DNA from: a virus | Virus record (IMG/VR): IMGVR_UViG_3300027515_000001 | Location: 1-52,703 of that record | Strand: one strand, 5' to 3' | Length of the DNA stretch: 52,703 bases | Shown here: positions 1 through 52,703 of the stretch, one piece after another | Position numbering within the stretch: the first letter of the stretch is position 1 | Layout of the letters: the number at the start of each line of letters is the position of its first letter | The notes under the pieces: model-generated | Databases searched by the model: none | Told to the model about the DNA's origin: nothing | What the model saw: only the letters and a program-made list of their open reading frames with translations | Translations under genes and position numbers: made by a program

Positions 1-127
1 ATATATTCCAGCGCCTCGTCAACCGTATCAGCTGTCGGCAATATCTGCAACGGCGCGAGGAATTGCGTTGTTTGTGCGTGCAAACTCTCTTTTTGCGATT
101 TGTGCGGATCGTACAAAAGAAATCGCA
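1..127. repeat. 127-bp terminal direct repeat, left copy
   Basis: Bases 1-127 are identical to the last 127 bases of the window. The repeat begins and ends inside one reading frame that is completed by joining the ends. A length of exactly 127 equals the largest k-mer commonly used by short-read de Bruijn assemblers, so it is best read as the overlap of a circular contig (unique length 52,576 bp) and not as a packaged terminal repeat. Confidence 0.95.
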
Positions 128-308
128 CGCCTTGCGCCGCCCACTGCGCCAGCCAAAACGCCGTGCCGGTCGTCTTGCCGCTTCCACCCTTCCCAGCAAC
201 CGCCAACGCATTGTGTTCACTCCAGCGCCACACGACCGGAACGCGCCGCTGTTCGTCGTTCCGGTATGCGCCGAGGATGAGATTGTTTGTGAACGGAGGC
301 AATTGCAT
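1..308 (-). CDS. FtsK/HerA-like P-loop ATPase, N-terminal part (continues at 52703)
   Basis: This is the start of a gene that crosses the contig ends; the rest is at 52078-52703. Joined over the circle it is 807 nt, 268 aa. The ATG at 308 is chosen because it lies 5 nt after the stop of the preceding small ORF, which suggests translational coupling; no clear Shine-Dalgarno sequence is visible. Residues 39-46 form Walker A (GKGGSGKT). Walker B is at residues 123-129 (IVFVFDE), followed by a polar-Q segment VVLIGQTWG. This arrangement is typical of FtsK/HerA/TraD-type DNA-pumping or packaging ATPases. The phage has a separate terminase, so the role here is unknown; DNA partition, ejection or recombination are possible. 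Confidence 0.85.
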   Translation of the reverse strand, partial: MQLPPFTNNLILGAYRNDEQRRVPVVWRWSEHNALAVAGKGGSGKTTGTAFWLAQWAAQGVRFLLYDPHKSQKESLHAQTTQFLAPLQILPTADTVDEALEY

Positions 309-313
309 ATACG

Positions 314-475
314 TCACGCAAATAGTCGCTCGGCGACACGCTGAAACGCAGGCCAATGATCTTTCGGGATCATCCAGAGCGTATTGGAGATGCTTTCGTT
401 CAAGAACTGCAACGCTTTGCGCTCATTAAATGTCTTGCACAATGCGTACATGCGATGGTAATACCCGCCGATCAC
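314..475 (-). CDS. small protein, translationally coupled (GTG start)
   Basis: A 53-residue reading frame ends at 314, just before the ATPase start. Its GTG start overlaps the TGA of the upstream 21-codon ORF (GTGA), the usual arrangement for termination-reinitiation. The sequence is protein-like (contains GGYYHRMYALCK and ends VAERLFA). No family is recognised. It may instead be the continuation, by a -1 shift, of the upstream ORF, giving one protein of about 74 residues. Confidence 0.5.
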   Translation of the reverse strand: MIGGYYHRMYALCKTFNERKALQFLNESISNTLWMIPKDHWPAFQRVAERLFA

Positions 476-537
476 GCTGTCAACGAGATCGCATCAACCA
501 ACCCACGCGCCACTTGCTCATAATAATTTTGATACAT
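472..537 (-). CDS. 21-codon leader ORF with strong RBS
   Basis: The ATG at 537 is preceded at good spacing by GGAGGGG (541-547), so initiation here is likely. The frame encodes 21 residues beginning MYQNYYEQVARG and stops at TGA (472-474), which overlaps the GTG start of the next ORF. It could be a leader peptide or the N-terminus of a frameshifted gene. It lies 14 nt after thyX in the leftward operon. Confidence 0.45.
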   Translation of the reverse strand: MYQNYYEQVARGLVDAISLTA

Positions 538-550
538 ACACCCCTCCGCT

Positions 551-1396
551 TTACTCAATATCTTTTCGATACTGGTGCCATCCGTAATAGTCATTTTTCC
601 AAAATTGCGTCGAACGTTCGGTTTTGATAAGCACGTCATCGGCGCAACTGGTAAAATTGCTCATTGCCGGATTTTCACGCCAAAACGCGATGTGCTCAAA
701 CGGCGACAAATGCTTGTGTTCCTTCAATCTTCGCGCCAAATCTTTGTTCTTTTGTTCGTCCTCCTCATCACGATTATACGAAACGCGGGCTAACCGCGCC
801 GCGACGCTATCGTAGTCGGCTTCTTCAAGTGGAAGATGCACATCGTCAACAACCCATTCCGCATTTCGTATCGCGTCACTAATTGCGCGCGCAACTTCTT
901 GCATCGCGACATCGGCGGTCGGATGGTTGCGCAATTGCAAAAACGCATCCCAAGCCGCTTGCGTGCCAGTCACGACACCAGCGATCACGCGGGTTGTTGG
1001 TAGCAACCGATTGAGTTGCTCTTTGGCGATATTATACGTTTGTGCCAGTCCGTCAATGTAGTAAACCATCAAATCGTGCAACCGAACCCATTCTTCGTGT
1101 ACTTCTCGATCATCAATCCGTTCACCAACCGCCATGCCCTTTGCAGTTTTATACAATTCCGACGGATGATAATATCCTAAATCGAGAACCCGACCGAACG
1201 ACATCGCCCGCGCTGATGACGCATTGCGCGAGAGACGCCGGTGGGTCAACAACTCGATCCAGACGTACAACGGCACCGTGACGCGCAAGGTAATTAGTCC
1301 AACGCGAAACAATTTGCGTCGCTTTGCTTGTGCAGGGATCGTCTTCCGCAAACACTCGATCCGAATAGGCGCTGCTTGCCATCGTTTTGCGCTCAT
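551..1396 (-). CDS. thyX: FAD-dependent thymidylate synthase ThyX
   Basis: ThyX makes dTMP from dUMP with FAD, NADPH and methylene-tetrahydrofolate. The protein is 281 aa. Residues 51-64 (THRRLSRNASSARA) match the ThyX signature (RHRxxSxNxxSxR) in the variant THRxxSRNASSxRA found in the longer family branch, where the signature is N-terminal. The segment ARVSY...LSPFEH, which comes before the signature in classical ThyX, is near the C-terminus here, and the protein ends with YYGWHQYRKDIE. The ATG at 1396 is chosen because AAAGGTGGT precedes it; the open frame extends further upstream without a better start. It sits in the leftward early operon and fits the dUTPase and ribonucleotide reductase encoded elsewhere. 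Confidence 0.92.
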   Translation of the reverse strand: MSAKRWQAAPIRIECLRKTIPAQAKRRKLFRVGLITLRVTVPLYVWIELLTHRRLSRNASSARAMSFGRVLDLGYYHPSELYKTAKGMAVGERIDDREVHEEWVRLHDLMVYYIDGLAQTYNIAKEQLNRLLPTTRVIAGVVTGTQAAWDAFLQLRNHPTADVAMQEVARAISDAIRNAEWVVDDVHLPLEEADYDSVAARLARVSYNRDEEDEQKNKDLARRLKEHKHLSPFEHIAFWRENPAMSNFTSCADDVLIKTERSTQFWKNDYYGWHQYRKDIE

Positions 1397-1416
1397 ACAC
1401 CACCTTTTTACAACAT

Positions 1417-1614
1417 TCACAACGATGCGCGTACCATCATTGTCAACATCGCGGGAATAATGAACAAAAACACAAATACCAACACCAACGCGCCAACGAT
1501 AATTGTAATTTTGATAGACGCCTGCGCAAAAAGGTGCTGCGATTGCGCAATCACTTGATGCACTAATGCAACACCGATCTGAAACCCCCACGTTAACCAA
1601 AACACTGCACGCAT
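1417..1614 (-). CDS. small two-helix membrane protein
   Basis: 65 residues. A hydrophobic segment lies near the N-terminus (AVFWLTWGFQIGVALV) and a strongly hydrophobic one near the C-terminus (ITIIVGALVLVFVFLFIIP). The ATG at 1614 follows GGAAGGGGT, which overlaps the stop codon of the phosphoesterase gene, so the two are tightly coupled. Family not recognised. Confidence 0.7.
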   Translation of the reverse strand: MRAVFWLTWGFQIGVALVHQVIAQSQHLFAQASIKITIIVGALVLVFVFLFIIPAMLTMMVRASL

Positions 1615-1618
1615 ACAA

Positions 1619-2650
1619 CTACCCCTTCCAGCTATTGTACATTTTACCCAAATACCGATACCTGCGAAAGACAGGCTCACTGAAACGATTAAATACTTCA
1701 AACTCGTCTTCTGCGCGTAACAATGCATACCCTTGTTGCATCGGCGCATAGGTGTTCAACCTTCGCTCGCTATACCAAAACTTTTGCGGATCGGCGATGC
1801 ACCCGATGGACGCGCCTAGCCATTGGTCATTTTGCACAACTCCGAGCAAGTGATCGTGTCCAACGAGTACATGTTGTTGTCGTTGTTTTGCAATCGTTGC
1901 CGCTAGTTTCCCCGGCTGCTTGTGGGATTGTGACAAATGACCAACGACAAATGTTTCACCAATCTCGATGTAATCATACTCTGAAACCGTGATCTGGTAG
2001 CGCGGCTGCTTATTCCCCAACGCGGCATAGATCAAACGTTGCAACGTCAAAGCGGCATCGAGTTTGACCGCCATCCGCTCGTCATGGTTGCCATTGCAAA
2101 TATAGACAGGCGCCGTTTTTGCCAACGCAAGCAGCACCTCGCCCGCCATAGCTAATTCAGTTTCAAGCCGGGGGACGTTCCAATCACGCGGATAGCGTGA
2201 GATTTGCGCAAAGTCAAATACATCACCGGCGACAACAATTTGATCATATTCACCATGATGCTTATTCAACAGTTGCACGAGAAACGATTTGTCATGAAAC
2301 GGCGCGTGGATGTCAGCGATCACCAACGTGCGTTGAAACGGGATACGCAGCGGCTCGTGAAACGGTTTTGGTAATGGCTCAGGAATGCACACCAGATCGC
2401 TTTCACGAGTTTCGCGCATAGCTGCGTCGCGCAATTGCGTGCGTTGCGCAACGGTTGCACCAGCATCTAGTTGCGTATGCGTAAATTGCGCGCGATCCTT
2501 TCGTCGCCGCCACCATGCGCGCAATGCCATCGGGCTATTCCAACGCATTGCGCATTCCACTTCAAGCCGACGCTGGATTTCTTCCCATGTAATTGCCGGA
2601 TGCAGTCGTTTTAGTTCGGTAATGCGTTCGACAATAGCAGTTTCGTTCAT
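1619..2650 (-). CDS. calcineurin-like metallophosphoesterase
   Basis: 343 aa. The metallophosphoesterase motifs appear in order: DIHAPFHD (D113, H115), GDVFD (D143), NGNHDER (N188, H189, D190), VGH and finally VGHDH. These ligate a two-metal centre that hydrolyses phosphoesters of nucleotides, nucleic acids or proteins. The first 90 residues are basic and helical (AWWRRRKDRAQ) and may bind DNA. The ATG at 2650 follows GAGGT; an in-frame ATG upstream lacks an RBS. The substrate cannot be deduced; its place among recombination and nucleotide genes suggests nucleic-acid end processing. Confidence 0.85.
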   Translation of the reverse strand: MNETAIVERITELKRLHPAITWEEIQRRLEVECAMRWNSPMALRAWWRRRKDRAQFTHTQLDAGATVAQRTQLRDAAMRETRESDLVCIPEPLPKPFHEPLRIPFQRTLVIADIHAPFHDKSFLVQLLNKHHGEYDQIVVAGDVFDFAQISRYPRDWNVPRLETELAMAGEVLLALAKTAPVYICNGNHDERMAVKLDAALTLQRLIYAALGNKQPRYQITVSEYDYIEIGETFVVGHLSQSHKQPGKLAATIAKQRQQHVLVGHDHLLGVVQNDQWLGASIGCIADPQKFWYSERRLNTYAPMQQGYALLRAEDEFEVFNRFSEPVFRRYRYLGKMYNSWKG

Positions 2651-2686
2651 AACAACCTCAAAAATGATCAATTTCTCCGAAACCGA

Positions 2687-3319
2687 TCAAACCGACTGAT
2701 GCGTTTTTGCCTTTGCCATGTCATCAATGAAGAGCTTCAGTACATAGTACGCTTCTTGTTCGCTACAGTCAAAAACATTCATCAGCAACAAAACCGCGTC
2801 TTTCAACGATAGGTCAATTCTCTGTTGCTGATAGGCGCGAAACACACTTGATAAGTACGAATACATCTGATCAACGTTGCTCGTATCATTCTCCTGTTCG
2901 CTGTGATAAGTTCGGATAAATTGTACAAATCGGCGCGGTGAGATGTTGCTCGCGTGAATACGCTGCTGATACCTACGCACCTCCGCTGCCACCGTCCAAC
3001 CGAATGCTAATGCGACGATCCCAAGCGTCTTGATAAGCTCGCGCGAAATAACTGGTGTCGGCGACAGGATTGCGCGCTGAAGCAACACATACTGTTGCTT
3101 GCTGATTTGTGCAGTTTGCACAAGATCGAGCAACCGCTCTTCGATCTCAAACCACGTCCATTCGCGGTCATCGAATGTATCGCGCTGCTCAAACGCCTCG
3201 GTAAGACGCACTAACACCAGCCCCGTCGCCGGAATACGCGACCACGCTACCGGCAGCGTTGTGCAAAAAGTACAATGTCTACGCTTTCTTCCGAAACGGG
3301 CAATAATATTTGCACACAT
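2687..3319 (-). CDS. unknown protein, overlaps RecB-like nuclease gene
   Basis: 210 aa, no family recognised. The N-terminus contains CANIIARFGRKRRHC followed by TFC, a possible small metal-binding cluster. The rest looks helical, and residues 45-75 are acidic (EQRDTFDDREW). The start at 3319 lies inside the end of the nuclease gene (41-nt overlap) and is preceded by GAGG at 8 nt. Tight overlap implies co-translation with the nuclease and a shared recombination or repair role, which is inference only. Confidence 0.7.
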   Translation of the reverse strand: MCANIIARFGRKRRHCTFCTTLPVAWSRIPATGLVLVRLTEAFEQRDTFDDREWTWFEIEERLLDLVQTAQISKQQYVLLQRAILSPTPVISRELIKTLGIVALAFGWTVAAEVRRYQQRIHASNISPRRFVQFIRTYHSEQENDTSNVDQMYSYLSSVFRAYQQQRIDLSLKDAVLLLMNVFDCSEQEAYYVLKLFIDDMAKAKTHQSV

Positions 3320-4025
3320 CGCATTGCCTCACACTCTCAAACCGATCTTGCGCGATTGTCTCAGCGATGCTTTGCGCTCTCGGCAGCGTTATGTCATATA
3401 AGCAATCGACATCGGCATCAACTGTTTCACCGGTGCGCAAATGGTGCCAAATAACGCGCTTTGGTCGGTGTCCAAACAATCGCTCATACGCCATCGCATA
3501 CAGCGCAAATTGAATATCGTCGTTAATAGACGCAGGTTTGTACTGCGACGTTTTGAAATCAACCACCCACCCGCGTTCGTCGATCAAGTCAATAAAACCA
3601 AGCGCATACGTATGATCTGACAATTGTTCAACAAAAAACCGTTCCGATCCATTCGCAATTGCGCGATACTGTGTTAGATCGTTTGTCTCAAACACCTGCA
3701 CCCCGTCAATTGCATAGCGCGGATATTCTCGGTATTCATCTAAATCATCGAGTTTCGCTAGGTACGCTCGTTTTGGCGGCTCGCCGTATTTATAAAATTG
3801 CTCAATTGCATAATGCGCCGCCTTGCCAAAAATAACCGAATGATGGGTAGGCGGACGCTCTCCTAAAACGTACTGCTTCCAAAACCGAAACCGGCACTCT
3901 TCGTACAACTTGATACGCGACGCCGACAGCCTGATCTTTCCGCGCCGGTCAAAACATTGCTTCTTTGCAATGAGTTCTGGATACTGGTCAAAAATGTGTT
4001 CTGGCAAAGGTTCGTCACGCAACAT
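3279..4025 (-). CDS. RecB/Cas4-like PD-(D/E)XK nuclease with cysteine cluster
   Basis: 248 aa. The N-terminal half has SASRIKLYEECRFRFWKQYV, the motif that opens PDDEXK_1 (RecB/Cas4/AddB C-terminal) nucleases. GFIDLIDERGWVVDFKTSQ gives the catalytic D...DxK motif, and QFALYAMAY is motif QxxxY. One cysteine in YEEC plus CDVCKYYC near the C-terminus form the four-cysteine pattern that binds an iron-sulphur cluster in Cas4/AddB. The family degrades DNA ends, and next to recA it fits recombination or host-DNA breakdown. The ATG at 4025 is preceded by GAGGAGGAT, which is the end of the upstream gene. Confidence 0.85.
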   Translation of the reverse strand: MLRDEPLPEHIFDQYPELIAKKQCFDRRGKIRLSASRIKLYEECRFRFWKQYVLGERPPTHHSVIFGKAAHYAIEQFYKYGEPPKRAYLAKLDDLDEYREYPRYAIDGVQVFETNDLTQYRAIANGSERFFVEQLSDHTYALGFIDLIDERGWVVDFKTSQYKPASINDDIQFALYAMAYERLFGHRPKRVIWHHLRTGETVDADVDCLYDITLPRAQSIAETIAQDRFESVRQCDVCKYYCPFRKKA

Positions 4026-4026
4026 G

Positions 4027-4371
4027 TTACATATCCTCCTCGTACTCATGTTCCTTGATGTTCATCAACCCTGCGCGGGGAACTGTCGCGTACCACAATT
4101 CGAGCATTGCCCGAATATGCAACTGTTCGAGTAATTGTACCGATGCTCGTATTTGCTCAAATGCAATTTTTGTTTCTAGCGCCGCTTTGCGATACGAAAC
4201 CAACTCTTTTTCACGCAATTGAGGTCGGCGCGGATAACGTTCCTTCAATTCGTTCTCTTTTTGCTCTAATGCAAATTGCGCTTCAGCATACGCCTTCCAC
4301 GCTTCCGCAAGATGATTATACATCTCGATCATTCGTTCGTAGGACGGAGCAATATCAACCCATCGCGTCAT
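4027..4371 (-). CDS. coiled-coil small protein between RecA and nuclease
   Basis: 114 aa, almost entirely charged helix (for example KAYAEAQFALEQKENELKERY), likely a coiled coil. No family recognised. It overlaps the end of recA by 17 nt and has a strong GAGGAGG site before its ATG. Its own last codons provide the RBS of the downstream nuclease. Position suggests a recombination mediator or accessory, by inference only. Confidence 0.7.
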   Translation of the reverse strand: MTRWVDIAPSYERMIEMYNHLAEAWKAYAEAQFALEQKENELKERYPRRPQLREKELVSYRKAALETKIAFEQIRASVQLLEQLHIRAMLELWYATVPRAGLMNIKEHEYEEDM

Positions 4372-5305
4372 TGTTGCCCTCCTCGCGCATTAAAGTCATG
4401 ACATCCTGCACGAGATCACCCGTGCAAAATGTTGTGATCGCAACAATTTCGCCCTGTACTTTTTCTCCGGTTCGCGGAGAAACGTACCACGAACCACGCT
4501 TTTCGATCAATCCCAGCCGGATCGCATGTTGAAGTACATCCGCACCCGCGTCAAATCCACGCCCATGTACCAACTTGACCGTTGCCGAGCGCCGCGCTGG
4601 TGCGGTTCGGTTTTTCGTGACCGTAACCTGCACCTCGTCGGCGTCGTCACCTTTCTTTAATGTCACTAGTTCGAGGCGCAACGATAGCGCGTGATGGTAG
4701 ACAAAGGAACCCGCTGGCTTCTTGTCCACACGCGATAACGTTGAAATATTGGCGCGGTACTGATTGATAAACAACAACGTATTGTTGCGCAATGCGAGAA
4801 TTGGCGTTAATCGCTTGCAAAATAACCCTAATTTCTTTGCGTGCTCGCCAATTCGTTGTTCTGTTTCGTATATGTCACTCGGATTGTCGTCGCTCGCAGA
4901 TGACGGAATGAGCCATGTCACGCTATCGAGCACAACGAACGCACGTTCATGCTGGCGAAACACCCACTCGATTGCGGTCAGCGTTTCTTCCATTGCGCCA
5001 GCGCGAATAATCGTCAGCCGATTGAGGTCAACGCCGAGCGACTGCGCATACGCCGGGTCGAACGTGCGCTCTTGATCCACGTAAAAGGTTGTGTGATCAC
5101 ATTTTTGCGCTTGTGCAATTGCATCAAGCGAAAGCGACGTTTTACCTGTTCCTTGCGCGCCGACGAGATCGGTCATCATTCCGACCGGAATGCCGCCGCC
5201 CGTGATTATGTTCAACGACGGCAGCGAGAACGGAATATACGATTTCGGTTGGTGCAACAGCGCAACCGCCGGAATGAGATATTGTTGCAATTCGGTCAAT
5301 TTCAT
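4355..5305 (-). CDS. recA: RecA-like recombinase
   Basis: 316 aa. Walker A is GAQGTGKTS (residues 49-57). Walker B is in FVVLDSV. The segment DQERTFDPAYAQSLGVDLNRL aligns with the RecA motif DxEHALDPxYAxxLGVDxxxL and keeps the catalytic Glu. NQYRANI is in the loop region, and the C-terminal KNRTAPARR...LIEKRGSWY matches the end of the RecA core. RecA forms ATP-dependent filaments on ssDNA for strand exchange. It is shorter than E. coli RecA because the acidic C-terminal domain is missing. GAAGGA stands before the ATG. In a phage it would support recombination-dependent replication and concatemer formation. Confidence 0.93.
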   Translation of the reverse strand: MKLTELQQYLIPAVALLHQPKSYIPFSLPSLNIITGGGIPVGMMTDLVGAQGTGKTSLSLDAIAQAQKCDHTTFYVDQERTFDPAYAQSLGVDLNRLTIIRAGAMEETLTAIEWVFRQHERAFVVLDSVTWLIPSSASDDNPSDIYETEQRIGEHAKKLGLFCKRLTPILALRNNTLLFINQYRANISTLSRVDKKPAGSFVYHHALSLRLELVTLKKGDDADEVQVTVTKNRTAPARRSATVKLVHGRGFDAGADVLQHAIRLGLIEKRGSWYVSPRTGEKVQGEIVAITTFCTGDLVQDVMTLMREEGNNDAMG

Positions 5306-5341
5306 ATATGCAAATCCTTCATATCACGCAACGGTTGCGCA

Positions 5342-5704
5342 TCACGCAACATTTGCCTGCGCTTCGACCAACAAAGTAAACACATGGTCGATCATCAATT
5401 TGACCATATACACGATTGTCACCATGTCCGGTTCAAAAAACCCTCCGTACTCGTCAATAACCCCATACGCAACACCATCTTCACCTTGTTTTTTTACCAG
5501 CACTTTGTGCAACACCGCAGTTACTGCGTGTATCCATGTATCGGCTGCCGCTTGGTCGTCAACAATTTCTGAGATGTTCTCCGGCGAACTGACATATTTA
5601 TGCGTCAACGATCCCTTTTTTAATACTTTCCGCTTTTTTGTGATATAATACACATCTACCGTGTTATCCTTTTTCAACAGCAACGCCCATCGTTTCTGGT
5701 TCAT
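5342..5704 (-). CDS. unknown early protein
   Basis: 120 aa, no family recognised. The N-terminus is basic (KRWALLLKKDNTVDVYYITKKRKVLKK); the C-terminal part is hydrophobic or helical (TIVYMVKLMIDHVFTLLV). Start supported by AAAGAAAGGAG 6 nt before the ATG. The leader carries ATGTCATGTCAT, resembling the palindrome in the leader of the next upstream gene. Confidence 0.7.
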   Translation of the reverse strand: MNQKRWALLLKKDNTVDVYYITKKRKVLKKGSLTHKYVSSPENISEIVDDQAAADTWIHAVTAVLHKVLVKKQGEDGVAYGVIDEYGGFFEPDMVTIVYMVKLMIDHVFTLLVEAQANVA

Positions 5705-5719
5705 GTTTCACTCCTTTCT

Positions 5720-5735
5720 TTTATGACATGACATA
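5720..5735 (-). promoter_or_regulatory. ATGTCATGTCAT leader motif
   Basis: The leader of the 120-aa gene has ATGTCATGTCATAAAAG just before its RBS. The leader of the neighbouring 206-aa gene has ATGTCATGACATTTATG at the same place. Similarity at a fixed position before the RBS suggests a shared operator or mRNA element. Confidence 0.3.
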
Positions 5736-5742
5736 TAAGCAA

Positions 5743-6363
5743 CTACGCAGCAACATACCAGTATCCCCGCGCAGTCATGTGGTTACGCTCATACGCACGT
5801 CGTGACAATTGCGTATCAAGTCCGCGTTGCACCTCGACCACGCTCATCGCAGAAATGCACAATTCGGCGTGATAATCGCCAATTTGATGCACATCTTGAT
5901 GCACATTTGTGTTCATTTGCACATCGTTTTGCGCATCTGTGATAGAAAGTGAACGACGTGAAAATAGTTCGACATCGACATTTTCCATGATAAGCAACGT
6001 CGAAGGTGACGGTTTGCGGAGTTTGAAGAAGCCGTAACGTTCAACGAGTTGTGCGGGAGTTAACGAAATAAACACATGATCTGTGGCGATCACGTGGCAA
6101 AGAAAACGGTTGTATAAACGCTCAATGTGCGTATATGCAATATCGCCAGCGAGTGTGGACAACGACAAACAATACTGATCGTCGGCGCACTGGAGCGTAT
6201 ACGGGGAAACGGGGAAATATGGCACCGCCAGCGTGTAAGCGATATACGTGGGAGAGTGCAGTAAAATACGTTTTCCTCTCGACAAACTCTGTTCGTAATT
6301 TGTTTCGGTTAGCCCAACGAACGTTACATACATTTCCCGATGGTTCAGTTCCTGATTAACCAT
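5743..6363 (-). CDS. unknown early protein, first gene of the leftward operon
   Basis: 206 aa, no family recognised. The ATG at 6363 is chosen because AAAGGAG lies 6 nt upstream; the longer open frame has no RBS. It is the first gene after the strong promoter at 6425-6452, where phages often place host-takeover or regulatory genes. Near residues 150-170 there is a run rich in Asn, Gln, His and Asp (NDVQMNTNVHQDVHQ). Confidence 0.7.
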   Translation of the reverse strand: MVNQELNHREMYVTFVGLTETNYEQSLSRGKRILLHSPTYIAYTLAVPYFPVSPYTLQCADDQYCLSLSTLAGDIAYTHIERLYNRFLCHVIATDHVFISLTPAQLVERYGFFKLRKPSPSTLLIMENVDVELFSRRSLSITDAQNDVQMNTNVHQDVHQIGDYHAELCISAMSVVEVQRGLDTQLSRRAYERNHMTARGYWYVAA

Positions 6364-6383
6364 TGCGCTACTCCTTTCATAAA

Positions 6384-6393
6384 TGTCATGACA
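6384..6393. promoter_or_regulatory. perfect 10-bp palindrome TGTCATGACA
   Basis: TGTCATGACA lies between the leftward promoter and the RBS of the 206-aa gene. It is a perfect dyad and a candidate repressor site or leader hairpin. A near-copy stands in the leader of the next gene at 5720-5735. Confidence 0.35.
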
Positions 6394-6424
6394 TACACGC
6401 AACGACACACAGGCCGTTGAAAAC

Positions 6425-6452
6425 AGTATAACACACCTTTTGTAGTTGTCAA
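6425..6452 (-). promoter_or_regulatory. sigma-70-type promoter of the leftward early operon
   Basis: Read on the minus strand: TTGACA, 16 bp, TATACT. This is near consensus and lies about 60 nt upstream of the 206-aa gene. It should drive the whole leftward block through recA, thyX and the ATPase. Confidence 0.85.
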
Positions 6453-6496
6453 GTCACACAACCCGCCGGTTTGTGCAAATTGTACAAAGAGATGTT

Positions 6497-6868
6497 ATGA
6501 ACGACAGTAACCACCTTTCTTTAACCGACCGCCACGCGATAACACCGCTGCCCGTACCGCAAAAACATTGCGCGCTTTGCGATGCGGTAATTCGGTCAAA
6601 CGACACTGTGTGTCGAAAACATTATGGCGATATGCTGGCATATCGCGGGCAGTCGTGGTTCGAGGCGCTTGTACAAATTGAACGCGAGCAATACCGGAAT
6701 GCGCAACGGTTGTTTCGCACGCAACGCAAACAAAAACATGCGTATGTGCTGACATTGCCCAAACCGGCGAAATTGCTTTTATGCAACTTTGCGTTGATCG
6801 GAGCAACGCGCAAACAGCAGGCAAAACTGCGATCATGGCTGCTCCGATTTTATAAATCGCTTGCGTGA
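6497..6868 (+). CDS. small putative zinc-binding protein
   Basis: 123 aa. HCALCDAVIRSNDTVCRKHYG contains CxxC...CxxH, a likely zinc-binding knuckle. The C-terminal half is basic with aromatic and Leu residues. The ATG at 6497 follows AAAGAGATG; the upstream TTG-initiated extension would run through the divergent promoter and is rejected. Transcribed away from the early operon. Family not recognised; a DNA- or RNA-binding role is plausible. Confidence 0.65.
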   Translation: MNDSNHLSLTDRHAITPLPVPQKHCALCDAVIRSNDTVCRKHYGDMLAYRGQSWFEALVQIEREQYRNAQRLFRTQRKQKHAYVLTLPKPAKLLLCNFALIGATRKQQAKLRSWLLRFYKSLA

Positions 6869-6906
6869 TTATCATGTAATTACTTCATAGTACAAATAGT
6901 TGCAAC

Positions 6907-6914
6907 TGTGATAC
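6907..6914 (+). promoter_or_regulatory. TGTGATA motif, candidate late promoter (capsid block)
   Basis: TGTGATAC lies 24 nt before the protease/scaffold gene in the context ACAAATAGTTGCAAC-TGTGATAC. The same core precedes three other late gene groups at 12943, 16332 and 38415. Here and at 12943 the upstream flanks also agree (GTACAAAT...GCAAC). Confidence 0.5.
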
Positions 6915-6938
6915 TTGTAGAATAATACAGTTACGTGT

Positions 6939-7877
6939 ATGAAACAACGAGCATTTTTTGAAACAAACTATGCAATTGCGCAAGCGGATTTTTCAAATCC
7001 GTTTGTTTCCGTTATTTCGTTCATTTTAACTGACTTTTTGCCAAATAAAAACGGGCAGGCGGTCGCGATTGAAGAAAAAGACCGCATTATCGAGACGGCA
7101 AAAGGGATGCCGTTTAAGATGAACCCCGTAACCGGCGAGCACGAAGATGCTGAAACTATCGGCCCGATTGTCAAAACGTGGTTCGGAAATGACAATAACC
7201 GGCCCGTGGTGTACGCAGAAGCGATTATTTGGAAGTTAGAGTATCCTGAAATTGATCGATTTATTCAGGAAAAGTATCAAAATCAAGAACCATTGGCGGT
7301 TTCGTGGGAATTGCTGTATAGCGATAGCGAAACTGATCAAAATAATACGCAATGGTTGAAAAATGTTATTGTTACCGGCGTCGCATTAGTTTCACAACCC
7401 GCGTATGGCACCTATCGCACTCGCATTCTCGCCATCGCGGAAGACCAAACGACGGAGGCATCAATGATTGCGCCTAATGAGCAATTGACCACTACGAACA
7501 TCGTTGCATCCGCAACCGAACACACACTTCCCTCGACCGAAGCGATTGAACGCGAATTGGAGCAGGCCCGCGCCGAAATTGCGCAGCTTCGCGAGCAGGT
7601 TGACGCGCTCAAACGCGAATTGACGTTTGCGCAACGCAAAGAAGAGCTGCGCGAGTTTTTTCGCGATGTGGAAAGCAAGCGCGATTTCGTGCTTTCGCTC
7701 TCTGAAGAAGCGTTTCGTTCGTATGTGAACGATTTGCGTGCGATGAAACAAAACGTTGTTGTGCAATCTGCACAAAACGAATTGCACACAGCGACGAGTT
7801 CGATGAAACCGGCTATTCCCGCCGGTCTCGCAAACGAACCGCTTTCGGTCGTCGATCTCTTTAAGCGTCTTGTGTAA
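6939..7877 (+). CDS. prohead protease fused to coiled-coil scaffold
   Basis: 312 aa, directly before the decoration and major capsid genes. The N-terminal ~165 residues resemble capsid maturation proteases: LAVSWELLYSD, then VIVTGVALVSQPAYGTYRTRI, which corresponds to the (E)VSLVxxPA strand of the prohead protease fold. Residues 200-245 form a clear coiled coil (IERELEQARAEIAQLREQVD) typical of scaffolding proteins, and the C-terminus is helical. Such fusions drive assembly and are later cleaved out of the prohead. Catalytic residues cannot be assigned with confidence. No AGGAGG-like site is seen before the ATG. Confidence 0.65.
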   Translation: MKQRAFFETNYAIAQADFSNPFVSVISFILTDFLPNKNGQAVAIEEKDRIIETAKGMPFKMNPVTGEHEDAETIGPIVKTWFGNDNNRPVVYAEAIIWKLEYPEIDRFIQEKYQNQEPLAVSWELLYSDSETDQNNTQWLKNVIVTGVALVSQPAYGTYRTRILAIAEDQTTEASMIAPNEQLTTTNIVASATEHTLPSTEAIERELEQARAEIAQLREQVDALKRELTFAQRKEELREFFRDVESKRDFVLSLSEEAFRSYVNDLRAMKQNVVVQSAQNELHTATSSMKPAIPAGLANEPLSVVDLFKRLV

Positions 7878-7911
7878 AACCATTTCTTATCAATAATTGC
7901 GAGGTGTACCA

Positions 7912-8451
7912 ATGGCTTATACGCAAACTCCGAATGGCACGCTGTTGCCCGCCGTCGCCGGTGCTGATGTCCTCGCTGGCAAATTGGTAACGTTGACAAA
8001 CAATACCAACGGTATGTTGCCGAGAGCAGTTCCGGCGGCGAGCACGGCGACCGTCGTTTATGTCGCGTTGCCAGAAGATGACAGCTACAACCGCCCGACC
8101 GACGAGCGTTTCTACCTTGCCAGCGAGCACGGGATCGGTGATATGTTCGGCGCAACGGGTTGGACGTTCGAGACGGAACAAATTACATATCATAAAGTCG
8201 GACTGGCGTCGCAATACGAAGCGACGATCAAAGACGGCATGCGGATGATCGCGGCGAAGGGTGTGGTGGTTGCAGTGACGCCGAACTGCTACGTTGACAG
8301 CGCAGACATTAAGCAAGAAGGTGCGCTCGTCAAGGTCGCCAGCGGTTCTGGTAACGAGGGCAAGTTTGAGCTTGCCAGCGCTTTGGATAAGCCTGTTGGC
8401 GTCGTTGTCGGCGTGTTTAGCGACAACCGTTTGTCAATTCACGTATTTTAA
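7912..8451 (+). CDS. capsid decoration/stabilisation protein
   Basis: 179 aa, between protease/scaffold and major capsid protein, the usual place of the cement protein. It is rich in beta-type sequence, Ala, Val and Gly (AGADVLAGKLVTLTNN; PVGVVVGVFSDNRLSIHVF) with no catalytic motif. The ATG at 7912 follows GAGGTG; the upstream TTG is rejected. Assignment rests on position and composition. Confidence 0.6.
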   Translation: MAYTQTPNGTLLPAVAGADVLAGKLVTLTNNTNGMLPRAVPAASTATVVYVALPEDDSYNRPTDERFYLASEHGIGDMFGATGWTFETEQITYHKVGLASQYEATIKDGMRMIAAKGVVVAVTPNCYVDSADIKQEGALVKVASGSGNEGKFELASALDKPVGVVVGVFSDNRLSIHVF

Positions 8452-8492
8452 TGCAAATAGTTTCCTACGCAACAAATTGCATGAGGTGATAC

Positions 8493-9443
8493 ATGACTAC
8501 TGAACTGTTGCACAAGCGACAATTGACGCCAGCGGAACGGAGCGCGGTTGCCGAAATCGCTCGCACCGCCGGTACCTTCGATCTCGGCGCACGGAGCACC
8601 TTCGCCGAGACGATCATACAAAGCATCGCACCGGGCGAGCTTTCGCTTGAATTGTTCAACCTGTTCTTGCCGGTCGAGCAGATCGGATTGAATGATGACA
8701 TCGAGACCGTGTTGCAACGCGGGCGGTTTATTGCGCGCCCAATGGTTGAAGGCGCAAGCAATTTCGCGGATAACGTGTTCCAAGCATCGAAGCGGATTTT
8801 TGCAAATGAGAAATTGATTTGCGGTGCAAAAGTTTCGCTCGGCAAACTTCGCAGCGGCGACGTTCGTTCTATTGCCGATATTCGCCGCCAACTGATGACC
8901 GACCTTATGACTCAGATCGCGAGCAACGTTTTTAATAAGCTAACCACGATCTGGAACTCGACCGAGACGCCGAACAATTATTTGAGCGCCACGTCATTGA
9001 CCAAGCCAAATCTCGACACGCTGATCACGGCGCTGTATGATCGCGGCGACGTGCGAGCGATCATCGGTACGCGCCGGGCGCTGCGCCCACTGTTCGAGTT
9101 TGCCGGTTATGTGACTGTCGGTTCGACGGCGCTTGCCATCCCGCGTCAATTGCAAGAGTACGGTGACACGGGCATGGTCAGCGCGTACAACGGCATCCCC
9201 GTGGTCGTGTTGCCGCAAGTTACAAATTATGTCTACCCGACCCAAAACAATAAGCTGGTGCGTGATGACGTTGTGGTCATCGTTGGCCAAGACGCTGGTA
9301 TAATCGCGCTACGTGGCGAGATGGAAATGCAAGAGCACATCGAAACGCGAGTGCAACCGGCGGAATATTGGTTGCATGTCTGGCAACGCTACGGCATCGT
9401 GATCAACGCTCGCGAGCGCGTGGCGATCTACCATATTGTGTAA
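8493..9443 (+). CDS. major capsid protein (HK97 fold)
   Basis: 316 aa. Position after scaffold and decoration genes and the overall pattern fit an HK97-fold capsid protein: a helical N-arm, an E-loop-like strand (NFADNVFQASKRIFANEKLI), a spine-helix segment (DIRRQLMTDLMTQIASNVFNKLTTIWNS), a P-domain strand (NGIPVVVLPQVTN) and the late segment RDDVVVIVGQDAGIIALRGEMEMQE. RBS GAGGTGA before the ATG. It should be the most abundant virion protein. Confidence 0.8.
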   Translation: MTTELLHKRQLTPAERSAVAEIARTAGTFDLGARSTFAETIIQSIAPGELSLELFNLFLPVEQIGLNDDIETVLQRGRFIARPMVEGASNFADNVFQASKRIFANEKLICGAKVSLGKLRSGDVRSIADIRRQLMTDLMTQIASNVFNKLTTIWNSTETPNNYLSATSLTKPNLDTLITALYDRGDVRAIIGTRRALRPLFEFAGYVTVGSTALAIPRQLQEYGDTGMVSAYNGIPVVVLPQVTNYVYPTQNNKLVRDDVVVIVGQDAGIIALRGEMEMQEHIETRVQPAEYWLHVWQRYGIVINARERVAIYHIV

Positions 9444-9447
9444 CGGT

Positions 9448-9633
9448 ATGAACGAAAAACATTGGTGGCAAAGCAAGACAATCTGGCTGAACGCGGTATT
9501 ATTTGTAATCGCGGTAATCGGGGTGCTGATCGACAGTAGTTTGTTTGATCAGTATGATGAGGTGTTGTTATTGATCGCAGCAATTCTCAATTTAGTATTG
9601 CGATATTTCTATACGAATACGGCGCTAAAATAA
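9448..9633 (+). CDS. small membrane protein, holin-like
   Basis: 61 aa beginning MNEKHWWQSKTIWLN, a start seen in small phage membrane proteins. Two hydrophobic helices follow (AVLFVIAVIGVLI and EVLLLIAAILNLVLRYF). The ATG at 9448 is 4 nt after the capsid gene stop, so translation is probably coupled. Size and topology would suit a holin, but the endolysin is 4.6 kb away, so function is uncertain. Confidence 0.6.
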   Translation: MNEKHWWQSKTIWLNAVLFVIAVIGVLIDSSLFDQYDEVLLLIAAILNLVLRYFYTNTALK

Positions 9634-9636
9634 AAA

Positions 9637-9668
9637 TTTGAGAGGCAGCTTCGTTGCTGCCTCTCAAA
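9637..9668. terminator. bidirectional rho-independent terminator
   Basis: Perfect 13-bp stem (TTTGAGAGGCAGC and its complement) with a 6-nt TTCGTT loop between convergent genes. On the minus strand it is followed by TTTTTA, so it best fits the leftward GNAT operon but should stop both directions. Confidence 0.9.
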
Positions 9669-9721
9669 CGATAATCTATTGTGAAAACGGAGAATACTTC
9701 GACCACGAACGGGGCGAGTTG

Positions 9722-10153
9722 TCAAGAGGGAAGATCGACCGGAATGATTATCCGTTCCCATACATTCAATCGTCGCCGCTTCTCGTCGATTTGTGCGATC
9801 TGCACAAACCCGCGTTTTGCATAAAAAGCATTGGCGGGTTCATCAACAGGGCATTTGGCAATGATACGAAACGGGCTGGGGAAATAGGAACGGAGCGTTT
9901 GAATAAGACCGTTCAGCAATTTTGTGCCAACGCCACACTGCGGCTGCTCCACGCACACCAACGAAATCGTTGCGTGCTGTGCTAAAACGCCGAACCGCAA
10001 CCACCCAACCACGCGCTGATCCGTCGTGTCAAACGCAACCAGCAACCGCTTGCGCGCATGCGCATCTTCCACCATCGCCCGTGAGACAAACCCAAACACG
10101 TTCCGGTATCGCTGCACAATTGCAACGCATTGCGAAATAAGTTCCTCGTTCAT
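9722..10153 (-). CDS. GNAT-family N-acetyltransferase
   Basis: 143 aa. VCVEQPQCGVGTKLLNGLIQ holds the acetyl-CoA binding motif A (QxxGxGxxLL), and ANAFYAKRGFVQIAQ is the C-terminal motif B (FYxKxGF). The protein should transfer an acetyl group from acetyl-CoA to an amine of an unknown substrate. AAGGAGC precedes the ATG. Last gene of a three-gene leftward operon. Phage GNATs may modify host proteins or disarm toxins, but nothing here names the target. Confidence 0.85.
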   Translation of the reverse strand: MNEELISQCVAIVQRYRNVFGFVSRAMVEDAHARKRLLVAFDTTDQRVVGWLRFGVLAQHATISLVCVEQPQCGVGTKLLNGLIQTLRSYFPSPFRIIAKCPVDEPANAFYAKRGFVQIAQIDEKRRRLNVWERIIIPVDLPS

Positions 10154-10177
10154 TCCTGCTCCTTGTTGTTGGTGGGT

Positions 10178-10561
10178 TCAACCGCGCACATTGTCGCCCC
10201 CTTTCATCGCTTCAGAAATAACATCAGCAACCGGCAGAAAGAAATCCCGCGCCTCTTGAATAAGTTGCACAAATGATTTCTGTTCACCAGTCTGTCGGTC
10301 GTAAAACATCACCACGCCCGGCGCGTATCCTTCCACATCATACGTGTCAAATACGTACTGCACGAAACGGTTCCACACATCACGTAATTGCACGGGAACA
10401 TCCGGCGAAATAGCGTCTTCCTGATCCGGATATTCACACCCAAATTGCACGCTATACACGACATCGGTTTCATCGAGCGTCCCAAGATACACCGGTTCGC
10501 CGTTCGCCGGATGCGTGTCGTATATGTCAATCACGTTATCAACACAGATGAGCGTAAACAT
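10178..10561 (-). CDS. unknown acidic protein
   Basis: 127 aa, acidic, no family recognised (contains EYPDQEDAISPDVPVQLRDVW). RBS GGAGG 4 nt before the ATG. Middle gene of the leftward operon 11033-9722, close to the genes on both sides. Confidence 0.65.
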   Translation of the reverse strand: MFTLICVDNVIDIYDTHPANGEPVYLGTLDETDVVYSVQFGCEYPDQEDAISPDVPVQLRDVWNRFVQYVFDTYDVEGYAPGVVMFYDRQTGEQKSFVQLIQEARDFFLPVADVISEAMKGGDNVRG

Positions 10562-10592
10562 TTAACCTCCGCTTGTACATCCGCAACTGCAA

Positions 10593-11033
10593 TCACGCGC
10601 TGGTGTAATACTTGTGCAAATCGTACAAATCGTAGACAACAAAGCGAGGAGGAGTATCGCCGGTTGAACGAAACGCGGGGATGATCGGGAAAACGGTAAA
10701 ACGCTTGGCGACATGTAAGACGGCGAGCAACGTGCCTTCGGTTAACGAAGGCGGGCGAACAATTACCAATTCGCCGCGCTTCGTTGCCAGACGAGGGATC
10801 AGCAAATCACCCTCCGCAAAATAGTCAATTTCGCAGTCATCGAATGCAGATTTTAACACGTTTTCAGTCTGCTCGAATACCGAACCTTCAAAGTTTACGT
10901 GGTACGGAATACGATTTTCGATAACTTTCGCTGGATTTTGAAACTTTTGTTCCAGCAAATGGGTAATTTGCGCCAATTGCTCGTCGGTCAAGGGGTGCGA
11001 AAAGTTCTTGACGACCGCCTGTAAGAAGCTCAT
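10593..11033 (-). CDS. unknown protein, first gene of leftward operon beside the origin
   Basis: 146 aa, no family recognised. It has a mixed helix/strand pattern with LTDEQLAQITHLLEQKF near the N-terminus and RGELVIVRPPSLTEGTLLAV in the middle. RBS GGGAGGT before ATG. Driven by the promoter at 11131-11158, immediately left of the origin region; a role in origin control is possible but unsupported. Confidence 0.65.
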   Translation of the reverse strand: MSFLQAVVKNFSHPLTDEQLAQITHLLEQKFQNPAKVIENRIPYHVNFEGSVFEQTENVLKSAFDDCEIDYFAEGDLLIPRLATKRGELVIVRPPSLTEGTLLAVLHVAKRFTVFPIIPAFRSTGDTPPRFVVYDLYDLHKYYTSA

Positions 11034-11130
11034 GGTAACCTCCCGTCACACTGTCTGTTGCATATCGAACGATTTGCGTGAACGTCACACCGGTTCACCG
11101 CCAAACCCCGGTGCGTGTCGCTCGACATGA

Positions 11131-11158
11131 AGTATAGCACATGTTGCATATATGCCAA
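11131..11158 (-). promoter_or_regulatory. sigma-70-type promoter for the leftward operon
   Basis: Minus strand: TTGGCA, 16 bp, TATACT, with GTGC before the -10 as at other promoters here (GTGCTATACT). About 100 nt upstream of the gene starting at 11033. Confidence 0.75.
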
Positions 11159-11167
11159 GAGAAGCAG

Positions 11168-11417
11168 TTTACCGCATCAGAACGCGGTAATCACGATTGT
11201 ATGCGAACAAATGTGCGGGATTACCGCGTAACTCGTTCGGCGATCAACGAGTTGCATGAAGAAAAATCAGACAACGAACCCTAGATTGCCTCTGTAGCTT
11301 TACAGGAAGGCCGTAGAGCGACGAAAACCCTCGACCCTATATGATCCCTTATTTCGACTGCAAAACGCTTATAAGCCTTCCTGTGACGTTATAGAGGATT
11401 TTCCACATCGTGGAAAA
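11168..11417. repeat. dispersed structured element, copy D, at the origin
   Basis: Contains TTTACCGCATCAGAACGCG, ACAGGAAGGC (11302-11311) and its inverted copy GCCTTCCTGT (11375-11384) followed by GACGTTAT, all blocks shared with the elements at 16858, 20492 and 35051. It ends with a perfect hairpin, TTTTCCAC-ATC-GTGGAAAA (11399-11417). The copy is diverged relative to the others. Confidence 0.55.
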
Positions 11418-11911
11418 ATATACCGTATCGTGGAAACACTCGGTAAACGAAACGGGCAAGTGCAAGTTCGAGAACAGCCTCGCCGTCACTTCGTGCGATT
11501 GCGCGTCATACGCAACGGTTGCAAGTCGAACGAATTGCGTATACGCACCTTCGTGATTTATCGTGAAATATTTCACAAAGGGGGGTAGGGGGGGGTTTCA
11601 TCGACGCACAGTTTCTAACACCAGCGTAATAGAGCATTATCGAAAATACGCAAGGAGGGGTAATACATGATTTTATAACCACGTTATAGAAAATCTTTTT
11701 AGAAACACTTCGTAATACGTTTCTATACACGTTAAAGAGAATAATTTTAGTAAGATCGCGTAAAGAGATCGTATAATACTATTACGTAATAAGATTATTT
11801 AGTAAGATTATGTAATAAGATTACGTAATAAAATAACATAATAAGATAATTCATAGTATTGTATAATAGTATTATGTAATAATACGTGTTAATAAGTATC
11901 GTAATAATCAG

Positions 11912-12028
11912 AGAGAATAACTTGTAAGAATAATTAGTAAGAATAATTAGTAAGAATAATTAGTAAGAATAATTAGTAAGAATAATTAGTAAGAATAATT
12001 AGAGAGAATAACTAGATAGAATAATAAG
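11912..12028. repeat. 13-mer tandem repeats (DUE-like iterons)
   Basis: Six perfect head-to-tail copies of TAAGAATAATTAG occupy 11925-12002. One degenerate copy lies to the left (AGAGAATAACTTG, 11912-11924) and two to the right (12003-12015 and 12016-12028). The unit equals the 13-mer length of the E. coli oriC unwinding element and contains TAA/GAA/TAG triplets resembling DnaA-trio motifs (that resemblance is inference). Confidence 0.85.
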
Positions 12029-12205
12029 AGGGAAATATTATAAATATATATTATATTAATAAGCGCGTGCGTTCCATTTAATACGCGAAGGTAAACCTTC
12101 GTTTACCGCGTTCTAATCGCGTAAACCTTCGATTTTTCGTCATTCGTCGCGTTTTTCGCGTTGGTTTCACCGTGAGAATATGTCGTGATCGTGCAGGTTT
12201 GTGTT

Positions 12206-12258
12206 TTATTCACACGGTGTCCACACCATACTCACACGTTATCCACAGGTTATCCACA
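12206..12258 (+). promoter_or_regulatory. DnaA-box array in exact 11-bp register
   Basis: Nonamers start at 12206 (TTATTCACA), 12217 (GTGTCCACA), 12228 (ATACTCACA), 12239 (TTATCCACA) and 12250 (TTATCCACA), so every box starts 11 bp after the last. Three fit the consensus TTWTNCACA perfectly; the two between keep the CACA core. Same orientation and one-helical-turn spacing would favour a DnaA filament. Confidence 0.85.
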
Positions 12259-12372
12259 ATCCGATGTTTCGTTTATGTCATCCGGCGATAGCCAAACTGT
12301 TTCGAGTTGAACCATTCTCGCGTCTATGAGAAATCTTGATGTACCGCGTCAATACGCGACATATCGCTATTC

Positions 12373-12400
12373 TTGACAGGGAGAAAACTTGTGCTATACT
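12373..12400 (+). promoter_or_regulatory. sigma-70-type promoter
   Basis: TTGACA (12373-12378), 16 bp, TATACT (12395-12400), preceded by TGTGC. It points away from the origin toward the 114-aa gene at 12534. Confidence 0.85.
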
Positions 12401-12533
12401 ACGCTCAACCGCCAACCAAGTGTCGCTCATTTGTCCGTCCGCTCATTTGACCGCTGGCGTTGCATATATGTCATTTCGTCGCGTTGTTACCGGTTTGCGT
12501 ATATGCAACGCCCACCGTCGTCGTGGAGGAATT

Positions 12534-12878
12534 ATGAACATACCGGCGCAATTGGTCACGTATTGCGCATCTGCATTTGGCATGACCGTCACCGAGACGT
12601 GGCGTGCGTTGCAGGAGATGCGAGAGGGGGAACAGTTCGTTGTCGCCCACGCTGAACGAAAAGGCGCAAAATCTGAATTGAAAGTTACCAAAACTGGTAT
12701 TGGATTTCAGTATAGTTTCAATTTTCATCAAACAAAGTTTACTATTTTTACAAACGAAATTGGAGGAATATACAATCATGATTATTTTGATAATGCGCTA
12801 GATAGCTACTACGAACTTGTTCAGAAGCACAACCTTACTCCGTTGCCAGTCATCGTTCCGTCGTTTTTTCGGCTGTGA
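12534..12878 (+). CDS. unknown protein, first rightward gene after the origin
   Basis: 114 aa. The ATG at 12534 follows GGAGGAATT. No family recognised; the N-terminal part is helical (TVTETWRALQEMREGEQF) and a strand-rich part follows. The strong promoter just upstream and the leading position suggest an early or regulatory role. Confidence 0.65.
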   Translation: MNIPAQLVTYCASAFGMTVTETWRALQEMREGEQFVVAHAERKGAKSELKVTKTGIGFQYSFNFHQTKFTIFTNEIGGIYNHDYFDNALDSYYELVQKHNLTPLPVIVPSFFRL

Positions 12879-12914
12879 CTTTGGTGACGTGACGGGTTTT
12901 TGTTGTTCGGCGCA

Positions 12915-12933
12915 TTTGTACTTTCTGTACAAA
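12915..12933. promoter_or_regulatory. palindrome TTTGTAC-N5-GTACAAA
   Basis: A perfect 7-bp-arm palindrome 33 nt before the gene at 12966. The same TTGTAC-N5-GTACAA dyad overlaps a promoter at 43795-43811. Candidate operator. Confidence 0.5.
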
Positions 12934-12942
12934 TCGCGCAAC

Positions 12943-12950
12943 TGTGATAG
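12943..12950 (+). promoter_or_regulatory. TGTGATAG motif, candidate late promoter (connector block)
   Basis: GCGCAAC-TGTGATAG 16 nt before the ATG at 12966. It shares GTACAAAT...GCAACTGTGATA with the motif before the capsid block (6907). Confidence 0.5.
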
Positions 12951-12965
12951 CTATGAGGAGGTGAC

Positions 12966-13472
12966 ATGGTACACGTAACCTATCCTGAGTTTGCTGATCG
13001 CGTGGTCGAGCGATGGCGCAAGGCGTCGATCTCGATGGTCGGTGTGTCGCGACTTGACCCGTACAACCTTGACGCTCCCGCTCAAGCGATTACGTTGACG
13101 GAAGAAACACCGATTATCGAACTTTATTCGGAACGTGAAGTATTTGCATTTGCGCAATTGAACCGTAAGATCATCGAATTGGGGCTGATCGTGAAGGAAG
13201 GCACGCAAGCAGCGCCTGATGTGAACTTGACGAACGCGGTCTCCGATGATGATCTCCGTGCGTTGCTTTTGTTGAAGCCTCAAGCATTTGCGCGAAAGAT
13301 CGAAGCGTTTACGTCGCCGATCCCGCTGCGTCGTCTGCGCGAACTGGCAGACGACACGACGCCGATCTGGATCGTTAAGGCAATTGAAAAGCGGTTACAT
13401 AGTTTGACCGAAAACAATTTGACTGGCGGTCAAACCTCGTCTGATAGTCATCAAGCGTCGTCTGAAACATGA
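12966..13472 (+). CDS. putative head completion/connector protein
   Basis: 168 aa, soluble, no motif recognised. It is the first gene of the connector-tail block, upstream of head-closure and gp10-like proteins, where head-tail adaptors are encoded. The C-terminus is Ser/Thr-rich (GGQTSSDSHQASSET). RBS GAGGAGGTGAC. Function assigned by position only. Confidence 0.5.
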   Translation: MVHVTYPEFADRVVERWRKASISMVGVSRLDPYNLDAPAQAITLTEETPIIELYSEREVFAFAQLNRKIIELGLIVKEGTQAAPDVNLTNAVSDDDLRALLLLKPQAFARKIEAFTSPIPLRRLRELADDTTPIWIVKAIEKRLHSLTENNLTGGQTSSDSHQASSET

Positions 13473-13498
13473 ACGAGACGTAAAAACGAGACATAAAC

Positions 13499-13852
13499 AT
13501 GCCACCGACATCTTTGCCGCTGAACGTGCAACAACAAGTTGAGCAATTTTTCACAACTCCGGTTGCGGTACGTACCAAAACGCGCACTGTTGCGCCGGAT
13601 GGGACAATTGTCGAAACGTATCAAACGCGCACAATACATTGTTTGATCGCTCCGCGAAGCCGGGGAACGTTGCGCGGGGAGCGAGATTATCGGGCGATTG
13701 ACGATAATTCGGTTGTTGTTTATACGCACAAAGGTGTAACGATAACTGTTGATGACGAAATCGACATTGATGGTAAATGGTTGCGAGTGTCGTATGTGTA
13801 CCCGAATGTCGGCGTGTATCGGGCGTTTTTGGCGATAGGTGATAAGGAATGA
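13499..13852 (+). CDS. putative head-closure (stopper) protein
   Basis: 117 aa, beta-rich. The segment TRTIHCLIAPRSRGTLRGERDYRAIDDNSVV...VDDEIDIDGKWLRVSYV resembles SPP1 gp16/HK97 gp9-type head-closure proteins, which combine a hydrophobic beta-barrel with the phrase 'DEI.idG..y.V'. It overlaps the next gene by 4 nt (ATGA). These proteins plug the portal after packaging. Confidence 0.55.
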   Translation: MPPTSLPLNVQQQVEQFFTTPVAVRTKTRTVAPDGTIVETYQTRTIHCLIAPRSRGTLRGERDYRAIDDNSVVVYTHKGVTITVDDEIDIDGKWLRVSYVYPNVGVYRAFLAIGDKE

Positions 13853-14205
13853 CAAGTACGAAATGGACATCGCGCTTTCCGAAGTTAGCCGCGTCGTTGC
13901 GATACGCGACGGAGCAGGGCGCGCAACAAGCTGGCGTCGCAATTGTTGCGAAGGCGAAACAATTAGTTCCAGTTGAGACTTCTTCTCTCCAACGCACAAT
14001 TCGATTGGAAGGGCCGGCGCAACAATTTGACATTAAGTATCAAGTGTTGGCGGGCGACACGTCGGCTGTTCGGGTCGGATATGGGTATCCGGTGTTTTAC
14101 GCTGCGTATGTTGAATATCTCAACAGACCGTATCTGACGCCAGCGGCGAATGATGTTGATCTTGCCGCCTATGTCAAATCGGCGCTGCTCGAACAATGGA
14201 CATGA
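13849..14205 (+). CDS. HK97 gp10-like neck/tail completion protein
   Basis: 118 aa. It has the family pattern: AAGVAIVAKAKQLVPV-like helix (here AGVAIVAKAKQLVPVETSSLQRTI), then a late segment YPVFYAAYVEYLNRPYLTPAAND matching YAxxVExGT...PxLxPA of HK97 gp10. Such proteins join the tail tube to the head-closure ring. The start overlaps the stop of the upstream gene. Confidence 0.75.
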   Translation: MTSTKWTSRFPKLAASLRYATEQGAQQAGVAIVAKAKQLVPVETSSLQRTIRLEGPAQQFDIKYQVLAGDTSAVRVGYGYPVFYAAYVEYLNRPYLTPAANDVDLAAYVKSALLEQWT

Positions 14206-14229
14206 CAACCATTTGCTTTGTGATTTGGT

Positions 14230-15348
14230 ATGATCCGCTACCGCACTGACTTGTGGACTGCGACTAATCAGCACCGCAGTCAAACTAATTACATCGTTAT
14301 TCATCACGCCGCCGCTCGGTATCGTCCGGGGCAGGCGGTTTCAGCGATCTACAATTTTCATAAAAGCAAATGGCCAGCATATAACGCCGCCGGATACCAT
14401 ATCATTCTGCAAGAAGAACCTGACGCGACGATCAGTATTAATCTCGTCAACTGCCCGTTCATTGTCGGCGCTGGCGTTGCGCAACGCAATCACGAAACGT
14501 TTCACATCTGCCTGGCCAGCGATTTCACGAACGCTATCCCTGAACCGCAGTGGATTGACGCAACCCGCGAAGCAATTCGTTTCGCGCGCAACTTGTTTCC
14601 CGATGCGCAATTAGTTGGCCATCGTGACATCGCGGTGCGCGGCTATGAAACGGCGTGCCCCGGCAATCGCTGGCGTGAATGGAAGCTGTTACTCGAACAG
14701 CCGCCGCAATCGCCGGAGTTGCCGACAGAGCCGACGTTGCCAGCAATTACGGTTGACACGCCGCTTGTTGGCGATGTTGTCGCGCTAACAACGCAGCGCA
14801 TTGTTGATATTGCGCTACGAATTGCATCGAAAACAAGATCATATTCTCTCGCCGATATTGTATTAATTGTACAAGCGTATCATTCAATAAGCGTTGCTGC
14901 AAAAATGAATGTATTCATCCCGTTAGCACAAATGATCCACGAAACGGGATGGTTGACGAGTTTTTGGTCTCAGCGTCCGCAGCGCAACCCCGCTGGCATT
15001 GGCGTCACCGGCGAGTGGCAGCGCGAAAAGCCGGTAAATCCGAACGGATGGGCGTATAACACGCAGCGCAATCGGTGGGAGCGTGGAATTAGTTTTCCGT
15101 CATGGATTTCGGCGAGCGTTCCGGCGCATGTCGGTCGATTGCTTGCGTATGCGTTGACGGATGACGAGGCCGATCAGCAGCAGAAATATTTGATAACGAC
15201 CGCGCTTTCGTACCGGCCATTACCAGATCGATTGCGTGGAAAGTGTAAAACATTACGCGATCTCGAAGGGACGTGGGCAGTGCCGGGCAACGGATATGCG
15301 CAACGAATTGTTGATATTGCGCAATCGCTAATGGGTGCGATGCGTTAG
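14230..15348 (+). CDS. bifunctional endolysin: amidase plus glucosaminidase-like domain
   Basis: 372 aa. Residues 20-150 form an Amidase_2/PGRP domain that cuts the N-acetylmuramoyl-L-alanine bond: IVIHHAA (first zinc His), GYHIILQEE, VGHRDIAVRGYETACPGNRW (second His and the Cys ligand). A Pro-rich linker (PPQSPELPTEPTLP) follows. Residues ~185-370 resemble a glucosaminidase or lysozyme-like domain, with IPLAQMIHETGW carrying the likely catalytic Glu and NPAGIGVTGEW. No signal peptide or membrane anchor, so it needs a holin or acts in the virion. It lies between the neck and tail-terminator genes, so a virion-associated lysin is an alternative. Confidence 0.85.
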   Translation: MIRYRTDLWTATNQHRSQTNYIVIHHAAARYRPGQAVSAIYNFHKSKWPAYNAAGYHIILQEEPDATISINLVNCPFIVGAGVAQRNHETFHICLASDFTNAIPEPQWIDATREAIRFARNLFPDAQLVGHRDIAVRGYETACPGNRWREWKLLLEQPPQSPELPTEPTLPAITVDTPLVGDVVALTTQRIVDIALRIASKTRSYSLADIVLIVQAYHSISVAAKMNVFIPLAQMIHETGWLTSFWSQRPQRNPAGIGVTGEWQREKPVNPNGWAYNTQRNRWERGISFPSWISASVPAHVGRLLAYALTDDEADQQQKYLITTALSYRPLPDRLRGKCKTLRDLEGTWAVPGNGYAQRIVDIAQSLMGAMR

Positions 15349-15359
15349 AAAGTGGCGCG

Positions 15360-15545
15360 GTGCTACGCACATTGTTGCAATCGAAACTGTTGCAGTCAGT
15401 GGCGCTGTTGCGTGTTGTTGATCTGAGCGACGCAGCACTCGAACAAGCTGCGCAGGTTCGCGGTTATGTCACTATTCCGTTGGTGACAGACCACCGGCAG
15501 ATCGCGTTGCGCGTTTGGCTGGCGCGGGAAGATGGATCAATTTGA
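15360..15545 (+). CDS. small tail-region ORF, upstream half of an overlapping pair
   Basis: 61 aa from GTG at 15360. It reads like the N-terminus of a structural protein (LLRVVDLSDAALEQAAQV...) and stops at TGA 15543-15545. The next ORF, in the -1 frame, can start at TTG overlapping this stop (TTGA). The two may be one protein split by a frameshift, or two coupled genes. Confidence 0.45.
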   Translation: MLRTLLQSKLLQSVALLRVVDLSDAALEQAAQVRGYVTIPLVTDHRQIALRVWLAREDGSI

Positions 15546-15919
15546 CATCAACACGTGGCGAACTGCTTTTTGTCGCAACTCGACCGGATGGAGAAGAGGA
15601 CTCATTCGCGTTTCCGTTTTATGATCAGGTGCGCGCCGAAAAGATCGCGCAATCATTTGACAAACTTCTTTGGTTTTTCAATGGGTTGCCACACGATATT
15701 CGCTGTTACGCATACTATCGATTTCTTGATCCACATCAGATTGATACCGAATTAACACAAATTGAGTTTTACGAGATTGCGCGATTGAGGGCTACGAGCG
15801 AATACGCGCAAAAACTTCACGTTTACGTAATTGTTGAGCCGGAACGTCGGCGCGTAATTGACTTTGTTGTTGGCGATCCGTTACTTTCGACCGAAAAAAG
15901 CGATGCAAAAGTTTCTTAG
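15515..15919 (+). CDS. unknown tail-region protein (TTG start)
   Basis: Up to 134 aa. No ATG lies early in this frame; TTG at 15515 or TTG at 15542 (overlapping the upstream TGA) would be the start. The protein is well-formed: LLFVATRPDGEEDSFAFPFYDQVRAEK and LHVYVIVEPERRRVIDFVVGD. No family recognised. It lies between the endolysin and the tail terminator. Confidence 0.6.
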   Translation: MAGAGRWINLTSTRGELLFVATRPDGEEDSFAFPFYDQVRAEKIAQSFDKLLWFFNGLPHDIRCYAYYRFLDPHQIDTELTQIEFYEIARLRATSEYAQKLHVYVIVEPERRRVIDFVVGDPLLSTEKSDAKVS

Positions 15920-15940
15920 TTGTGTATTTGTGTAATCAGC

Positions 15941-16327
15941 ATGACACATATTCCGCCGATTGATGCACAATTTCATCTTTTTTCCGCAGTTCGGCGGGCA
16001 ATCATGCCGGTTGTGTCGGTGCCGGTGTTTGCGTTGCAAGCGCCACCCGCACAATCGCCGCCGTTTATCGTGTTGCGGCTGCAAGACGACGTGCGGAAAT
16101 TACTCTATGTCGATCATTTCTGCGGAAAAACGCTTCTTTCGGTGGTCGCGGTTGCAGAAACGTCGGCTTCTGCGTGGCAATTTCAGCACCTTATTCAGCC
16201 GGTGTTGCACCAACAAACGCTTTCCGAAGGCGAAAGATCGTTCTTTTTTGCATGGGATCGCTCGTTACCGCTCGAATACTACAACTATTACTCAGCAATT
16301 ACGCTCTATAGTGTCACGATCTTGTAG
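15941..16327 (+). CDS. putative tail terminator/completion protein
   Basis: 128 aa. It lies directly before the tail tube gene, after connector and neck genes, the standard slot of the tail terminator (gpU/gp17 type). ATG at 15941 (MTHIPPIDAQFHLF); no strong RBS seen. The early part, FHLFSAVRRAIMPVVSVPVF, matches the family habit of an N-terminal helix followed by strands. Assigned mainly by synteny. Confidence 0.5.
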   Translation: MTHIPPIDAQFHLFSAVRRAIMPVVSVPVFALQAPPAQSPPFIVLRLQDDVRKLLYVDHFCGKTLLSVVAVAETSASAWQFQHLIQPVLHQQTLSEGERSFFFAWDRSLPLEYYNYYSAITLYSVTIL

Positions 16328-16331
16328 CATC

Positions 16332-16339
16332 TGTGATAG
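16332..16339 (+). promoter_or_regulatory. TGTGATAG motif, candidate late promoter (tail tube)
   Basis: GTAGCATC-TGTGATAG lies 49 nt before the tail tube ATG. Third member of the motif set at 6907, 12943 and 38415. Confidence 0.45.
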
Positions 16340-16388
16340 AAATAGAGCAGCCAATAGCTGATCGTTGTAGTTTCGGAGGTAGCATCCT

Positions 16389-16823
16389 ATGTCGTATTTG
16401 ACTTTTTACGGCGGGCAAGCGTGGGTTTGTGCCGTGCCGCCCGCGGTTAACCCTGGCCCAGAAGATCTGATCCCGAACATTAGCGAAATGACGATTTCGA
16501 TTTCGCCGGAAACGAGCAAAAAAGGGCCGTATCTCAGCAATGGTGATAATTCACAATATGAGCAAGTAACCAGCGTTTCGCGGGAAGCATCGTTTACACT
16601 TGATCTTCCGCAAGCGGCATCGGCGACGGTTGATTTGCTCCGTTCGCGGGCGAATAGCGGTGAACAGGTGTGGTTCCGGTATCGGGAAGGTCTCGCTGCG
16701 GATGGCGGTTCGACTACCTACACCTTCTCGAACGCGATCATCACATCGTTCGAGAGTGCTGGCGGTGCGGATGGGATCACGGTGTCAGTTACGCTGTCAG
16801 GTACGTTGACGATTGGGGCGTAG
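16389..16823 (+). CDS. major tail tube protein
   Basis: 144 aa, strand-rich. It contains EMTISISPETSKKGPYLSNGDNSQYEQVTSVSREASFTLDLP and ends ITVSVTLSGTLTIGA, the style of siphovirus tail tube proteins. It is followed by two small chaperone-like ORFs and the tape measure gene, which is the diagnostic order. RBS CGGAGGT 10 nt before the ATG. Confidence 0.75.
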   Translation: MSYLTFYGGQAWVCAVPPAVNPGPEDLIPNISEMTISISPETSKKGPYLSNGDNSQYEQVTSVSREASFTLDLPQAASATVDLLRSRANSGEQVWFRYREGLAADGGSTTYTFSNAIITSFESAGGADGITVSVTLSGTLTIGA

Positions 16824-16857
16824 TGATTTGCCTGACAGTGGTTTTGGTGTGATCGCG

Positions 16858-17100
16858 TTTTACTGCATTCTGATGCTTAGTGTCATTATGCGACAAATTA
16901 CCGGCGGTTGGGAGTGTAAAGCGTTTTTGGCTGGTTTTGTCGATTTCGCACGGATGTGCGTTGAAATATCGCATCAGAATGCGGTAAAATCGCGACGTTA
17001 CAGGAAGCCTTCTAAACGCTTTACACTCGATCCGTGAGATTGGTTGGCTCAGATCACAGCGTCCATTGTAGCGCGTCATCGATTTACCGCATCAGAAAGC
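16858..17100. repeat. dispersed structured element, copy A (most complete)
   Basis: Non-coding gap after the tail tube gene. Blocks in order: TTTTACTGCATTCTGATGC (16858-16876); GAGTGTAAAGCGTTT (16912-16926); GCATCAGAATGCGGTAAAA (16971-16989), the inverted copy of the first block with one mismatch; AAACGCTTTACACTC (17014-17028), a perfect inverted copy of the second; TTTACCGCATCAGAAAGC (17083-17100). Two interleaved inverted repeats imply alternative pairings. Between them stands CGCGACGTTACAGGAAGCC, also found at 20626, 35051 and the origin. Confidence 0.85.
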
Positions 17101-17107
17101 CTAGTGT

Positions 17108-17488
17108 ATGTTTGACACAATTACGAGAAGTGAAGCGGCTGTGTTAGACGGGTGCGCCGTGTGGCCATACGAGGTTGCGCAATGGCGAACGGCGGATGGG
17201 AAACGGAAGGGCGTCAAGCTAAAAGCGTTGACACTCAAACAACGCCATGAAGCGCGACTGGCAGCAACGCAATCAGATGGGAAAGTCGATCAGCATAAGC
17301 AAATGATCGAGGAGTTACGGCGCGGCATTGTTGATCCGCCCAATTTACCAGCAGAAATTATTGAACAATGGAATGCTGATGTGGTGCTCGATATGTATCG
17401 CATGCTGCAAGAAATCGCGAAATGGAACCCGGCGTTAGTCGAAGCGGAGTTGGAACGATTGTTGAGAGAAGCAACGAACAATGAATGA
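17108..17488 (+). CDS. tail assembly chaperone (gpG-like)
   Basis: 126 aa, charged and helical (LKALTLKQRHEARLAATQSDGKVDQHK). It lies between tail tube and tape measure, the position of lambda gpG. The following ORF is in the same frame and is separated only by TGA plus one codon. Instead of the usual -1 slip, this phage would make a gpGT-like fusion by stop readthrough, or not at all. Confidence 0.65.
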   Translation: MFDTITRSEAAVLDGCAVWPYEVAQWRTADGKRKGVKLKALTLKQRHEARLAATQSDGKVDQHKQMIEELRRGIVDPPNLPAEIIEQWNADVVLDMYRMLQEIAKWNPALVEAELERLLREATNNE

Positions 17489-17491
17489 ACC

Positions 17492-17782
17492 ATGAACGAT
17501 TTTGATCGTGAACTAGCTATTTTGACGAGTTACGCATCCGGCGCGGTGGATTGGGCATATCTCTTATGTCAACAAACCGATCTGTCGCCGGGTGTTGTTT
17601 TCTCATGGTCTGACGATGACCTAATGCGTGCTATCGTTTCGTTGCGTTGGAAACGAATTGTTGACCAAGCCCATTCCATCGCGTCGGCAGAACCCATCGA
17701 GCGCGGCAAGTTGCGAGTGCGGGCGATGAAGCGTGGCATTGATGGCCGCCGCGCTGCCAAACTATCGAGAACGTTGCAATGA
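17492..17782 (+). CDS. second tail assembly chaperone ORF (gpT-like)
   Basis: 96 aa, starting MNDFDRELAILTSYASGAVDW, 4 nt after the upstream stop and in the same frame. It contains FSWSDDDLMRAIVSLRWKRI. Its ATGA overlaps the tape measure start. Size and position match the T-domain partner that binds the tape measure protein during tail assembly. Confidence 0.6.
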   Translation: MNDFDRELAILTSYASGAVDWAYLLCQQTDLSPGVVFSWSDDDLMRAIVSLRWKRIVDQAHSIASAEPIERGKLRVRAMKRGIDGRRAAKLSRTLQ

Positions 17783-20478
17783 GCACTATTCAAGCCGCAA
17801 CCTTATCCGTTGACATCACCGTCGATGTCGCCGAAGCGGTCAAACGCCTGCGTGAAATGGAGCAGATCGGCAAACAGTCGGCGCAGGCGTTGCAATCGTC
17901 GCTGTCCTCCTCATTTCAGAATGTTGCATCGTCAACTAACCAAGCGTCATCGCAAGTGGCGCAATCGTTGCGTCGGCAACAAGATGAGATGATCAAGACG
18001 GCGCAAGCGGAGGCGCGGCTTGCGGCGGCGTCGCGGGATTATGCTGGCGCAGCTCGGATTTTGCAGCAAGCACTGTCCGGCGTGACCGAACGAACGCGGC
18101 AAGTGATTTCGGCTGATGCGCAACTTGTGCGCATGCAACAGTATGCGGCGAAAGAGACCGAGAGCTTGTCGCGTGGCATGCGGTTGCTTACGTCAACTGC
18201 CAGCGTGCTGCAAAATACCCTCGGCGCGTTAGGGATCGGGCTAGGATTACAAGCAGCGGCGCAAGGCGCGCAACAAATGATGTCGCTCGCGAACAGCGTC
18301 GAGCAGGCGGAAGCGTCATTACGCGCCGTGTCAAAAACTACGCAAATTGCTGATCAGGCGCTGGCGTTAGCGACGCGCAATCAAGCAATGTTTGGCGGCA
18401 CGTTGGCAGAAAATATCAACGTGATGCAAAACTTTGTCATGCTGTCGCAACGCACCGGCGCGTCATTGCAAGATTTGCTGAAAACGGCGCAATTATTATC
18501 GGTCGTCAATCCCGCCGAAGGTCTCGCTGGCGCGTCATTCTCGCTCTCCGAATTGCTCGCTGGCGATATTACATCAATTGTTGAGCGATTTAATCTGCCG
18601 CGTCAAGCTATCCGTCAATTGTTACAAGAAGCACAAAACGGCGGTGATATTTTGGCCGGTGTGCAACGATTGCTTGCCGAACAAGGCGTGACGGCGGAGA
18701 CGTTGAGCGAGCGACTTAACACGACTGCGCAGACGTATGTCGCATACGGCGCTGCGGTCGAGCAAGCGCAACTCAAAATTGGATCGTTTCTGTCGGAAGC
18801 CTTAGCCCCTGCAACCGTCGCGTTGACTGAATTGCTTAATCGTTTCAGCGGCGCGCCGACGATGATCGATCAAGTCGCGCAACAAATCGCGACATCTGCG
18901 ACAACGTATCAGGAATATGTCGCGGCGATGCAGCAAGCGAATGCGGCGATCACGCAATATAATTCGAGCGGATTTGTCCTCGCTGCTCAGTTGCTTCCAC
19001 AACTAACCGAAGCGCAATACACGTATCTGCAAGCGTTGTTGGCGCAAGGAACCGCGTTTGATGAAGCTATTGCGAAAGCGCAACAATTCGGCGTGCAACT
19101 ACAGATCGACGAGAATGGAATTGTCACGTATACCGAAAGCGCCAATGCGCTGACGGATGCAAAACAATATTTAGCTGAAGTCACCTCGCACCTTGCGATT
19201 GCGGAAGACGCACAAACGTTCGCGCAAGCGGAAGCGGAACGGACGGCGCGGTTGCAGGCAGAAACCATGTCTGATCTTGCGGCGGAAAAGATCAAAGCAA
19301 AGGTGGAAAGTGAAAGATTGAAATATGCACAAGAGCAGCTTGAACAAGCGATCAAAAGTGCCGCAGCCGCAAGCGGCGATGTGTCCGCAGTGGTGCAAAC
19401 AATTGTCGCGCAGTATGGGTTAGAAGAAAAAACGGTCTACAGTCTTATCGATGCGTACCGGCAGTTGGAAGCAGCGCGGGCACGAGCGGAACGGCAGCAA
19501 ACTATCAATTCGGCCCGTACCGCAATGATCGACGAACGCAAAGCAGAACGCGAACGGTTGTACGCCCAACGGGAATTAGAGCGGCAAAAAGAGGAGGAGG
19601 CGCAACGTGCAGCAAAGCGACGCGGCGGCGGGGGCGGTGGTCGAGCGTCACGATCACCAAACGTTGAGCAAGTCAGGCAAGAACAGAAAGAATTAGAGCG
19701 CGTCCAGCAGCGAATTATCCAACAGACCGAACGGTACGAAGCGCGACTATTGCAAATTCAACAAGATTACGCGCAACGAGCGCAAACTGCGTTGCTTTCA
19801 TTTGCGGATGCGCAGGTGGAAGGACGGGCGCAGTTCTATGATCGATTAGGTCAAATTCAAGATCAAAATCTCCGGCAGCAATTAAGCGTGCAATACGAAG
19901 CTGCAATGCAAGAAGCCGCAAGTATTGCCGCATCGCTTGGCGGTGATGTTGCTGAAAAATATTTACAAGAACAAACGCGGATCATTTTGGCGCAGGCGGA
20001 ACGGCAGAAAAAGATAGCGGAAGCGGAGGCGGAAGGAAAAACGGATGAAGCGGCATATTTACGTGGTGTTGATGAGTTATATCGTCAAGCAGAACAACGT
20101 AAATTAGAACAAATTAAAAGCGGGCAAGGATCGATCACCGAACAACAACGAATTGCGCTGCAAGAACTAGAGCAGCAATATCAAGAGAACACAACATCTA
20201 TTCTGTCAAAAGAAGATCAGAAACGACAAGCGATTTTACAAACCAATGAAGCGTTACGTGAACAAGCGCGATTGGTGGGTGCGACGGGTGCGGGAATTGG
20301 CGCGATGATTTCGGTGTTGCCTTCTGTAAATACGACACCATCCGTGCTGGCGCAACCATCGTCATCACAATTATTTGACATGTCAGTCTCTGTCGCGGTC
20401 ACAAAACTCGAACAAGCGTTACGCGATGTGCAAGCAGCGGTTGAGCGTCTGCGATTGACATCGCCGGTGACTGTATAA
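17779..20478 (+). CDS. tape measure protein
   Basis: 899 aa, the second longest gene. Very long helical and coiled-coil content, with Gln/Ala-rich repeats (RMQQYAAKETESLSRGMRLL; ERERLYAQRELERQKEEEAQ). A hydrophobic segment lies around residues 140-165 (NTLGALGIGLGLQAAAQGA) and a Gly-rich hinge (RGGGGGGRA) near 615. Tape measure proteins set tail length and pass with the DNA into the host. By the usual rule of about 0.15 nm per residue, the tail would be roughly 130 nm (inference). Confidence 0.9.
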   Translation: MSTIQAATLSVDITVDVAEAVKRLREMEQIGKQSAQALQSSLSSSFQNVASSTNQASSQVAQSLRRQQDEMIKTAQAEARLAAASRDYAGAARILQQALSGVTERTRQVISADAQLVRMQQYAAKETESLSRGMRLLTSTASVLQNTLGALGIGLGLQAAAQGAQQMMSLANSVEQAEASLRAVSKTTQIADQALALATRNQAMFGGTLAENINVMQNFVMLSQRTGASLQDLLKTAQLLSVVNPAEGLAGASFSLSELLAGDITSIVERFNLPRQAIRQLLQEAQNGGDILAGVQRLLAEQGVTAETLSERLNTTAQTYVAYGAAVEQAQLKIGSFLSEALAPATVALTELLNRFSGAPTMIDQVAQQIATSATTYQEYVAAMQQANAAITQYNSSGFVLAAQLLPQLTEAQYTYLQALLAQGTAFDEAIAKAQQFGVQLQIDENGIVTYTESANALTDAKQYLAEVTSHLAIAEDAQTFAQAEAERTARLQAETMSDLAAEKIKAKVESERLKYAQEQLEQAIKSAAAASGDVSAVVQTIVAQYGLEEKTVYSLIDAYRQLEAARARAERQQTINSARTAMIDERKAERERLYAQRELERQKEEEAQRAAKRRGGGGGGRASRSPNVEQVRQEQKELERVQQRIIQQTERYEARLLQIQQDYAQRAQTALLSFADAQVEGRAQFYDRLGQIQDQNLRQQLSVQYEAAMQEAASIAASLGGDVAEKYLQEQTRIILAQAERQKKIAEAEAEGKTDEAAYLRGVDELYRQAEQRKLEQIKSGQGSITEQQRIALQELEQQYQENTTSILSKEDQKRQAILQTNEALREQARLVGATGAGIGAMISVLPSVNTTPSVLAQPSSSQLFDMSVSVAVTKLEQALRDVQAAVERLRLTSPVTV

Positions 20479-20491
20479 TTATGTCGAGTAC

Positions 20492-20708
20492 GTGTAAAGT
20501 TTTTTTCGAACGTTCAGATTATGTTACACTCGGTTTATCTCATTCTGATGCGGAAAAATGACGACGTTGCACAAGCGGCTATGAGCGGTTGCAGATGCGC
20601 GGTCTGATGATACGTTGCGCAAAATGGTGTAAAGCATTTCTGAGCCGTTCTGTGAAGTCGTTATTTTATCGCATCAGGATGCGCTTTATCGGTATCGGTT
20701 TACACGAG
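20492..20708. repeat. dispersed structured element, copy B (inverted orientation)
   Basis: Fills the 330-bp gap after the tape measure gene. It has GTGTAAAG (20492), CATTCTGATGCGG (20541-20553), a long core at 20626-20683 and GTTTACAC (about 20698-20705). The core starts GGTGTAAAGCATTT and ends CGCATCAGGATGCG, and aligns over ~58 bp with the reverse complement of copy A. No ORF of interest lies in the gap. Confidence 0.75.
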
Positions 20709-20808
20709 ATCGCGCAAGATCAGCCAAAACGCTTGACAAACGTTTGTTCAAGATCGCAAAAAATCGCGTAATTTGACATAAAAACGCTGTTTTTCGGGGG
20801 TGTTTGCG

Positions 20809-21156
20809 ATGGGTCGAGCGAATATTGTCAGTAATGGTTTTACACTATATCCAGTGACAACCTCGATTCGCCATGATCGCGAACTCGTGGTCGAAGACGA
20901 ACGGATGGCGTCGGGGATGTTGCGCCGTGTTTTTCGCGGCGTGAAAGAGATCATCTCGTATGAACACGATGATCTTTCCGAAGCTGATCTGACAACGTGG
21001 CTGAATGCTCATCCGGCAAATACAAGTTACACACATACTGATGAACTGAATGTGACACGAACTGTCGTGACGGATCGGATCGAGTACGCAGTAGACCGAA
21101 GTGTGTCAACGACCGAACGAAGATACGTGATTTCTGTTACAGTCAAAGAGGTTTGA
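20809..21156 (+). CDS. unknown tail protein
   Basis: 115 aa. ATG at 20809 with GGGGGTG upstream. It has a strand-rich, soluble sequence (VVTDRIEYAVDRSVSTTERRYVISVTV). It sits between tape measure and tail-tip proteins and may be a distal tail component. Family not recognised. Confidence 0.6.
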   Translation: MGRANIVSNGFTLYPVTTSIRHDRELVVEDERMASGMLRRVFRGVKEIISYEHDDLSEADLTTWLNAHPANTSYTHTDELNVTRTVVTDRIEYAVDRSVSTTERRYVISVTVKEV

Positions 21157-21159
21157 TTT

Positions 21160-22668
21160 ATGGCAGCGCCAACGCGAGCGCAATTAGAAGCGGATGTGCT
21201 ACAACCGACCATCACAGTTGAATGGTGGAATGGTTCGGCGTGGGTTGACGTGTCGCAACATGTTGTCAGAACACGTGTTCAATCGCAACTGCCGAAAGCG
21301 CTCGATCTTGGCGCGGGGGCGATACCGACAGCGGCGATCACGTTATCTGGCGCAACATTGTCAACAATTCCCGCGTTCGCTCCGGTACGTATTTCGTATG
21401 GATTAGTTTCAACGACAACTATTCGGCGATTTGTCGGGTATGTGACATCGATTTCGCGAATTGCGCCGTCGCCGTCGGCGGTCGCGTGGAATTGTCAGGG
21501 CGTGGCGGCGGCAATCGCCGCGCAGACGATCCGCATTCCAGTGCGGCGCAACCGCCCGCCGCACACGCAAACGACAAGCACGAGTATCGAAGACCCGAAC
21601 AACAGTTCGTATAGCGCGGGGATGATTAATGAAGTATTGTGGCGCGCTGGTGGAAGACCGCTACAACAACGAGCTGCCTACCCAACCGCGCCATGGTACT
21701 ACGATTGCACATCTTCGTTATTGACGCCCGAATGGTCATGGCTCGACGGCGAAAATGCGTGGGATGACATCGCTCGTTTATGTCGAGCAGTTGGTTCGAT
21801 CATCTATCAGGATGAAGGCGGCGTTGTTCGGGTGCGGTCGGTGGTGCATGCGACATCAGGATCAGCAGTCTATGGGTGGACGGATCAGGCGTTGACGGCG
21901 GCGCAGCGGATTGCGCAAAATCGCGGGTTGTATCAAACGATTGAAGAACGGCGTTCGTGGGAAGATGTACCGTCGGTAATCACGGTGCGATACGTTCGGC
22001 GCGGGGTATCAGGCGTAGTTGAGTGTTACAACGACACCACGGCGCGGTATCTTTTACCTAATCAATCTTTGCAATTGCAATTAGACTCGACCGAGCCGAT
22101 CTTAAACCTAAAGCGCATCGAAATTGACGCGGCGTCAACAGTATCGGGCACGGCGGTTTCGATCCAGCAGTCGGGGGTACAGGCGGTTGCGCATACTATT
22201 ACGTTAACTGCGACTAATCCAAGCAACGAGCCTGCGATCATTACCGCGATCCGAGCGTATGGAACAGTTGTTCTAGCGATTGAGGAGGGAACCGTGAGCG
22301 CGGCGCGAACGCCGACGACGATCACCAGTCGCGAACTGCGAACGGAAGATAACCCGTATGTACAAAATGAGTTGCATGCACGTGGACTAGCTCGACTGTT
22401 GAACGATCTCTACGGCGTTGCTCGGCCATCGGTTACGTTGCGGCGATGCGCGTCCGATGTGGATCGCACGGTTGGGCAAATTGTTAGTGTTACGTCAAGC
22501 GCACTGGGATACACTGATGAACGGTGCGTGATCGAGTATATCGCAAACGATGCCAATTCGTGGATGGATGTTTCAGTAACGCCGCTGTCGGGTCTGCCGC
22601 AGATTTCTGATCTTTTTGTTGTTGGCCAGATTGTTTCAAACACAACTACTCGCACATTGGGGTATTGA
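21160..22668 (+). CDS. tail tip/baseplate hub-like protein
   Basis: 502 aa. The N-terminus TRAQLEADVLQPTITVEWWNGSAWVDVSQHV and RISYGLVSTTTIRRFVGYVTSISR look like tail proteins with an OB or hub fold. AWDDIARLCRAVGSIIYQDEGGVVRVR resembles the D-protein-like hub segment ('l..la...g..~y.d..G...~'). Position after the tape measure supports a tail hub (Dit/Tal group). No enzymatic motif seen. 3 nt after the upstream gene. Confidence 0.6.
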   Translation: MAAPTRAQLEADVLQPTITVEWWNGSAWVDVSQHVVRTRVQSQLPKALDLGAGAIPTAAITLSGATLSTIPAFAPVRISYGLVSTTTIRRFVGYVTSISRIAPSPSAVAWNCQGVAAAIAAQTIRIPVRRNRPPHTQTTSTSIEDPNNSSYSAGMINEVLWRAGGRPLQQRAAYPTAPWYYDCTSSLLTPEWSWLDGENAWDDIARLCRAVGSIIYQDEGGVVRVRSVVHATSGSAVYGWTDQALTAAQRIAQNRGLYQTIEERRSWEDVPSVITVRYVRRGVSGVVECYNDTTARYLLPNQSLQLQLDSTEPILNLKRIEIDAASTVSGTAVSIQQSGVQAVAHTITLTATNPSNEPAIITAIRAYGTVVLAIEEGTVSAARTPTTITSRELRTEDNPYVQNELHARGLARLLNDLYGVARPSVTLRRCASDVDRTVGQIVSVTSSALGYTDERCVIEYIANDANSWMDVSVTPLSGLPQISDLFVVGQIVSNTTTRTLGY

Positions 22669-22669
22669 T

Positions 22670-24106
22670 ATGGCAGGTATTCTTGGCGGATTGTCGTTTC
22701 CATCGTGGCGCACCGGCGAGCCAGTGAGCGCGCATAAAGCCGAGTTGTTGCGTCAAGCTGTTTTGCGGCTTGACGCGGTGCAACGCATGCCGCTTTCGGT
22801 GTTTTGCTCGCATGTCTCGTTTTGGCCGTGGTCATTCCAACGCAATCCGGTGCTGATTTGGCGCGGGGCGGTCACATGGCGATCATCGGCGACAACAATC
22901 ACTATTGCGGTCGTTTGGACAGGTTCGGTGCTGTCGGGTGATCGGGTGCGCGTGCGGGTTGACAATACTACGACCGATTTTACACCGGTTGAGGGGCTTA
23001 ACACGTTTACAATTTCCGGCAACTATCCCGATCTTACCGTTGTACCGATTGACATAACGCTGACAAGCACATCACGCGGGCCGGGCGGGTATCCGAACCC
23101 GTCGCCAAATTGGCCCGATGTGTTTGTGCAAGAGGTATCGATCTCGCCGATTGCTCCGCAATGGTCGTACCCGTCCGTGAACACGTTTGGCGATGTAACG
23201 GAGACGCGGTTAAACAATTTGACTAATCAACTACTTTGGCTCACGCAGGCTTACGGGATGCACATTCGACCAGTCAACCCGTACCTGCACCGTGAGCAAG
23301 GCAATTTAACAAACAGAATTGACCGTATTCGCTGGATTGGATCATTTGTTCGCCCATCGACGCATACGCAATTGCGCGTGCGCGGGCATGTGGTCGTGAC
23401 GCAAGGAGGACAGACTGAAAGTATTGATGTGTTGGTTAACAATAACCAGATCGCAACATGGCCAATCCCGACAACCATAGGCGTACATTCGTTTGAGATC
23501 GTCGGATCGATTACGGCGGTGGCGGCGAATAATCGCGGCATTGTTGACATTCGTCAAACCAAAACTGCACCGGCAAATACGGTCAGCCCTAATTTTGTCA
23601 CGATTACGGATGTATCCATGATCGCGCCGGTTATCCCGCCGCCGTCGTTGCCGGTATGGTTGCCACGACAATCAATGACATACGCGACGCTAAAATCACA
23701 GTTTGAAGCGTTGCGCACAGCAACTGCAAACATTCGTTTGGCTTATACGAACACAACGTCCTATTGGCGACGACAGTACGCCAGCCCAGCGCGGACGGCA
23801 AAAGATGAGTTTATTTTTGATTATGTTGAGCCGGTACAGCCGCATTCGGCGTTTCGCGTTGGAGAAGCGATCATTGTGTATGGCGAGCAAGCGCAGTTGG
23901 TGCGCGGGGCGTTGGAGTACGAGCCGAAAGACGGAAATAATCCGATCCAATGGCGCGGTTCGGTCGAAACATCGTTGCTTTCCGGCAGTTCCGCGCAAAG
24001 CGCAATTTTATATTTTGACACTTTGAAGGCGACGCCGATCGGATCGCTCTATTTTGTGCGCGGAAAACGATTATATTATGTCGCTGAATGGCTAGGAGCA
24101 TTATAA
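22670..24106 (+). CDS. tail tip structural protein
   Basis: 478 aa. ATG at 22670, immediately after the upstream TGA (TGATATG). Long beta-rich sequence with Asn/Thr/Pro turns (VNNNQIATWPIPTTIGVHSF), helical section LKSQFEALRTATANIRLAY. No catalytic motif. Likely part of the distal tail or an upper fibre, by position. Confidence 0.6.
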   Translation: MAGILGGLSFPSWRTGEPVSAHKAELLRQAVLRLDAVQRMPLSVFCSHVSFWPWSFQRNPVLIWRGAVTWRSSATTITIAVVWTGSVLSGDRVRVRVDNTTTDFTPVEGLNTFTISGNYPDLTVVPIDITLTSTSRGPGGYPNPSPNWPDVFVQEVSISPIAPQWSYPSVNTFGDVTETRLNNLTNQLLWLTQAYGMHIRPVNPYLHREQGNLTNRIDRIRWIGSFVRPSTHTQLRVRGHVVVTQGGQTESIDVLVNNNQIATWPIPTTIGVHSFEIVGSITAVAANNRGIVDIRQTKTAPANTVSPNFVTITDVSMIAPVIPPPSLPVWLPRQSMTYATLKSQFEALRTATANIRLAYTNTTSYWRRQYASPARTAKDEFIFDYVEPVQPHSAFRVGEAIIVYGEQAQLVRGALEYEPKDGNNPIQWRGSVETSLLSGSSAQSAILYFDTLKATPIGSLYFVRGKRLYYVAEWLGAL

Positions 24107-24107
24107 T

Positions 24108-27100
24108 ATGCCAGCGAAAAATACGCCAATTCGCAGAATTGATCGGCAAAACCAACAAGAAGACCCGCGTCAAGCGTCACTATTAGGCGCGGGAAATCAA
24201 CTTTTTTCAACCCAACTAACATCGGTAGTTGAGGTTCCGATTAATTTGACCGCTGGCGCTACGTATATTGTTTATTCGCATTTGACGCCAACGGCGGCGC
24301 AAGAACTGAGTTGGCGAAATGCAGATAGTCGCACGCCCGAAACATATCTCGTGCAATGGTCAACGCAAAGCAATTTTGCTAACGCGGTCACCGTTGCCAC
24401 TCCAACACCATCGATAACGATTGACGGGCTGCCGACTGGAACGACGATCTATTATCGCGTTGCAGCGCGGATCGCTGGGCAACAGTCTGAGTGGTCGGCG
24501 TCGATCTCTGCGATCACGGCGACGGATACTACACCGCCTGCTGCTGTCTCAAATGCGCAAGGGCAATGGTCGGGTAAAACCGGCGACTTGACGATAACAT
24601 GGACGCCACCGGCATCACCAAACTACAAAGATACACGAATTATTATTCGCGCTTCGCCGAGCGGGCCGGTGTTGCGCGAAGCCTACGCCGTTGCGGGGCG
24701 GTATGTGTGGACGCGAGCGCAACAGGCGGCGGATACCGGCGGATCGTATGACAGCAATGTCATAGTTGAGCTGACAACAAAAAATACGTCAAATATTTTC
24801 GGATCAACAGTTTCGATCAACCCCGTTCTTTCCGCGCCTTCAACGCCTACTGGTCTTTCCGTATCGTGGAATGGCGGGGTTTGCACGATCACGTGGAATA
24901 CCGCGGATGTCGATTACTATCGTCTCACGGTAGATAGTGTCACGCGCAACATTGGATATACCAATAGTTACGTGTACACGTTAGAGCAGAACGCAATCGA
25001 TCACGGCGGCACGCCGTCGCCGACGCTTTCGATCAGTCTGCTCGCGGTTGATGCTCTGAACCAACAATCCGGTGCAGCGACGATCAACACCACTGCACCG
25101 TTGCCAGCGCAACCATCTGGGTTGACAACAAGTTGGGCGTCGGACAACGGAACGGCAGAGGCTGATTGCGTGATCTCGTGGACGCGGGTTTCTGGCGTTA
25201 CATATCGATTGACGGTTGATAGTGTTGCGCGTAACGTTGGGCAAGTTGATCGATTTGTCTATAGTTTCGCACAGAACCAACAGGAGCATGGCGGGAATGC
25301 GGCAGCGTCGTTAGCGATTTCGTTGGTTGCGGTTGATCCGTTTAATCGTTTAAGCACGGCGGCGGCGACGACTGCAACCAACACTGCGCCGCCAGCGTTG
25401 ACCGCGCCGAGCGTGCAAGGATTTTTTTCGTCATGCCGGTTCTCGTGGTCGCCAAGCACAGCGCGGGATTTGTTGTGCTACGAACTAGATGTTCGTGTCA
25501 ACAGCGTCAGCGTTGGCGTGTTTTCGCTTGCTGATACGACGTATACATTCGAGACATCACAAAGCGGATCAATCGATGCGCGGGTGCGGGCGGTGGATCG
25601 GTTCGGACAAGCCGGCGCGTGGTCAAGTTATAGCATAAGTGTTTCACTCATCAACGCTTCGCAATTCGTGCAGGATTTGCGACAAGGTGTGACCTACCGT
25701 GATAGTGTCAACTCGTCGCAATCGGCGCTTGCGGCGTTGAAAGATAGCAATTTGACAAGCGGCGGAATTACGTATGCGTCATCGACCACGTGGCAATGGA
25801 TCGAGGCGGATCATAATCGTGAAATTCGTCATCAAACCACAACGTTAGCAACAAGCGCATCTGTTTCAATCTATCTCGGCACGTCGCTCGACGGGTCAAC
25901 GTGGACGTGGTATCACGGCGGATCGGTGAGCGCCGGGGTGTGGGTGCCAGCGTCGTCAACAACAAGCGAGACGATGGCGCAAAGTGGCGCAGTTTCGGTG
26001 AGTGGAATTGTAAAAATTAGACTTTCTGCGCCGGTACAATGTCGATTTGTGCGGTTAGGGATGCGTAATACATCCGCGAGTTACACCATTTGCGAGTTTT
26101 ATCCGCGTTCGCTCGTGCAATCTGATGATATTGCCGGTGAAACGTTAAGCGCGATTTCGGCAAATTTAGGAACGATCACTGCAGGGTCAATTAGCAGCGT
26201 ATCAATTGATGCAGCAACTATTACGGGGTCTCTAATTCAAACGAATACATCAAATCCGCGCATTGTTTTTGATAATACGTCATTTAGACTTATTAATAGT
26301 TCTAATGTGGATGTTGTTAATTTTTCGACGATAACACAATCAGTAGAGTTTAAAGGGAGCGATGTTAATCTAATTATTGGTGGGGACGGTGCATATTTTT
26401 ATTTTCCTTCTGATTACACATGGCTGGATATTGATAGTTCTCAGGTAACAGCAGGAAAATCGACAATTCCAGCAGTTTCTATTTTAGCAAGAATGATGCC
26501 TCCTGACCCGGTGCGAGATTTTTTAATCGGAGCCTCTACGTTAACAATTGCAGGTCCCGGAGATTTTGGTCATATTTTGTTCAAAGTTGCGGATACAGCA
26601 GACCACTTAATCTATTTTTATGCAACAAAGTTCTTTTTTGGCCATCCAAAACTATCGAACAATATTACACTACCGCCACTAGCTACAGACACAGAAGTTT
26701 CGTTTTACGCGCAAGGCACTAAAACCGTTTCGTTCTCTTTCGGCCAATCAAATAATAACTATCTTTTAGGTACTATTTTTCGCAGGTTTGAGTTTTTTCT
26801 CGACGGAAATAGCAACGTAACTTTTCGCTCCTATGACAATACAAATAATGTTTTGCAAGACCTTCTTTCGTTTGAACGATTAGGAAGGGGAATTACTTTC
26901 GGCGGGCTGTCATCACGATTTCTTACCGTTTTTCCTCACGTTTCGATAATACAACTTCATGAAAATCCTGTTATTTCGTCATTTGACAACCGATATACTG
27001 CGCTTAATTTTGGCGGGCCGGCGGGTCAATATCGTGATTTCGCGTTCGGTACTACGAATACAAATGCTAATTCCCCAACATTCTCGCCTCGCTGGGTTAT

Positions 27101-27665
27101 TCGATTGACGGCAGATGTAGAAACCGGAAATGCAGCGGGAAGTAATTTTGGTATCGAGTCTCGTAATGACGATGGTTCAGGTCGGCATACTATTTTTTAC
27201 GCTACACGCTCATCCGGTCATGTCGGGTTCGGCAGTATTCCTAACGTACCCGGTGGCGCGGTGGGATCGATTGATGTCTGTGGCGATGTGCGCGTGCGTG
27301 GGGTCATCAGGCAAAAAGTTAACTGGACAACCTTTTCACTTGCAAGCAATTGGTTGGATATGCGTTCTACTACTGGCGACCCAGCAGTGGCGTATCGAAT
27401 ATACGCCGATAATACCGTTGAACTGCGCGGCATGGTGCGGATGGTTTCGGGGACAAGCTTGTTGATTGGAATATTGCCGACCGCTGCGCGTCCTACGTCA
27501 ATGCGCCGCGTCGCAACTGCTGCGTGGATAACCGTTACACCGAGGCTGGTAATTTTTGGGGCGGCACTTTATATCTTGCCAAACGGAGAAGTGCATTATA
27601 ACGGCCCGTCACTTACGCTTAACAACAATTATGTGCTGTTATATTGTCGCTATAGTCTCGACTAA
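24108..27665 (+). CDS. tail fibre/receptor-binding protein with FN3-like repeats
   Basis: 1185 aa, the longest gene. After a short N-terminus, several fibronectin-III-like repeats run to about residue 480; each has PSGLxxxW...CxIxW...YRLTVDSVxRNxG. About residues 650-720 look like a trimeric stalk (IAGETLSAISANLGTITAGSISSVSIDAATITGSLIQ). The C-terminal half is beta-rich with FGGLSSRF, ALNFGG and a final jelly-roll-like domain. From about 26200 to 27230 the DNA is visibly more AT-rich, with other codons than its surroundings, suggesting an exchanged host-range module. Starts right after the upstream TAA. Confidence 0.8.
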   Translation: MPAKNTPIRRIDRQNQQEDPRQASLLGAGNQLFSTQLTSVVEVPINLTAGATYIVYSHLTPTAAQELSWRNADSRTPETYLVQWSTQSNFANAVTVATPTPSITIDGLPTGTTIYYRVAARIAGQQSEWSASISAITATDTTPPAAVSNAQGQWSGKTGDLTITWTPPASPNYKDTRIIIRASPSGPVLREAYAVAGRYVWTRAQQAADTGGSYDSNVIVELTTKNTSNIFGSTVSINPVLSAPSTPTGLSVSWNGGVCTITWNTADVDYYRLTVDSVTRNIGYTNSYVYTLEQNAIDHGGTPSPTLSISLLAVDALNQQSGAATINTTAPLPAQPSGLTTSWASDNGTAEADCVISWTRVSGVTYRLTVDSVARNVGQVDRFVYSFAQNQQEHGGNAAASLAISLVAVDPFNRLSTAAATTATNTAPPALTAPSVQGFFSSCRFSWSPSTARDLLCYELDVRVNSVSVGVFSLADTTYTFETSQSGSIDARVRAVDRFGQAGAWSSYSISVSLINASQFVQDLRQGVTYRDSVNSSQSALAALKDSNLTSGGITYASSTTWQWIEADHNREIRHQTTTLATSASVSIYLGTSLDGSTWTWYHGGSVSAGVWVPASSTTSETMAQSGAVSVSGIVKIRLSAPVQCRFVRLGMRNTSASYTICEFYPRSLVQSDDIAGETLSAISANLGTITAGSISSVSIDAATITGSLIQTNTSNPRIVFDNTSFRLINSSNVDVVNFSTITQSVEFKGSDVNLIIGGDGAYFYFPSDYTWLDIDSSQVTAGKSTIPAVSILARMMPPDPVRDFLIGASTLTIAGPGDFGHILFKVADTADHLIYFYATKFFFGHPKLSNNITLPPLATDTEVSFYAQGTKTVSFSFGQSNNNYLLGTIFRRFEFFLDGNSNVTFRSYDNTNNVLQDLLSFERLGRGITFGGLSSRFLTVFPHVSIIQLHENPVISSFDNRYTALNFGGPAGQYRDFAFGTTNTNANSPTFSPRWVIRLTADVETGNAAGSNFGIESRNDDGSGRHTIFYATRSSGHVGFGSIPNVPGGAVGSIDVCGDVRVRGVIRQKVNWTTFSLASNWLDMRSTTGDPAVAYRIYADNTVELRGMVRMVSGTSLLIGILPTAARPTSMRRVATAAWITVTPRLVIFGAALYILPNGEVHYNGPSLTLNNNYVLLYCRYSLD

Positions 27666-27684
27666 TTAGTAAAATGAGGGTCGT

Positions 27685-28206
27685 ATGATCACGACACCGA
27701 CAAACCTTGATTATCTCATTTCATTCGTTCGGGTTCGAATGGGTGATATTTCCTCGCCGCCGCAGTATTCCGAACCATTTATTCGCACGGCGTTAGTTAA
27801 TGCAATTTTGTCACTATCGCAAAAATGGACGTGGAGATATTTTATCTATACGTCATCGCTTAATCGCGGCGGCAATTTGGTTGAGACACCAGCGGGAATT
27901 GTTGAACTAACACCGTTGCCGAATGAATACGACATTGTACGTAATCCTGCTGCAACGTTTACCATGTCTCCGCCGCCGGTTGTCGAGCAAAACGATGAAG
28001 CGATTATTGTTCTCGCCGCAACGATTTTACTGAGACGCGCACTTATTGCGTCATCAACCGCCGTTTTCTCGAATTGGTCAACGCCGGATTTTTCGTATAG
28101 CAACGTTGCATCAGCAAAAACGATGCTTGAAGCATTAGCATCAGAACAGCAAGAGTTAGACGACCGGTTGCGCGTCTATGCAACGCCGAAGAAACGAGCG
28201 ATCTGA
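27685..28206 (+). CDS. putative head-tail adaptor-like virion protein
   Basis: 173 aa. Pattern: LISFVRVRMGDISSPPQYSEPFIRTALVNAILSLSQKW, then LPNEYDIVRNPA, then helices DEAIIVLAATILLRRALI and a final helix LASEQQELDDRLRVYA. This helix-loop-helix layout resembles connector or adaptor proteins, but it sits behind the fibre gene, so a fibre chaperone is also possible. RBS ATGAGGGTCGT. Confidence 0.45.
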   Translation: MITTPTNLDYLISFVRVRMGDISSPPQYSEPFIRTALVNAILSLSQKWTWRYFIYTSSLNRGGNLVETPAGIVELTPLPNEYDIVRNPAATFTMSPPPVVEQNDEAIIVLAATILLRRALIASSTAVFSNWSTPDFSYSNVASAKTMLEALASEQQELDDRLRVYATPKKRAI

Positions 28207-28264
28207 CGCAATTGCTTCGAGAGAGCAACTACTGATGTGTGTATAGTTGCGCGCAAAACTTCTT

Positions 28265-28293
28265 TTGGTGGTTTTTCAAAACCGTGCTATACT
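28265..28293 (+). promoter_or_regulatory. promoter of the replication block with palindrome in spacer
   Basis: TTGGTG, 17 bp, TATACT, with GTGC before the -10. The spacer contains the palindrome GGTTTT-TC-AAAACC (28270-28283). The leftward promoter at 51962-51990 has the same TTGGTGGTTTTT start, suggesting co-regulation. Confidence 0.65.
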
Positions 28294-28343
28294 TCGAGCG
28301 TGAAGGTTATGGTCTTGTTGCTTATATGTAACGGAGGCAAGCG

Positions 28344-28628
28344 ATGATACGAGTGGAAGACGACGAGTTGATCGAGTACCGAGTGTCCGGTTGGAAGATG
28401 AAGCAGGATTTTGATTATATGTTAAAGGAACTGCTCACGACGTTGAGCGAGTACGCGCAAGAGAATAACGGCGTGATTACGTGGGAAGAAGCGCGGCAAA
28501 TTGTGTTGGATTACGTGAACAAGCATCGTCGCGACATGTCAACTAAGTATTTGGTAAAGTTGCGCGACGAGCTGGAGCGTAAACTTGCAGTTCGTTCGTA
28601 TTTGAAGGCGAAGCAATCGGCGGGATAG
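28344..28628 (+). CDS. small unknown protein, first gene of the replication block
   Basis: 94 aa, helical and charged (DYMLKELLTTLSEYAQENNGVITWEEARQIVLDY...). RBS ACGGAGG. No family recognised; basic C-terminus. Its place before SSB, primase and helicase suggests a replication accessory. Confidence 0.65.
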   Translation: MIRVEDDELIEYRVSGWKMKQDFDYMLKELLTTLSEYAQENNGVITWEEARQIVLDYVNKHRRDMSTKYLVKLRDELERKLAVRSYLKAKQSAG

Positions 28629-28647
28629 CATTGAAAGGAGTAGTCTC

Positions 28648-29568
28648 ATGGACGTGTTTAGCATTGCAACCAGCGGACAGCCGAAGGAAACTAAGCAAAA
28701 GTTGCCATACCATTTAGTATTTTTGTCAATTCCGGTCGAGAGCCAATGCACGTTTCGCATCGTTGGCGACCCAATTGTTATGGTTCGTCGGTGGATCGCG
28801 CAAGACCCGGAAACAAAACAGTGGGTTCCGGTGTGGGGGTATAATCCGAACGACAAGCGGGTTCGTCGCCCGATCATTTTAGCAGTTAAGCGTGGCAACA
28901 AATGGATTGGCGAGCATCGCGACGATCCCATCAGTCGCGTAATTGCACAAATGCAATTGCCTGATGAGGTCAAAGAACAAGCGTTACGTCCCGATTTTCT
29001 AACGTTGTTCCCCGTGTTTGACGTATCGCGGGTAGTGCGTCAGGTTGCGGAGGATGGCTCGGTGACGCTTGTGTATCCAAATGTCAATGGTTCGTTCCCG
29101 CAAGCAATTGCGCGACATGCGGAGCTGCGTAATGAGCCGGCGATTTTGGAGTTTCGCGGAGTGCCGCGAATTCGCGATGGCGTTGCGATTGGAGAAGCCG
29201 CGATTGATAAATTGTATCAGTTGTTCTTGAGCCTCGTTGAAACCGATCCGCTGACCGGCAACGCGCAACAGCTTGACATCACGAACTATTTGTTTGTCAT
29301 GAAACGAGTGCGCGGGGAGGGCGGCAAGCCGTTGACTCACTTCCTCGCGCAGCGTTCGCAATCGTTGCCAGAGATTACATCGTATTATGATCTGACAACG
29401 TGGCCGACACCGGTCAACCACGACGCATTGCAACAGTTGCTTGACGGAACATTGTCATATAGTGACATGTTGTCCGCGAGCAATATTGAGTTGTTGCCGC
29501 GTCTGGTGACGGTTGGGCAGAACGAGCAACACGAGCAGGCGGCGGAAGAAGATCTGTTTGACGATTAA
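28648..29568 (+). CDS. putative ssDNA-binding protein
   Basis: 306 aa. It ends in an acidic tail with a phenylalanine (EQAAEEDLFDD), the hallmark of SSB-type proteins that dock partner enzymes. The N-terminal half is rich in strands, aromatics and Lys/Arg (YHLVFLSIPVESQCTFRIVGD; WGYNPNDKRVRRPIIL). It sits directly before primase and helicase. The fold resembles phage SSBs in general outline only; no certain family match. RBS AAAGGAG. Confidence 0.6.
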   Translation: MDVFSIATSGQPKETKQKLPYHLVFLSIPVESQCTFRIVGDPIVMVRRWIAQDPETKQWVPVWGYNPNDKRVRRPIILAVKRGNKWIGEHRDDPISRVIAQMQLPDEVKEQALRPDFLTLFPVFDVSRVVRQVAEDGSVTLVYPNVNGSFPQAIARHAELRNEPAILEFRGVPRIRDGVAIGEAAIDKLYQLFLSLVETDPLTGNAQQLDITNYLFVMKRVRGEGGKPLTHFLAQRSQSLPEITSYYDLTTWPTPVNHDALQQLLDGTLSYSDMLSASNIELLPRLVTVGQNEQHEQAAEEDLFDD

Positions 29569-29638
29569 GCAATTGGTTCCCGTAGCAAGCAATTGTTGCG
29601 GGAACCTTGTCATCTTATCAAAGGGCAAAGGGTGGCGT

Positions 29639-30553
29639 ATGGCGAAGGGCTACAAAACAACGTGCCCGGAATGTAAGAAAGGTAACTTTTACGTAACGCC
29701 GCACAATGGTTTTGGATATTGTTTTAATTGCGGATTTCGCCAATCGAGCAGTTTTACTCATCAACCTATTGTTGTTTCGCACGAAGAAATTGCTGTTTTT
29801 CGTCAATTATACACCGAACTCGCTGCGTATTATCATAGTTGCCTTGACGAGCAGCATCGAGCGTGGTTGCATCGACGCGGTATTAGCGATGCGATGATCG
29901 AGCAGTTTCAGATCGGTTATGTTCCCGCGTCGTTTCACATTTTGTACAGCAGCGAGTTTGCAGAAAAAGCGGGTATTGCAGTCAATAAACAACCGTTTCT
30001 TGCCAATCGGATCGTATTCCCGTACTTGTTGAACGGAATAGTATACGATTTGCGAGGAAGAAGTATCGCAAATGAGGAACCAAAGTATCTTTCATTGCGC
30101 AATTCTGCAACTTTGCGCGGAGCAACAATTGTGTATAACGCGGATGTCTTAAGAGTAAAACCGAAAACGCTCGTGATTACCGAGGGAGAAATTAAAGCGA
30201 TTGCGTCGCAACAAGCCGACATTGCAACCGTCGCGTTCCCCGGCGTTCGGTCACGCCGCGATCTTCAGGTTTTTTCATCACAGCGTGTTGTTATTTGCTT
30301 CGACAACCAACTGCGCCACTATTACGACGTATATCGCGCTATTGTTGACCTTGCTACTGATTTGTTGCCGTTTACGCAACGTATTTTTGTTGCGCTATTA
30401 CCATTATGGGGCAATAACCGATGGTTTCAGCACGAAAAGATGGATATTGATACGTATATTTTACAATATGGTGAAGAAGCGTACCGAACGATCATCGAAA
30501 CTGCTATTCCGTATTTGCGATTTCTGCAATTAGCGCGAGGGTTTTTATCATGA
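29639..30553 (+). CDS. DNA primase (zinc ribbon plus Toprim)
   Basis: 304 aa. A CPEC...CFNCG zinc ribbon occupies residues 10-35 (CPECKKGNFYVTPHNGFGYCFNCG pattern). A DnaG-like core follows (HRRGISDAMIEQFQIGYVP; LANRIVFPYLLNGIVYDLRGRS). The Toprim motif LVITEGEIKAIA carries the catalytic Glu, and later VVICFDNQ carries the acidic residue. It would make RNA primers for phage replication. The ATG at 29639 is chosen because the zinc ribbon starts there. It overlaps the helicase start by 4 nt. There is no fused helicase domain; the helicase is the next gene. Confidence 0.88.
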   Translation: MAKGYKTTCPECKKGNFYVTPHNGFGYCFNCGFRQSSSFTHQPIVVSHEEIAVFRQLYTELAAYYHSCLDEQHRAWLHRRGISDAMIEQFQIGYVPASFHILYSSEFAEKAGIAVNKQPFLANRIVFPYLLNGIVYDLRGRSIANEEPKYLSLRNSATLRGATIVYNADVLRVKPKTLVITEGEIKAIASQQADIATVAFPGVRSRRDLQVFSSQRVVICFDNQLRHYYDVYRAIVDLATDLLPFTQRIFVALLPLWGNNRWFQHEKMDIDTYILQYGEEAYRTIIETAIPYLRFLQLARGFLS

Positions 30554-31812
30554 TAACTATCGCTGACTATACCAACGCCGCGTTGGAGATGCGTTTGTTG
30601 CTCGCATTGCGCGATCACCAATATCATCACCTTATCCCTGCGCTCGATCCACGTTTGTTTGCAGACGAACGAACGCGGTTGCTGTTTGACGCGATGCGGC
30701 AAAGTTTTGTGTTGTACGGTGATGTGACGGAAGACGGCATTGCTCGGTTTTATCGCGAACCGTTGCCGCAAGAATTGTCGCTACCGGTACAAGTTGACCC
30801 GTTTCCAATCATTGACGAATTATCGCGATTGCAGAAAAAGCGCGCATTATACGAAGTTAGCCAGCATTTTCGTCAACTTTCGGCGGAAACCGACCCCGAT
30901 ATTACGCATCTATTTCACGTGATTGAGCGCGAATTACCGCGAAATGTGCGCTCAATGACGATCCAATCCGGCGTGGATGAGTTTTTGTCACTATTTGAAG
31001 CGCGGCGAACTGGCAATTATCGCTGGTTGCGTACCGGATTGGAGTGGCTCGATCAAATGATCGGCGGGGAATGGCCACGCGGCGAAATCTCGATTGTTTC
31101 AGCGCGATCTGGCGGCGGCAAAACCGCGTTGATTGGCGCTTCGGCGCTGAATATGGCGCGGAACTATCATTTAGATCAATCTGAAGGCGCGCCGGTTGCA
31201 ATTTTCTCATTAGAAATGCCGCGTCCGCAGTTGGTTGCGCGGTTTGTTGCGAACTTGTTAGGAATTGATAGCAGGATCGTTCGAAATGGTATGAATATTG
31301 ACGGATCACCGATTGCACCAGAATTGATTGATCTTATTAAGGCAACAACCGAAGAAATTGCTCAACTGCCGCTGTACATCATCGAGGCCGAAGGGTTTGG
31401 CGCGGATGACATTATCGCAACGGCGCGGGCATTGCATGTTGAGCACAATGTACAGGTGTTCTTCGTGGACTATCTGCAATTGTTAAAATACGAAGGCGAT
31501 AATATGCATTATGGATTAAGTAGCGCGATTAAGCGCATTCGCGATTTTGCAAAACAATACAATGTTGCATTTGTGTTAACCGCGCAAGTTAATGAAACGA
31601 AGGGGACAATCCGCGACAGCACCGATCCCGAAAAAGATGCGGCGCTGTGGTTGCACATTGATATTGATTACGAAAGCCGCGATGAACAAGGCGTTGCGCG
31701 CACGCGGGTGTCGGTCAAGAAAAATCGCCATGGCCCGACTGGTTCGGCAAATGTGCTCTATCATTCGCGCAAACTTGCGTTTTTGGGGATGTCCGAGCAA
31801 TATCACATGTAG
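30550..31812 (+). CDS. dnaB: DnaB-like replicative helicase
   Basis: 420 aa. A short N-terminal helical domain is followed by the SF4 RecA-type core: Walker A SARSGGGKTAL, motif H1a IFSLEMPRPQLVARF, Walker B VFFVDYLQLL, then VLTAQVNETKGTIRDSTDPEKDAAL with the sensor Gln, and SVKKNRHGPTG near the end (Arg finger region). It should unwind DNA as a hexamer at the fork. Shorter than E. coli DnaB (471 aa), mostly in the N-terminal domain. Starts with ATGA overlap on the primase. Confidence 0.93.
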   Translation: MITIADYTNAALEMRLLLALRDHQYHHLIPALDPRLFADERTRLLFDAMRQSFVLYGDVTEDGIARFYREPLPQELSLPVQVDPFPIIDELSRLQKKRALYEVSQHFRQLSAETDPDITHLFHVIERELPRNVRSMTIQSGVDEFLSLFEARRTGNYRWLRTGLEWLDQMIGGEWPRGEISIVSARSGGGKTALIGASALNMARNYHLDQSEGAPVAIFSLEMPRPQLVARFVANLLGIDSRIVRNGMNIDGSPIAPELIDLIKATTEEIAQLPLYIIEAEGFGADDIIATARALHVEHNVQVFFVDYLQLLKYEGDNMHYGLSSAIKRIRDFAKQYNVAFVLTAQVNETKGTIRDSTDPEKDAALWLHIDIDYESRDEQGVARTRVSVKKNRHGPTGSANVLYHSRKLAFLGMSEQYHM

Positions 31813-31817
31813 TGATT

Positions 31818-33071
31818 ATGACAATTATCACGATAAAACGGAGAAAATTAACAAAAAAGCAGAGTGCCACAAAAAAGGCAAACCGCGCAAAGAAGGTGCG
31901 CCGTGTCAATAAAGAAGTGTTGCGGCAGCGAAAACGCGAACAGCGCTTGTTGCAGCGCGAACGCGAAAAAGCGCGAAAAGCGGCGCAGCGGCAGAAGGAA
32001 CGGTTGTGCAAGCAACAAGCAAAATTGCGCAAACAGGAACGAGAGCGACAATTAGCAGAGGCGCGAAAACAACAAACGGAAGTAGTTACGCCGGTTAAAC
32101 TGCCAAGATCGTCGTATCTTGCAAAACGAACGATTACACAACTACACAAATTGTCGCAATTAACCGGGATACCGCCTGAAATTGCGCGATTTTTAGTATC
32201 TCGAACACGCATGGCGGTGAGGTATAAAATGAAAACTGACAGACAGCGGGTTAACCTCAATCAACGGCGCGGGAAACGAGCAGAATACAAAGCGGTTGCG
32301 AACATTCGTTCGTTCGGGTTTTATGCACAACGTGTTCCGCAATCCGGCGCGGGCGGAATGCGCGGAGATGTGTTAGTCACGTTACCGACCCGTGCGGTGT
32401 TGATGATCGAGGTTAAATTCTCCGCGCAATTTACCCAAGGTAACGAGAAATGTATCAGATTGCAGATGGATTGGTTTGAGACGCTCGATGAAAATTATCG
32501 CGCAATGCAGCAATATAACGTGATCGCTGCGTTGTTTTTGTTCAAATACGGGTTCTCGAACGTGTTTTTCGTCGCTATTCCAGCGGAATATTTGAAGAAA
32601 CTCGAAGATCATCTTGGCGTTTCACTCAATGATTACCAGCGACCGGTTATGAACCAACCGTTTTTGGAGAGTTTAGAACCGGTTGATACGAAAGGGAAAT
32701 CGTTAACCGTTCGTGCAACGCGGGCGTTACGCGGGTTGGCGTGTTTTCATACCGACACAAAATATCAAAAAGAACGCACAATCTATTGTTTTGCGGCGGA
32801 ATACTTTTGGGATTGGCTCGAACAAACGCTTAAAACGCAAGATCGCTGGTACGACGGCTCTATTCCAGACCGCGGCCCGCGTGGAAGGCCGCGAAAGAGC
32901 GAGTTCCCACGAGTGTTTTTGCATAAGAAAGGAGTACCACATGAACCGAACGCTGAAACCGCACTCGATGATCTCGCAGACGATCAAGACGACGCCTGCG
33001 AAGAGGATTGGGCAGACGCTGATGGAGCAGATAAAGAATGCGAAGGTGACAGTTGTCAACGCAACGACTGA
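31818..33071 (+). CDS. Hjc-like PD-(D/E)XK nuclease with basic N-terminus and acidic tail
   Basis: 417 aa from ATG 31818. Residues 1-90 are an extremely basic coiled coil (RRVNKEVLRQRKREQRLLQR). The middle matches archaeal Holliday-junction resolvase Hjc: RGKRAEYKAVANIRSFGFYAQRVPQSG, then RGDVLV and VLMIEVKFS, giving the E...D...ExK active site. The last ~40 residues are strongly acidic (DDLADDQDDACEEDW), and this part overlaps polA by 131 nt in another frame. It could resolve recombination or replication junctions before packaging. Confidence 0.75.
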   Translation: MTIITIKRRKLTKKQSATKKANRAKKVRRVNKEVLRQRKREQRLLQREREKARKAAQRQKERLCKQQAKLRKQERERQLAEARKQQTEVVTPVKLPRSSYLAKRTITQLHKLSQLTGIPPEIARFLVSRTRMAVRYKMKTDRQRVNLNQRRGKRAEYKAVANIRSFGFYAQRVPQSGAGGMRGDVLVTLPTRAVLMIEVKFSAQFTQGNEKCIRLQMDWFETLDENYRAMQQYNVIAALFLFKYGFSNVFFVAIPAEYLKKLEDHLGVSLNDYQRPVMNQPFLESLEPVDTKGKSLTVRATRALRGLACFHTDTKYQKERTIYCFAAEYFWDWLEQTLKTQDRWYDGSIPDRGPRGRPRKSEFPRVFLHKKGVPHEPNAETALDDLADDQDDACEEDWADADGADKECEGDSCQRND

Positions 33072-35028
33072 TTTAGTAACCGTTTCGGTTGAAGGCGATA
33101 TTGTGTCGGTTGACCTAGAGACATCAGGGTTAGACTGGCAGCGCAACGAAGTGTTGCTCATCTCGATTGCGGATAGCTCGCAAACATCAATCGTGCTTGA
33201 TGTTTCGTCGGTCAATCCGCACGAATTGCGGGCGTGGTTACATCGAAACCTGTTTGGCCGATTGATTGTTGGTCATAATTTGAGTTTTGATCTTAAATTT
33301 TTGACGCGGGTGTATGATTTTGATCTTCGATCTTGCGCGTATTATGACACGATGCTCGCGGAAATTGTATTATTCGCCGGACTCGATTACGGCAATTCGT
33401 TGAAAGAAATCGTTGCGCGTCGTATCGGATTAGAACTTGACAAAACGATCCGCGCCGATTTTACCGCGTTCGGTCGAACCTTGACGATGACCGATACGCA
33501 TTATCGTTATGCGTCACTCGATGCGCTAACGACGCTGGCGGTGCGAGAATTGCAGCTCGTTGATCTCAGAACAAATGAGCTAGAGCAGATCGCGGAATTA
33601 GAAATGCGCTTGTTGCCGGTCGTGGTTGAGATGGAACTCGGCGGCGTTCCGTTCGATTGGCAACGATTTGAAACATTTGTTTCAGTGTTACATGAAAAAC
33701 GAACACTCGCTGAGCGGCTAATGCAAGAAGCGCTGCAACCGGCGGCGTTGAGGATCGCGGAGCACCAATCACGGCATACGCCGCAACTATTTGTTGTTCC
33801 GCAAACAATTAACATTAATAGCAAGCCGGTATGCAAAGATGGCGTCTGGAACTACAGGCAATTGTGGCCGGTGCTGCAACAGTACGGGATCGAAATTGTT
33901 GACAAAGACGGTAATCCGTCACTCTCGGCAAAAGATATGCAACGGTGGGACGCGGCGCATACGGTTGATGCCGCTATCCCGCCGGAAGCTGAAGCATTGT
34001 TGCAATCATATAGACAGTATCGTAACCCGTTGTTAAACCTCTATGCATATACAATTGCGATCCATAAACTCGATGATAGTTTTGGCAAGACGCTCAGGGA
34101 AATGTACCACAATGGCCGGTTGTACCCATGGTTTAAGCAGTTAGGCGCGAAAAGTACGGGGCGGTTTAGCAGCAATTTGCAACAGTTACCGAAAGACGAA
34201 AAAATCAAACCGCTTGGTCTTCCATCCTTGCGGCAATGTATCGCGGCGGAACCGGATCATTCGCTCGTAATCGCAGATTTCGCCGGTATCGAGTTAGTCA
34301 TTCTGGCGGATATGTCGGGTGATGAAGTGCTTGGTGATCTCATTGTGCGTTCGGCGCGGGGGGAAGAAGACATTCACTTATACGTTGTTCGGCAGGCATT
34401 TGGCGATCTCCACCCCGAAGCAAAGAATGCAACATTGGACAAGAAGAAAGTTGCGCCGTATTCGTTGTTGCGAAATGCAGCGAAACCAACGAGCTACGGG
34501 ATCGCATACGGCATCACAGGCATGGCGTTAAGCGAGACGATCTCTCAACAATTAGCGCCGCTTGGTGTTACATGCACGCCGGAGCAGGCGCAGCAAATTA
34601 TCGACAACTGGAAGCAAAAGGCATTTAGGAAAGCTGGTGCGTGGCTCGATAAAACGGCGCAGCAGGGGCAACGGTTAGGTTATGTTCGCACAGCGTTAGG
34701 ACGCAAACGCATGTTCGATCTGCGTAATGCGGATCGTAAAGCGTTGTCCGCGATTGGTCGCGAAGCAAGCAATGCGCCAATTCAAGGTACCTGCGCGGAT
34801 ATGTTGAAGTTGGCGATGGTGTACGTTGCGAAAGACCTCGATCCAGCGCGAGCGCGGCTGATCTTGACCGTACACGATGAATTGGTTTTGCACGCAACGA
34901 ATGACTACGCGCAAGAAGCGTCAATGATTTTGAAGCAGAGTATGGAAAAAGCGGCGCGAAAATGCATGCCAAGGATGGGGCAGTACGTTGTGGTCGAGCC
35001 TGCGATCTCATCGTGTTATGACAAGTAA
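32941..35028 (+). CDS. polA: family A DNA polymerase with 3'-5' exonuclease
   Basis: 695 aa. Exonuclease: VSVDLETSG (D58, E60), VGHNLSFDLKFL and YASLDALTTLAV. Polymerase: motif A VIADFAGIELVILADMSGDE, motif B RNAAKPTSYGIAYG and motif C LTVHDELVL. The motif B position equivalent to E. coli Phe762 is Tyr (residue 519), as in T7. There is no 5'-3' exonuclease domain. The ATG at 32941 follows AAGAAAGGAG; the longer open frame upstream is the overlap with the Hjc-like gene. Confidence 0.95.
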   Translation: MNRTLKPHSMISQTIKTTPAKRIGQTLMEQIKNAKVTVVNATTDLVTVSVEGDIVSVDLETSGLDWQRNEVLLISIADSSQTSIVLDVSSVNPHELRAWLHRNLFGRLIVGHNLSFDLKFLTRVYDFDLRSCAYYDTMLAEIVLFAGLDYGNSLKEIVARRIGLELDKTIRADFTAFGRTLTMTDTHYRYASLDALTTLAVRELQLVDLRTNELEQIAELEMRLLPVVVEMELGGVPFDWQRFETFVSVLHEKRTLAERLMQEALQPAALRIAEHQSRHTPQLFVVPQTININSKPVCKDGVWNYRQLWPVLQQYGIEIVDKDGNPSLSAKDMQRWDAAHTVDAAIPPEAEALLQSYRQYRNPLLNLYAYTIAIHKLDDSFGKTLREMYHNGRLYPWFKQLGAKSTGRFSSNLQQLPKDEKIKPLGLPSLRQCIAAEPDHSLVIADFAGIELVILADMSGDEVLGDLIVRSARGEEDIHLYVVRQAFGDLHPEAKNATLDKKKVAPYSLLRNAAKPTSYGIAYGITGMALSETISQQLAPLGVTCTPEQAQQIIDNWKQKAFRKAGAWLDKTAQQGQRLGYVRTALGRKRMFDLRNADRKALSAIGREASNAPIQGTCADMLKLAMVYVAKDLDPARARLILTVHDELVLHATNDYAQEASMILKQSMEKAARKCMPRMGQYVVVEPAISSCYDK

Positions 35029-35050
35029 AGTCAGTACAATTGTTCGAGTT

Positions 35051-35124
35051 CCGCATCAGAATGCGCTAAAACGCGACCGCACAGGAAGCGTTCTAAGCAA
35101 TATGACACTAAGCATCAGAAAGCG
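35051..35124. repeat. dispersed structured element, copy C
   Basis: CCGCATCAGAATGCGCTAAAA followed by CGCGACCGCACAGGAAGC and TTCTAAGC (35051-35098), then AGCATCAGAAAGCGG (35111-35124). Aligns with copy A over 16970-17100 with a shorter spacer. It lies between polA and dUTPase and reaches almost to the dUTPase RBS. Confidence 0.8.
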
Positions 35125-35134
35125 GAGAAACGAA

Positions 35135-35584
35135 ATGACACACAAACCAAGCATTCCCATCGTCGCACCGTCTGATCTCGACTATCGCTCGCCGCGTGAC
35201 GGTGATGCTGGTATTGATTTGATTGCGAGTGAAACTATCGAACTACCGGCATGGGAGTGGGTTGTTATCAATACTGGTCTAAAAATCGCTGTCCCCGAAG
35301 GATACGTCGGGCTTGTGCGTGGTCGAAGCGGAAAAGCATTCAAAGAACGACTATTTGTGTTTCACGGCACAATTGACTCATCGTATCGTGGAGAAATTAA
35401 AGTTTTGATCAGTTGGCAACCATCTCATTCTAGCCCGCTCCATAAAATGACGCGATTAATCCAGCGCGGGGATCGTATTGCACAACTAGTAATTGTTCCA
35501 TTTCTTGCCGAGCAATTAGTTCGTGTTGAAACATTAGATAGCACCGAGCGCGGTGAGCAGGGATTTGGAAGTACCGGAGGGTAG
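35135..35584 (+). CDS. dut: dUTP diphosphatase
   Basis: 149 aa, trimeric dUTPase family. All five motifs: DAGIDLIAS (1), RGRSGKAF (2), HGTIDSSYRGEIKV (3), RGDRIAQLVI (4) and GEQGFGSTG (5, the P-loop-like C-terminal arm). Hydrolyses dUTP to dUMP and PPi, keeping uracil out of DNA and feeding ThyX. ATG at 35135 follows GCGGAGAAACG; the longer open frame runs through the repeat element and is rejected. Confidence 0.95.
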   Translation: MTHKPSIPIVAPSDLDYRSPRDGDAGIDLIASETIELPAWEWVVINTGLKIAVPEGYVGLVRGRSGKAFKERLFVFHGTIDSSYRGEIKVLISWQPSHSSPLHKMTRLIQRGDRIAQLVIVPFLAEQLVRVETLDSTERGEQGFGSTGG

Positions 35585-35586
35585 TA

Positions 35587-36108
35587 ATGCATAAAGTATT
35601 GTGTATGTCAGTTCATTATGAATGGTATACCCCGCCATGGATTGTTGCACGAGTGAAGCAATTGCTTGGAGTTATAGACTTAGACCCGGCAAGCAATACA
35701 GTCGCACAGCAAATTGTGCAAGCACACCACTGGTGCGGGTTTGATCATCCCGATCCAACGATGCGTGACGGGCTTCTTGTTGACTGGTCTCAATATCGTT
35801 CTGTTTTTCTCAATCCTCCGTATGGTAGATATATTGTACCTTTTGCACAAAAGGTTGCAAATTATGCAACAACGTTACCGATGGCGGTTCTTGTTCCGGC
35901 TCGGTTTAATACACGCTGGTGGTCGTTGTTAACTCGTGGTCGTTACAGCTTAGTTCTTTTTTCTCGACCTATTCGTTTTTTTACAACTGCAACAAAAGAG
36001 GCAAATACCAATGCACCGTTTCCTGTTGCTCTTCTTTGTTACAATTGTGCGATTGACCGTGTTGCAGAACTATTTCATGATCAACTTTTGTACCGGCCCG
36101 TGGTCTAG
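35587..36108 (+). CDS. Dam-like DNA N6-adenine methyltransferase
   Basis: 173 aa. EWYTPPWIVARVKQLLG-IDLDPAS and later VFLNPPYGRY are the phage Dam-type (D12/Dam-like) signatures; NPPY is the catalytic motif IV that binds the adenine. ALLCYNC lies near the end. Small single-domain form without a clear target recognition domain. It would methylate adenines in phage DNA, perhaps against host restriction. GGAGGGTAGTAATG gives a strong start. Confidence 0.85.
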   Translation: MHKVLCMSVHYEWYTPPWIVARVKQLLGVIDLDPASNTVAQQIVQAHHWCGFDHPDPTMRDGLLVDWSQYRSVFLNPPYGRYIVPFAQKVANYATTLPMAVLVPARFNTRWWSLLTRGRYSLVLFSRPIRFFTTATKEANTNAPFPVALLCYNCAIDRVAELFHDQLLYRPVV

Positions 36109-36125
36109 CTGTCTTGGAGGCTTGC

Positions 36126-38033
36126 ATGCTTGATCTTTCTTTTGTTGAAAAGTACCGCACGCAACCAATTGCATGGGGATACGATGGTCTTGGCGAACTC
36201 GTGTTCTATCGCACCTACAGCCGCAAGCGCGACGATGGCATGGCGGAAACGTGGGTAGACACGCTCAAGCGGGTAATCGAGGGAGCGCAAGAGATCGGGG
36301 CCGGATACACGCAAGACGAAGCCGAACGTTTGTTCGACCACATGTTCAACTTTCGCGCACTGCCGGGCGGTCGCATGCTGTGGCAATTGGGGACGGATAC
36401 GGTGCGACATCTCGGTGCTAATTCGTTGCTCAATTGTGCGTATGTTGACATTAAAAATATCGAAGATTTTTGCTTTTTGTTTGATAGTCTGATGCTAGGA
36501 TGTGGGGTAGGATTTTCAACAACTCAGTATTATAAGTTTCCTCCGGTCAAGCCAAACGTGACTATCGATCATATTCCCTCTTCGGACGCGGATTTTATTG
36601 TGCCCGATAGTCGCGAAGGGTGGGTGAAACTGTTGCGTGAGGTACTAACTGCGTTTTTTGTAACTGGAAAATCATTTACATATTCAACTATTCTAGTCCG
36701 TCCAAAAGGAACGCCGATTAAGCGATTTGGCGGAGTAGCAAGCGGGCCGGAACCGTTGATCTACGGCGTGCAACAGATTGCGTCGCTTTTGCAGCGACGC
36801 GCTGGTCAACGCATTACGTCAATTGATATTTTGGACATCGCAAATATTATTGGTTCCATCGTTATTTCAGGCAACGTTCGTCGCTCGGCGGAGATTGCGC
36901 TTGGGTACGCCGACGATGCGGAATTTTTGAAGGCGAAACGGTGGGATTTAGGCAGCGTTCCGAATTGGCGTGCTTTCTCAAATAATACAGTTATTTGCAC
37001 AGATATTAACGAATTACCTGATCTTTTTTGGGAAGGGTATAACGGAAATGGTGAGCCATACGGGTTGTACAATCCGTATGCAGTGCGGAAATATGGCCGT
37101 ATCGGGGAAGAATTGTTTGATCCCGCAACCGGCGTCAATCCATGCGGTGAAATCCCGCTGGAAAGCTACGAGTTTTGCAATTTAAGCGAGTTATTTTTAC
37201 CCAATTTCGATAATCGCAACCAATTTTTTGACGCTGTCTATCTCCTGTATAAGCTGCAAAAAGCGATTACGCAGATGCCGTATCAATGGGATCGGAGCCG
37301 CGAGGTTGTGCATCGCAACCAGCGCATCGGCATGAGTATCAGCGGATGGATGCAATGTTCGCAGGAACGGTTAGCGTGGATCGGTGCCGGATACGAGTAT
37401 CTTCGTGAATTGAATAACAAGCAATCGACACCGTCGATCCGGTTGACGACGGTTAAGCCTTCGGGAACGTTATCGCTGCTGGCCGGTACAACGCCGGGCG
37501 TACACCCTGCGTATGCAACGTATTTCGTTCGCCGGATTGCGATGGAAGCGGCAAATCCGTTAGTGGATTATGCGAAATCACTGGGGTATTCGGTTGAATA
37601 TCGTCGCAATTTTGATGGAAGTGAGGACACAACTACTGTTTTAGTCGCTATTCCGTGTCGCGCTCCCAAAAATGCAAAAGTTGCCCGTGATGTTTCGGCA
37701 ATTGAGCAGTTGGAAATGGTGAAAATGGCGGCAACATTGTGGGCGGATAATGCGGTAAGCGTGACAGTTTATTATCGCGATGATGAGTTGCCGGTGATAA
37801 AGCAGTGGTTGCGCGATCATTATCAAGAGGCGATCAAATCGGTTTCATTCCTGAGACATTCGGATCATGGGTTCGATCAGGCTCCGTATGAAGAGATTGA
37901 CGAAACGACATACAAGGCGATGTGGGAAGAGATTAAACAACGTCGTGCCGCAAACACTGATGCTGAGATTGCGTATCAAGATGCAACAGTGTTTGACAAT
38001 GAGTGCGCCGGGGATGTCTGCCCAATTCGCTAA
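36126..38033 (+). CDS. nrdJ: class II (adenosylcobalamin-dependent) ribonucleotide reductase
   Basis: 635 aa. Features of the monomeric cobalamin-dependent RTPR-like class: FRALPGGRMLWQLGT, LLNCAYVD (substrate-site Cys), GCGVGFS, NPCGEIPLESYEFCNLSE (radical Cys and catalytic Glu), TVKPSGTLSLLAGTTPGVHP and a redox tail ending ECAGDVCPIR (two Cys). Makes deoxyribonucleotides without oxygen or an R2 subunit. ATG at 36126 follows GGAGG. No intein, though this family often has one. It implies a host with B12. Confidence 0.93.
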   Translation: MLDLSFVEKYRTQPIAWGYDGLGELVFYRTYSRKRDDGMAETWVDTLKRVIEGAQEIGAGYTQDEAERLFDHMFNFRALPGGRMLWQLGTDTVRHLGANSLLNCAYVDIKNIEDFCFLFDSLMLGCGVGFSTTQYYKFPPVKPNVTIDHIPSSDADFIVPDSREGWVKLLREVLTAFFVTGKSFTYSTILVRPKGTPIKRFGGVASGPEPLIYGVQQIASLLQRRAGQRITSIDILDIANIIGSIVISGNVRRSAEIALGYADDAEFLKAKRWDLGSVPNWRAFSNNTVICTDINELPDLFWEGYNGNGEPYGLYNPYAVRKYGRIGEELFDPATGVNPCGEIPLESYEFCNLSELFLPNFDNRNQFFDAVYLLYKLQKAITQMPYQWDRSREVVHRNQRIGMSISGWMQCSQERLAWIGAGYEYLRELNNKQSTPSIRLTTVKPSGTLSLLAGTTPGVHPAYATYFVRRIAMEAANPLVDYAKSLGYSVEYRRNFDGSEDTTTVLVAIPCRAPKNAKVARDVSAIEQLEMVKMAATLWADNAVSVTVYYRDDELPVIKQWLRDHYQEAIKSVSFLRHSDHGFDQAPYEEIDETTYKAMWEEIKQRRAANTDAEIAYQDATVFDNECAGDVCPIR

Positions 38034-38091
38034 GATTTCTCAAAATCGAATTTTGCGCGAACACGGCTTTGACCGTCGGAGAAGAACGAAA

Positions 38092-38316
38092 ATGTTCGGT
38101 GAAGCGACCGTTTTTCTCAACGAACCCACATACCCGTACTTCATGTCATTGTCAGTTTCCAACCTTCGCGATTTACGTCTGTTTGGCGTTCGCGTCGTCG
38201 AGATGAACCACGAGCGCGTTTCTTTCATTATCAACAAGAACAGTTTCGTTATGATCGACTTGAAAGAAGTTAGCGAACAATATAACGTCAAGCGAAAAAT
38301 CGTTATCCTGATGTAA
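38092..38316 (+). CDS. small unknown protein after nrdJ
   Basis: 74 aa from ATG 38092 with GGAGAAG upstream. It contains TYPYFMSLSVSNLRDLRLFGV and SFVMIDLKEVSEQYNVKRK. Nothing recognised. It is the last gene before a strong terminator, so it ends the replication/metabolism operon. Confidence 0.6.
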   Translation: MFGEATVFLNEPTYPYFMSLSVSNLRDLRLFGVRVVEMNHERVSFIINKNSFVMIDLKEVSEQYNVKRKIVILM

Positions 38317-38339
38317 ATGTAAGCATATACGTTTACCCA

Positions 38340-38374
38340 AGAGCGACAAATATCGTCGCTCTCTTCTTTTTTTT
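38340..38374 (+). terminator. rho-independent terminator of the replication block
   Basis: AGAGCGAC, 7-nt loop, GTCGCTCT, then a T-rich run (CTTCTTTTTTTT). A classical intrinsic terminator separating the replication from the packaging block. Confidence 0.92.
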
Positions 38375-38414
38375 CTCCTCCGGCCATCGTGCCGGTTTTT
38401 TATTTTTGCGTTTC

Positions 38415-38422
38415 TGTGATAG
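38415..38422 (+). promoter_or_regulatory. TGTGATAG motif, candidate late promoter (packaging block)
   Basis: GCGTTTC-TGTGATAG stands just after the terminator and 48 nt before the terminase small subunit. A promoter is required here, and no TTGACA/TATACT pair is visible, which strengthens this motif. Confidence 0.5.
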
Positions 38423-38469
38423 TAATGGAACCACAATGAAACTCGCAAGAAAGTGCAAGTAATCTTTCT

Positions 38470-39216
38470 ATGAAACGTCGATCTTTCGAGCAGCGATTTC
38501 GCGACAAACTCGCGGAATACGAACAAGCGTATGATTTGAGTTCAGTTAACAGCGCGAATGACAAAGATAATCTTCGCGCCTTGATCTCAAACGCGCTCAT
38601 TATCGAGGATTTGCACGAAATGTTGCAGGAGATGAGCGACAGTCAATCGCTCGACCCAGCGAACATTGAAAAAACAACGCAACTTATTCAAAAATTGCTT
38701 GCGACTAATCAACAATTAGAGCGGCAGCTCGGAATAGATCGCAAAACGCGACGAGCAAGCGGTTCGGATAGCGTGTCGGAGTACATCGCGTCATTGCAGG
38801 AGGCCGCAAAACAGTTTCTCGATCAACGATTGACGCGGGTTATCTGTCCGAAATGTCACGTAATGGTTGGTCGGTTTGCTCCGGTACACGATCACACACG
38901 ATACGTTGTCGCATTTCAATGTTCGCAATGTCGCGAAATGGTGGCGCTTGAACGCGACGAACGCTCGGTTTGGTTCGACCTAAAGCCGAGGGAATACAGA
39001 TGGCGGAAAAACTATCCGGTTTCGATCCGGCCCGCGAAAGCGCGAAAGATCAATCCAATCTTGACGGGCAACTTAGCAGGCGTCGTGTTGGAAAGCGAGC
39101 TGGAAGAACAAGAACCAGCGACGCCCGCGCAAGAAAGTATCGAAATCGAAGATGCGACCGTCGTTATTAACGATAAAGAAGTAGCAGATCATGGCAATAA
39201 CACAGAAATTAACTGA
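38470..39216 (+). CDS. putative terminase small subunit with zinc ribbon
   Basis: 248 aa. The N-terminal half is helical (FEQRFRDKLAEYEQAYDL; LIQKLLATNQQLERQLGI). The middle has CPKCHVMVGRF and FQCSQCREMVALE, two CxxC pairs forming a zinc ribbon. The C-terminal tail is acidic. It overlaps the large terminase by 26 nt. Position defines it as the probable DNA-recognition subunit; the zinc ribbon is unusual for one, so another packaging accessory is possible. Confidence 0.55.
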   Translation: MKRRSFEQRFRDKLAEYEQAYDLSSVNSANDKDNLRALISNALIIEDLHEMLQEMSDSQSLDPANIEKTTQLIQKLLATNQQLERQLGIDRKTRRASGSDSVSEYIASLQEAAKQFLDQRLTRVICPKCHVMVGRFAPVHDHTRYVVAFQCSQCREMVALERDERSVWFDLKPREYRWRKNYPVSIRPAKARKINPILTGNLAGVVLESELEEQEPATPAQESIEIEDATVVINDKEVADHGNNTEIN

Positions 39217-41806
39217 AAGCGAACTTGCGTTACTTGAAATTCTTGATGATCCGGTATGGTTTGGCGAGTTTTTGCGCAATACGAAAGACGGCCAAACTCA
39301 GCGGCATCTCTGGCCCAAACGCACGTTTTCGTATCGTTGGTATCAGAAAGATTTGTTGACGGATCAATCACCAGCAGTCGCGGTGCGTGGCGGTCGCGCA
39401 ATCGGGAAATGCCAGCCAGCGACTGCACAGGTTTTGACGCCATTTGGTTGGAAAAAAATCGGGCAAATTATTCAAGAGTACGAGCGGCGGCGGGTGCGTA
39501 TTCCCACGAAACCCGTTCCGTTTGAAATCATTGCCGTTACAAAGAATATGAAATTAGTAAACGCGCCAGCGGTAATTTTTTACAACGGGCGCAAACCGGT
39601 GTTTCGCGTGACGACAAAATCAGGGTATAGCATCGAAGCAACAAAAGAACACCCGTTATTGACAAGGCACGGATATATTGCGTTAAGCGAGTTAAAGGTA
39701 GGCGATGAAATCGCGGTTGTTGGTGCTATTCCCGACGGGTTAGTTTATGAACGCGGGTTTACCAAGCCTGATGAATTACGACTATTAGGATATTGGTTTC
39801 TCGAACCTGATGAAAAAGTGATCGGATTGTATCCACGAACAAAGCACGTGCGTGATGATATTGCTCGCATTGCGCAATCGCTCAATATTGATTTTTACGA
39901 GCGATCTGATGGCGCAATTGCACTAATGCGCGGCAAAAAATACTATTGGATGCTCAGCGATGTGTCAAAACGTATGGGAAGAACCTACGGATATTTCGCG
40001 AAACGATTCAATACTGACTATCATTTCTCAGTGCATCAGCAAACAAAGCTACCAAACGAATTGTTCAATGAAAGAAAAGAGCAATTTCGCGCATTTATCG
40101 AAGCGTTGTTTGCGCAATACGCGGATATTTCGCGGAATGTTATCAAAATTGATGTCATCACGGAACTAAATGTTCAAATCTTGCGCCGCATTTTACTGCG
40201 ATTTGGTGTATTTTTTCGCGTCGTCAACACGACAATTATCATTGATGATCCCATCGCACTTTTCCGGTTTTTCAAACAATTTCGCGTGCCGGGCGTTGCG
40301 GTTGCTTCCGTTCTTCCTCCGTTGAATTATACCGACGACTGGTATTTTTTCGATCCCATCGTTAGCATAACTCAACAACCGTCAACGCTTACATATGCTA
40401 TTCAAGTGCACGAGCATCACGTATATTTGTCGGATTTTGTGGTTTCGCATAATTCACTTTTCGTTGAAGATCGTATTTTGTGCGATATTTTTCAGCACGA
40501 AACGCGACTGCCGGACACGAAAGAGGTTCTATTGTTGGCTAATAACGAGGCGCAGGTTGAACCGATCATGAAACGATTGTATGATCGGTTGCGTGCGTCT
40601 CCATTATTGCGCCAATATGTTCACAATATTAATCGTTCCGATGGCGTTTTTGATTTTCGGTTTCCAACGGGCGAACAAGTGCTATTGCGTGTTCGGAGTA
40701 CCGGTATCGGAAATAATCAATTAGTCGGGTTGCATGTTGGCAAAATGTACGTTGACGAGGCGCAATTGTTTTCGGAAGAGAGCTGGCAACAGGCTGCACC
40801 AGCATTAAACGATTGGGAGCAAAGTGCGCAAGTATTTGTCACGGGCGTACCCAACGGTATGCGCAATTCATTATTGTATTTTGCAAGTAAACCATCATCA
40901 GGATTTAAAGAATATCATATTCCGGCCCCGAATAATCCATTTTACACCATCGAACAGGATGAATTGAACAAAAAACGTTATGGAGGGGAACAATCCGATG
41001 CGTATCAACAGTTAGTCTTGGGCAACCACGGCCAAGCGGTGCACGTATTGTTGCATCGCGAACAAATTCAAACGAAACCGATTGACTACACGCCATCGAT
41101 CTACACTGAACGAGAACTAAAAATTGGCGAACCTTTCTATTCCGTGATCGAACGCCCGTCGTTACCGTACCAACTCATCGCGTTTGGTATAGATTGCGGG
41201 TTTGTCGATCCGACCGTTATCATTATCCTTGGCAAAAACACAGATCAACCGTGGCAAATTGCGCATAAAGTGGTTTTGAAACGTGTAGATTTCGACACGC
41301 AAGTAAAAATTATAGATTGGTTGGCGACAAGTTACAAACCAACGCTTATTGCGATTGACACCAGTACCGGCGGGGGCGGGTTGCATATTGTGCATACTCT
41401 GCAACACAACGAGAATTATGATCGCAACTACTACCGCTCCGTCATTCATAGCGTGCAATTTCACGGCAAGATGGGGGTTGGATACGACGCACAGGGCGAA
41501 GAGATCACGGATTACGTCAAGTCTGTGGGTGCAGCGACGCTCGTGCAAATGGTTTCAGATGGAATGATTGTATTCCCAGAAGTTGATCAGGAACTTATTT
41601 CGGAGATTGAACGCATTACGCGGGTTGTTTCACGCGGTGGATCGTCGTCGTATTTCATTCTGTCCGAGCAAGGGCATGGTCAATCGCCGAACGATCACCA
41701 GTTCGCCGCACTAATCTGTTTCGCGGTTGCAATCAAGAGTCAAGCAACGCAACGCATTCGCCGCCGACTTGCGCTGCCGAAGGGATTGCATCAATCGCAC
41801 AAATAG
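39191..41806 (+). CDS. terL: terminase large subunit, interrupted by an intein
   Basis: 871 codons; after removal of a 348-residue intein the mature protein has 523 aa. The ATPase Walker A becomes RGGRAIGK-S across the splice site. Walker B is in GKMYVDEAQ, followed by a coupling motif in VFVTGVPNG. The nuclease domain has FGIDCGFVDPT, LIAIDTSTGGGG and NDHQFAAL acidic residues. It pumps DNA into the prohead and cuts concatemers. Unspliced protein would lack a working P-loop, so splicing is required for packaging. The portal gene follows. Confidence 0.95.
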   Translation: MAITQKLTESELALLEILDDPVWFGEFLRNTKDGQTQRHLWPKRTFSYRWYQKDLLTDQSPAVAVRGGRAIGKCQPATAQVLTPFGWKKIGQIIQEYERRRVRIPTKPVPFEIIAVTKNMKLVNAPAVIFYNGRKPVFRVTTKSGYSIEATKEHPLLTRHGYIALSELKVGDEIAVVGAIPDGLVYERGFTKPDELRLLGYWFLEPDEKVIGLYPRTKHVRDDIARIAQSLNIDFYERSDGAIALMRGKKYYWMLSDVSKRMGRTYGYFAKRFNTDYHFSVHQQTKLPNELFNERKEQFRAFIEALFAQYADISRNVIKIDVITELNVQILRRILLRFGVFFRVVNTTIIIDDPIALFRFFKQFRVPGVAVASVLPPLNYTDDWYFFDPIVSITQQPSTLTYAIQVHEHHVYLSDFVVSHNSLFVEDRILCDIFQHETRLPDTKEVLLLANNEAQVEPIMKRLYDRLRASPLLRQYVHNINRSDGVFDFRFPTGEQVLLRVRSTGIGNNQLVGLHVGKMYVDEAQLFSEESWQQAAPALNDWEQSAQVFVTGVPNGMRNSLLYFASKPSSGFKEYHIPAPNNPFYTIEQDELNKKRYGGEQSDAYQQLVLGNHGQAVHVLLHREQIQTKPIDYTPSIYTERELKIGEPFYSVIERPSLPYQLIAFGIDCGFVDPTVIIILGKNTDQPWQIAHKVVLKRVDFDTQVKIIDWLATSYKPTLIAIDTSTGGGGLHIVHTLQHNENYDRNYYRSVIHSVQFHGKMGVGYDAQGEEITDYVKSVGAATLVQMVSDGMIVFPEVDQELISEIERITRVVSRGGSSSYFILSEQGHGQSPNDHQFAALICFAVAIKSQATQRIRRRLALPKGLHQSHK
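39410..40453 (+). other. intein in the TerL P-loop, with degenerate LAGLIDADG region
   Basis: Starts at Cys (TerL codon 74, TGC at 39410) and ends His-Asn (40448-40453), with Ser as the +1 extein residue. Block A: CQPATAQVLTPFGWKKIGQI. Block B: IEATKEHPLLT with TxxH. Block F/G: YAIQVHEHHVYLSDFVVSHN. The middle (about residues 125-260) has the outline of a LAGLIDADG endonuclease. The two helices read LLGYWFLEPDE and FIEALFAQYAD, so the catalytic GD/DADG residues are gone. The intein is therefore probably still splicing but no longer homing. Confidence 0.93.
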
Positions 41807-41836
41807 ATCAATTATACAACACTCACGGAGAGACCG

Positions 41837-43219
41837 ATGAGCCAACTACCGAACGCACGTTCATATTCCCAAACGCTTGACACGTCGCAGGGACATCCGC
41901 TTGCTGGGTTTCGCGGGTTTCGCTCCGGCTCGACTGCGTTATCTTCGGCTGACTATCGCGCAATTATCCGCGCAACCCGCTACTATTATCGCGTTGATCC
42001 TATCATTTCGACCGTTGTTACGCGATTAGCCGAAATTGCAACCACGGAATTGCGCGTTTCACGAGAATTACTGCGAGGTTATGATCTTTCGGACGAACAT
42101 TTTGCCTTCTTTCGTGCGGTTGCCAAAACGCTGCAACCATCAATCTTTCACATTATTTTGTCATATTTGATTGACGGCATGGCGGTGCCGCAGTATGAAC
42201 TAACGCGGATGATGGGAAACCGGATCGCGGGCAATTCTGGTGAACTTGGCCGAACCCGCTATCTCGTACCGTCGTCGATTTGGGTGCGGGACGCAATGAA
42301 CATTGTGTTGCAGCCGAATGTCATCGGCGGCGAACCGTTGGTCTTTGTGCAAATCTCACAAAGCGACATCCATTTCGTACTTTCGGGCGGGATGTATCCT
42401 GATGGTACGAAAGACCCGAAAACGTTTCAATTGTTGACTAGTCAGTTTCCTGATTATGTGAAACGCATTAAAGCGAGCGAGACATTGTTTCGGCTTGAAA
42501 CGCCGGTGATCTTTCGCAATCTGCTACCTGCGTATCTCTATCCGCAACCGTACATCGAACCGGCGTTGGAAGCGTTACAACGCAAACACTTGATGCATCG
42601 CGTGGATCGCGCTATTGCCGCTCGCACAATTGAAGCATTTCGCCACATTAAAGTGGGAAATGATAAGTTTCCGGCAGATGACCAAGCAATTGAAGCGACA
42701 GAACAGGCGCTTCAGCAAAGTTCTGATGGCGTGTTATTTAATCTTTTCACCAATCATACTGTAGATATTTCGTGGATCGTTCCTCCGTTTAGTGAGTTAA
42801 TCGATAATAAAAAATACGAAAGCGTTATTCAAGACATCTTTTTTGCATTAGGCTTCCCGCGCATTCTTGCCGTTGGCGAGACGCAGCGCAGCAATTCTGC
42901 AGATAATCAAGTTGCGGCGTTAGGGATTTTGTCAGCGATCCGGCACATTCATCGAGATGTGCTCCGGTGGGTCGAAGCGGTATTTCGCGATGTCGCAGAA
43001 GCCAACGGGGTGGTGTCGATCCCGCAACCGCTCTTTGCGCCGGTCGTTACCGCCGATGTCACGCAATTGCTTCAATACGCAACTAATTTGCTGGATCGCG
43101 GCGTGCTTTCAAAAGATACGGTTGCGCGGTTGTACGGGTCTGATTTTGAATATGAATACAACCAACAAGCGCGGGAGGCGTCGTTTGTACCTTTTGCACA
43201 ATCTGCGCCGGTTATGTAA
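41837..43219 (+). CDS. portal protein
   Basis: 460 aa, directly after terL. Segment YYRVDPIISTVVTRLAEIATTELRV is the portal wing start; KYESVIQDIFFALGFPRILAVGE and NQVAALGILSAIRHIHRDVLRWVEAVFRDV form the stem/crown helices; a tail-like end TNLLDRGVLSKDTVARLYG fits the family. Twelve copies form the DNA channel. RBS ACGGAGAGACCG. Shorter than many portals but complete. Confidence 0.85.
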   Translation: MSQLPNARSYSQTLDTSQGHPLAGFRGFRSGSTALSSADYRAIIRATRYYYRVDPIISTVVTRLAEIATTELRVSRELLRGYDLSDEHFAFFRAVAKTLQPSIFHIILSYLIDGMAVPQYELTRMMGNRIAGNSGELGRTRYLVPSSIWVRDAMNIVLQPNVIGGEPLVFVQISQSDIHFVLSGGMYPDGTKDPKTFQLLTSQFPDYVKRIKASETLFRLETPVIFRNLLPAYLYPQPYIEPALEALQRKHLMHRVDRAIAARTIEAFRHIKVGNDKFPADDQAIEATEQALQQSSDGVLFNLFTNHTVDISWIVPPFSELIDNKKYESVIQDIFFALGFPRILAVGETQRSNSADNQVAALGILSAIRHIHRDVLRWVEAVFRDVAEANGVVSIPQPLFAPVVTADVTQLLQYATNLLDRGVLSKDTVARLYGSDFEYEYNQQAREASFVPFAQSAPVM

Positions 43220-43278
43220 TCTTCACAATCCATTCCGATACCGTCAGAGCTGGCGGCTGAATAGCAGCAGGTGCATGT

Positions 43279-43734
43279 ATGCAATCGTTACCGCCTGAAG
43301 TCTTCACCGCGATCATCACCGCGATTTCGTCAATTGCAACGGCGGTGTTTGGGATAATCGCGGCGCGGTTGAAAGAACGAAATGTTGCGCAACAAACGCT
43401 ATTGAGCGCGTCGTATAAACGCATTGTGGAATTAGAAGAAAAACTTGAAAAAGCGTGGGATCGCACTGTATTTGCGCAAGATCAAGCCGCGAAAATTAGA
43501 GAAGAAACTGCGGCATACTATCAACAACGTGTATCGCAATTACGCGAAGAGTTATATCAGCAACTCGAATTGATGAGTAAGCGCGTATCAGAATGGCAAG
43601 AAAAATACTATACGCTAAAGAATGAGTACGATGAATTGCAACAACGACACGAGGAATTGGAAACGAAGGTGGCGAAGATGCAACGCACGTTGGAGGCGTT
43701 AGGGATTTCGATTAGCGATATTTCGCAGTTATAA
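43279..43734 (+). CDS. membrane-anchored coiled-coil protein
   Basis: 151 aa. An N-terminal hydrophobic helix (VFTAIITAISSIATAVFGIIAA) is followed by a long coiled coil (ELEEKLEKAWDRTVFAQ; RHEELETKVAKMQRTLEAL). The topology is like an inner-membrane spanin (Rz) or a small holin accessory. No cysteine or lipobox partner was found nested within. Lysis function is possible but not shown. Confidence 0.6.
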   Translation: MQSLPPEVFTAIITAISSIATAVFGIIAARLKERNVAQQTLLSASYKRIVELEEKLEKAWDRTVFAQDQAAKIREETAAYYQQRVSQLREELYQQLELMSKRVSEWQEKYYTLKNEYDELQQRHEELETKVAKMQRTLEALGISISDISQL

Positions 43735-43794
43735 CCGAGAAATGTTCACAAATGTGCAATATCTATACGCAATTAGTTGCATGCGCAACTACAC

Positions 43795-43823
43795 TTGTAC
43801 CTTTTGTACAATTGTGCTATACT
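43795..43823 (+). promoter_or_regulatory. promoter with operator palindrome TTGTAC-N5-GTACAA
   Basis: TTGTAC, 17 bp, TATACT (43818-43823), with TGTGC before the -10. The palindrome TTGTAC-CTTTT-GTACAA (43795-43811) covers the -35 box and half the spacer, so a bound dimer would block RNA polymerase. The same dyad lies at 12915-12933. Confidence 0.7.
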
Positions 43824-43864
43824 CACAAATACTTCGTAGCCTCGCTTTGATATAGGTGACTATT

Positions 43865-44281
43865 ATGGAGTCGCCGCGTGAATTACTGGATGACCAGCCG
43901 ACCGAACCATTACCCGTTATCGCTCGCATTGAGCGACACGCGCTGCCAGCGTTTGTCTGGTGGGTAGGCGGGGGATTAGTGTTGTCGTTTATGACATTCG
44001 TTGCGCAAGAAACTATGTATCTTCTTGCGCTGTGGGGCATGCTAGGGTTTGTGGTTGCGTTAACGTTGCTCGTTATCGCTGTGTATCGCGTCTACACCGA
44101 ACTACTGCAATTGTACACTGATGTTCAAGAGATGCTTCATAGCATTGCGCAAGCAACGCAACCACACGCAATTGCTCAAGATACGCAACGATTGCAGACG
44201 CAACCTGTTTCGTCGTCAATCGTGTATGATCGCGACGGGGTGGCTATTCAGTTTAGTGAAATATTCAAAGAGATGAGTTGA
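43865..44281 (+). CDS. two-helix membrane protein
   Basis: 138 aa. An acidic start (MESPRELLDDQPTEPLP) is followed by hydrophobic helices FVWWVGGGLVLSFMTFVA and LLALWGMLGFVVALTLLVIAVY, then a soluble helical tail. ATG at 43865 after TAGGTG. First gene of its transcript from the promoter at 43795. Possibly superinfection exclusion or lysis; unrecognised. Confidence 0.65.
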   Translation: MESPRELLDDQPTEPLPVIARIERHALPAFVWWVGGGLVLSFMTFVAQETMYLLALWGMLGFVVALTLLVIAVYRVYTELLQLYTDVQEMLHSIAQATQPHAIAQDTQRLQTQPVSSSIVYDRDGVAIQFSEIFKEMS

Positions 44282-44307
44282 GTTTGGTGTAATCAACGGA
44301 GGAACGT

Positions 44308-44745
44308 ATGCGCATTGATCGCAGCAACATTAAAACAGTCACTTCGTACATCATTCCTGCATTCGCTTTATTGCTTATTGCTTGGAACGCGGTCGGGAAG
44401 TTTTACTTTTTCTCGTTTTTTGAGCCAACGTCATCGCTTTCTGGTATTTTCGTTCACATCAGCGCGGATATTGATAATTTTTACAAGGCGCTGATGGTCG
44501 AAGCGGTATGCGTGGTGCTTCAGCTAACGGCGCAATTGCCGGATTATCGAGAGAAAAAATTAGCGCGCCCGCTTTATACCGGCGCGTTGTTGTTTAGCGT
44601 TCTCATGAGTTATCCCGCGATGTACACGATTTATACGCTTTGGTTCAATTTGTCACAATTTCCATCATTATTCGCCGCCGCGATTGTATTCATTTTAGTG
44701 ACCGCGGTTGATGCATTTGCTGAATTAGCGTTGTTAAACGTTTAA
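44308..44745 (+). CDS. four-helix membrane protein
   Basis: 145 aa. Hydrophobic segments at about residues 12-28, 60-75 (weaker), 92-112 and 120-142 (AAIVFILVTAVDAFAELALL). RBS ACGGAGGAACGT. No family recognised; adjacent to another membrane protein gene. Confidence 0.65.
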   Translation: MRIDRSNIKTVTSYIIPAFALLLIAWNAVGKFYFFSFFEPTSSLSGIFVHISADIDNFYKALMVEAVCVVLQLTAQLPDYREKKLARPLYTGALLFSVLMSYPAMYTIYTLWFNLSQFPSLFAAAIVFILVTAVDAFAELALLNV

Positions 44746-44786
44746 GTTCTATTTCGCGCCGGTTATTTACACTATTCGGAGGAACT

Positions 44787-45110
44787 ATGCAACCAACTAT
44801 TACGTACAATCCACAAACGTATACGATTTCTATGCCCGATACTGATCCATTTACTATCGATACTGTATTTTTCTCATTGCTTCGTAACGAGGAGTTTGAC
44901 GAAGACACTATTCACCACGCAATCGCTCAATTTTACACCGCGATGAAATACGTGCCGGTCTATATTCCAGATCGTGAAAGCACGTACAAGCTTGTTACGC
45001 ATTTGCTTATTAGCAATAATCAAGCATCGTTCGTGCAACCGGATACGTTTCACCAAGCGTTGATCGCGTTTTTGACGGGGAAGGGATACGCTGTTTCGGC
45101 TCAGCAATAA
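44787..45110 (+). CDS. unknown small protein
   Basis: 107 aa, soluble, no family recognised (FSLLRNEEFDEDTIHHAIAQFYTAM). RBS CGGAGGAACT. In series with the membrane protein genes. Confidence 0.65.
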   Translation: MQPTITYNPQTYTISMPDTDPFTIDTVFFSLLRNEEFDEDTIHHAIAQFYTAMKYVPVYIPDRESTYKLVTHLLISNNQASFVQPDTFHQALIAFLTGKGYAVSAQQ

Positions 45111-45120
45111 CATGTAACCT

Positions 45121-45285
45121 ATGCAACCACCGATTTTATTTTCTGCTATTGTAGACACAGAAAACATTGATTTTTACTATTCGTTGCCGAAAAATGTTCA
45201 GCTTGGGTGTAATTCAGGCCACGGAAGTTACAAAGACTTTTGCAACGAGGGTTTCGGTTTGATTTTGTTGACAATCCGTTCATGA
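45121..45285 (+). CDS. 54-codon ORF, possible frameshift donor
   Basis: Starts at ATG 45121, 10 nt after the upstream stop (no clear RBS), and ends at TGA 45283-45285. Near its end the frame contains G GGT TTC (45249-45255), a classical X-XXY-YYZ slippery heptamer. A -1 slip there would join it to the next ORF, giving one 185-residue protein. Without slippage the TGA overlaps the next ATG (ATGA). Confidence 0.5.
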   Translation: MQPPILFSAIVDTENIDFYYSLPKNVQLGCNSGHGSYKDFCNEGFGLILLTIRS

Positions 45286-45677
45286 AGTTTAACCCGGACA
45301 AACATCGCCAGGCGCTCGAACATATTCGCCCGCGTTTTGCGACCTTACGAGATTATTTTTCAGAAGAAGACTGCAACGAATTAGGCATCCAATACTATAG
45401 CGTAGAAGACATTTTAGCGTTTTACGAGCAAGTCAAACCATTTATTCGCTTGCCGATATTTATTCCAAAAACGCTTCCTATTCCTGAGTTGCCGGATCAT
45501 TTTATATTAGGGTATCCGACAAAGAGCAATTACACTAAGAAAAGTTTGTTTTTCGACGAAGTTCTTGCGCAACAACGCCCGATCCATCTGTTGAATCGCG
45601 CTCGTTTTGGTGTATCCCGCGTTTCGTCGCGTTTTCCGTTCGCCGCCATTTTCATTCTTGCGTTGAAATGGACTTGA
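45282..45677 (+). CDS. unknown protein, second half of the overlapping pair
   Basis: 131 aa from ATG 45282. In the same frame the codons upstream of the ATG (RFDFVDNPF) also look protein-like, which favours fusion with the preceding ORF. It contains RPRFATLRDYFSEEDCNELGIQYY and Pro-rich LPIFIPKTLPIPELPDHF. No family recognised. Confidence 0.6.
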   Translation: MKFNPDKHRQALEHIRPRFATLRDYFSEEDCNELGIQYYSVEDILAFYEQVKPFIRLPIFIPKTLPIPELPDHFILGYPTKSNYTKKSLFFDEVLAQQRPIHLLNRARFGVSRVSSRFPFAAIFILALKWT

Positions 45678-45807
45678 TCGCTGCGTTCGACTTCAATCGT
45701 TGCATTTTAGCTTGCGTTCAATGTTTCTCGTTTCTTATCTCTTGTCATCTCTTCAGATCGATGATTTTCCTATTCGCACGGTTGTGCTAGATCGCTAACC
45801 AGCGCAC

Positions 45808-45831
45808 AGCGCCAAACGACCAGGCGTTTTT
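45808..45831 (+). terminator. possible weak intrinsic terminator
   Basis: AGCGCC, 9-nt loop, GGCGTT followed by TTTTTA. A 6-bp stem including one G-U pair. Lies in the 178-bp gap before the gene at 45856; the gap shows nothing else clear. Confidence 0.4.
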
Positions 45832-45855
45832 ATCTTTCGAGGAAATTACCACTGT

Positions 45856-46524
45856 ATGGTTTTTCAACAGACACCATCGACCACCGGAGAACTCGCGCCG
45901 ATCATCGTCGTGATCGCGGTTGGGAGCGGTGATGGTTGGGAAAAGAGGGGTTTTGAATGTAGAAAAAATAGGTTTTTATGGCTTTCTGACGCGGTAAATC
46001 GCGATTTGCTTTCGCTCCGAACACAAGTTCTACTCGAACATTCGTTCGCCCGCTCGCCCATTCCTGCGCCCGTTCCTGCGCCCGTTCCTGCGCCCGTTCC
46101 TGCGCCCATTCCTGCGCCCGCTTCTACACGCAGCAGCGAAGATAGCGTCGCCGAGCTGGCCGGGCGCGATAGCGCTGGGAATGGGCGCGGCATCGAGGTC
46201 GAGCAACGCAACGAAATCGAGCGCGCTGGCGAAATCGGGCGTGGCGAACAATTGTTCTACGAGCTGAAGCGATTAACATTGAACGCGCCGGTCTACGTTG
46301 TTCCGATCAGCGACCTCCCTTCGTTGCGATGCGAACCGTCGCTGCTCTGTATTGTTGTGCATGAAACGGTTCGATCTACGCTTGATACGTCGCCCCTCCC
46401 TATTCCGCACATGCTGATCGAACACAACGATGCTAGCGAATTACGATTTGTTGCGTTTGTCACAAAACGAAAAGAGAAACGAACGCAAAAGCGAAGAACG
46501 CGAAAGACGGAGGAAGCACGATGA
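45856..46524 (+). CDS. unknown protein with Pro-Ala repeat linker
   Basis: 222 aa. The centre has PAPVPAPVPAPVPAPIPAPA, encoded by a 12-bp tandem repeat (CCTGCGCCCGTT, five copies, about 46057-46121). The C-terminus is very basic (KRKEKRTQKRRTRK). No family recognised. ATG overlaps the GIY-YIG gene at its 3' end (ATGA). Possibly an in-frame repeat that varies in length between strains. Confidence 0.55.
   Translation: MVFQQTPSTTGELAPIIVVIAVGSGDGWEKRGFECRKNRFLWLSDAVNRDLLSLRTQVLLEHSFARSPIPAPVPAPVPAPVPAPIPAPASTRSSEDSVAELAGRDSAGNGRGIEVEQRNEIERAGEIGRGEQLFYELKRLTLNAPVYVVPISDLPSLRCEPSLLCIVVHETVRSTLDTSPLPIPHMLIEHNDASELRFVAFVTKRKEKRTQKRRTRKTEEAR
46057..46121. repeat. 12-bp tandem repeat (Pro-Ala linker)
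   Basis: About five copies of CCTGCGCCCGTT with minor variation (last copies have CCATT/CGCTT). It stays in frame because 12 is a multiple of three and encodes PAPV. Confidence 0.85.
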
Positions 46525-46862
46525 ATACTGAAACGAACGCTGGCATTTACTATCTACGCATTATTACGTCAAGCGGCGATTATTACTACATCGGGCAAAC
46601 ACGGCGATCATTTCAACAGCGTTGGCGCGAACATTTGTGTGGTCTCCGTGCTGGCCAGCACGCGAATACACAATTACAGCAACTCTACCGAGACGGCGCG
46701 GTAATTGTTGCGGGTGTGATTGTTGCATTAAAAAAAACCATCGCGAAACAACGCATCGAGATGGCCGAGCAGCAAGCGATTGCGCTGGCGGAGCGAAGAG
46801 GGTTGCGCGTGGTGAATGTGGTGAGAGAGCGAGAAATGCAAGAGGAGAAAGAAGAGCAATAA
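46521..46862 (+). CDS. GIY-YIG endonuclease domain protein
   Basis: 113 aa. AGIYYLRI...YYYIGQTRRSFQQRWREHLCGLRAG matches the GIY-YIG fold (GIY, YIG, catalytic Arg in RWREH, later Asn in HANTQLQ), and the Glu in the helix EMAEQQAI could be the metal ligand. The stand-alone domain is of the kind used by homing or mobile endonucleases and repair nucleases. No intron or target is apparent nearby. Starts within the stop of the upstream gene. Confidence 0.85.
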   Translation: MNTETNAGIYYLRIITSSGDYYYIGQTRRSFQQRWREHLCGLRAGQHANTQLQQLYRDGAVIVAGVIVALKKTIAKQRIEMAEQQAIALAERRGLRVVNVVREREMQEEKEEQ

Positions 46863-46892
46863 AAAAGAGCGCCAGCGATAGCACCGGCGCTC
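46861..46892 (-). terminator. rho-independent terminator for the leftward gene
   Basis: GAGCGCC, 12-nt loop, GGCGCTC (46867-46892). On the minus strand it is followed by TTTTTT (46861-46866). Between convergent genes, so it also may stop rightward transcription. Confidence 0.85.
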
Positions 46893-46922
46893 AACCTATG
46901 TATGTTGTTCCATGGGCTTACG

Positions 46923-47279
46923 TTAGCGCTCCCGTTCCGCTCGCCACTCCCGCAGCGAGCGGACGCGGCGGGGGATCACCCCCGCGTTTTCCAAAACCGT
47001 TCTCCATCCAGCTTTGACGGCCTCGCCTAGGTTCCCGTACACAACAAAGGAACCTAGAGTACCCTCGCCAGCCCACCGCGACCAGTCGGTGCGGTGGATG
47101 ACGATTAAACCCTCGTGTGTCTGGAAGATTCGGTAATCAATTCCTCGGTTATCCCAAGGGTCTTCACTCGTCCGTAGGTATCCGAGATCCCGCCCGACGA
47201 ACTCAACGACTTGAACATCAGAGTCGTCACAACCGTTCTTCGCCCCGCGCCGTCCTTCCCAAATCTTGATGGTCTCCAT
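46923..47279 (-). CDS. unknown small protein, IWEGRR family, copy 1
   Basis: 118 aa. Paralogue of the next gene (47438-47737). Shared features: IWEGRR near the N-terminus, V.F.G..LG, an RG..YRIF.T segment, IHR..WSRW, and a C-terminal VL.NA.VI. Invariant Trp, Arg and His suggest a compact domain binding a ligand or nucleic acid. RBS AGGAGGT. Has its own promoter (47308-47336) and terminator. No known family recognised. Confidence 0.75.
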   Translation of the reverse strand: METIKIWEGRRGAKNGCDDSDVQVVEFVGRDLGYLRTSEDPWDNRGIDYRIFQTHEGLIVIHRTDWSRWAGEGTLGSFVVYGNLGEAVKAGWRTVLENAGVIPRRVRSLREWRAERER

Positions 47280-47307
47280 CTCATACCTCCTTTCTTTCGT
47301 TGACTGT

Positions 47308-47336
47308 AGTATAGCATACCCGCGCCGGTTTGTTAA
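47308..47336 (-). promoter_or_regulatory. promoter of IWEGRR copy 1 (cassette 1)
   Basis: Minus strand: TTAACA, 17 bp, TATACT. Directly upstream is CTCAAAAATTCCTCAAA, a block also found before the promoters at 47776 and 48886. Confidence 0.75.
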
Positions 47337-47399
47337 GCGGGTAGTTTGAGGAATTTTTGAGCAATTTCACGCTGATGATGTCAACAACACAACAAAAAA

Positions 47400-47422
47400 C
47401 CCCTCATCGCGAGAATGAGGGG
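47400..47422 (-). terminator. rho-independent terminator of IWEGRR copy 2
   Basis: CCCCTCAT, 7-nt loop, ATGAGGGG followed on the minus strand by TTTTTTGTTG. Lies 15 nt beyond the 47438 gene end. Confidence 0.88.
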
Positions 47423-47437
47423 AAGGGTTAGGGTTGT

Positions 47438-47737
47438 TTAGATAACGCGAGCGTTTCGGAGAACGCGGTCGAACTTCGCTGCGGCATCATGTATGTCTGC
47501 GAATAAGAAGATGTCACCGATGTCGTTCTCAGTGCTCCACCGCGACCAGCGGATGCGGTGGATAAGGATGAACCCCGCTGGATTGGTTCGGAAGATTCGG
47601 TAAGAGGTTCCCCGGTCGTGGGTCACTGGATGACCGTCCGACCAGAAACCGAGTTCCTCACCGGTGAACCAAACTGTCTGGTAGTTTTCCTCCCTCTTTC
47701 CGAACCGCCGACCTTCCCAAATCTCGTACGTTCGCAT
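47438..47737 (-). CDS. unknown small protein, IWEGRR family, copy 2
   Basis: 99 aa. Paralogue of 46923-47279: begins MRTYEIWEGRRFGKREENYQ and keeps WFTGEELGF, RGTSYRIFRTN, FILIHRIRWSRW and VLRNARVI. It lacks the last ~19 residues of copy 1. RBS AAAGGAG. Separate promoter and terminator. The tandem duplicate with own regulation suggests dosage or variant partners. Confidence 0.75.
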   Translation of the reverse strand: MRTYEIWEGRRFGKREENYQTVWFTGEELGFWSDGHPVTHDRGTSYRIFRTNPAGFILIHRIRWSRWSTENDIGDIFLFADIHDAAAKFDRVLRNARVI

Positions 47738-47775
47738 TGCCGTTCTCCTTTCATTTCATTACTTACTGTGTCTAC

Positions 47776-47804
47776 ACTATACCGCGCATCAGCGCGGTTG
47801 TCAA
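47776..47804 (-). promoter_or_regulatory. promoter of IWEGRR copy 2 (cassette 2), palindromic spacer
   Basis: Minus strand: TTGACA, 17 bp, TATAGT. The spacer carries the inverted repeat CCGCGC-TGAT-GCGCGG. The upstream block CTCAAAATTTCTCAAAA matches cassettes 1 and 3. Confidence 0.8.
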
Positions 47805-47836
47805 GGGGGTATTTTGAGAAATTTTGAGTAGTTTCG

Positions 47837-47906
47837 CGCTGTTGACGTGCGTCATCAACAGCGTCACAACACTACGTTATCTATTAACTATACACAGTGT
47901 TGTGAC
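47837..47906. promoter_or_regulatory. two adjoining inverted repeats between divergent promoters
   Basis: CGCTGTTGA-N9-TCAACAGCG (47837-47863) and, sharing its last base, GTCACAACACT-N22-AGTGTTGTGAC (47863-47906), arms perfect. They lie between the leftward promoter 47776 and rightward promoter 47929. Likely operators, or hairpins. Confidence 0.6.
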
Positions 47907-47928
47907 ACGAACGCGGCGCGGGAGGGGC

Positions 47929-47957
47929 TTGACAGCGCGCTGGATGTGCGATATACT
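47929..47957 (+). promoter_or_regulatory. sigma-70-type promoter of the 207-aa gene
   Basis: TTGACA (47929-47934), 17 bp, TATACT (47952-47957). 37 nt before the gene at 47995, which has a strong RBS (AAAGGAGGG). Confidence 0.9.
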
Positions 47958-47994
47958 ACAGGTGTGATCAGTACGTTAGAAAAAGGAGGGATTT

Positions 47995-48618
47995 ATGAAA
48001 AACGTTCGTCTGCGTAACTTTTTGAAAGTGGCTCTTGAGCTTCAAGAGCTGCCTTATTCAGGCGTCCGCGTAGTAAAGGACGCCACCATCATTGCCACCG
48101 ACGGCTACAGCCTGGTGGCGTACAAAACAAACCCTTACTTTCTGCGCGGCGAGGGGATGTTGCATCCCCTCACTACACGGGCGCTGGCGGTGTATACCGA
48201 CACCGCTATCAGCGATTTGGTAGTGGAGGGGAACGCGGTTACGCTAACGGTTTGGATTGACCGGGACAACACGCAAACATTTAACTTACCGGCGCTATTT
48301 TGCGAGATCAAACACACAGAGCGTATTTTTGACAAGTTCCACAACGCCACGATAGTCGCAGAGCAACTTGCTGCGAGGTTTATTCTCCCCGCTGATGCGG
48401 GGGCGTTTGTGAAAGTTGCTGGCGGGGGCTTGGCCCCAGCATCAGACGAGGACTATCCGCGCTACGATGTGAAAAAACTTAAACAGTGTTTAAAGTTGTT
48501 TTACGCAAAAGACTCTGTGACGCTCAGCGTCACAGAGGAAGGGTATTTGCTTGGAAAAGACGAATGGGGGCAGTTATTTGTTGTGTCCCCAATCGTTCGC
48601 AATCCGTACCGTCAATAG
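47995..48618 (+). CDS. putative DNA clamp-fold protein
   Basis: 207 aa. Clamp-like elements: VRVVKDATIIATDGYSLVAYK resembles the clamp strand phrase (L.l.ATDG..L), and YDVKKLKQCLKLFYAKDSVTLSVTEEGYLL...GQLFVVSPI resembles the last DnaN domain (yL.d.L......v.l......p.......y.vmP). Half the size of bacterial DnaN, so perhaps a two-domain processivity factor. Alternative: unrelated host-takeover protein. Own promoter, operators and terminator mark it as an independently regulated gene. Confidence 0.45.
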   Translation: MKNVRLRNFLKVALELQELPYSGVRVVKDATIIATDGYSLVAYKTNPYFLRGEGMLHPLTTRALAVYTDTAISDLVVEGNAVTLTVWIDRDNTQTFNLPALFCEIKHTERIFDKFHNATIVAEQLAARFILPADAGAFVKVAGGGLAPASDEDYPRYDVKKLKQCLKLFYAKDSVTLSVTEEGYLLGKDEWGQLFVVSPIVRNPYRQ

Positions 48619-48635
48619 CGTCGCCCAGCAGCACC

Positions 48636-48663
48636 AACGCCTCGCTCGTTTGAGCGAGGCGTT
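48636..48663 (+). terminator. rho-independent terminator after the 207-aa gene
   Basis: AACGCCTCGCTC, loop GTTT, GAGCGAGGCGTT, then TTCTG. A perfect 12-bp stem with a short T run. Confidence 0.85.
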
Positions 48664-48697
48664 TCTGTGCCAGTGCAGGCCGGTTTGATAACAAAAA

Positions 48698-48720
48698 CCC
48701 CACTGGCCTGGCCAGTGGGG
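48698..48720 (-). terminator. rho-independent terminator of the leftward mini-gene
   Basis: CCCCACTGGC, loop CTG, GCCAGTGGGG. On the minus strand TTTTT (48693-48697) follows. It lies just past the small ORF ending at 48736 and supports that ORF being transcribed. Confidence 0.8.
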
Positions 48721-48735
48721 GATACGAATCGCTGA

Positions 48736-48828
48736 TCAGTCGTCGATCAGCGCCAAGTAGCGCCACTGCTCAACGAGTAGTCGCGCCTCGCTGCGGGTGG
48801 CGCGATAGCCGACAACAGTGTGGATCAT
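48736..48828 (-). CDS. 30-codon mini-ORF, well-formed C-terminus
   Basis: Starts at ATG 48828 and encodes 30 aa with sequence containing GYRATRSEARLLVEQWRYLA. It ends just before a strong terminator. It lacks its own RBS: the RBS AAAGGAG serves the ATG at 48850 in another frame. A +1 shift between them, or an indel, would give one ~37-residue protein. Confidence 0.4.
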   Translation of the reverse strand: MIHTVVGYRATRSEARLLVEQWRYLALIDD

Positions 48829-48850
48829 AGCTATACCGGGCAACGAACAT
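48770..48850 (-). CDS. 26-codon ORF with RBS and promoter
   Basis: ATG at 48850 with AAAGGAG 7 nt upstream and a promoter at 48886-48914. 26 aa, beginning MFVARYSYDPHCC. It overlaps the mini-ORF at 48736-48828 in another frame. It may be the start of a frameshifted gene. Confidence 0.4.
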   Translation of the reverse strand: MFVARYSYDPHCCRLSRHPQRGATTR

Positions 48851-48885
48851 TGCTGTACTCCTTTCTGCGATTTCCTTACACTCGT

Positions 48886-48914
48886 ATAGTATCACAACCG
48901 GCACGGGTTGCCAA
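48886..48914 (-). promoter_or_regulatory. promoter of the leftward mini-gene (cassette 3)
   Basis: Minus strand: TTGGCA, 17 bp, TACTAT. Upstream lies TTCAAAAATTCCTCGAAAAA and CCCCC, corresponding to cassettes 1 and 2. Confidence 0.65.
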
Positions 48915-48977
48915 GGGGGAGACGAGGATTTTTCGAGGAATTTTTGAAATGGTCGAGCGCCAGTCGAGCAACGCGAT

Positions 48978-49066
48978 AGAGAGGGAGAGGGAGAGGGAGA
49001 GGGAGAGGGAGAGGGAGAGGGAGAGGTGGAGGGGTAGGAAAAGAGGGAGGAGGAGAGGGAGAGGGG
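48978..49066. repeat. homopurine (GGGAGA)n tract
   Basis: About eight GGGAGA units give an uninterrupted purine run at 48978-49026, and purine-rich sequence continues to 49066 with two T interruptions. It lies in the 375-bp gap 48851-49225, where apparent ORFs on both strands (Glu-Arg or Ser-Pro runs) are only translations of the repeat. No other gene is seen there. Confidence 0.9.
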
Positions 49067-49225
49067 CGGGAGTAACGTTCTCCCAACCCACACACCGATC
49101 TTCCCCTCCCTCGCCTCGTTTATCATGCACAACAACTACCTCGCACTTTTCCTGTCTACACTTCAATCCGCTCTTCTATAATGCGCCATCAGATCAGCAT
49201 TGGCTCACGGGAGAGCACTGAAACG

Positions 49226-49786
49226 TTAGATTTCCGCGATAACGACTTTAACACCCGCCTGTTCGAGCGTCTTCATCAGACGCTCTACGAACGGGTCAGT
49301 CTCGAAAAATCCAAGCCGCATCGTAACGAACGGGCGGAATGAAAGCGTATCGAGATGGATGATGGAACGGGCCGAGTCGTATGATACGACCGCGACCGGC
49401 AAAAACGCAGTATCGAAGAAATCGACGTGGATAGCGTCCACATCCCCCTCCAGCAGGGGGATCATTACCCGATCCCGCGCCTGCAACACATGCACGACGG
49501 GATCAGAGGGCAACACGTACTGTTGTGGCGTAACGGTATGAGAGACGGTCACGAAAACGTTGTCCCGGTTGAACAGCAAATCAACCGTGATCGTTTTATC
49601 ACTGTCAACCGAAACGATCAAGTGTGAACCGTCGCGAAAAATATGTTCGAGCGTCTTTGTATGTCTGCCTAATTCACGCAATACCAACGATCCCTCCGGC
49701 GCATCAGATAACGCCGGATTGTAGACGTGCAAATACGCACCCTCTTCAAGTTGAAGAGCCGACTTGTCTCTTGAGATATACAACAT
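49226..49786 (-). CDS. unknown protein, strand-rich
   Basis: 186 aa, beta-rich and acidic (SHLIVSVDSDKTITVDLLFN; PLLEGDVDAIHVDFFDTAF). RBS AGGAGG. Co-directional with the SWIM gene upstream. No family recognised. Confidence 0.65.
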   Translation of the reverse strand: MLYISRDKSALQLEEGAYLHVYNPALSDAPEGSLVLRELGRHTKTLEHIFRDGSHLIVSVDSDKTITVDLLFNRDNVFVTVSHTVTPQQYVLPSDPVVHVLQARDRVMIPLLEGDVDAIHVDFFDTAFLPVAVVSYDSARSIIHLDTLSFRPFVTMRLGFFETDPFVERLMKTLEQAGVKVVIAEI

Positions 49787-49846
49787 AAATCCTCCTGTTG
49801 TAATGAAACAACGAGCGAAGGGATTTCTCCCTCGCCCGCAAATAAA

Positions 49847-50203
49847 CTACGCGAATAACTCATCAGCCTCCTCTTCCGCCCGCGAAAGATCTTTCACAAC
49901 GATCCCTTGTTCGATCATTCGCCGCACCATCCGCGCCGCCGGACGATGCCAGCATTTCAAGCCATTCTTACCCGCCTTGCACGTGCATGACGCCTCATCA
50001 GCGCCAATGGTGTAGTTCCCGTTGTTGCCAGCGACAATTGCGCCAGCGGGAAACAAAATAACAAGATTGGTAATTCGGTCGCGATACTTGCGTACCTGTT
50101 GCGCTGCCTTGACGACGGCGGCTTCCCAAGACGTACCGACCGCCTTCGCGACCGCACCGTCTACCAAATAGTCGAACTCAATCTGATCAACAACCTTTAA
50201 CAT
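49847..50203 (-). CDS. SWIM zinc-finger protein
   Basis: 118 aa from ATG 50203 (AAAGGA upstream). The C-terminal part has SCTCKAGKNGLKCWHRPAARM, the CxCxnCxH SWIM zinc finger, used for DNA or protein binding. The N-terminal part contains SWEAAVVKAAQQVRKY. It is the first gene of the transcript from the promoter at 50246, whose boxes are covered by an inverted repeat. Possible phage regulator or recombination (Rad51-paralogue type) partner; function not shown. Confidence 0.75.
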   Translation of the reverse strand: MLKVVDQIEFDYLVDGAVAKAVGTSWEAAVVKAAQQVRKYRDRITNLVILFPAGAIVAGNNGNYTIGADEASCTCKAGKNGLKCWHRPAARMVRRMIEQGIVVKDLSRAEEEADELFA

Positions 50204-50240
50204 CGTACTGTCCTTTCTGTTCTGTTCGCCACTTTCTTGA

Positions 50241-50275
50241 TGACAAGTATAACACGTTCTAGTGTCACTTGTCAA
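50241..50275 (-). promoter_or_regulatory. promoter of the SWIM gene with inverted-repeat operator
   Basis: Minus strand: TTGACA, 18 bp, TATACT (50246-50275). TGACAAGT (50241-50248) and ACTTGTCA (50267-50274) form an inverted repeat that covers both boxes. It overlaps the 3' end of the 170-aa gene by a few bases. Confidence 0.7.
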
Positions 50276-50784
50276 GCGGTGCAAGCAGCTTTCTTCATAT
50301 ATGTACCGATCTCTTTTAAAATGCACTCGACATCACGAGGAATAGCCCGGAGATAATCGAGGTACTCATGTATCGACGCCGGATAGCGTTCTGCGAACTG
50401 TTGCAAATCTGACGCAACCAATTCAACATCAAGCAATGCGGTGTCGAGCAAAGCCTTGTCGGCTTCCCAAGGCCGCAGCGCCAGTAAAAACAGTTGCTTA
50501 TAGATTTCTTTCACGCGGGCAGCAACAAACTCTTTTACGCGAACAAGGAACACCACGAAAGCATCATTGTTGCTGGTGACGACACGCACAACATCAGCAC
50601 TTTCAATCGCTTCGCGCTTCTTTTGGACAGCGCGCATGTCGATAGCGTATGTAAGAGCGGTTTTGTAATCACCACGCTCTTCGCATTTCACAGCCTGCTC
50701 GGCGTATTCCCGTTCTTGCCTCATTAAACACATAATCAGTTCGTGCTTCGCCGCTTCAGCCGCCATGTGGACTTCGTACTTCAT
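50272..50784 (-). CDS. unknown helical protein
   Basis: 170 aa, helical and charged (REYAEQAVKCEERGDYKTAL; VVFLVRVKEFVAARVKEIYKQ). RBS AGGAAGG. No family recognised. Follows the clamp-like gene and a small disrupted ORF in the leftward transcript from 51962. Confidence 0.65.
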   Translation of the reverse strand: MKYEVHMAAEAAKHELIMCLMRQEREYAEQAVKCEERGDYKTALTYAIDMRAVQKKREAIESADVVRVVTSNNDAFVVFLVRVKEFVAARVKEIYKQLFLLALRPWEADKALLDTALLDVELVASDLQQFAERYPASIHEYLDYLRAIPRDVECILKEIGTYMKKAACTA

Positions 50785-50801
50785 AATTCCTTCCTTTCTA
50801 T

Positions 50802-50941
50802 CTAGCCAAGTTTCAAAAATGAGCCGAACGACACCGGCAACTGTGTGAAAAAGCGATTATCTAGCGGGTCATCTTGAGAGACACATAACACATTGCCGTT
50901 ATCAAGATAGTGGTTGATGGAATACAGCGTTACCGTTGCAT
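50802..50941 (-). pseudogene. 46-codon gene with a one-base deletion after ATG
   Basis: GAAAGGATT-ATG-CAACGGTAA gives a 3-codon ORF, yet one base on, the frame runs 43 codons with protein-like sequence (TLYSINHYLDNGNVLCVSQD...) to TAG at 50802. Inserting one G after the ATG would give a complete 46-aa protein with a good RBS. It is either a frameshifted gene or a one-base assembly error. Confidence 0.5.
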
Positions 50942-50953
50942 AATCCTTTCAGT

Positions 50954-51925
50954 TCAACGTAGATAACACGGCTCCATCGGCATCACGAGTTCCCACGCAA
51001 CAAGATGCCCGTGCGACCAATGCAATTGCAATGGTTTCCACACGAACGTCTTACGTTCATCCCACACGTTTGGTTCCGCCGGAGGGATATGCAGAGACAC
51101 TGCGCCGCGTTCGGGAAGTAACAAAATCTCAGGATCGAGCGCAACCAATGCGAATGAATTAACAATCGCCGCATCGGAAACAACAAATTCCGTGGGTGAA
51201 ACCGTCGGGAACTGGAAGAAAACATAACTGTGCGTGTCCGATTTGCTAAAAAGATGCAATTCCGCGATGGGACGCTTGATCTTTTTCTGTTCTCGCAGCA
51301 CTTTCGCGACTTCCTTACCACGCTTTTTGATGTCAGCTAGCGAAGCAACCGTTTGAAACACAATCGACGGTTGCGCACTACGTGACACCAAATTTACCAG
51401 TGACACCGGCGGGCCTTTAATCTCGGATTTGGATAATTTGACCAAATACCGTTGCCCTGTCTTCAACGTTCCTACCGCCGTTGACGATCCCCGATCAATC
51501 GTGATATGAATATCGGTCGCATCTTTCAGCACATTAACCAGTGTCTGCACCTCTTCTGCCAGATACCATGCACCAACGACCGGCTCTTCGATGTGCCGGC
51601 CTTCGCTCCACGTTGTTGCAGCGGAAACGGATTGCATGAGATCAACCAGCACCATGCCGTGCCGGTAAGTGGCGAACAGCGAAAAGCGTTGGATTTCGGG
51701 AACGTATACAACACCAATAGCGCGCAAATGCGGCAAAACATTCATCCGCGCCGCCGTACTCAACAATTTCAGTGTAGAAAGTAATTCTTTTACTTCCTGC
51801 TTTGTTTCCGCTTTGCATAATGGCGAGGTTTGATACACGTGATGGTACAAGTGACGGTCAAGTTCTGTCGTAGTGATCGGAAACTTCCCCAACTGCGCTG
51901 CGTTTTCAAGTTGCGTCGTCAGCAT
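50954..51925 (-). CDS. divergent DnaN-like sliding clamp
   Basis: 323 aa. The N-terminal part LLSTAARMNVLPHLRAIGVVYV...FSLFATYRHGMVLVDL fits the first clamp domain (R.....LP.L..v.......L.aTd....v). The middle has WYLAEEVQTLVNVLKD and TGQRYLVKLSKSE. The C-terminus ELVMPMEPCYLR ends like bacterial beta (YVVMPMRL). A clamp would give processivity to the phage PolA. Similarity is weak by eye and needs a profile search. RBS AGGGG; own promoter at 51962. Confidence 0.5.
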   Translation of the reverse strand: MLTTQLENAAQLGKFPITTTELDRHLYHHVYQTSPLCKAETKQEVKELLSTLKLLSTAARMNVLPHLRAIGVVYVPEIQRFSLFATYRHGMVLVDLMQSVSAATTWSEGRHIEEPVVGAWYLAEEVQTLVNVLKDATDIHITIDRGSSTAVGTLKTGQRYLVKLSKSEIKGPPVSLVNLVSRSAQPSIVFQTVASLADIKKRGKEVAKVLREQKKIKRPIAELHLFSKSDTHSYVFFQFPTVSPTEFVVSDAAIVNSFALVALDPEILLLPERGAVSLHIPPAEPNVWDERKTFVWKPLQLHWSHGHLVAWELVMPMEPCYLR

Positions 51926-51961
51926 GGTTGCCCCTGTTGTGTACTAGCATTAATTGTGCAA

Positions 51962-51990
51962 AGTATACAATACGATGCAAAAACCACCAA
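51962..51990 (-). promoter_or_regulatory. promoter of the clamp-like gene
   Basis: Minus strand: TTGGTG, 17 bp, TATACT. The -35 and first spacer bases (TTGGTGGTTTTT) equal those of the replication-block promoter at 28265. Confidence 0.7.
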
Positions 51991-52059
51991 AGGTTGTTGC
52001 GTATGCAATTGTTGCGACTACCGTGCAATTGCATGACGACATTTGCCTGCATGTCAAGC

Positions 52060-52091
52060 TTACACAAGCGTTAAACTTTACACAAGCGTTA
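52060..52091. repeat. direct repeat TTACACAAGCGTTA, two copies
   Basis: Exact copies at 52060-52073 and 52078-52091 straddle the end of the ATPase gene. The reverse complement TAACGCTTGTGTAA recalls the GTGTAAAGCG block of the dispersed element. Confidence 0.7.
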
Positions 52092-52703
52092 CATACTGCT
52101 CGTTGCGTCGCAGAAACGGCAGTGGAACCGGATAGCGCGCAGATAACGCTGATGCTCGCTGCGCTGCGATGAGCTGATCGGTTGCGTTCAGTCGCGTAAC
52201 GTGAATGACGCGATCATAGTCAATCGTGGTGATCGCTGTGCCAGTCGCAAGCTGGTTAGACATTTTTGCCAACTGGTCATTTGGCACAAACTTGCGGACA
52301 TCGTTATACGACGATCTAAATACCACCGCCGACGAGATGCTATCGCGCAAACTTGTTATTGCGCGCAACGCTTGCCCCCACGTTTGACCAATAAGCACCA
52401 CGCGCATTTGCACTTTGCGGTACTGATTAATGCTATCAAGCAAGCGTTTAATTGCACGTTTGGTGCGTTCTCCGCCAGAAAGTACAAAACTCGTGAACTC
52501 GTCAAACACGAAAACTATCGGAAATGCAGACTCTTGTTTGCGTAAGCGATGCAATCCGAGCAACCACCAGAAATCAATATATTCCAGCGCCTCGTCAACC
52601 GTATCAGCTGTCGGCAATATCTGCAACGGCGCGAGGAATTGCGTTGTTTGTGCGTGCAAACTCTCTTTTTGCGATTTGTGCGGATCGTACAAAAGAAATC
52701 GCA
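52078..52703 (-). CDS. FtsK/HerA-like P-loop ATPase, C-terminal part (continues from 308)
   Basis: C-terminal portion of the 268-aa ATPase described at 1-308; the last 127 bases repeat the first 127. It contains Walker B (IVFVFDEFTSF) and the conserved segment QMRVVLIGQTWGQALRA, then NDVRKFVPNDQ. No truncation is present once the circle is closed. Confidence 0.85.
   Translation of the reverse strand, partial: RFLLYDPHKSQKESLHAQTTQFLAPLQILPTADTVDEALEYIDFWWLLGLHRLRKQESAFPIVFVFDEFTSFVLSGGERTKRAIKRLLDSINQYRKVQMRVVLIGQTWGQALRAITSLRDSISSAVVFRSSYNDVRKFVPNDQLAKMSNQLATGTAITTIDYDRVIHVTRLNATDQLIAAQRASALSARYPVPLPFLRRNEQYVTLV
52577..52703. repeat. 127-bp terminal direct repeat, right copy
   Basis: Exact copy of bases 1-127; remove one copy to obtain the circular sequence. 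Confidence 0.95.

Follow-up and report, generated by a model that had tools for sequence, protein, structure and literature searches.

How does a phage that encodes its own polymerase, helicase and primase begin to copy its genome when no initiator is recognised among its genes? To our knowledge, how replication starts is unknown for most sequenced phages, and it is common to assume that a phage with a replisome of its own also supplies the initiator. The question arises for the phage in the IMG/VR record IMGVR_UViG_3300027515_000001, which was analysed over its whole length of 52,703 nt (the window). The ends of the record carry an exact 127-bp terminal repeat, so that the record appears to be complete, with a unit of 52,576 bp. 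Its primase, helicase and polymerase genes are as follows.

29513-30553, plus strand: DNA primase (phrog_47, 2.3e-26; PF08275)
30550-31812, plus strand: DnaB-like replicative helicase, C-terminal domain (phrog_19, 2.8e-52; PF03796, 1.3e-35)
32713-35028, plus strand: family A DNA polymerase (PolA) with 3'-5' exonuclease (phrog_17, 3.7e-86; PF00476, 4e-54)

The profile scan reported no DnaB_N domain in the helicase. Further genes encode a class II ribonucleotide reductase, dUTPase, Dam-like methylase, thymidylate synthase, UvsX-like recombinase, exonuclease, terminase, portal and amidase. Pfam and PHROGs scans of the tested ORFs recognised no initiator and no family of the Rep, O or TrfA type, and a search for domain IV of DnaA (DNA-binding), which was positive in 10 control bacteria, found none in the record. 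This is an absence of recognition and not proof: ORFs without an assigned function are numerous, and the phage possibly encodes an initiator of its own. Searches of the record for tRNAs and for Rfam families yielded no hits. Elsewhere in the genome, the large terminase gene (39191-41806) is split by an intein (PF14890); the protein encoded at 45856-46524 contains a proline-alanine (PAPVPAPV) repeat that stems from 12-bp tandem repeats at 46055-46120, and its gene is followed by that of a GIY-YIG endonuclease (46521-46862); and 14 tandem copies of the GAGAGG hexamer occupy 48979-49065, near the convergent end of the rightward gene block.

The candidate origin lies between a leftward gene (10593-11033) and a rightward gene (12534-12878), and the whole module fits in the gap that separates them.

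11034-12533, no strand: 1.5-kb non-coding divergent region with the whole module (ORF list)
11131-11158, minus strand: leftward sigma-70-like promoter TTGGCA-16-TATACT, its second hexamer preceded by TG (consensus scan)
11399-11407, plus strand: solitary DnaA-box-like sequence TTTTCCACA, within the inverted repeat TTTTCCACAtcgTGGAAA (sequence)
11580-11595, plus strand: two G-runs, 6 and 8 long (sequence)
11751-11881, plus strand: degenerate, AT-rich 13/26-bp repeats of the ATTACGTAATAAG type (TRF)
11903-12025, plus strand: 13-mer iteron array, 9.5 copies of AATAATTAGTAAG (TRF: period 13, 89% match)
12033-12062, no strand: probable duplex unwinding element, DUE (nearest-neighbour stability scan)
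12090-12107, no strand: perfect inverted repeat GGTAAAC-cttc-GTTTACC (sequence, repeat list)
12206-12214, plus strand: DnaA box 1, TTATTCACA, perfect (sequence, consensus score)
12217-12225, plus strand: DnaA box 2, GTGTCCACA, weak, 6/8 (sequence, consensus score)
12228-12236, plus strand: DnaA box 3, ATACTCACA, weak, 6/8 (sequence, consensus score)
12239-12247, plus strand: DnaA box 4, TTATCCACA, perfect (sequence, consensus score)
12250-12258, plus strand: DnaA box 5, TTATCCACA, perfect (sequence, consensus score)
12373-12400, plus strand: rightward sigma-70-like promoter TTGACA-16-TATACT, extended -10, 11/12 match (consensus scan)

The preliminary description reported five nonamers starting at 12206, 12217, 12228, 12239 and 12250, all in one orientation and in exact 11-bp register, three of them perfect matches to TTWTNCACA and the other two retaining CACA, and the sequence agrees in every respect. 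The linkers between the boxes are, in order, CG, CC, CG and GG. The mismatches cluster in the TTAT half of the box, and CACA is intact in all five. Scored against the consensus TTATNCACA, with 8 positions per box, the array reaches 36 out of 40, compared with a maximum of 27 on both strands of 200 whole-genome dinucleotide shuffles; three strict boxes within 60 bp were found in none of 300 shuffles. The whole genome contains five perfect TTATNCACA sites, and three of these are boxes 1, 4 and 5. The locus thus has the above-chance cluster of DnaA boxes that is expected of an oriC-like origin.

To the left (5') of the boxes, an AT-rich stretch (80% AT) extends from 11690 to 12064, beginning roughly at the position, 11690, from which the feature was originally delimited. 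The 13-mer iterons that had been noticed in it are present as six exact copies in the rotation TAAGAATAATTAG (11925-12002, counted by eye), or five in the rotation AATAATTAGTAAG, within a total of 9.5, and poorer repeats continue leftward to 11751; the lag-13 autocorrelation over 11660-12070 is 0.63. The complementary, T-rich strand of the array contains one TTATT per repeat. These repeats had been described as lying beside the boxes; they do share a region with them, but a distance of 180 bp lies between the end of the last 13-mer (12025) and the start of the first box (12206). The genome has no other pure-AT run of at least 20 than 12033-12062, which is also its least stable 30-bp segment; among 100-bp segments, the least stable begins at 11961. 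With these two minima, the boxes have an adjacent, easily melted AT-rich DUE as in an oriC-like origin, at about 145-180 bp from box 1. The inverted repeat at 12090-12107 has related GGTAAAC/GTTTACC copies at 11167, 11440 and ~12118, and, judging from their sequence, these repeats are a possible candidate site for a phage protein. The rightward promoter is 115 bp beyond the last box; sigma-70-like sites as a class, to which the one at 11131-11158 belongs, are not above the shuffled expectation.

The plain cumulative GC skew has its minimum at 5.9 kb (-377), only 37 counts deeper than at 11.0 kb (-340), and after circular detrending the minimum falls at 11.45-11.55 kb (11450-11552), inside the 11034-12533 gap. 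Because the skew here follows the gene strand, a strand-plus-replichore model was fitted per gene, in which the GC skew at third codon positions (GC3) is the sum of a strand effect and a replichore effect and which is blind to the boxes. When both origin and terminus were free, the best origin was at ~10 kb, with termini at 34-45 kb (p=0.015), and placing the origin at 12.2 kb gave p=0.005, both by a permutation that ignores the correlation between adjacent genes. AT3 skew carries no origin signal. Given the neighbour correlation and the flat AT3 skew, the support that the GC3 model lends to an origin near the boxes is moderate. The skew, proposed in the preliminary description as a check, does not place the origin elsewhere: the replichore switch is where an oriC-like origin would have it (detrended minimum at 11.45-11.55 kb, GC3 origin at ~10 kb), with the caveat of the linear minimum at 5.9 kb.

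A second proposed check was the conservation of the register in related phages. No relative that covers the origin region was found by polymerase, amidase, other protein or DNA searches. Polymerase matches of 93-100% (L241-L243) are on contigs that end short of the origin, and the 98% match of an 899-aa protein is on one of these same contigs. Scans with a 316-aa protein and with near-origin proteins yielded no relative; the amidase scan gave two distant matches, with no five-box array in their examined stretches; no polymerase relative was detected in GTDB genomes, and no similar DNA in named phages. The register could be assessed in phages at large, by looking for three strict boxes separated by free gaps of 0-14 bp. 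Among the matches listed, adjacent strict boxes have a spacing of 11 bp in 144 pairs and of 12 bp in 82, with 1-6 pairs each at 9, 10, 13 and 14 bp, a second rise at 21-22 bp, that is, two turns, and a preference for GG and AG linkers. The spacing of 11/12 bp dominates among these matches, so that other phages keep the register, and both of the refuting conditions named in the preliminary description turned out in favour of its reading.

For strict four-box arrays with 11-bp spacing, the viral contigs gave 58 stretches, and 84,980 genomes of bacteria and archaea gave 51. A query for five boxes hit 65 phage records out of 50,697, but 6 plasmid records out of 72,556. One of the arrays (L116) contains the same weak box as box 3 of the phage (ATACTCACA). 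DnaA was found in none of the 62 array-bearing viral records searched (0/62); the arrays are therefore not simply host oriC contamination. Our search of open-access papers turned up no survey of phages for phased DnaA arrays. The array query also matches records of tiny ssDNA phages, Microviridae and bajarodmic viruses (H31, H36, H46-H48 and H62). Plasmid pSOE2 (3.8 kb) of the symbiont Candidatus Pantoea edessiphila (L319) carries a nine-box 11-bp DnaA array. Four bacterial contigs (L315, L321, L331 and L350, three of them TM6/Dependentiae/Babeliales) have paired four-box 11-bp arrays that face opposite ways, ~145-155 bp apart, in mirror image.

Do such arrays mark origins? We surveyed 40 other array-bearing viral records that share no k-mer sequence. 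The ORF-based two-factor skew was too noisy on these records because their gene calls are crude, and it was replaced by the raw detrended skew, with other gaps as controls. In 21 of the 40 records, the array is no further than 5% of the record length from the detrended skew minimum, compared with 4 expected (P=2e-11); the survey includes related records and many fragments, so that the counts overstate independence and the P values are optimistic. Broken down by set, the fractions are 12/16 in the first and then 5/13 and 4/11. Among control gaps (first two sets plus the phage record), 12% of all other intergenic gaps and 24% of divergent gaps lie that close to the skew minimum. Divergent transcription is not the whole cause, because arrays in tandem or convergent gaps (G015, G038, G047 and G055) are at skew minima as well. 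Within 600 bp of an array, the weakest 100 bp ranks in the top 0.5% of its record in 70% of cases, versus 16% for random places (P=5e-11).

PolA is carried by nine of the 40 array-bearing records, and in eight of these nine the array is at the skew minimum, compared with 13 of the 31 others (p=0.015); six of the nine belong to one phage family (48-67% PolA identity), and the IMG/VR phage is far from all of them. The preliminary description called such a locus unusual in a phage that carries its own polymerase, a view that these counts do not bear out. Not all arrays conform: those of P483 (T7-like) and Bo-Finn are off the skew minimum, so some phage arrays apparently do something else, for example, bind away host DnaA. 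T7-like phages have their own origins. Multi-box DnaA arrays are present in the T7-like phages phiEap-1 (Enterobacter, L248), P483 (Escherichia, L246) and VB_Ship_A7 (Shigella, H34), in each case in the non-coding DNA at the left end, which precedes the early genes, and these left-end arrays are possibly a DnaA sink.

The viral arrays also have a polarity. The AT-rich side is 5' of the TTATNCACA array in 57 viral cases versus 25 with the opposite arrangement (p=3e-4), and the IMG/VR phage has it on the same side; bacterial arrays from the same search show no preference (18 versus 23). A C-rich tract is located within 80 bp 5' of the array in 23% of the viral arrays, compared with 2% of the bacterial ones and 2% of random places. 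Tracts of the CCCCCTCCCCCG type directly precede the boxes in L116, G006, G023, G029, G038, G054 and G064. The IMG/VR phage has no C-rich tract directly 5' of its boxes; its G-runs at 11580-11595, two of the three G/C runs of at least six in the genome, are possibly the counterpart, yet they are on the far, left-hand side of the AT-rich DNA. L161, in which six 13-mers (ATCTTAGTCTTAG) directly precede a 12-bp array, comes nearest to the layout of the phage. The geometry of the basal unwinding system (BUS) of chromosomes was considered and rejected, given that the array faces away from the AT-rich side and has no trios: inspection of the 3' flank of the boxes, ATCCGATGTTTCG, revealed no run of DnaA-trios. 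In the survey, a strict trio pattern, which may be insensitive, gave one match among 104 viral arrays and none among 61 bacterial ones.

We see about an even chance that phages of several lineages, some with their own polymerase, helicase and primase, share a distinct type of origin that lacks its own initiator and depends on host DnaA, in which an AT-rich DUE is followed by a one-direction array with 11/12-bp spacing that points away from it. In this proposed type, the DUE would sometimes contain 13-mers, and a C-rich tract would often intervene between the DUE and the boxes; the reversed polarity and the C-tract would set it apart from the bacterial arrays found by the same search.

For the IMG/VR phage itself, the 11.0-12.5 kb region is probably the replication origin, a compact, oriC-like one that is opened by host DnaA and used by the phage replisome. 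Anatomy, statistics and position all point to an origin, at which DnaA would bind, open the DNA and enable helicase loading, with forks departing in both directions. The compact oriC of the preliminary description is accordingly supported in its anatomy, its position in the skew and its recurrence in other phages; DnaA binding and origin activity are what we infer from these, and the likeness does not extend to the chromosomal BUS.

The same description took the helical phasing as a sign of DnaA filament nucleation, and this is plausible by analogy with Thermotoga maritima, where same-direction boxes with a 2-bp gap give maximal co-binding of ATP-DnaA in vitro (PMC10316083). Boxes in both half-regions of Escherichia coli oriC are 2-4 bp apart (PMC5742627), and with 2-bp gaps being optimal for ATP-DnaA, the 11-bp register would be what a head-to-tail DnaA oligomer needs. 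Under this scheme, host DnaA-ATP would bind boxes 1, 4 and 5, and the weak boxes 2 and 3 would be filled cooperatively through head-to-tail contacts that the 2-bp gaps allow, giving a short filament. With the DUE ~145-180 bp away on the other side of the boxes, opening would need a loop, presumably formed by the ~180 bp between the boxes and the 13-mers. The filament could then capture the T-rich strand of the 13-mers, with its TTATT in each repeat, melting 12033-12062 together with the 13-mers; E. coli DnaA holds a TTATT-type motif when it is single-stranded (legend of Fig. 1, PMC10316083). The phage helicase and primase would load at the melted DNA, possibly after host DnaB/DnaC; as the helicase has no recognised DnaB N-terminal domain, direct loading by DnaA is uncertain. 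PolA forks would run both ways and meet in a broad zone at ~34-45 kb.

An unlikely alternative is a mixed iteron origin of the RK2/P1 type, with an unrecognised phage protein acting as the initiator on the 13-mers or the GGTAAAC repeats and DnaA assisting. Tandem iterons and DnaA boxes (9.5 13-mers, five boxes) do occur together as in an iteron-plasmid origin, at least nine 13-mers sharing one region with the GGTAAAC/GTTTACC repeats; RK2 oriV likewise combines four 13-mers and four DnaA boxes with TrfA iterons (PMC4980987), and unannotated ORFs in which an initiator might be encoded are numerous. However, no cognate Rep gene and no O-type initiator was recognised by Pfam or PHROGs among the scanned ORFs, and the 13-mers coincide with the weakest DNA, as the 13-mers of a DUE do, and do not look like double-strand binding sites.

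We consider it very unlikely that the array is a datA-like decoy that binds or inactivates host DnaA and so blocks host initiation, with replication beginning elsewhere. Here, as in datA, the boxes have the same direction and suit head-to-tail DnaA (PMC5742627), and the left-end arrays of T7-like phages, with that of P483 off the skew minimum, give precedent. Still, five boxes are few against the ~300 consensus boxes in E. coli (PMC5742627), the weakest duplex and the 13-mers lie beside them at the skew minimum, and the arrays of PolA-bearing phages are at the skew minimum in 8/9 cases. About as unlikely is that DnaA, which is known to regulate transcription (PMC8203912), serves here to control the strong rightward promoter at 12373 (and its leftward counterpart at 11158). 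Promoter-like sites do diverge at both ends of the region, but the boxes stop 115 bp short of the -35 hexamer, the 13-mers, DUE and skew are left without a role, and G015, G038, G047 and G055 have their arrays at minima in tandem or convergent gaps. Finally, TRF also calls the box array as an 11-bp tandem repeat (69%), but chance or a simple-repeat artefact has a negligible probability, being already refuted by shuffles that never approached 36/40, with mismatches confined mostly to the TTAT half, CACA in 5/5 boxes and the same kind of array recurring in unrelated phages.

If the reading as a host-DnaA-dependent origin is correct, the origins of many uncultured phages could be read from sequence, host DnaA would be a host factor for phages that otherwise seem self-sufficient, and a control of infection by DnaA levels or by the cell-cycle state could be tested. 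With its reversed polarity, the locus is also a test of whether opening by DnaA is confined to the side to which the boxes point.

Among known systems, the oriC of E. coli and Bacillus subtilis shares with the phage locus a one-direction cluster of TTATNCACA boxes with 2-bp gaps (2-4 bp in the right half of E. coli oriC, PMC5742627), an AT-rich DUE with 13-mers and TTATT in the T-rich strand, and a position at the skew minimum. Unlike a chromosomal oriC, the phage locus has no dnaA nearby, its boxes point away from the AT side and its DUE is ~145-180 bp off; and whereas the chromosomal BUS depends on trios no more than 16 bp from a box (PMC8287927), the phage has none at that distance. RK2 oriV and P1 oriR are likewise mobile replicons with a DnaA-box cluster and an AT-rich DUE with 13-mers, four in RK2 (PMC4980987); unlike them, the phage has no recognised Rep or TrfA and no separate proven iterons, and encodes its own PolA, helicase and primase. 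An AT-rich origin with DnaA boxes was assigned by Ori-Finder in Pseudomonas phage vB_PseuGesM_254, which also has PolA and primase genes (PMC11512268); in the accessible part of that source, this is a software call for one phage, with no test of phasing, skew or recurrence shown. The E. coli datA site has same-direction boxes for head-to-tail DnaA as well (PMC5742627), but it is a titration and hydrolysis site, at which an IHF site between the boxes is expected and the hydrolysis of DnaA-ATP is stimulated. In tma-oriC of T. maritima, there are also five boxes with same-direction 2-bp gaps (PMC10316083). Its DUE adjoins box 1, whereas in the phage a gap with inverted repeats lies between the two and all five boxes have one direction. 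The tma-oriC opens by capture of the single-stranded DUE (PMC10316083), which is the route that we propose for the phage.
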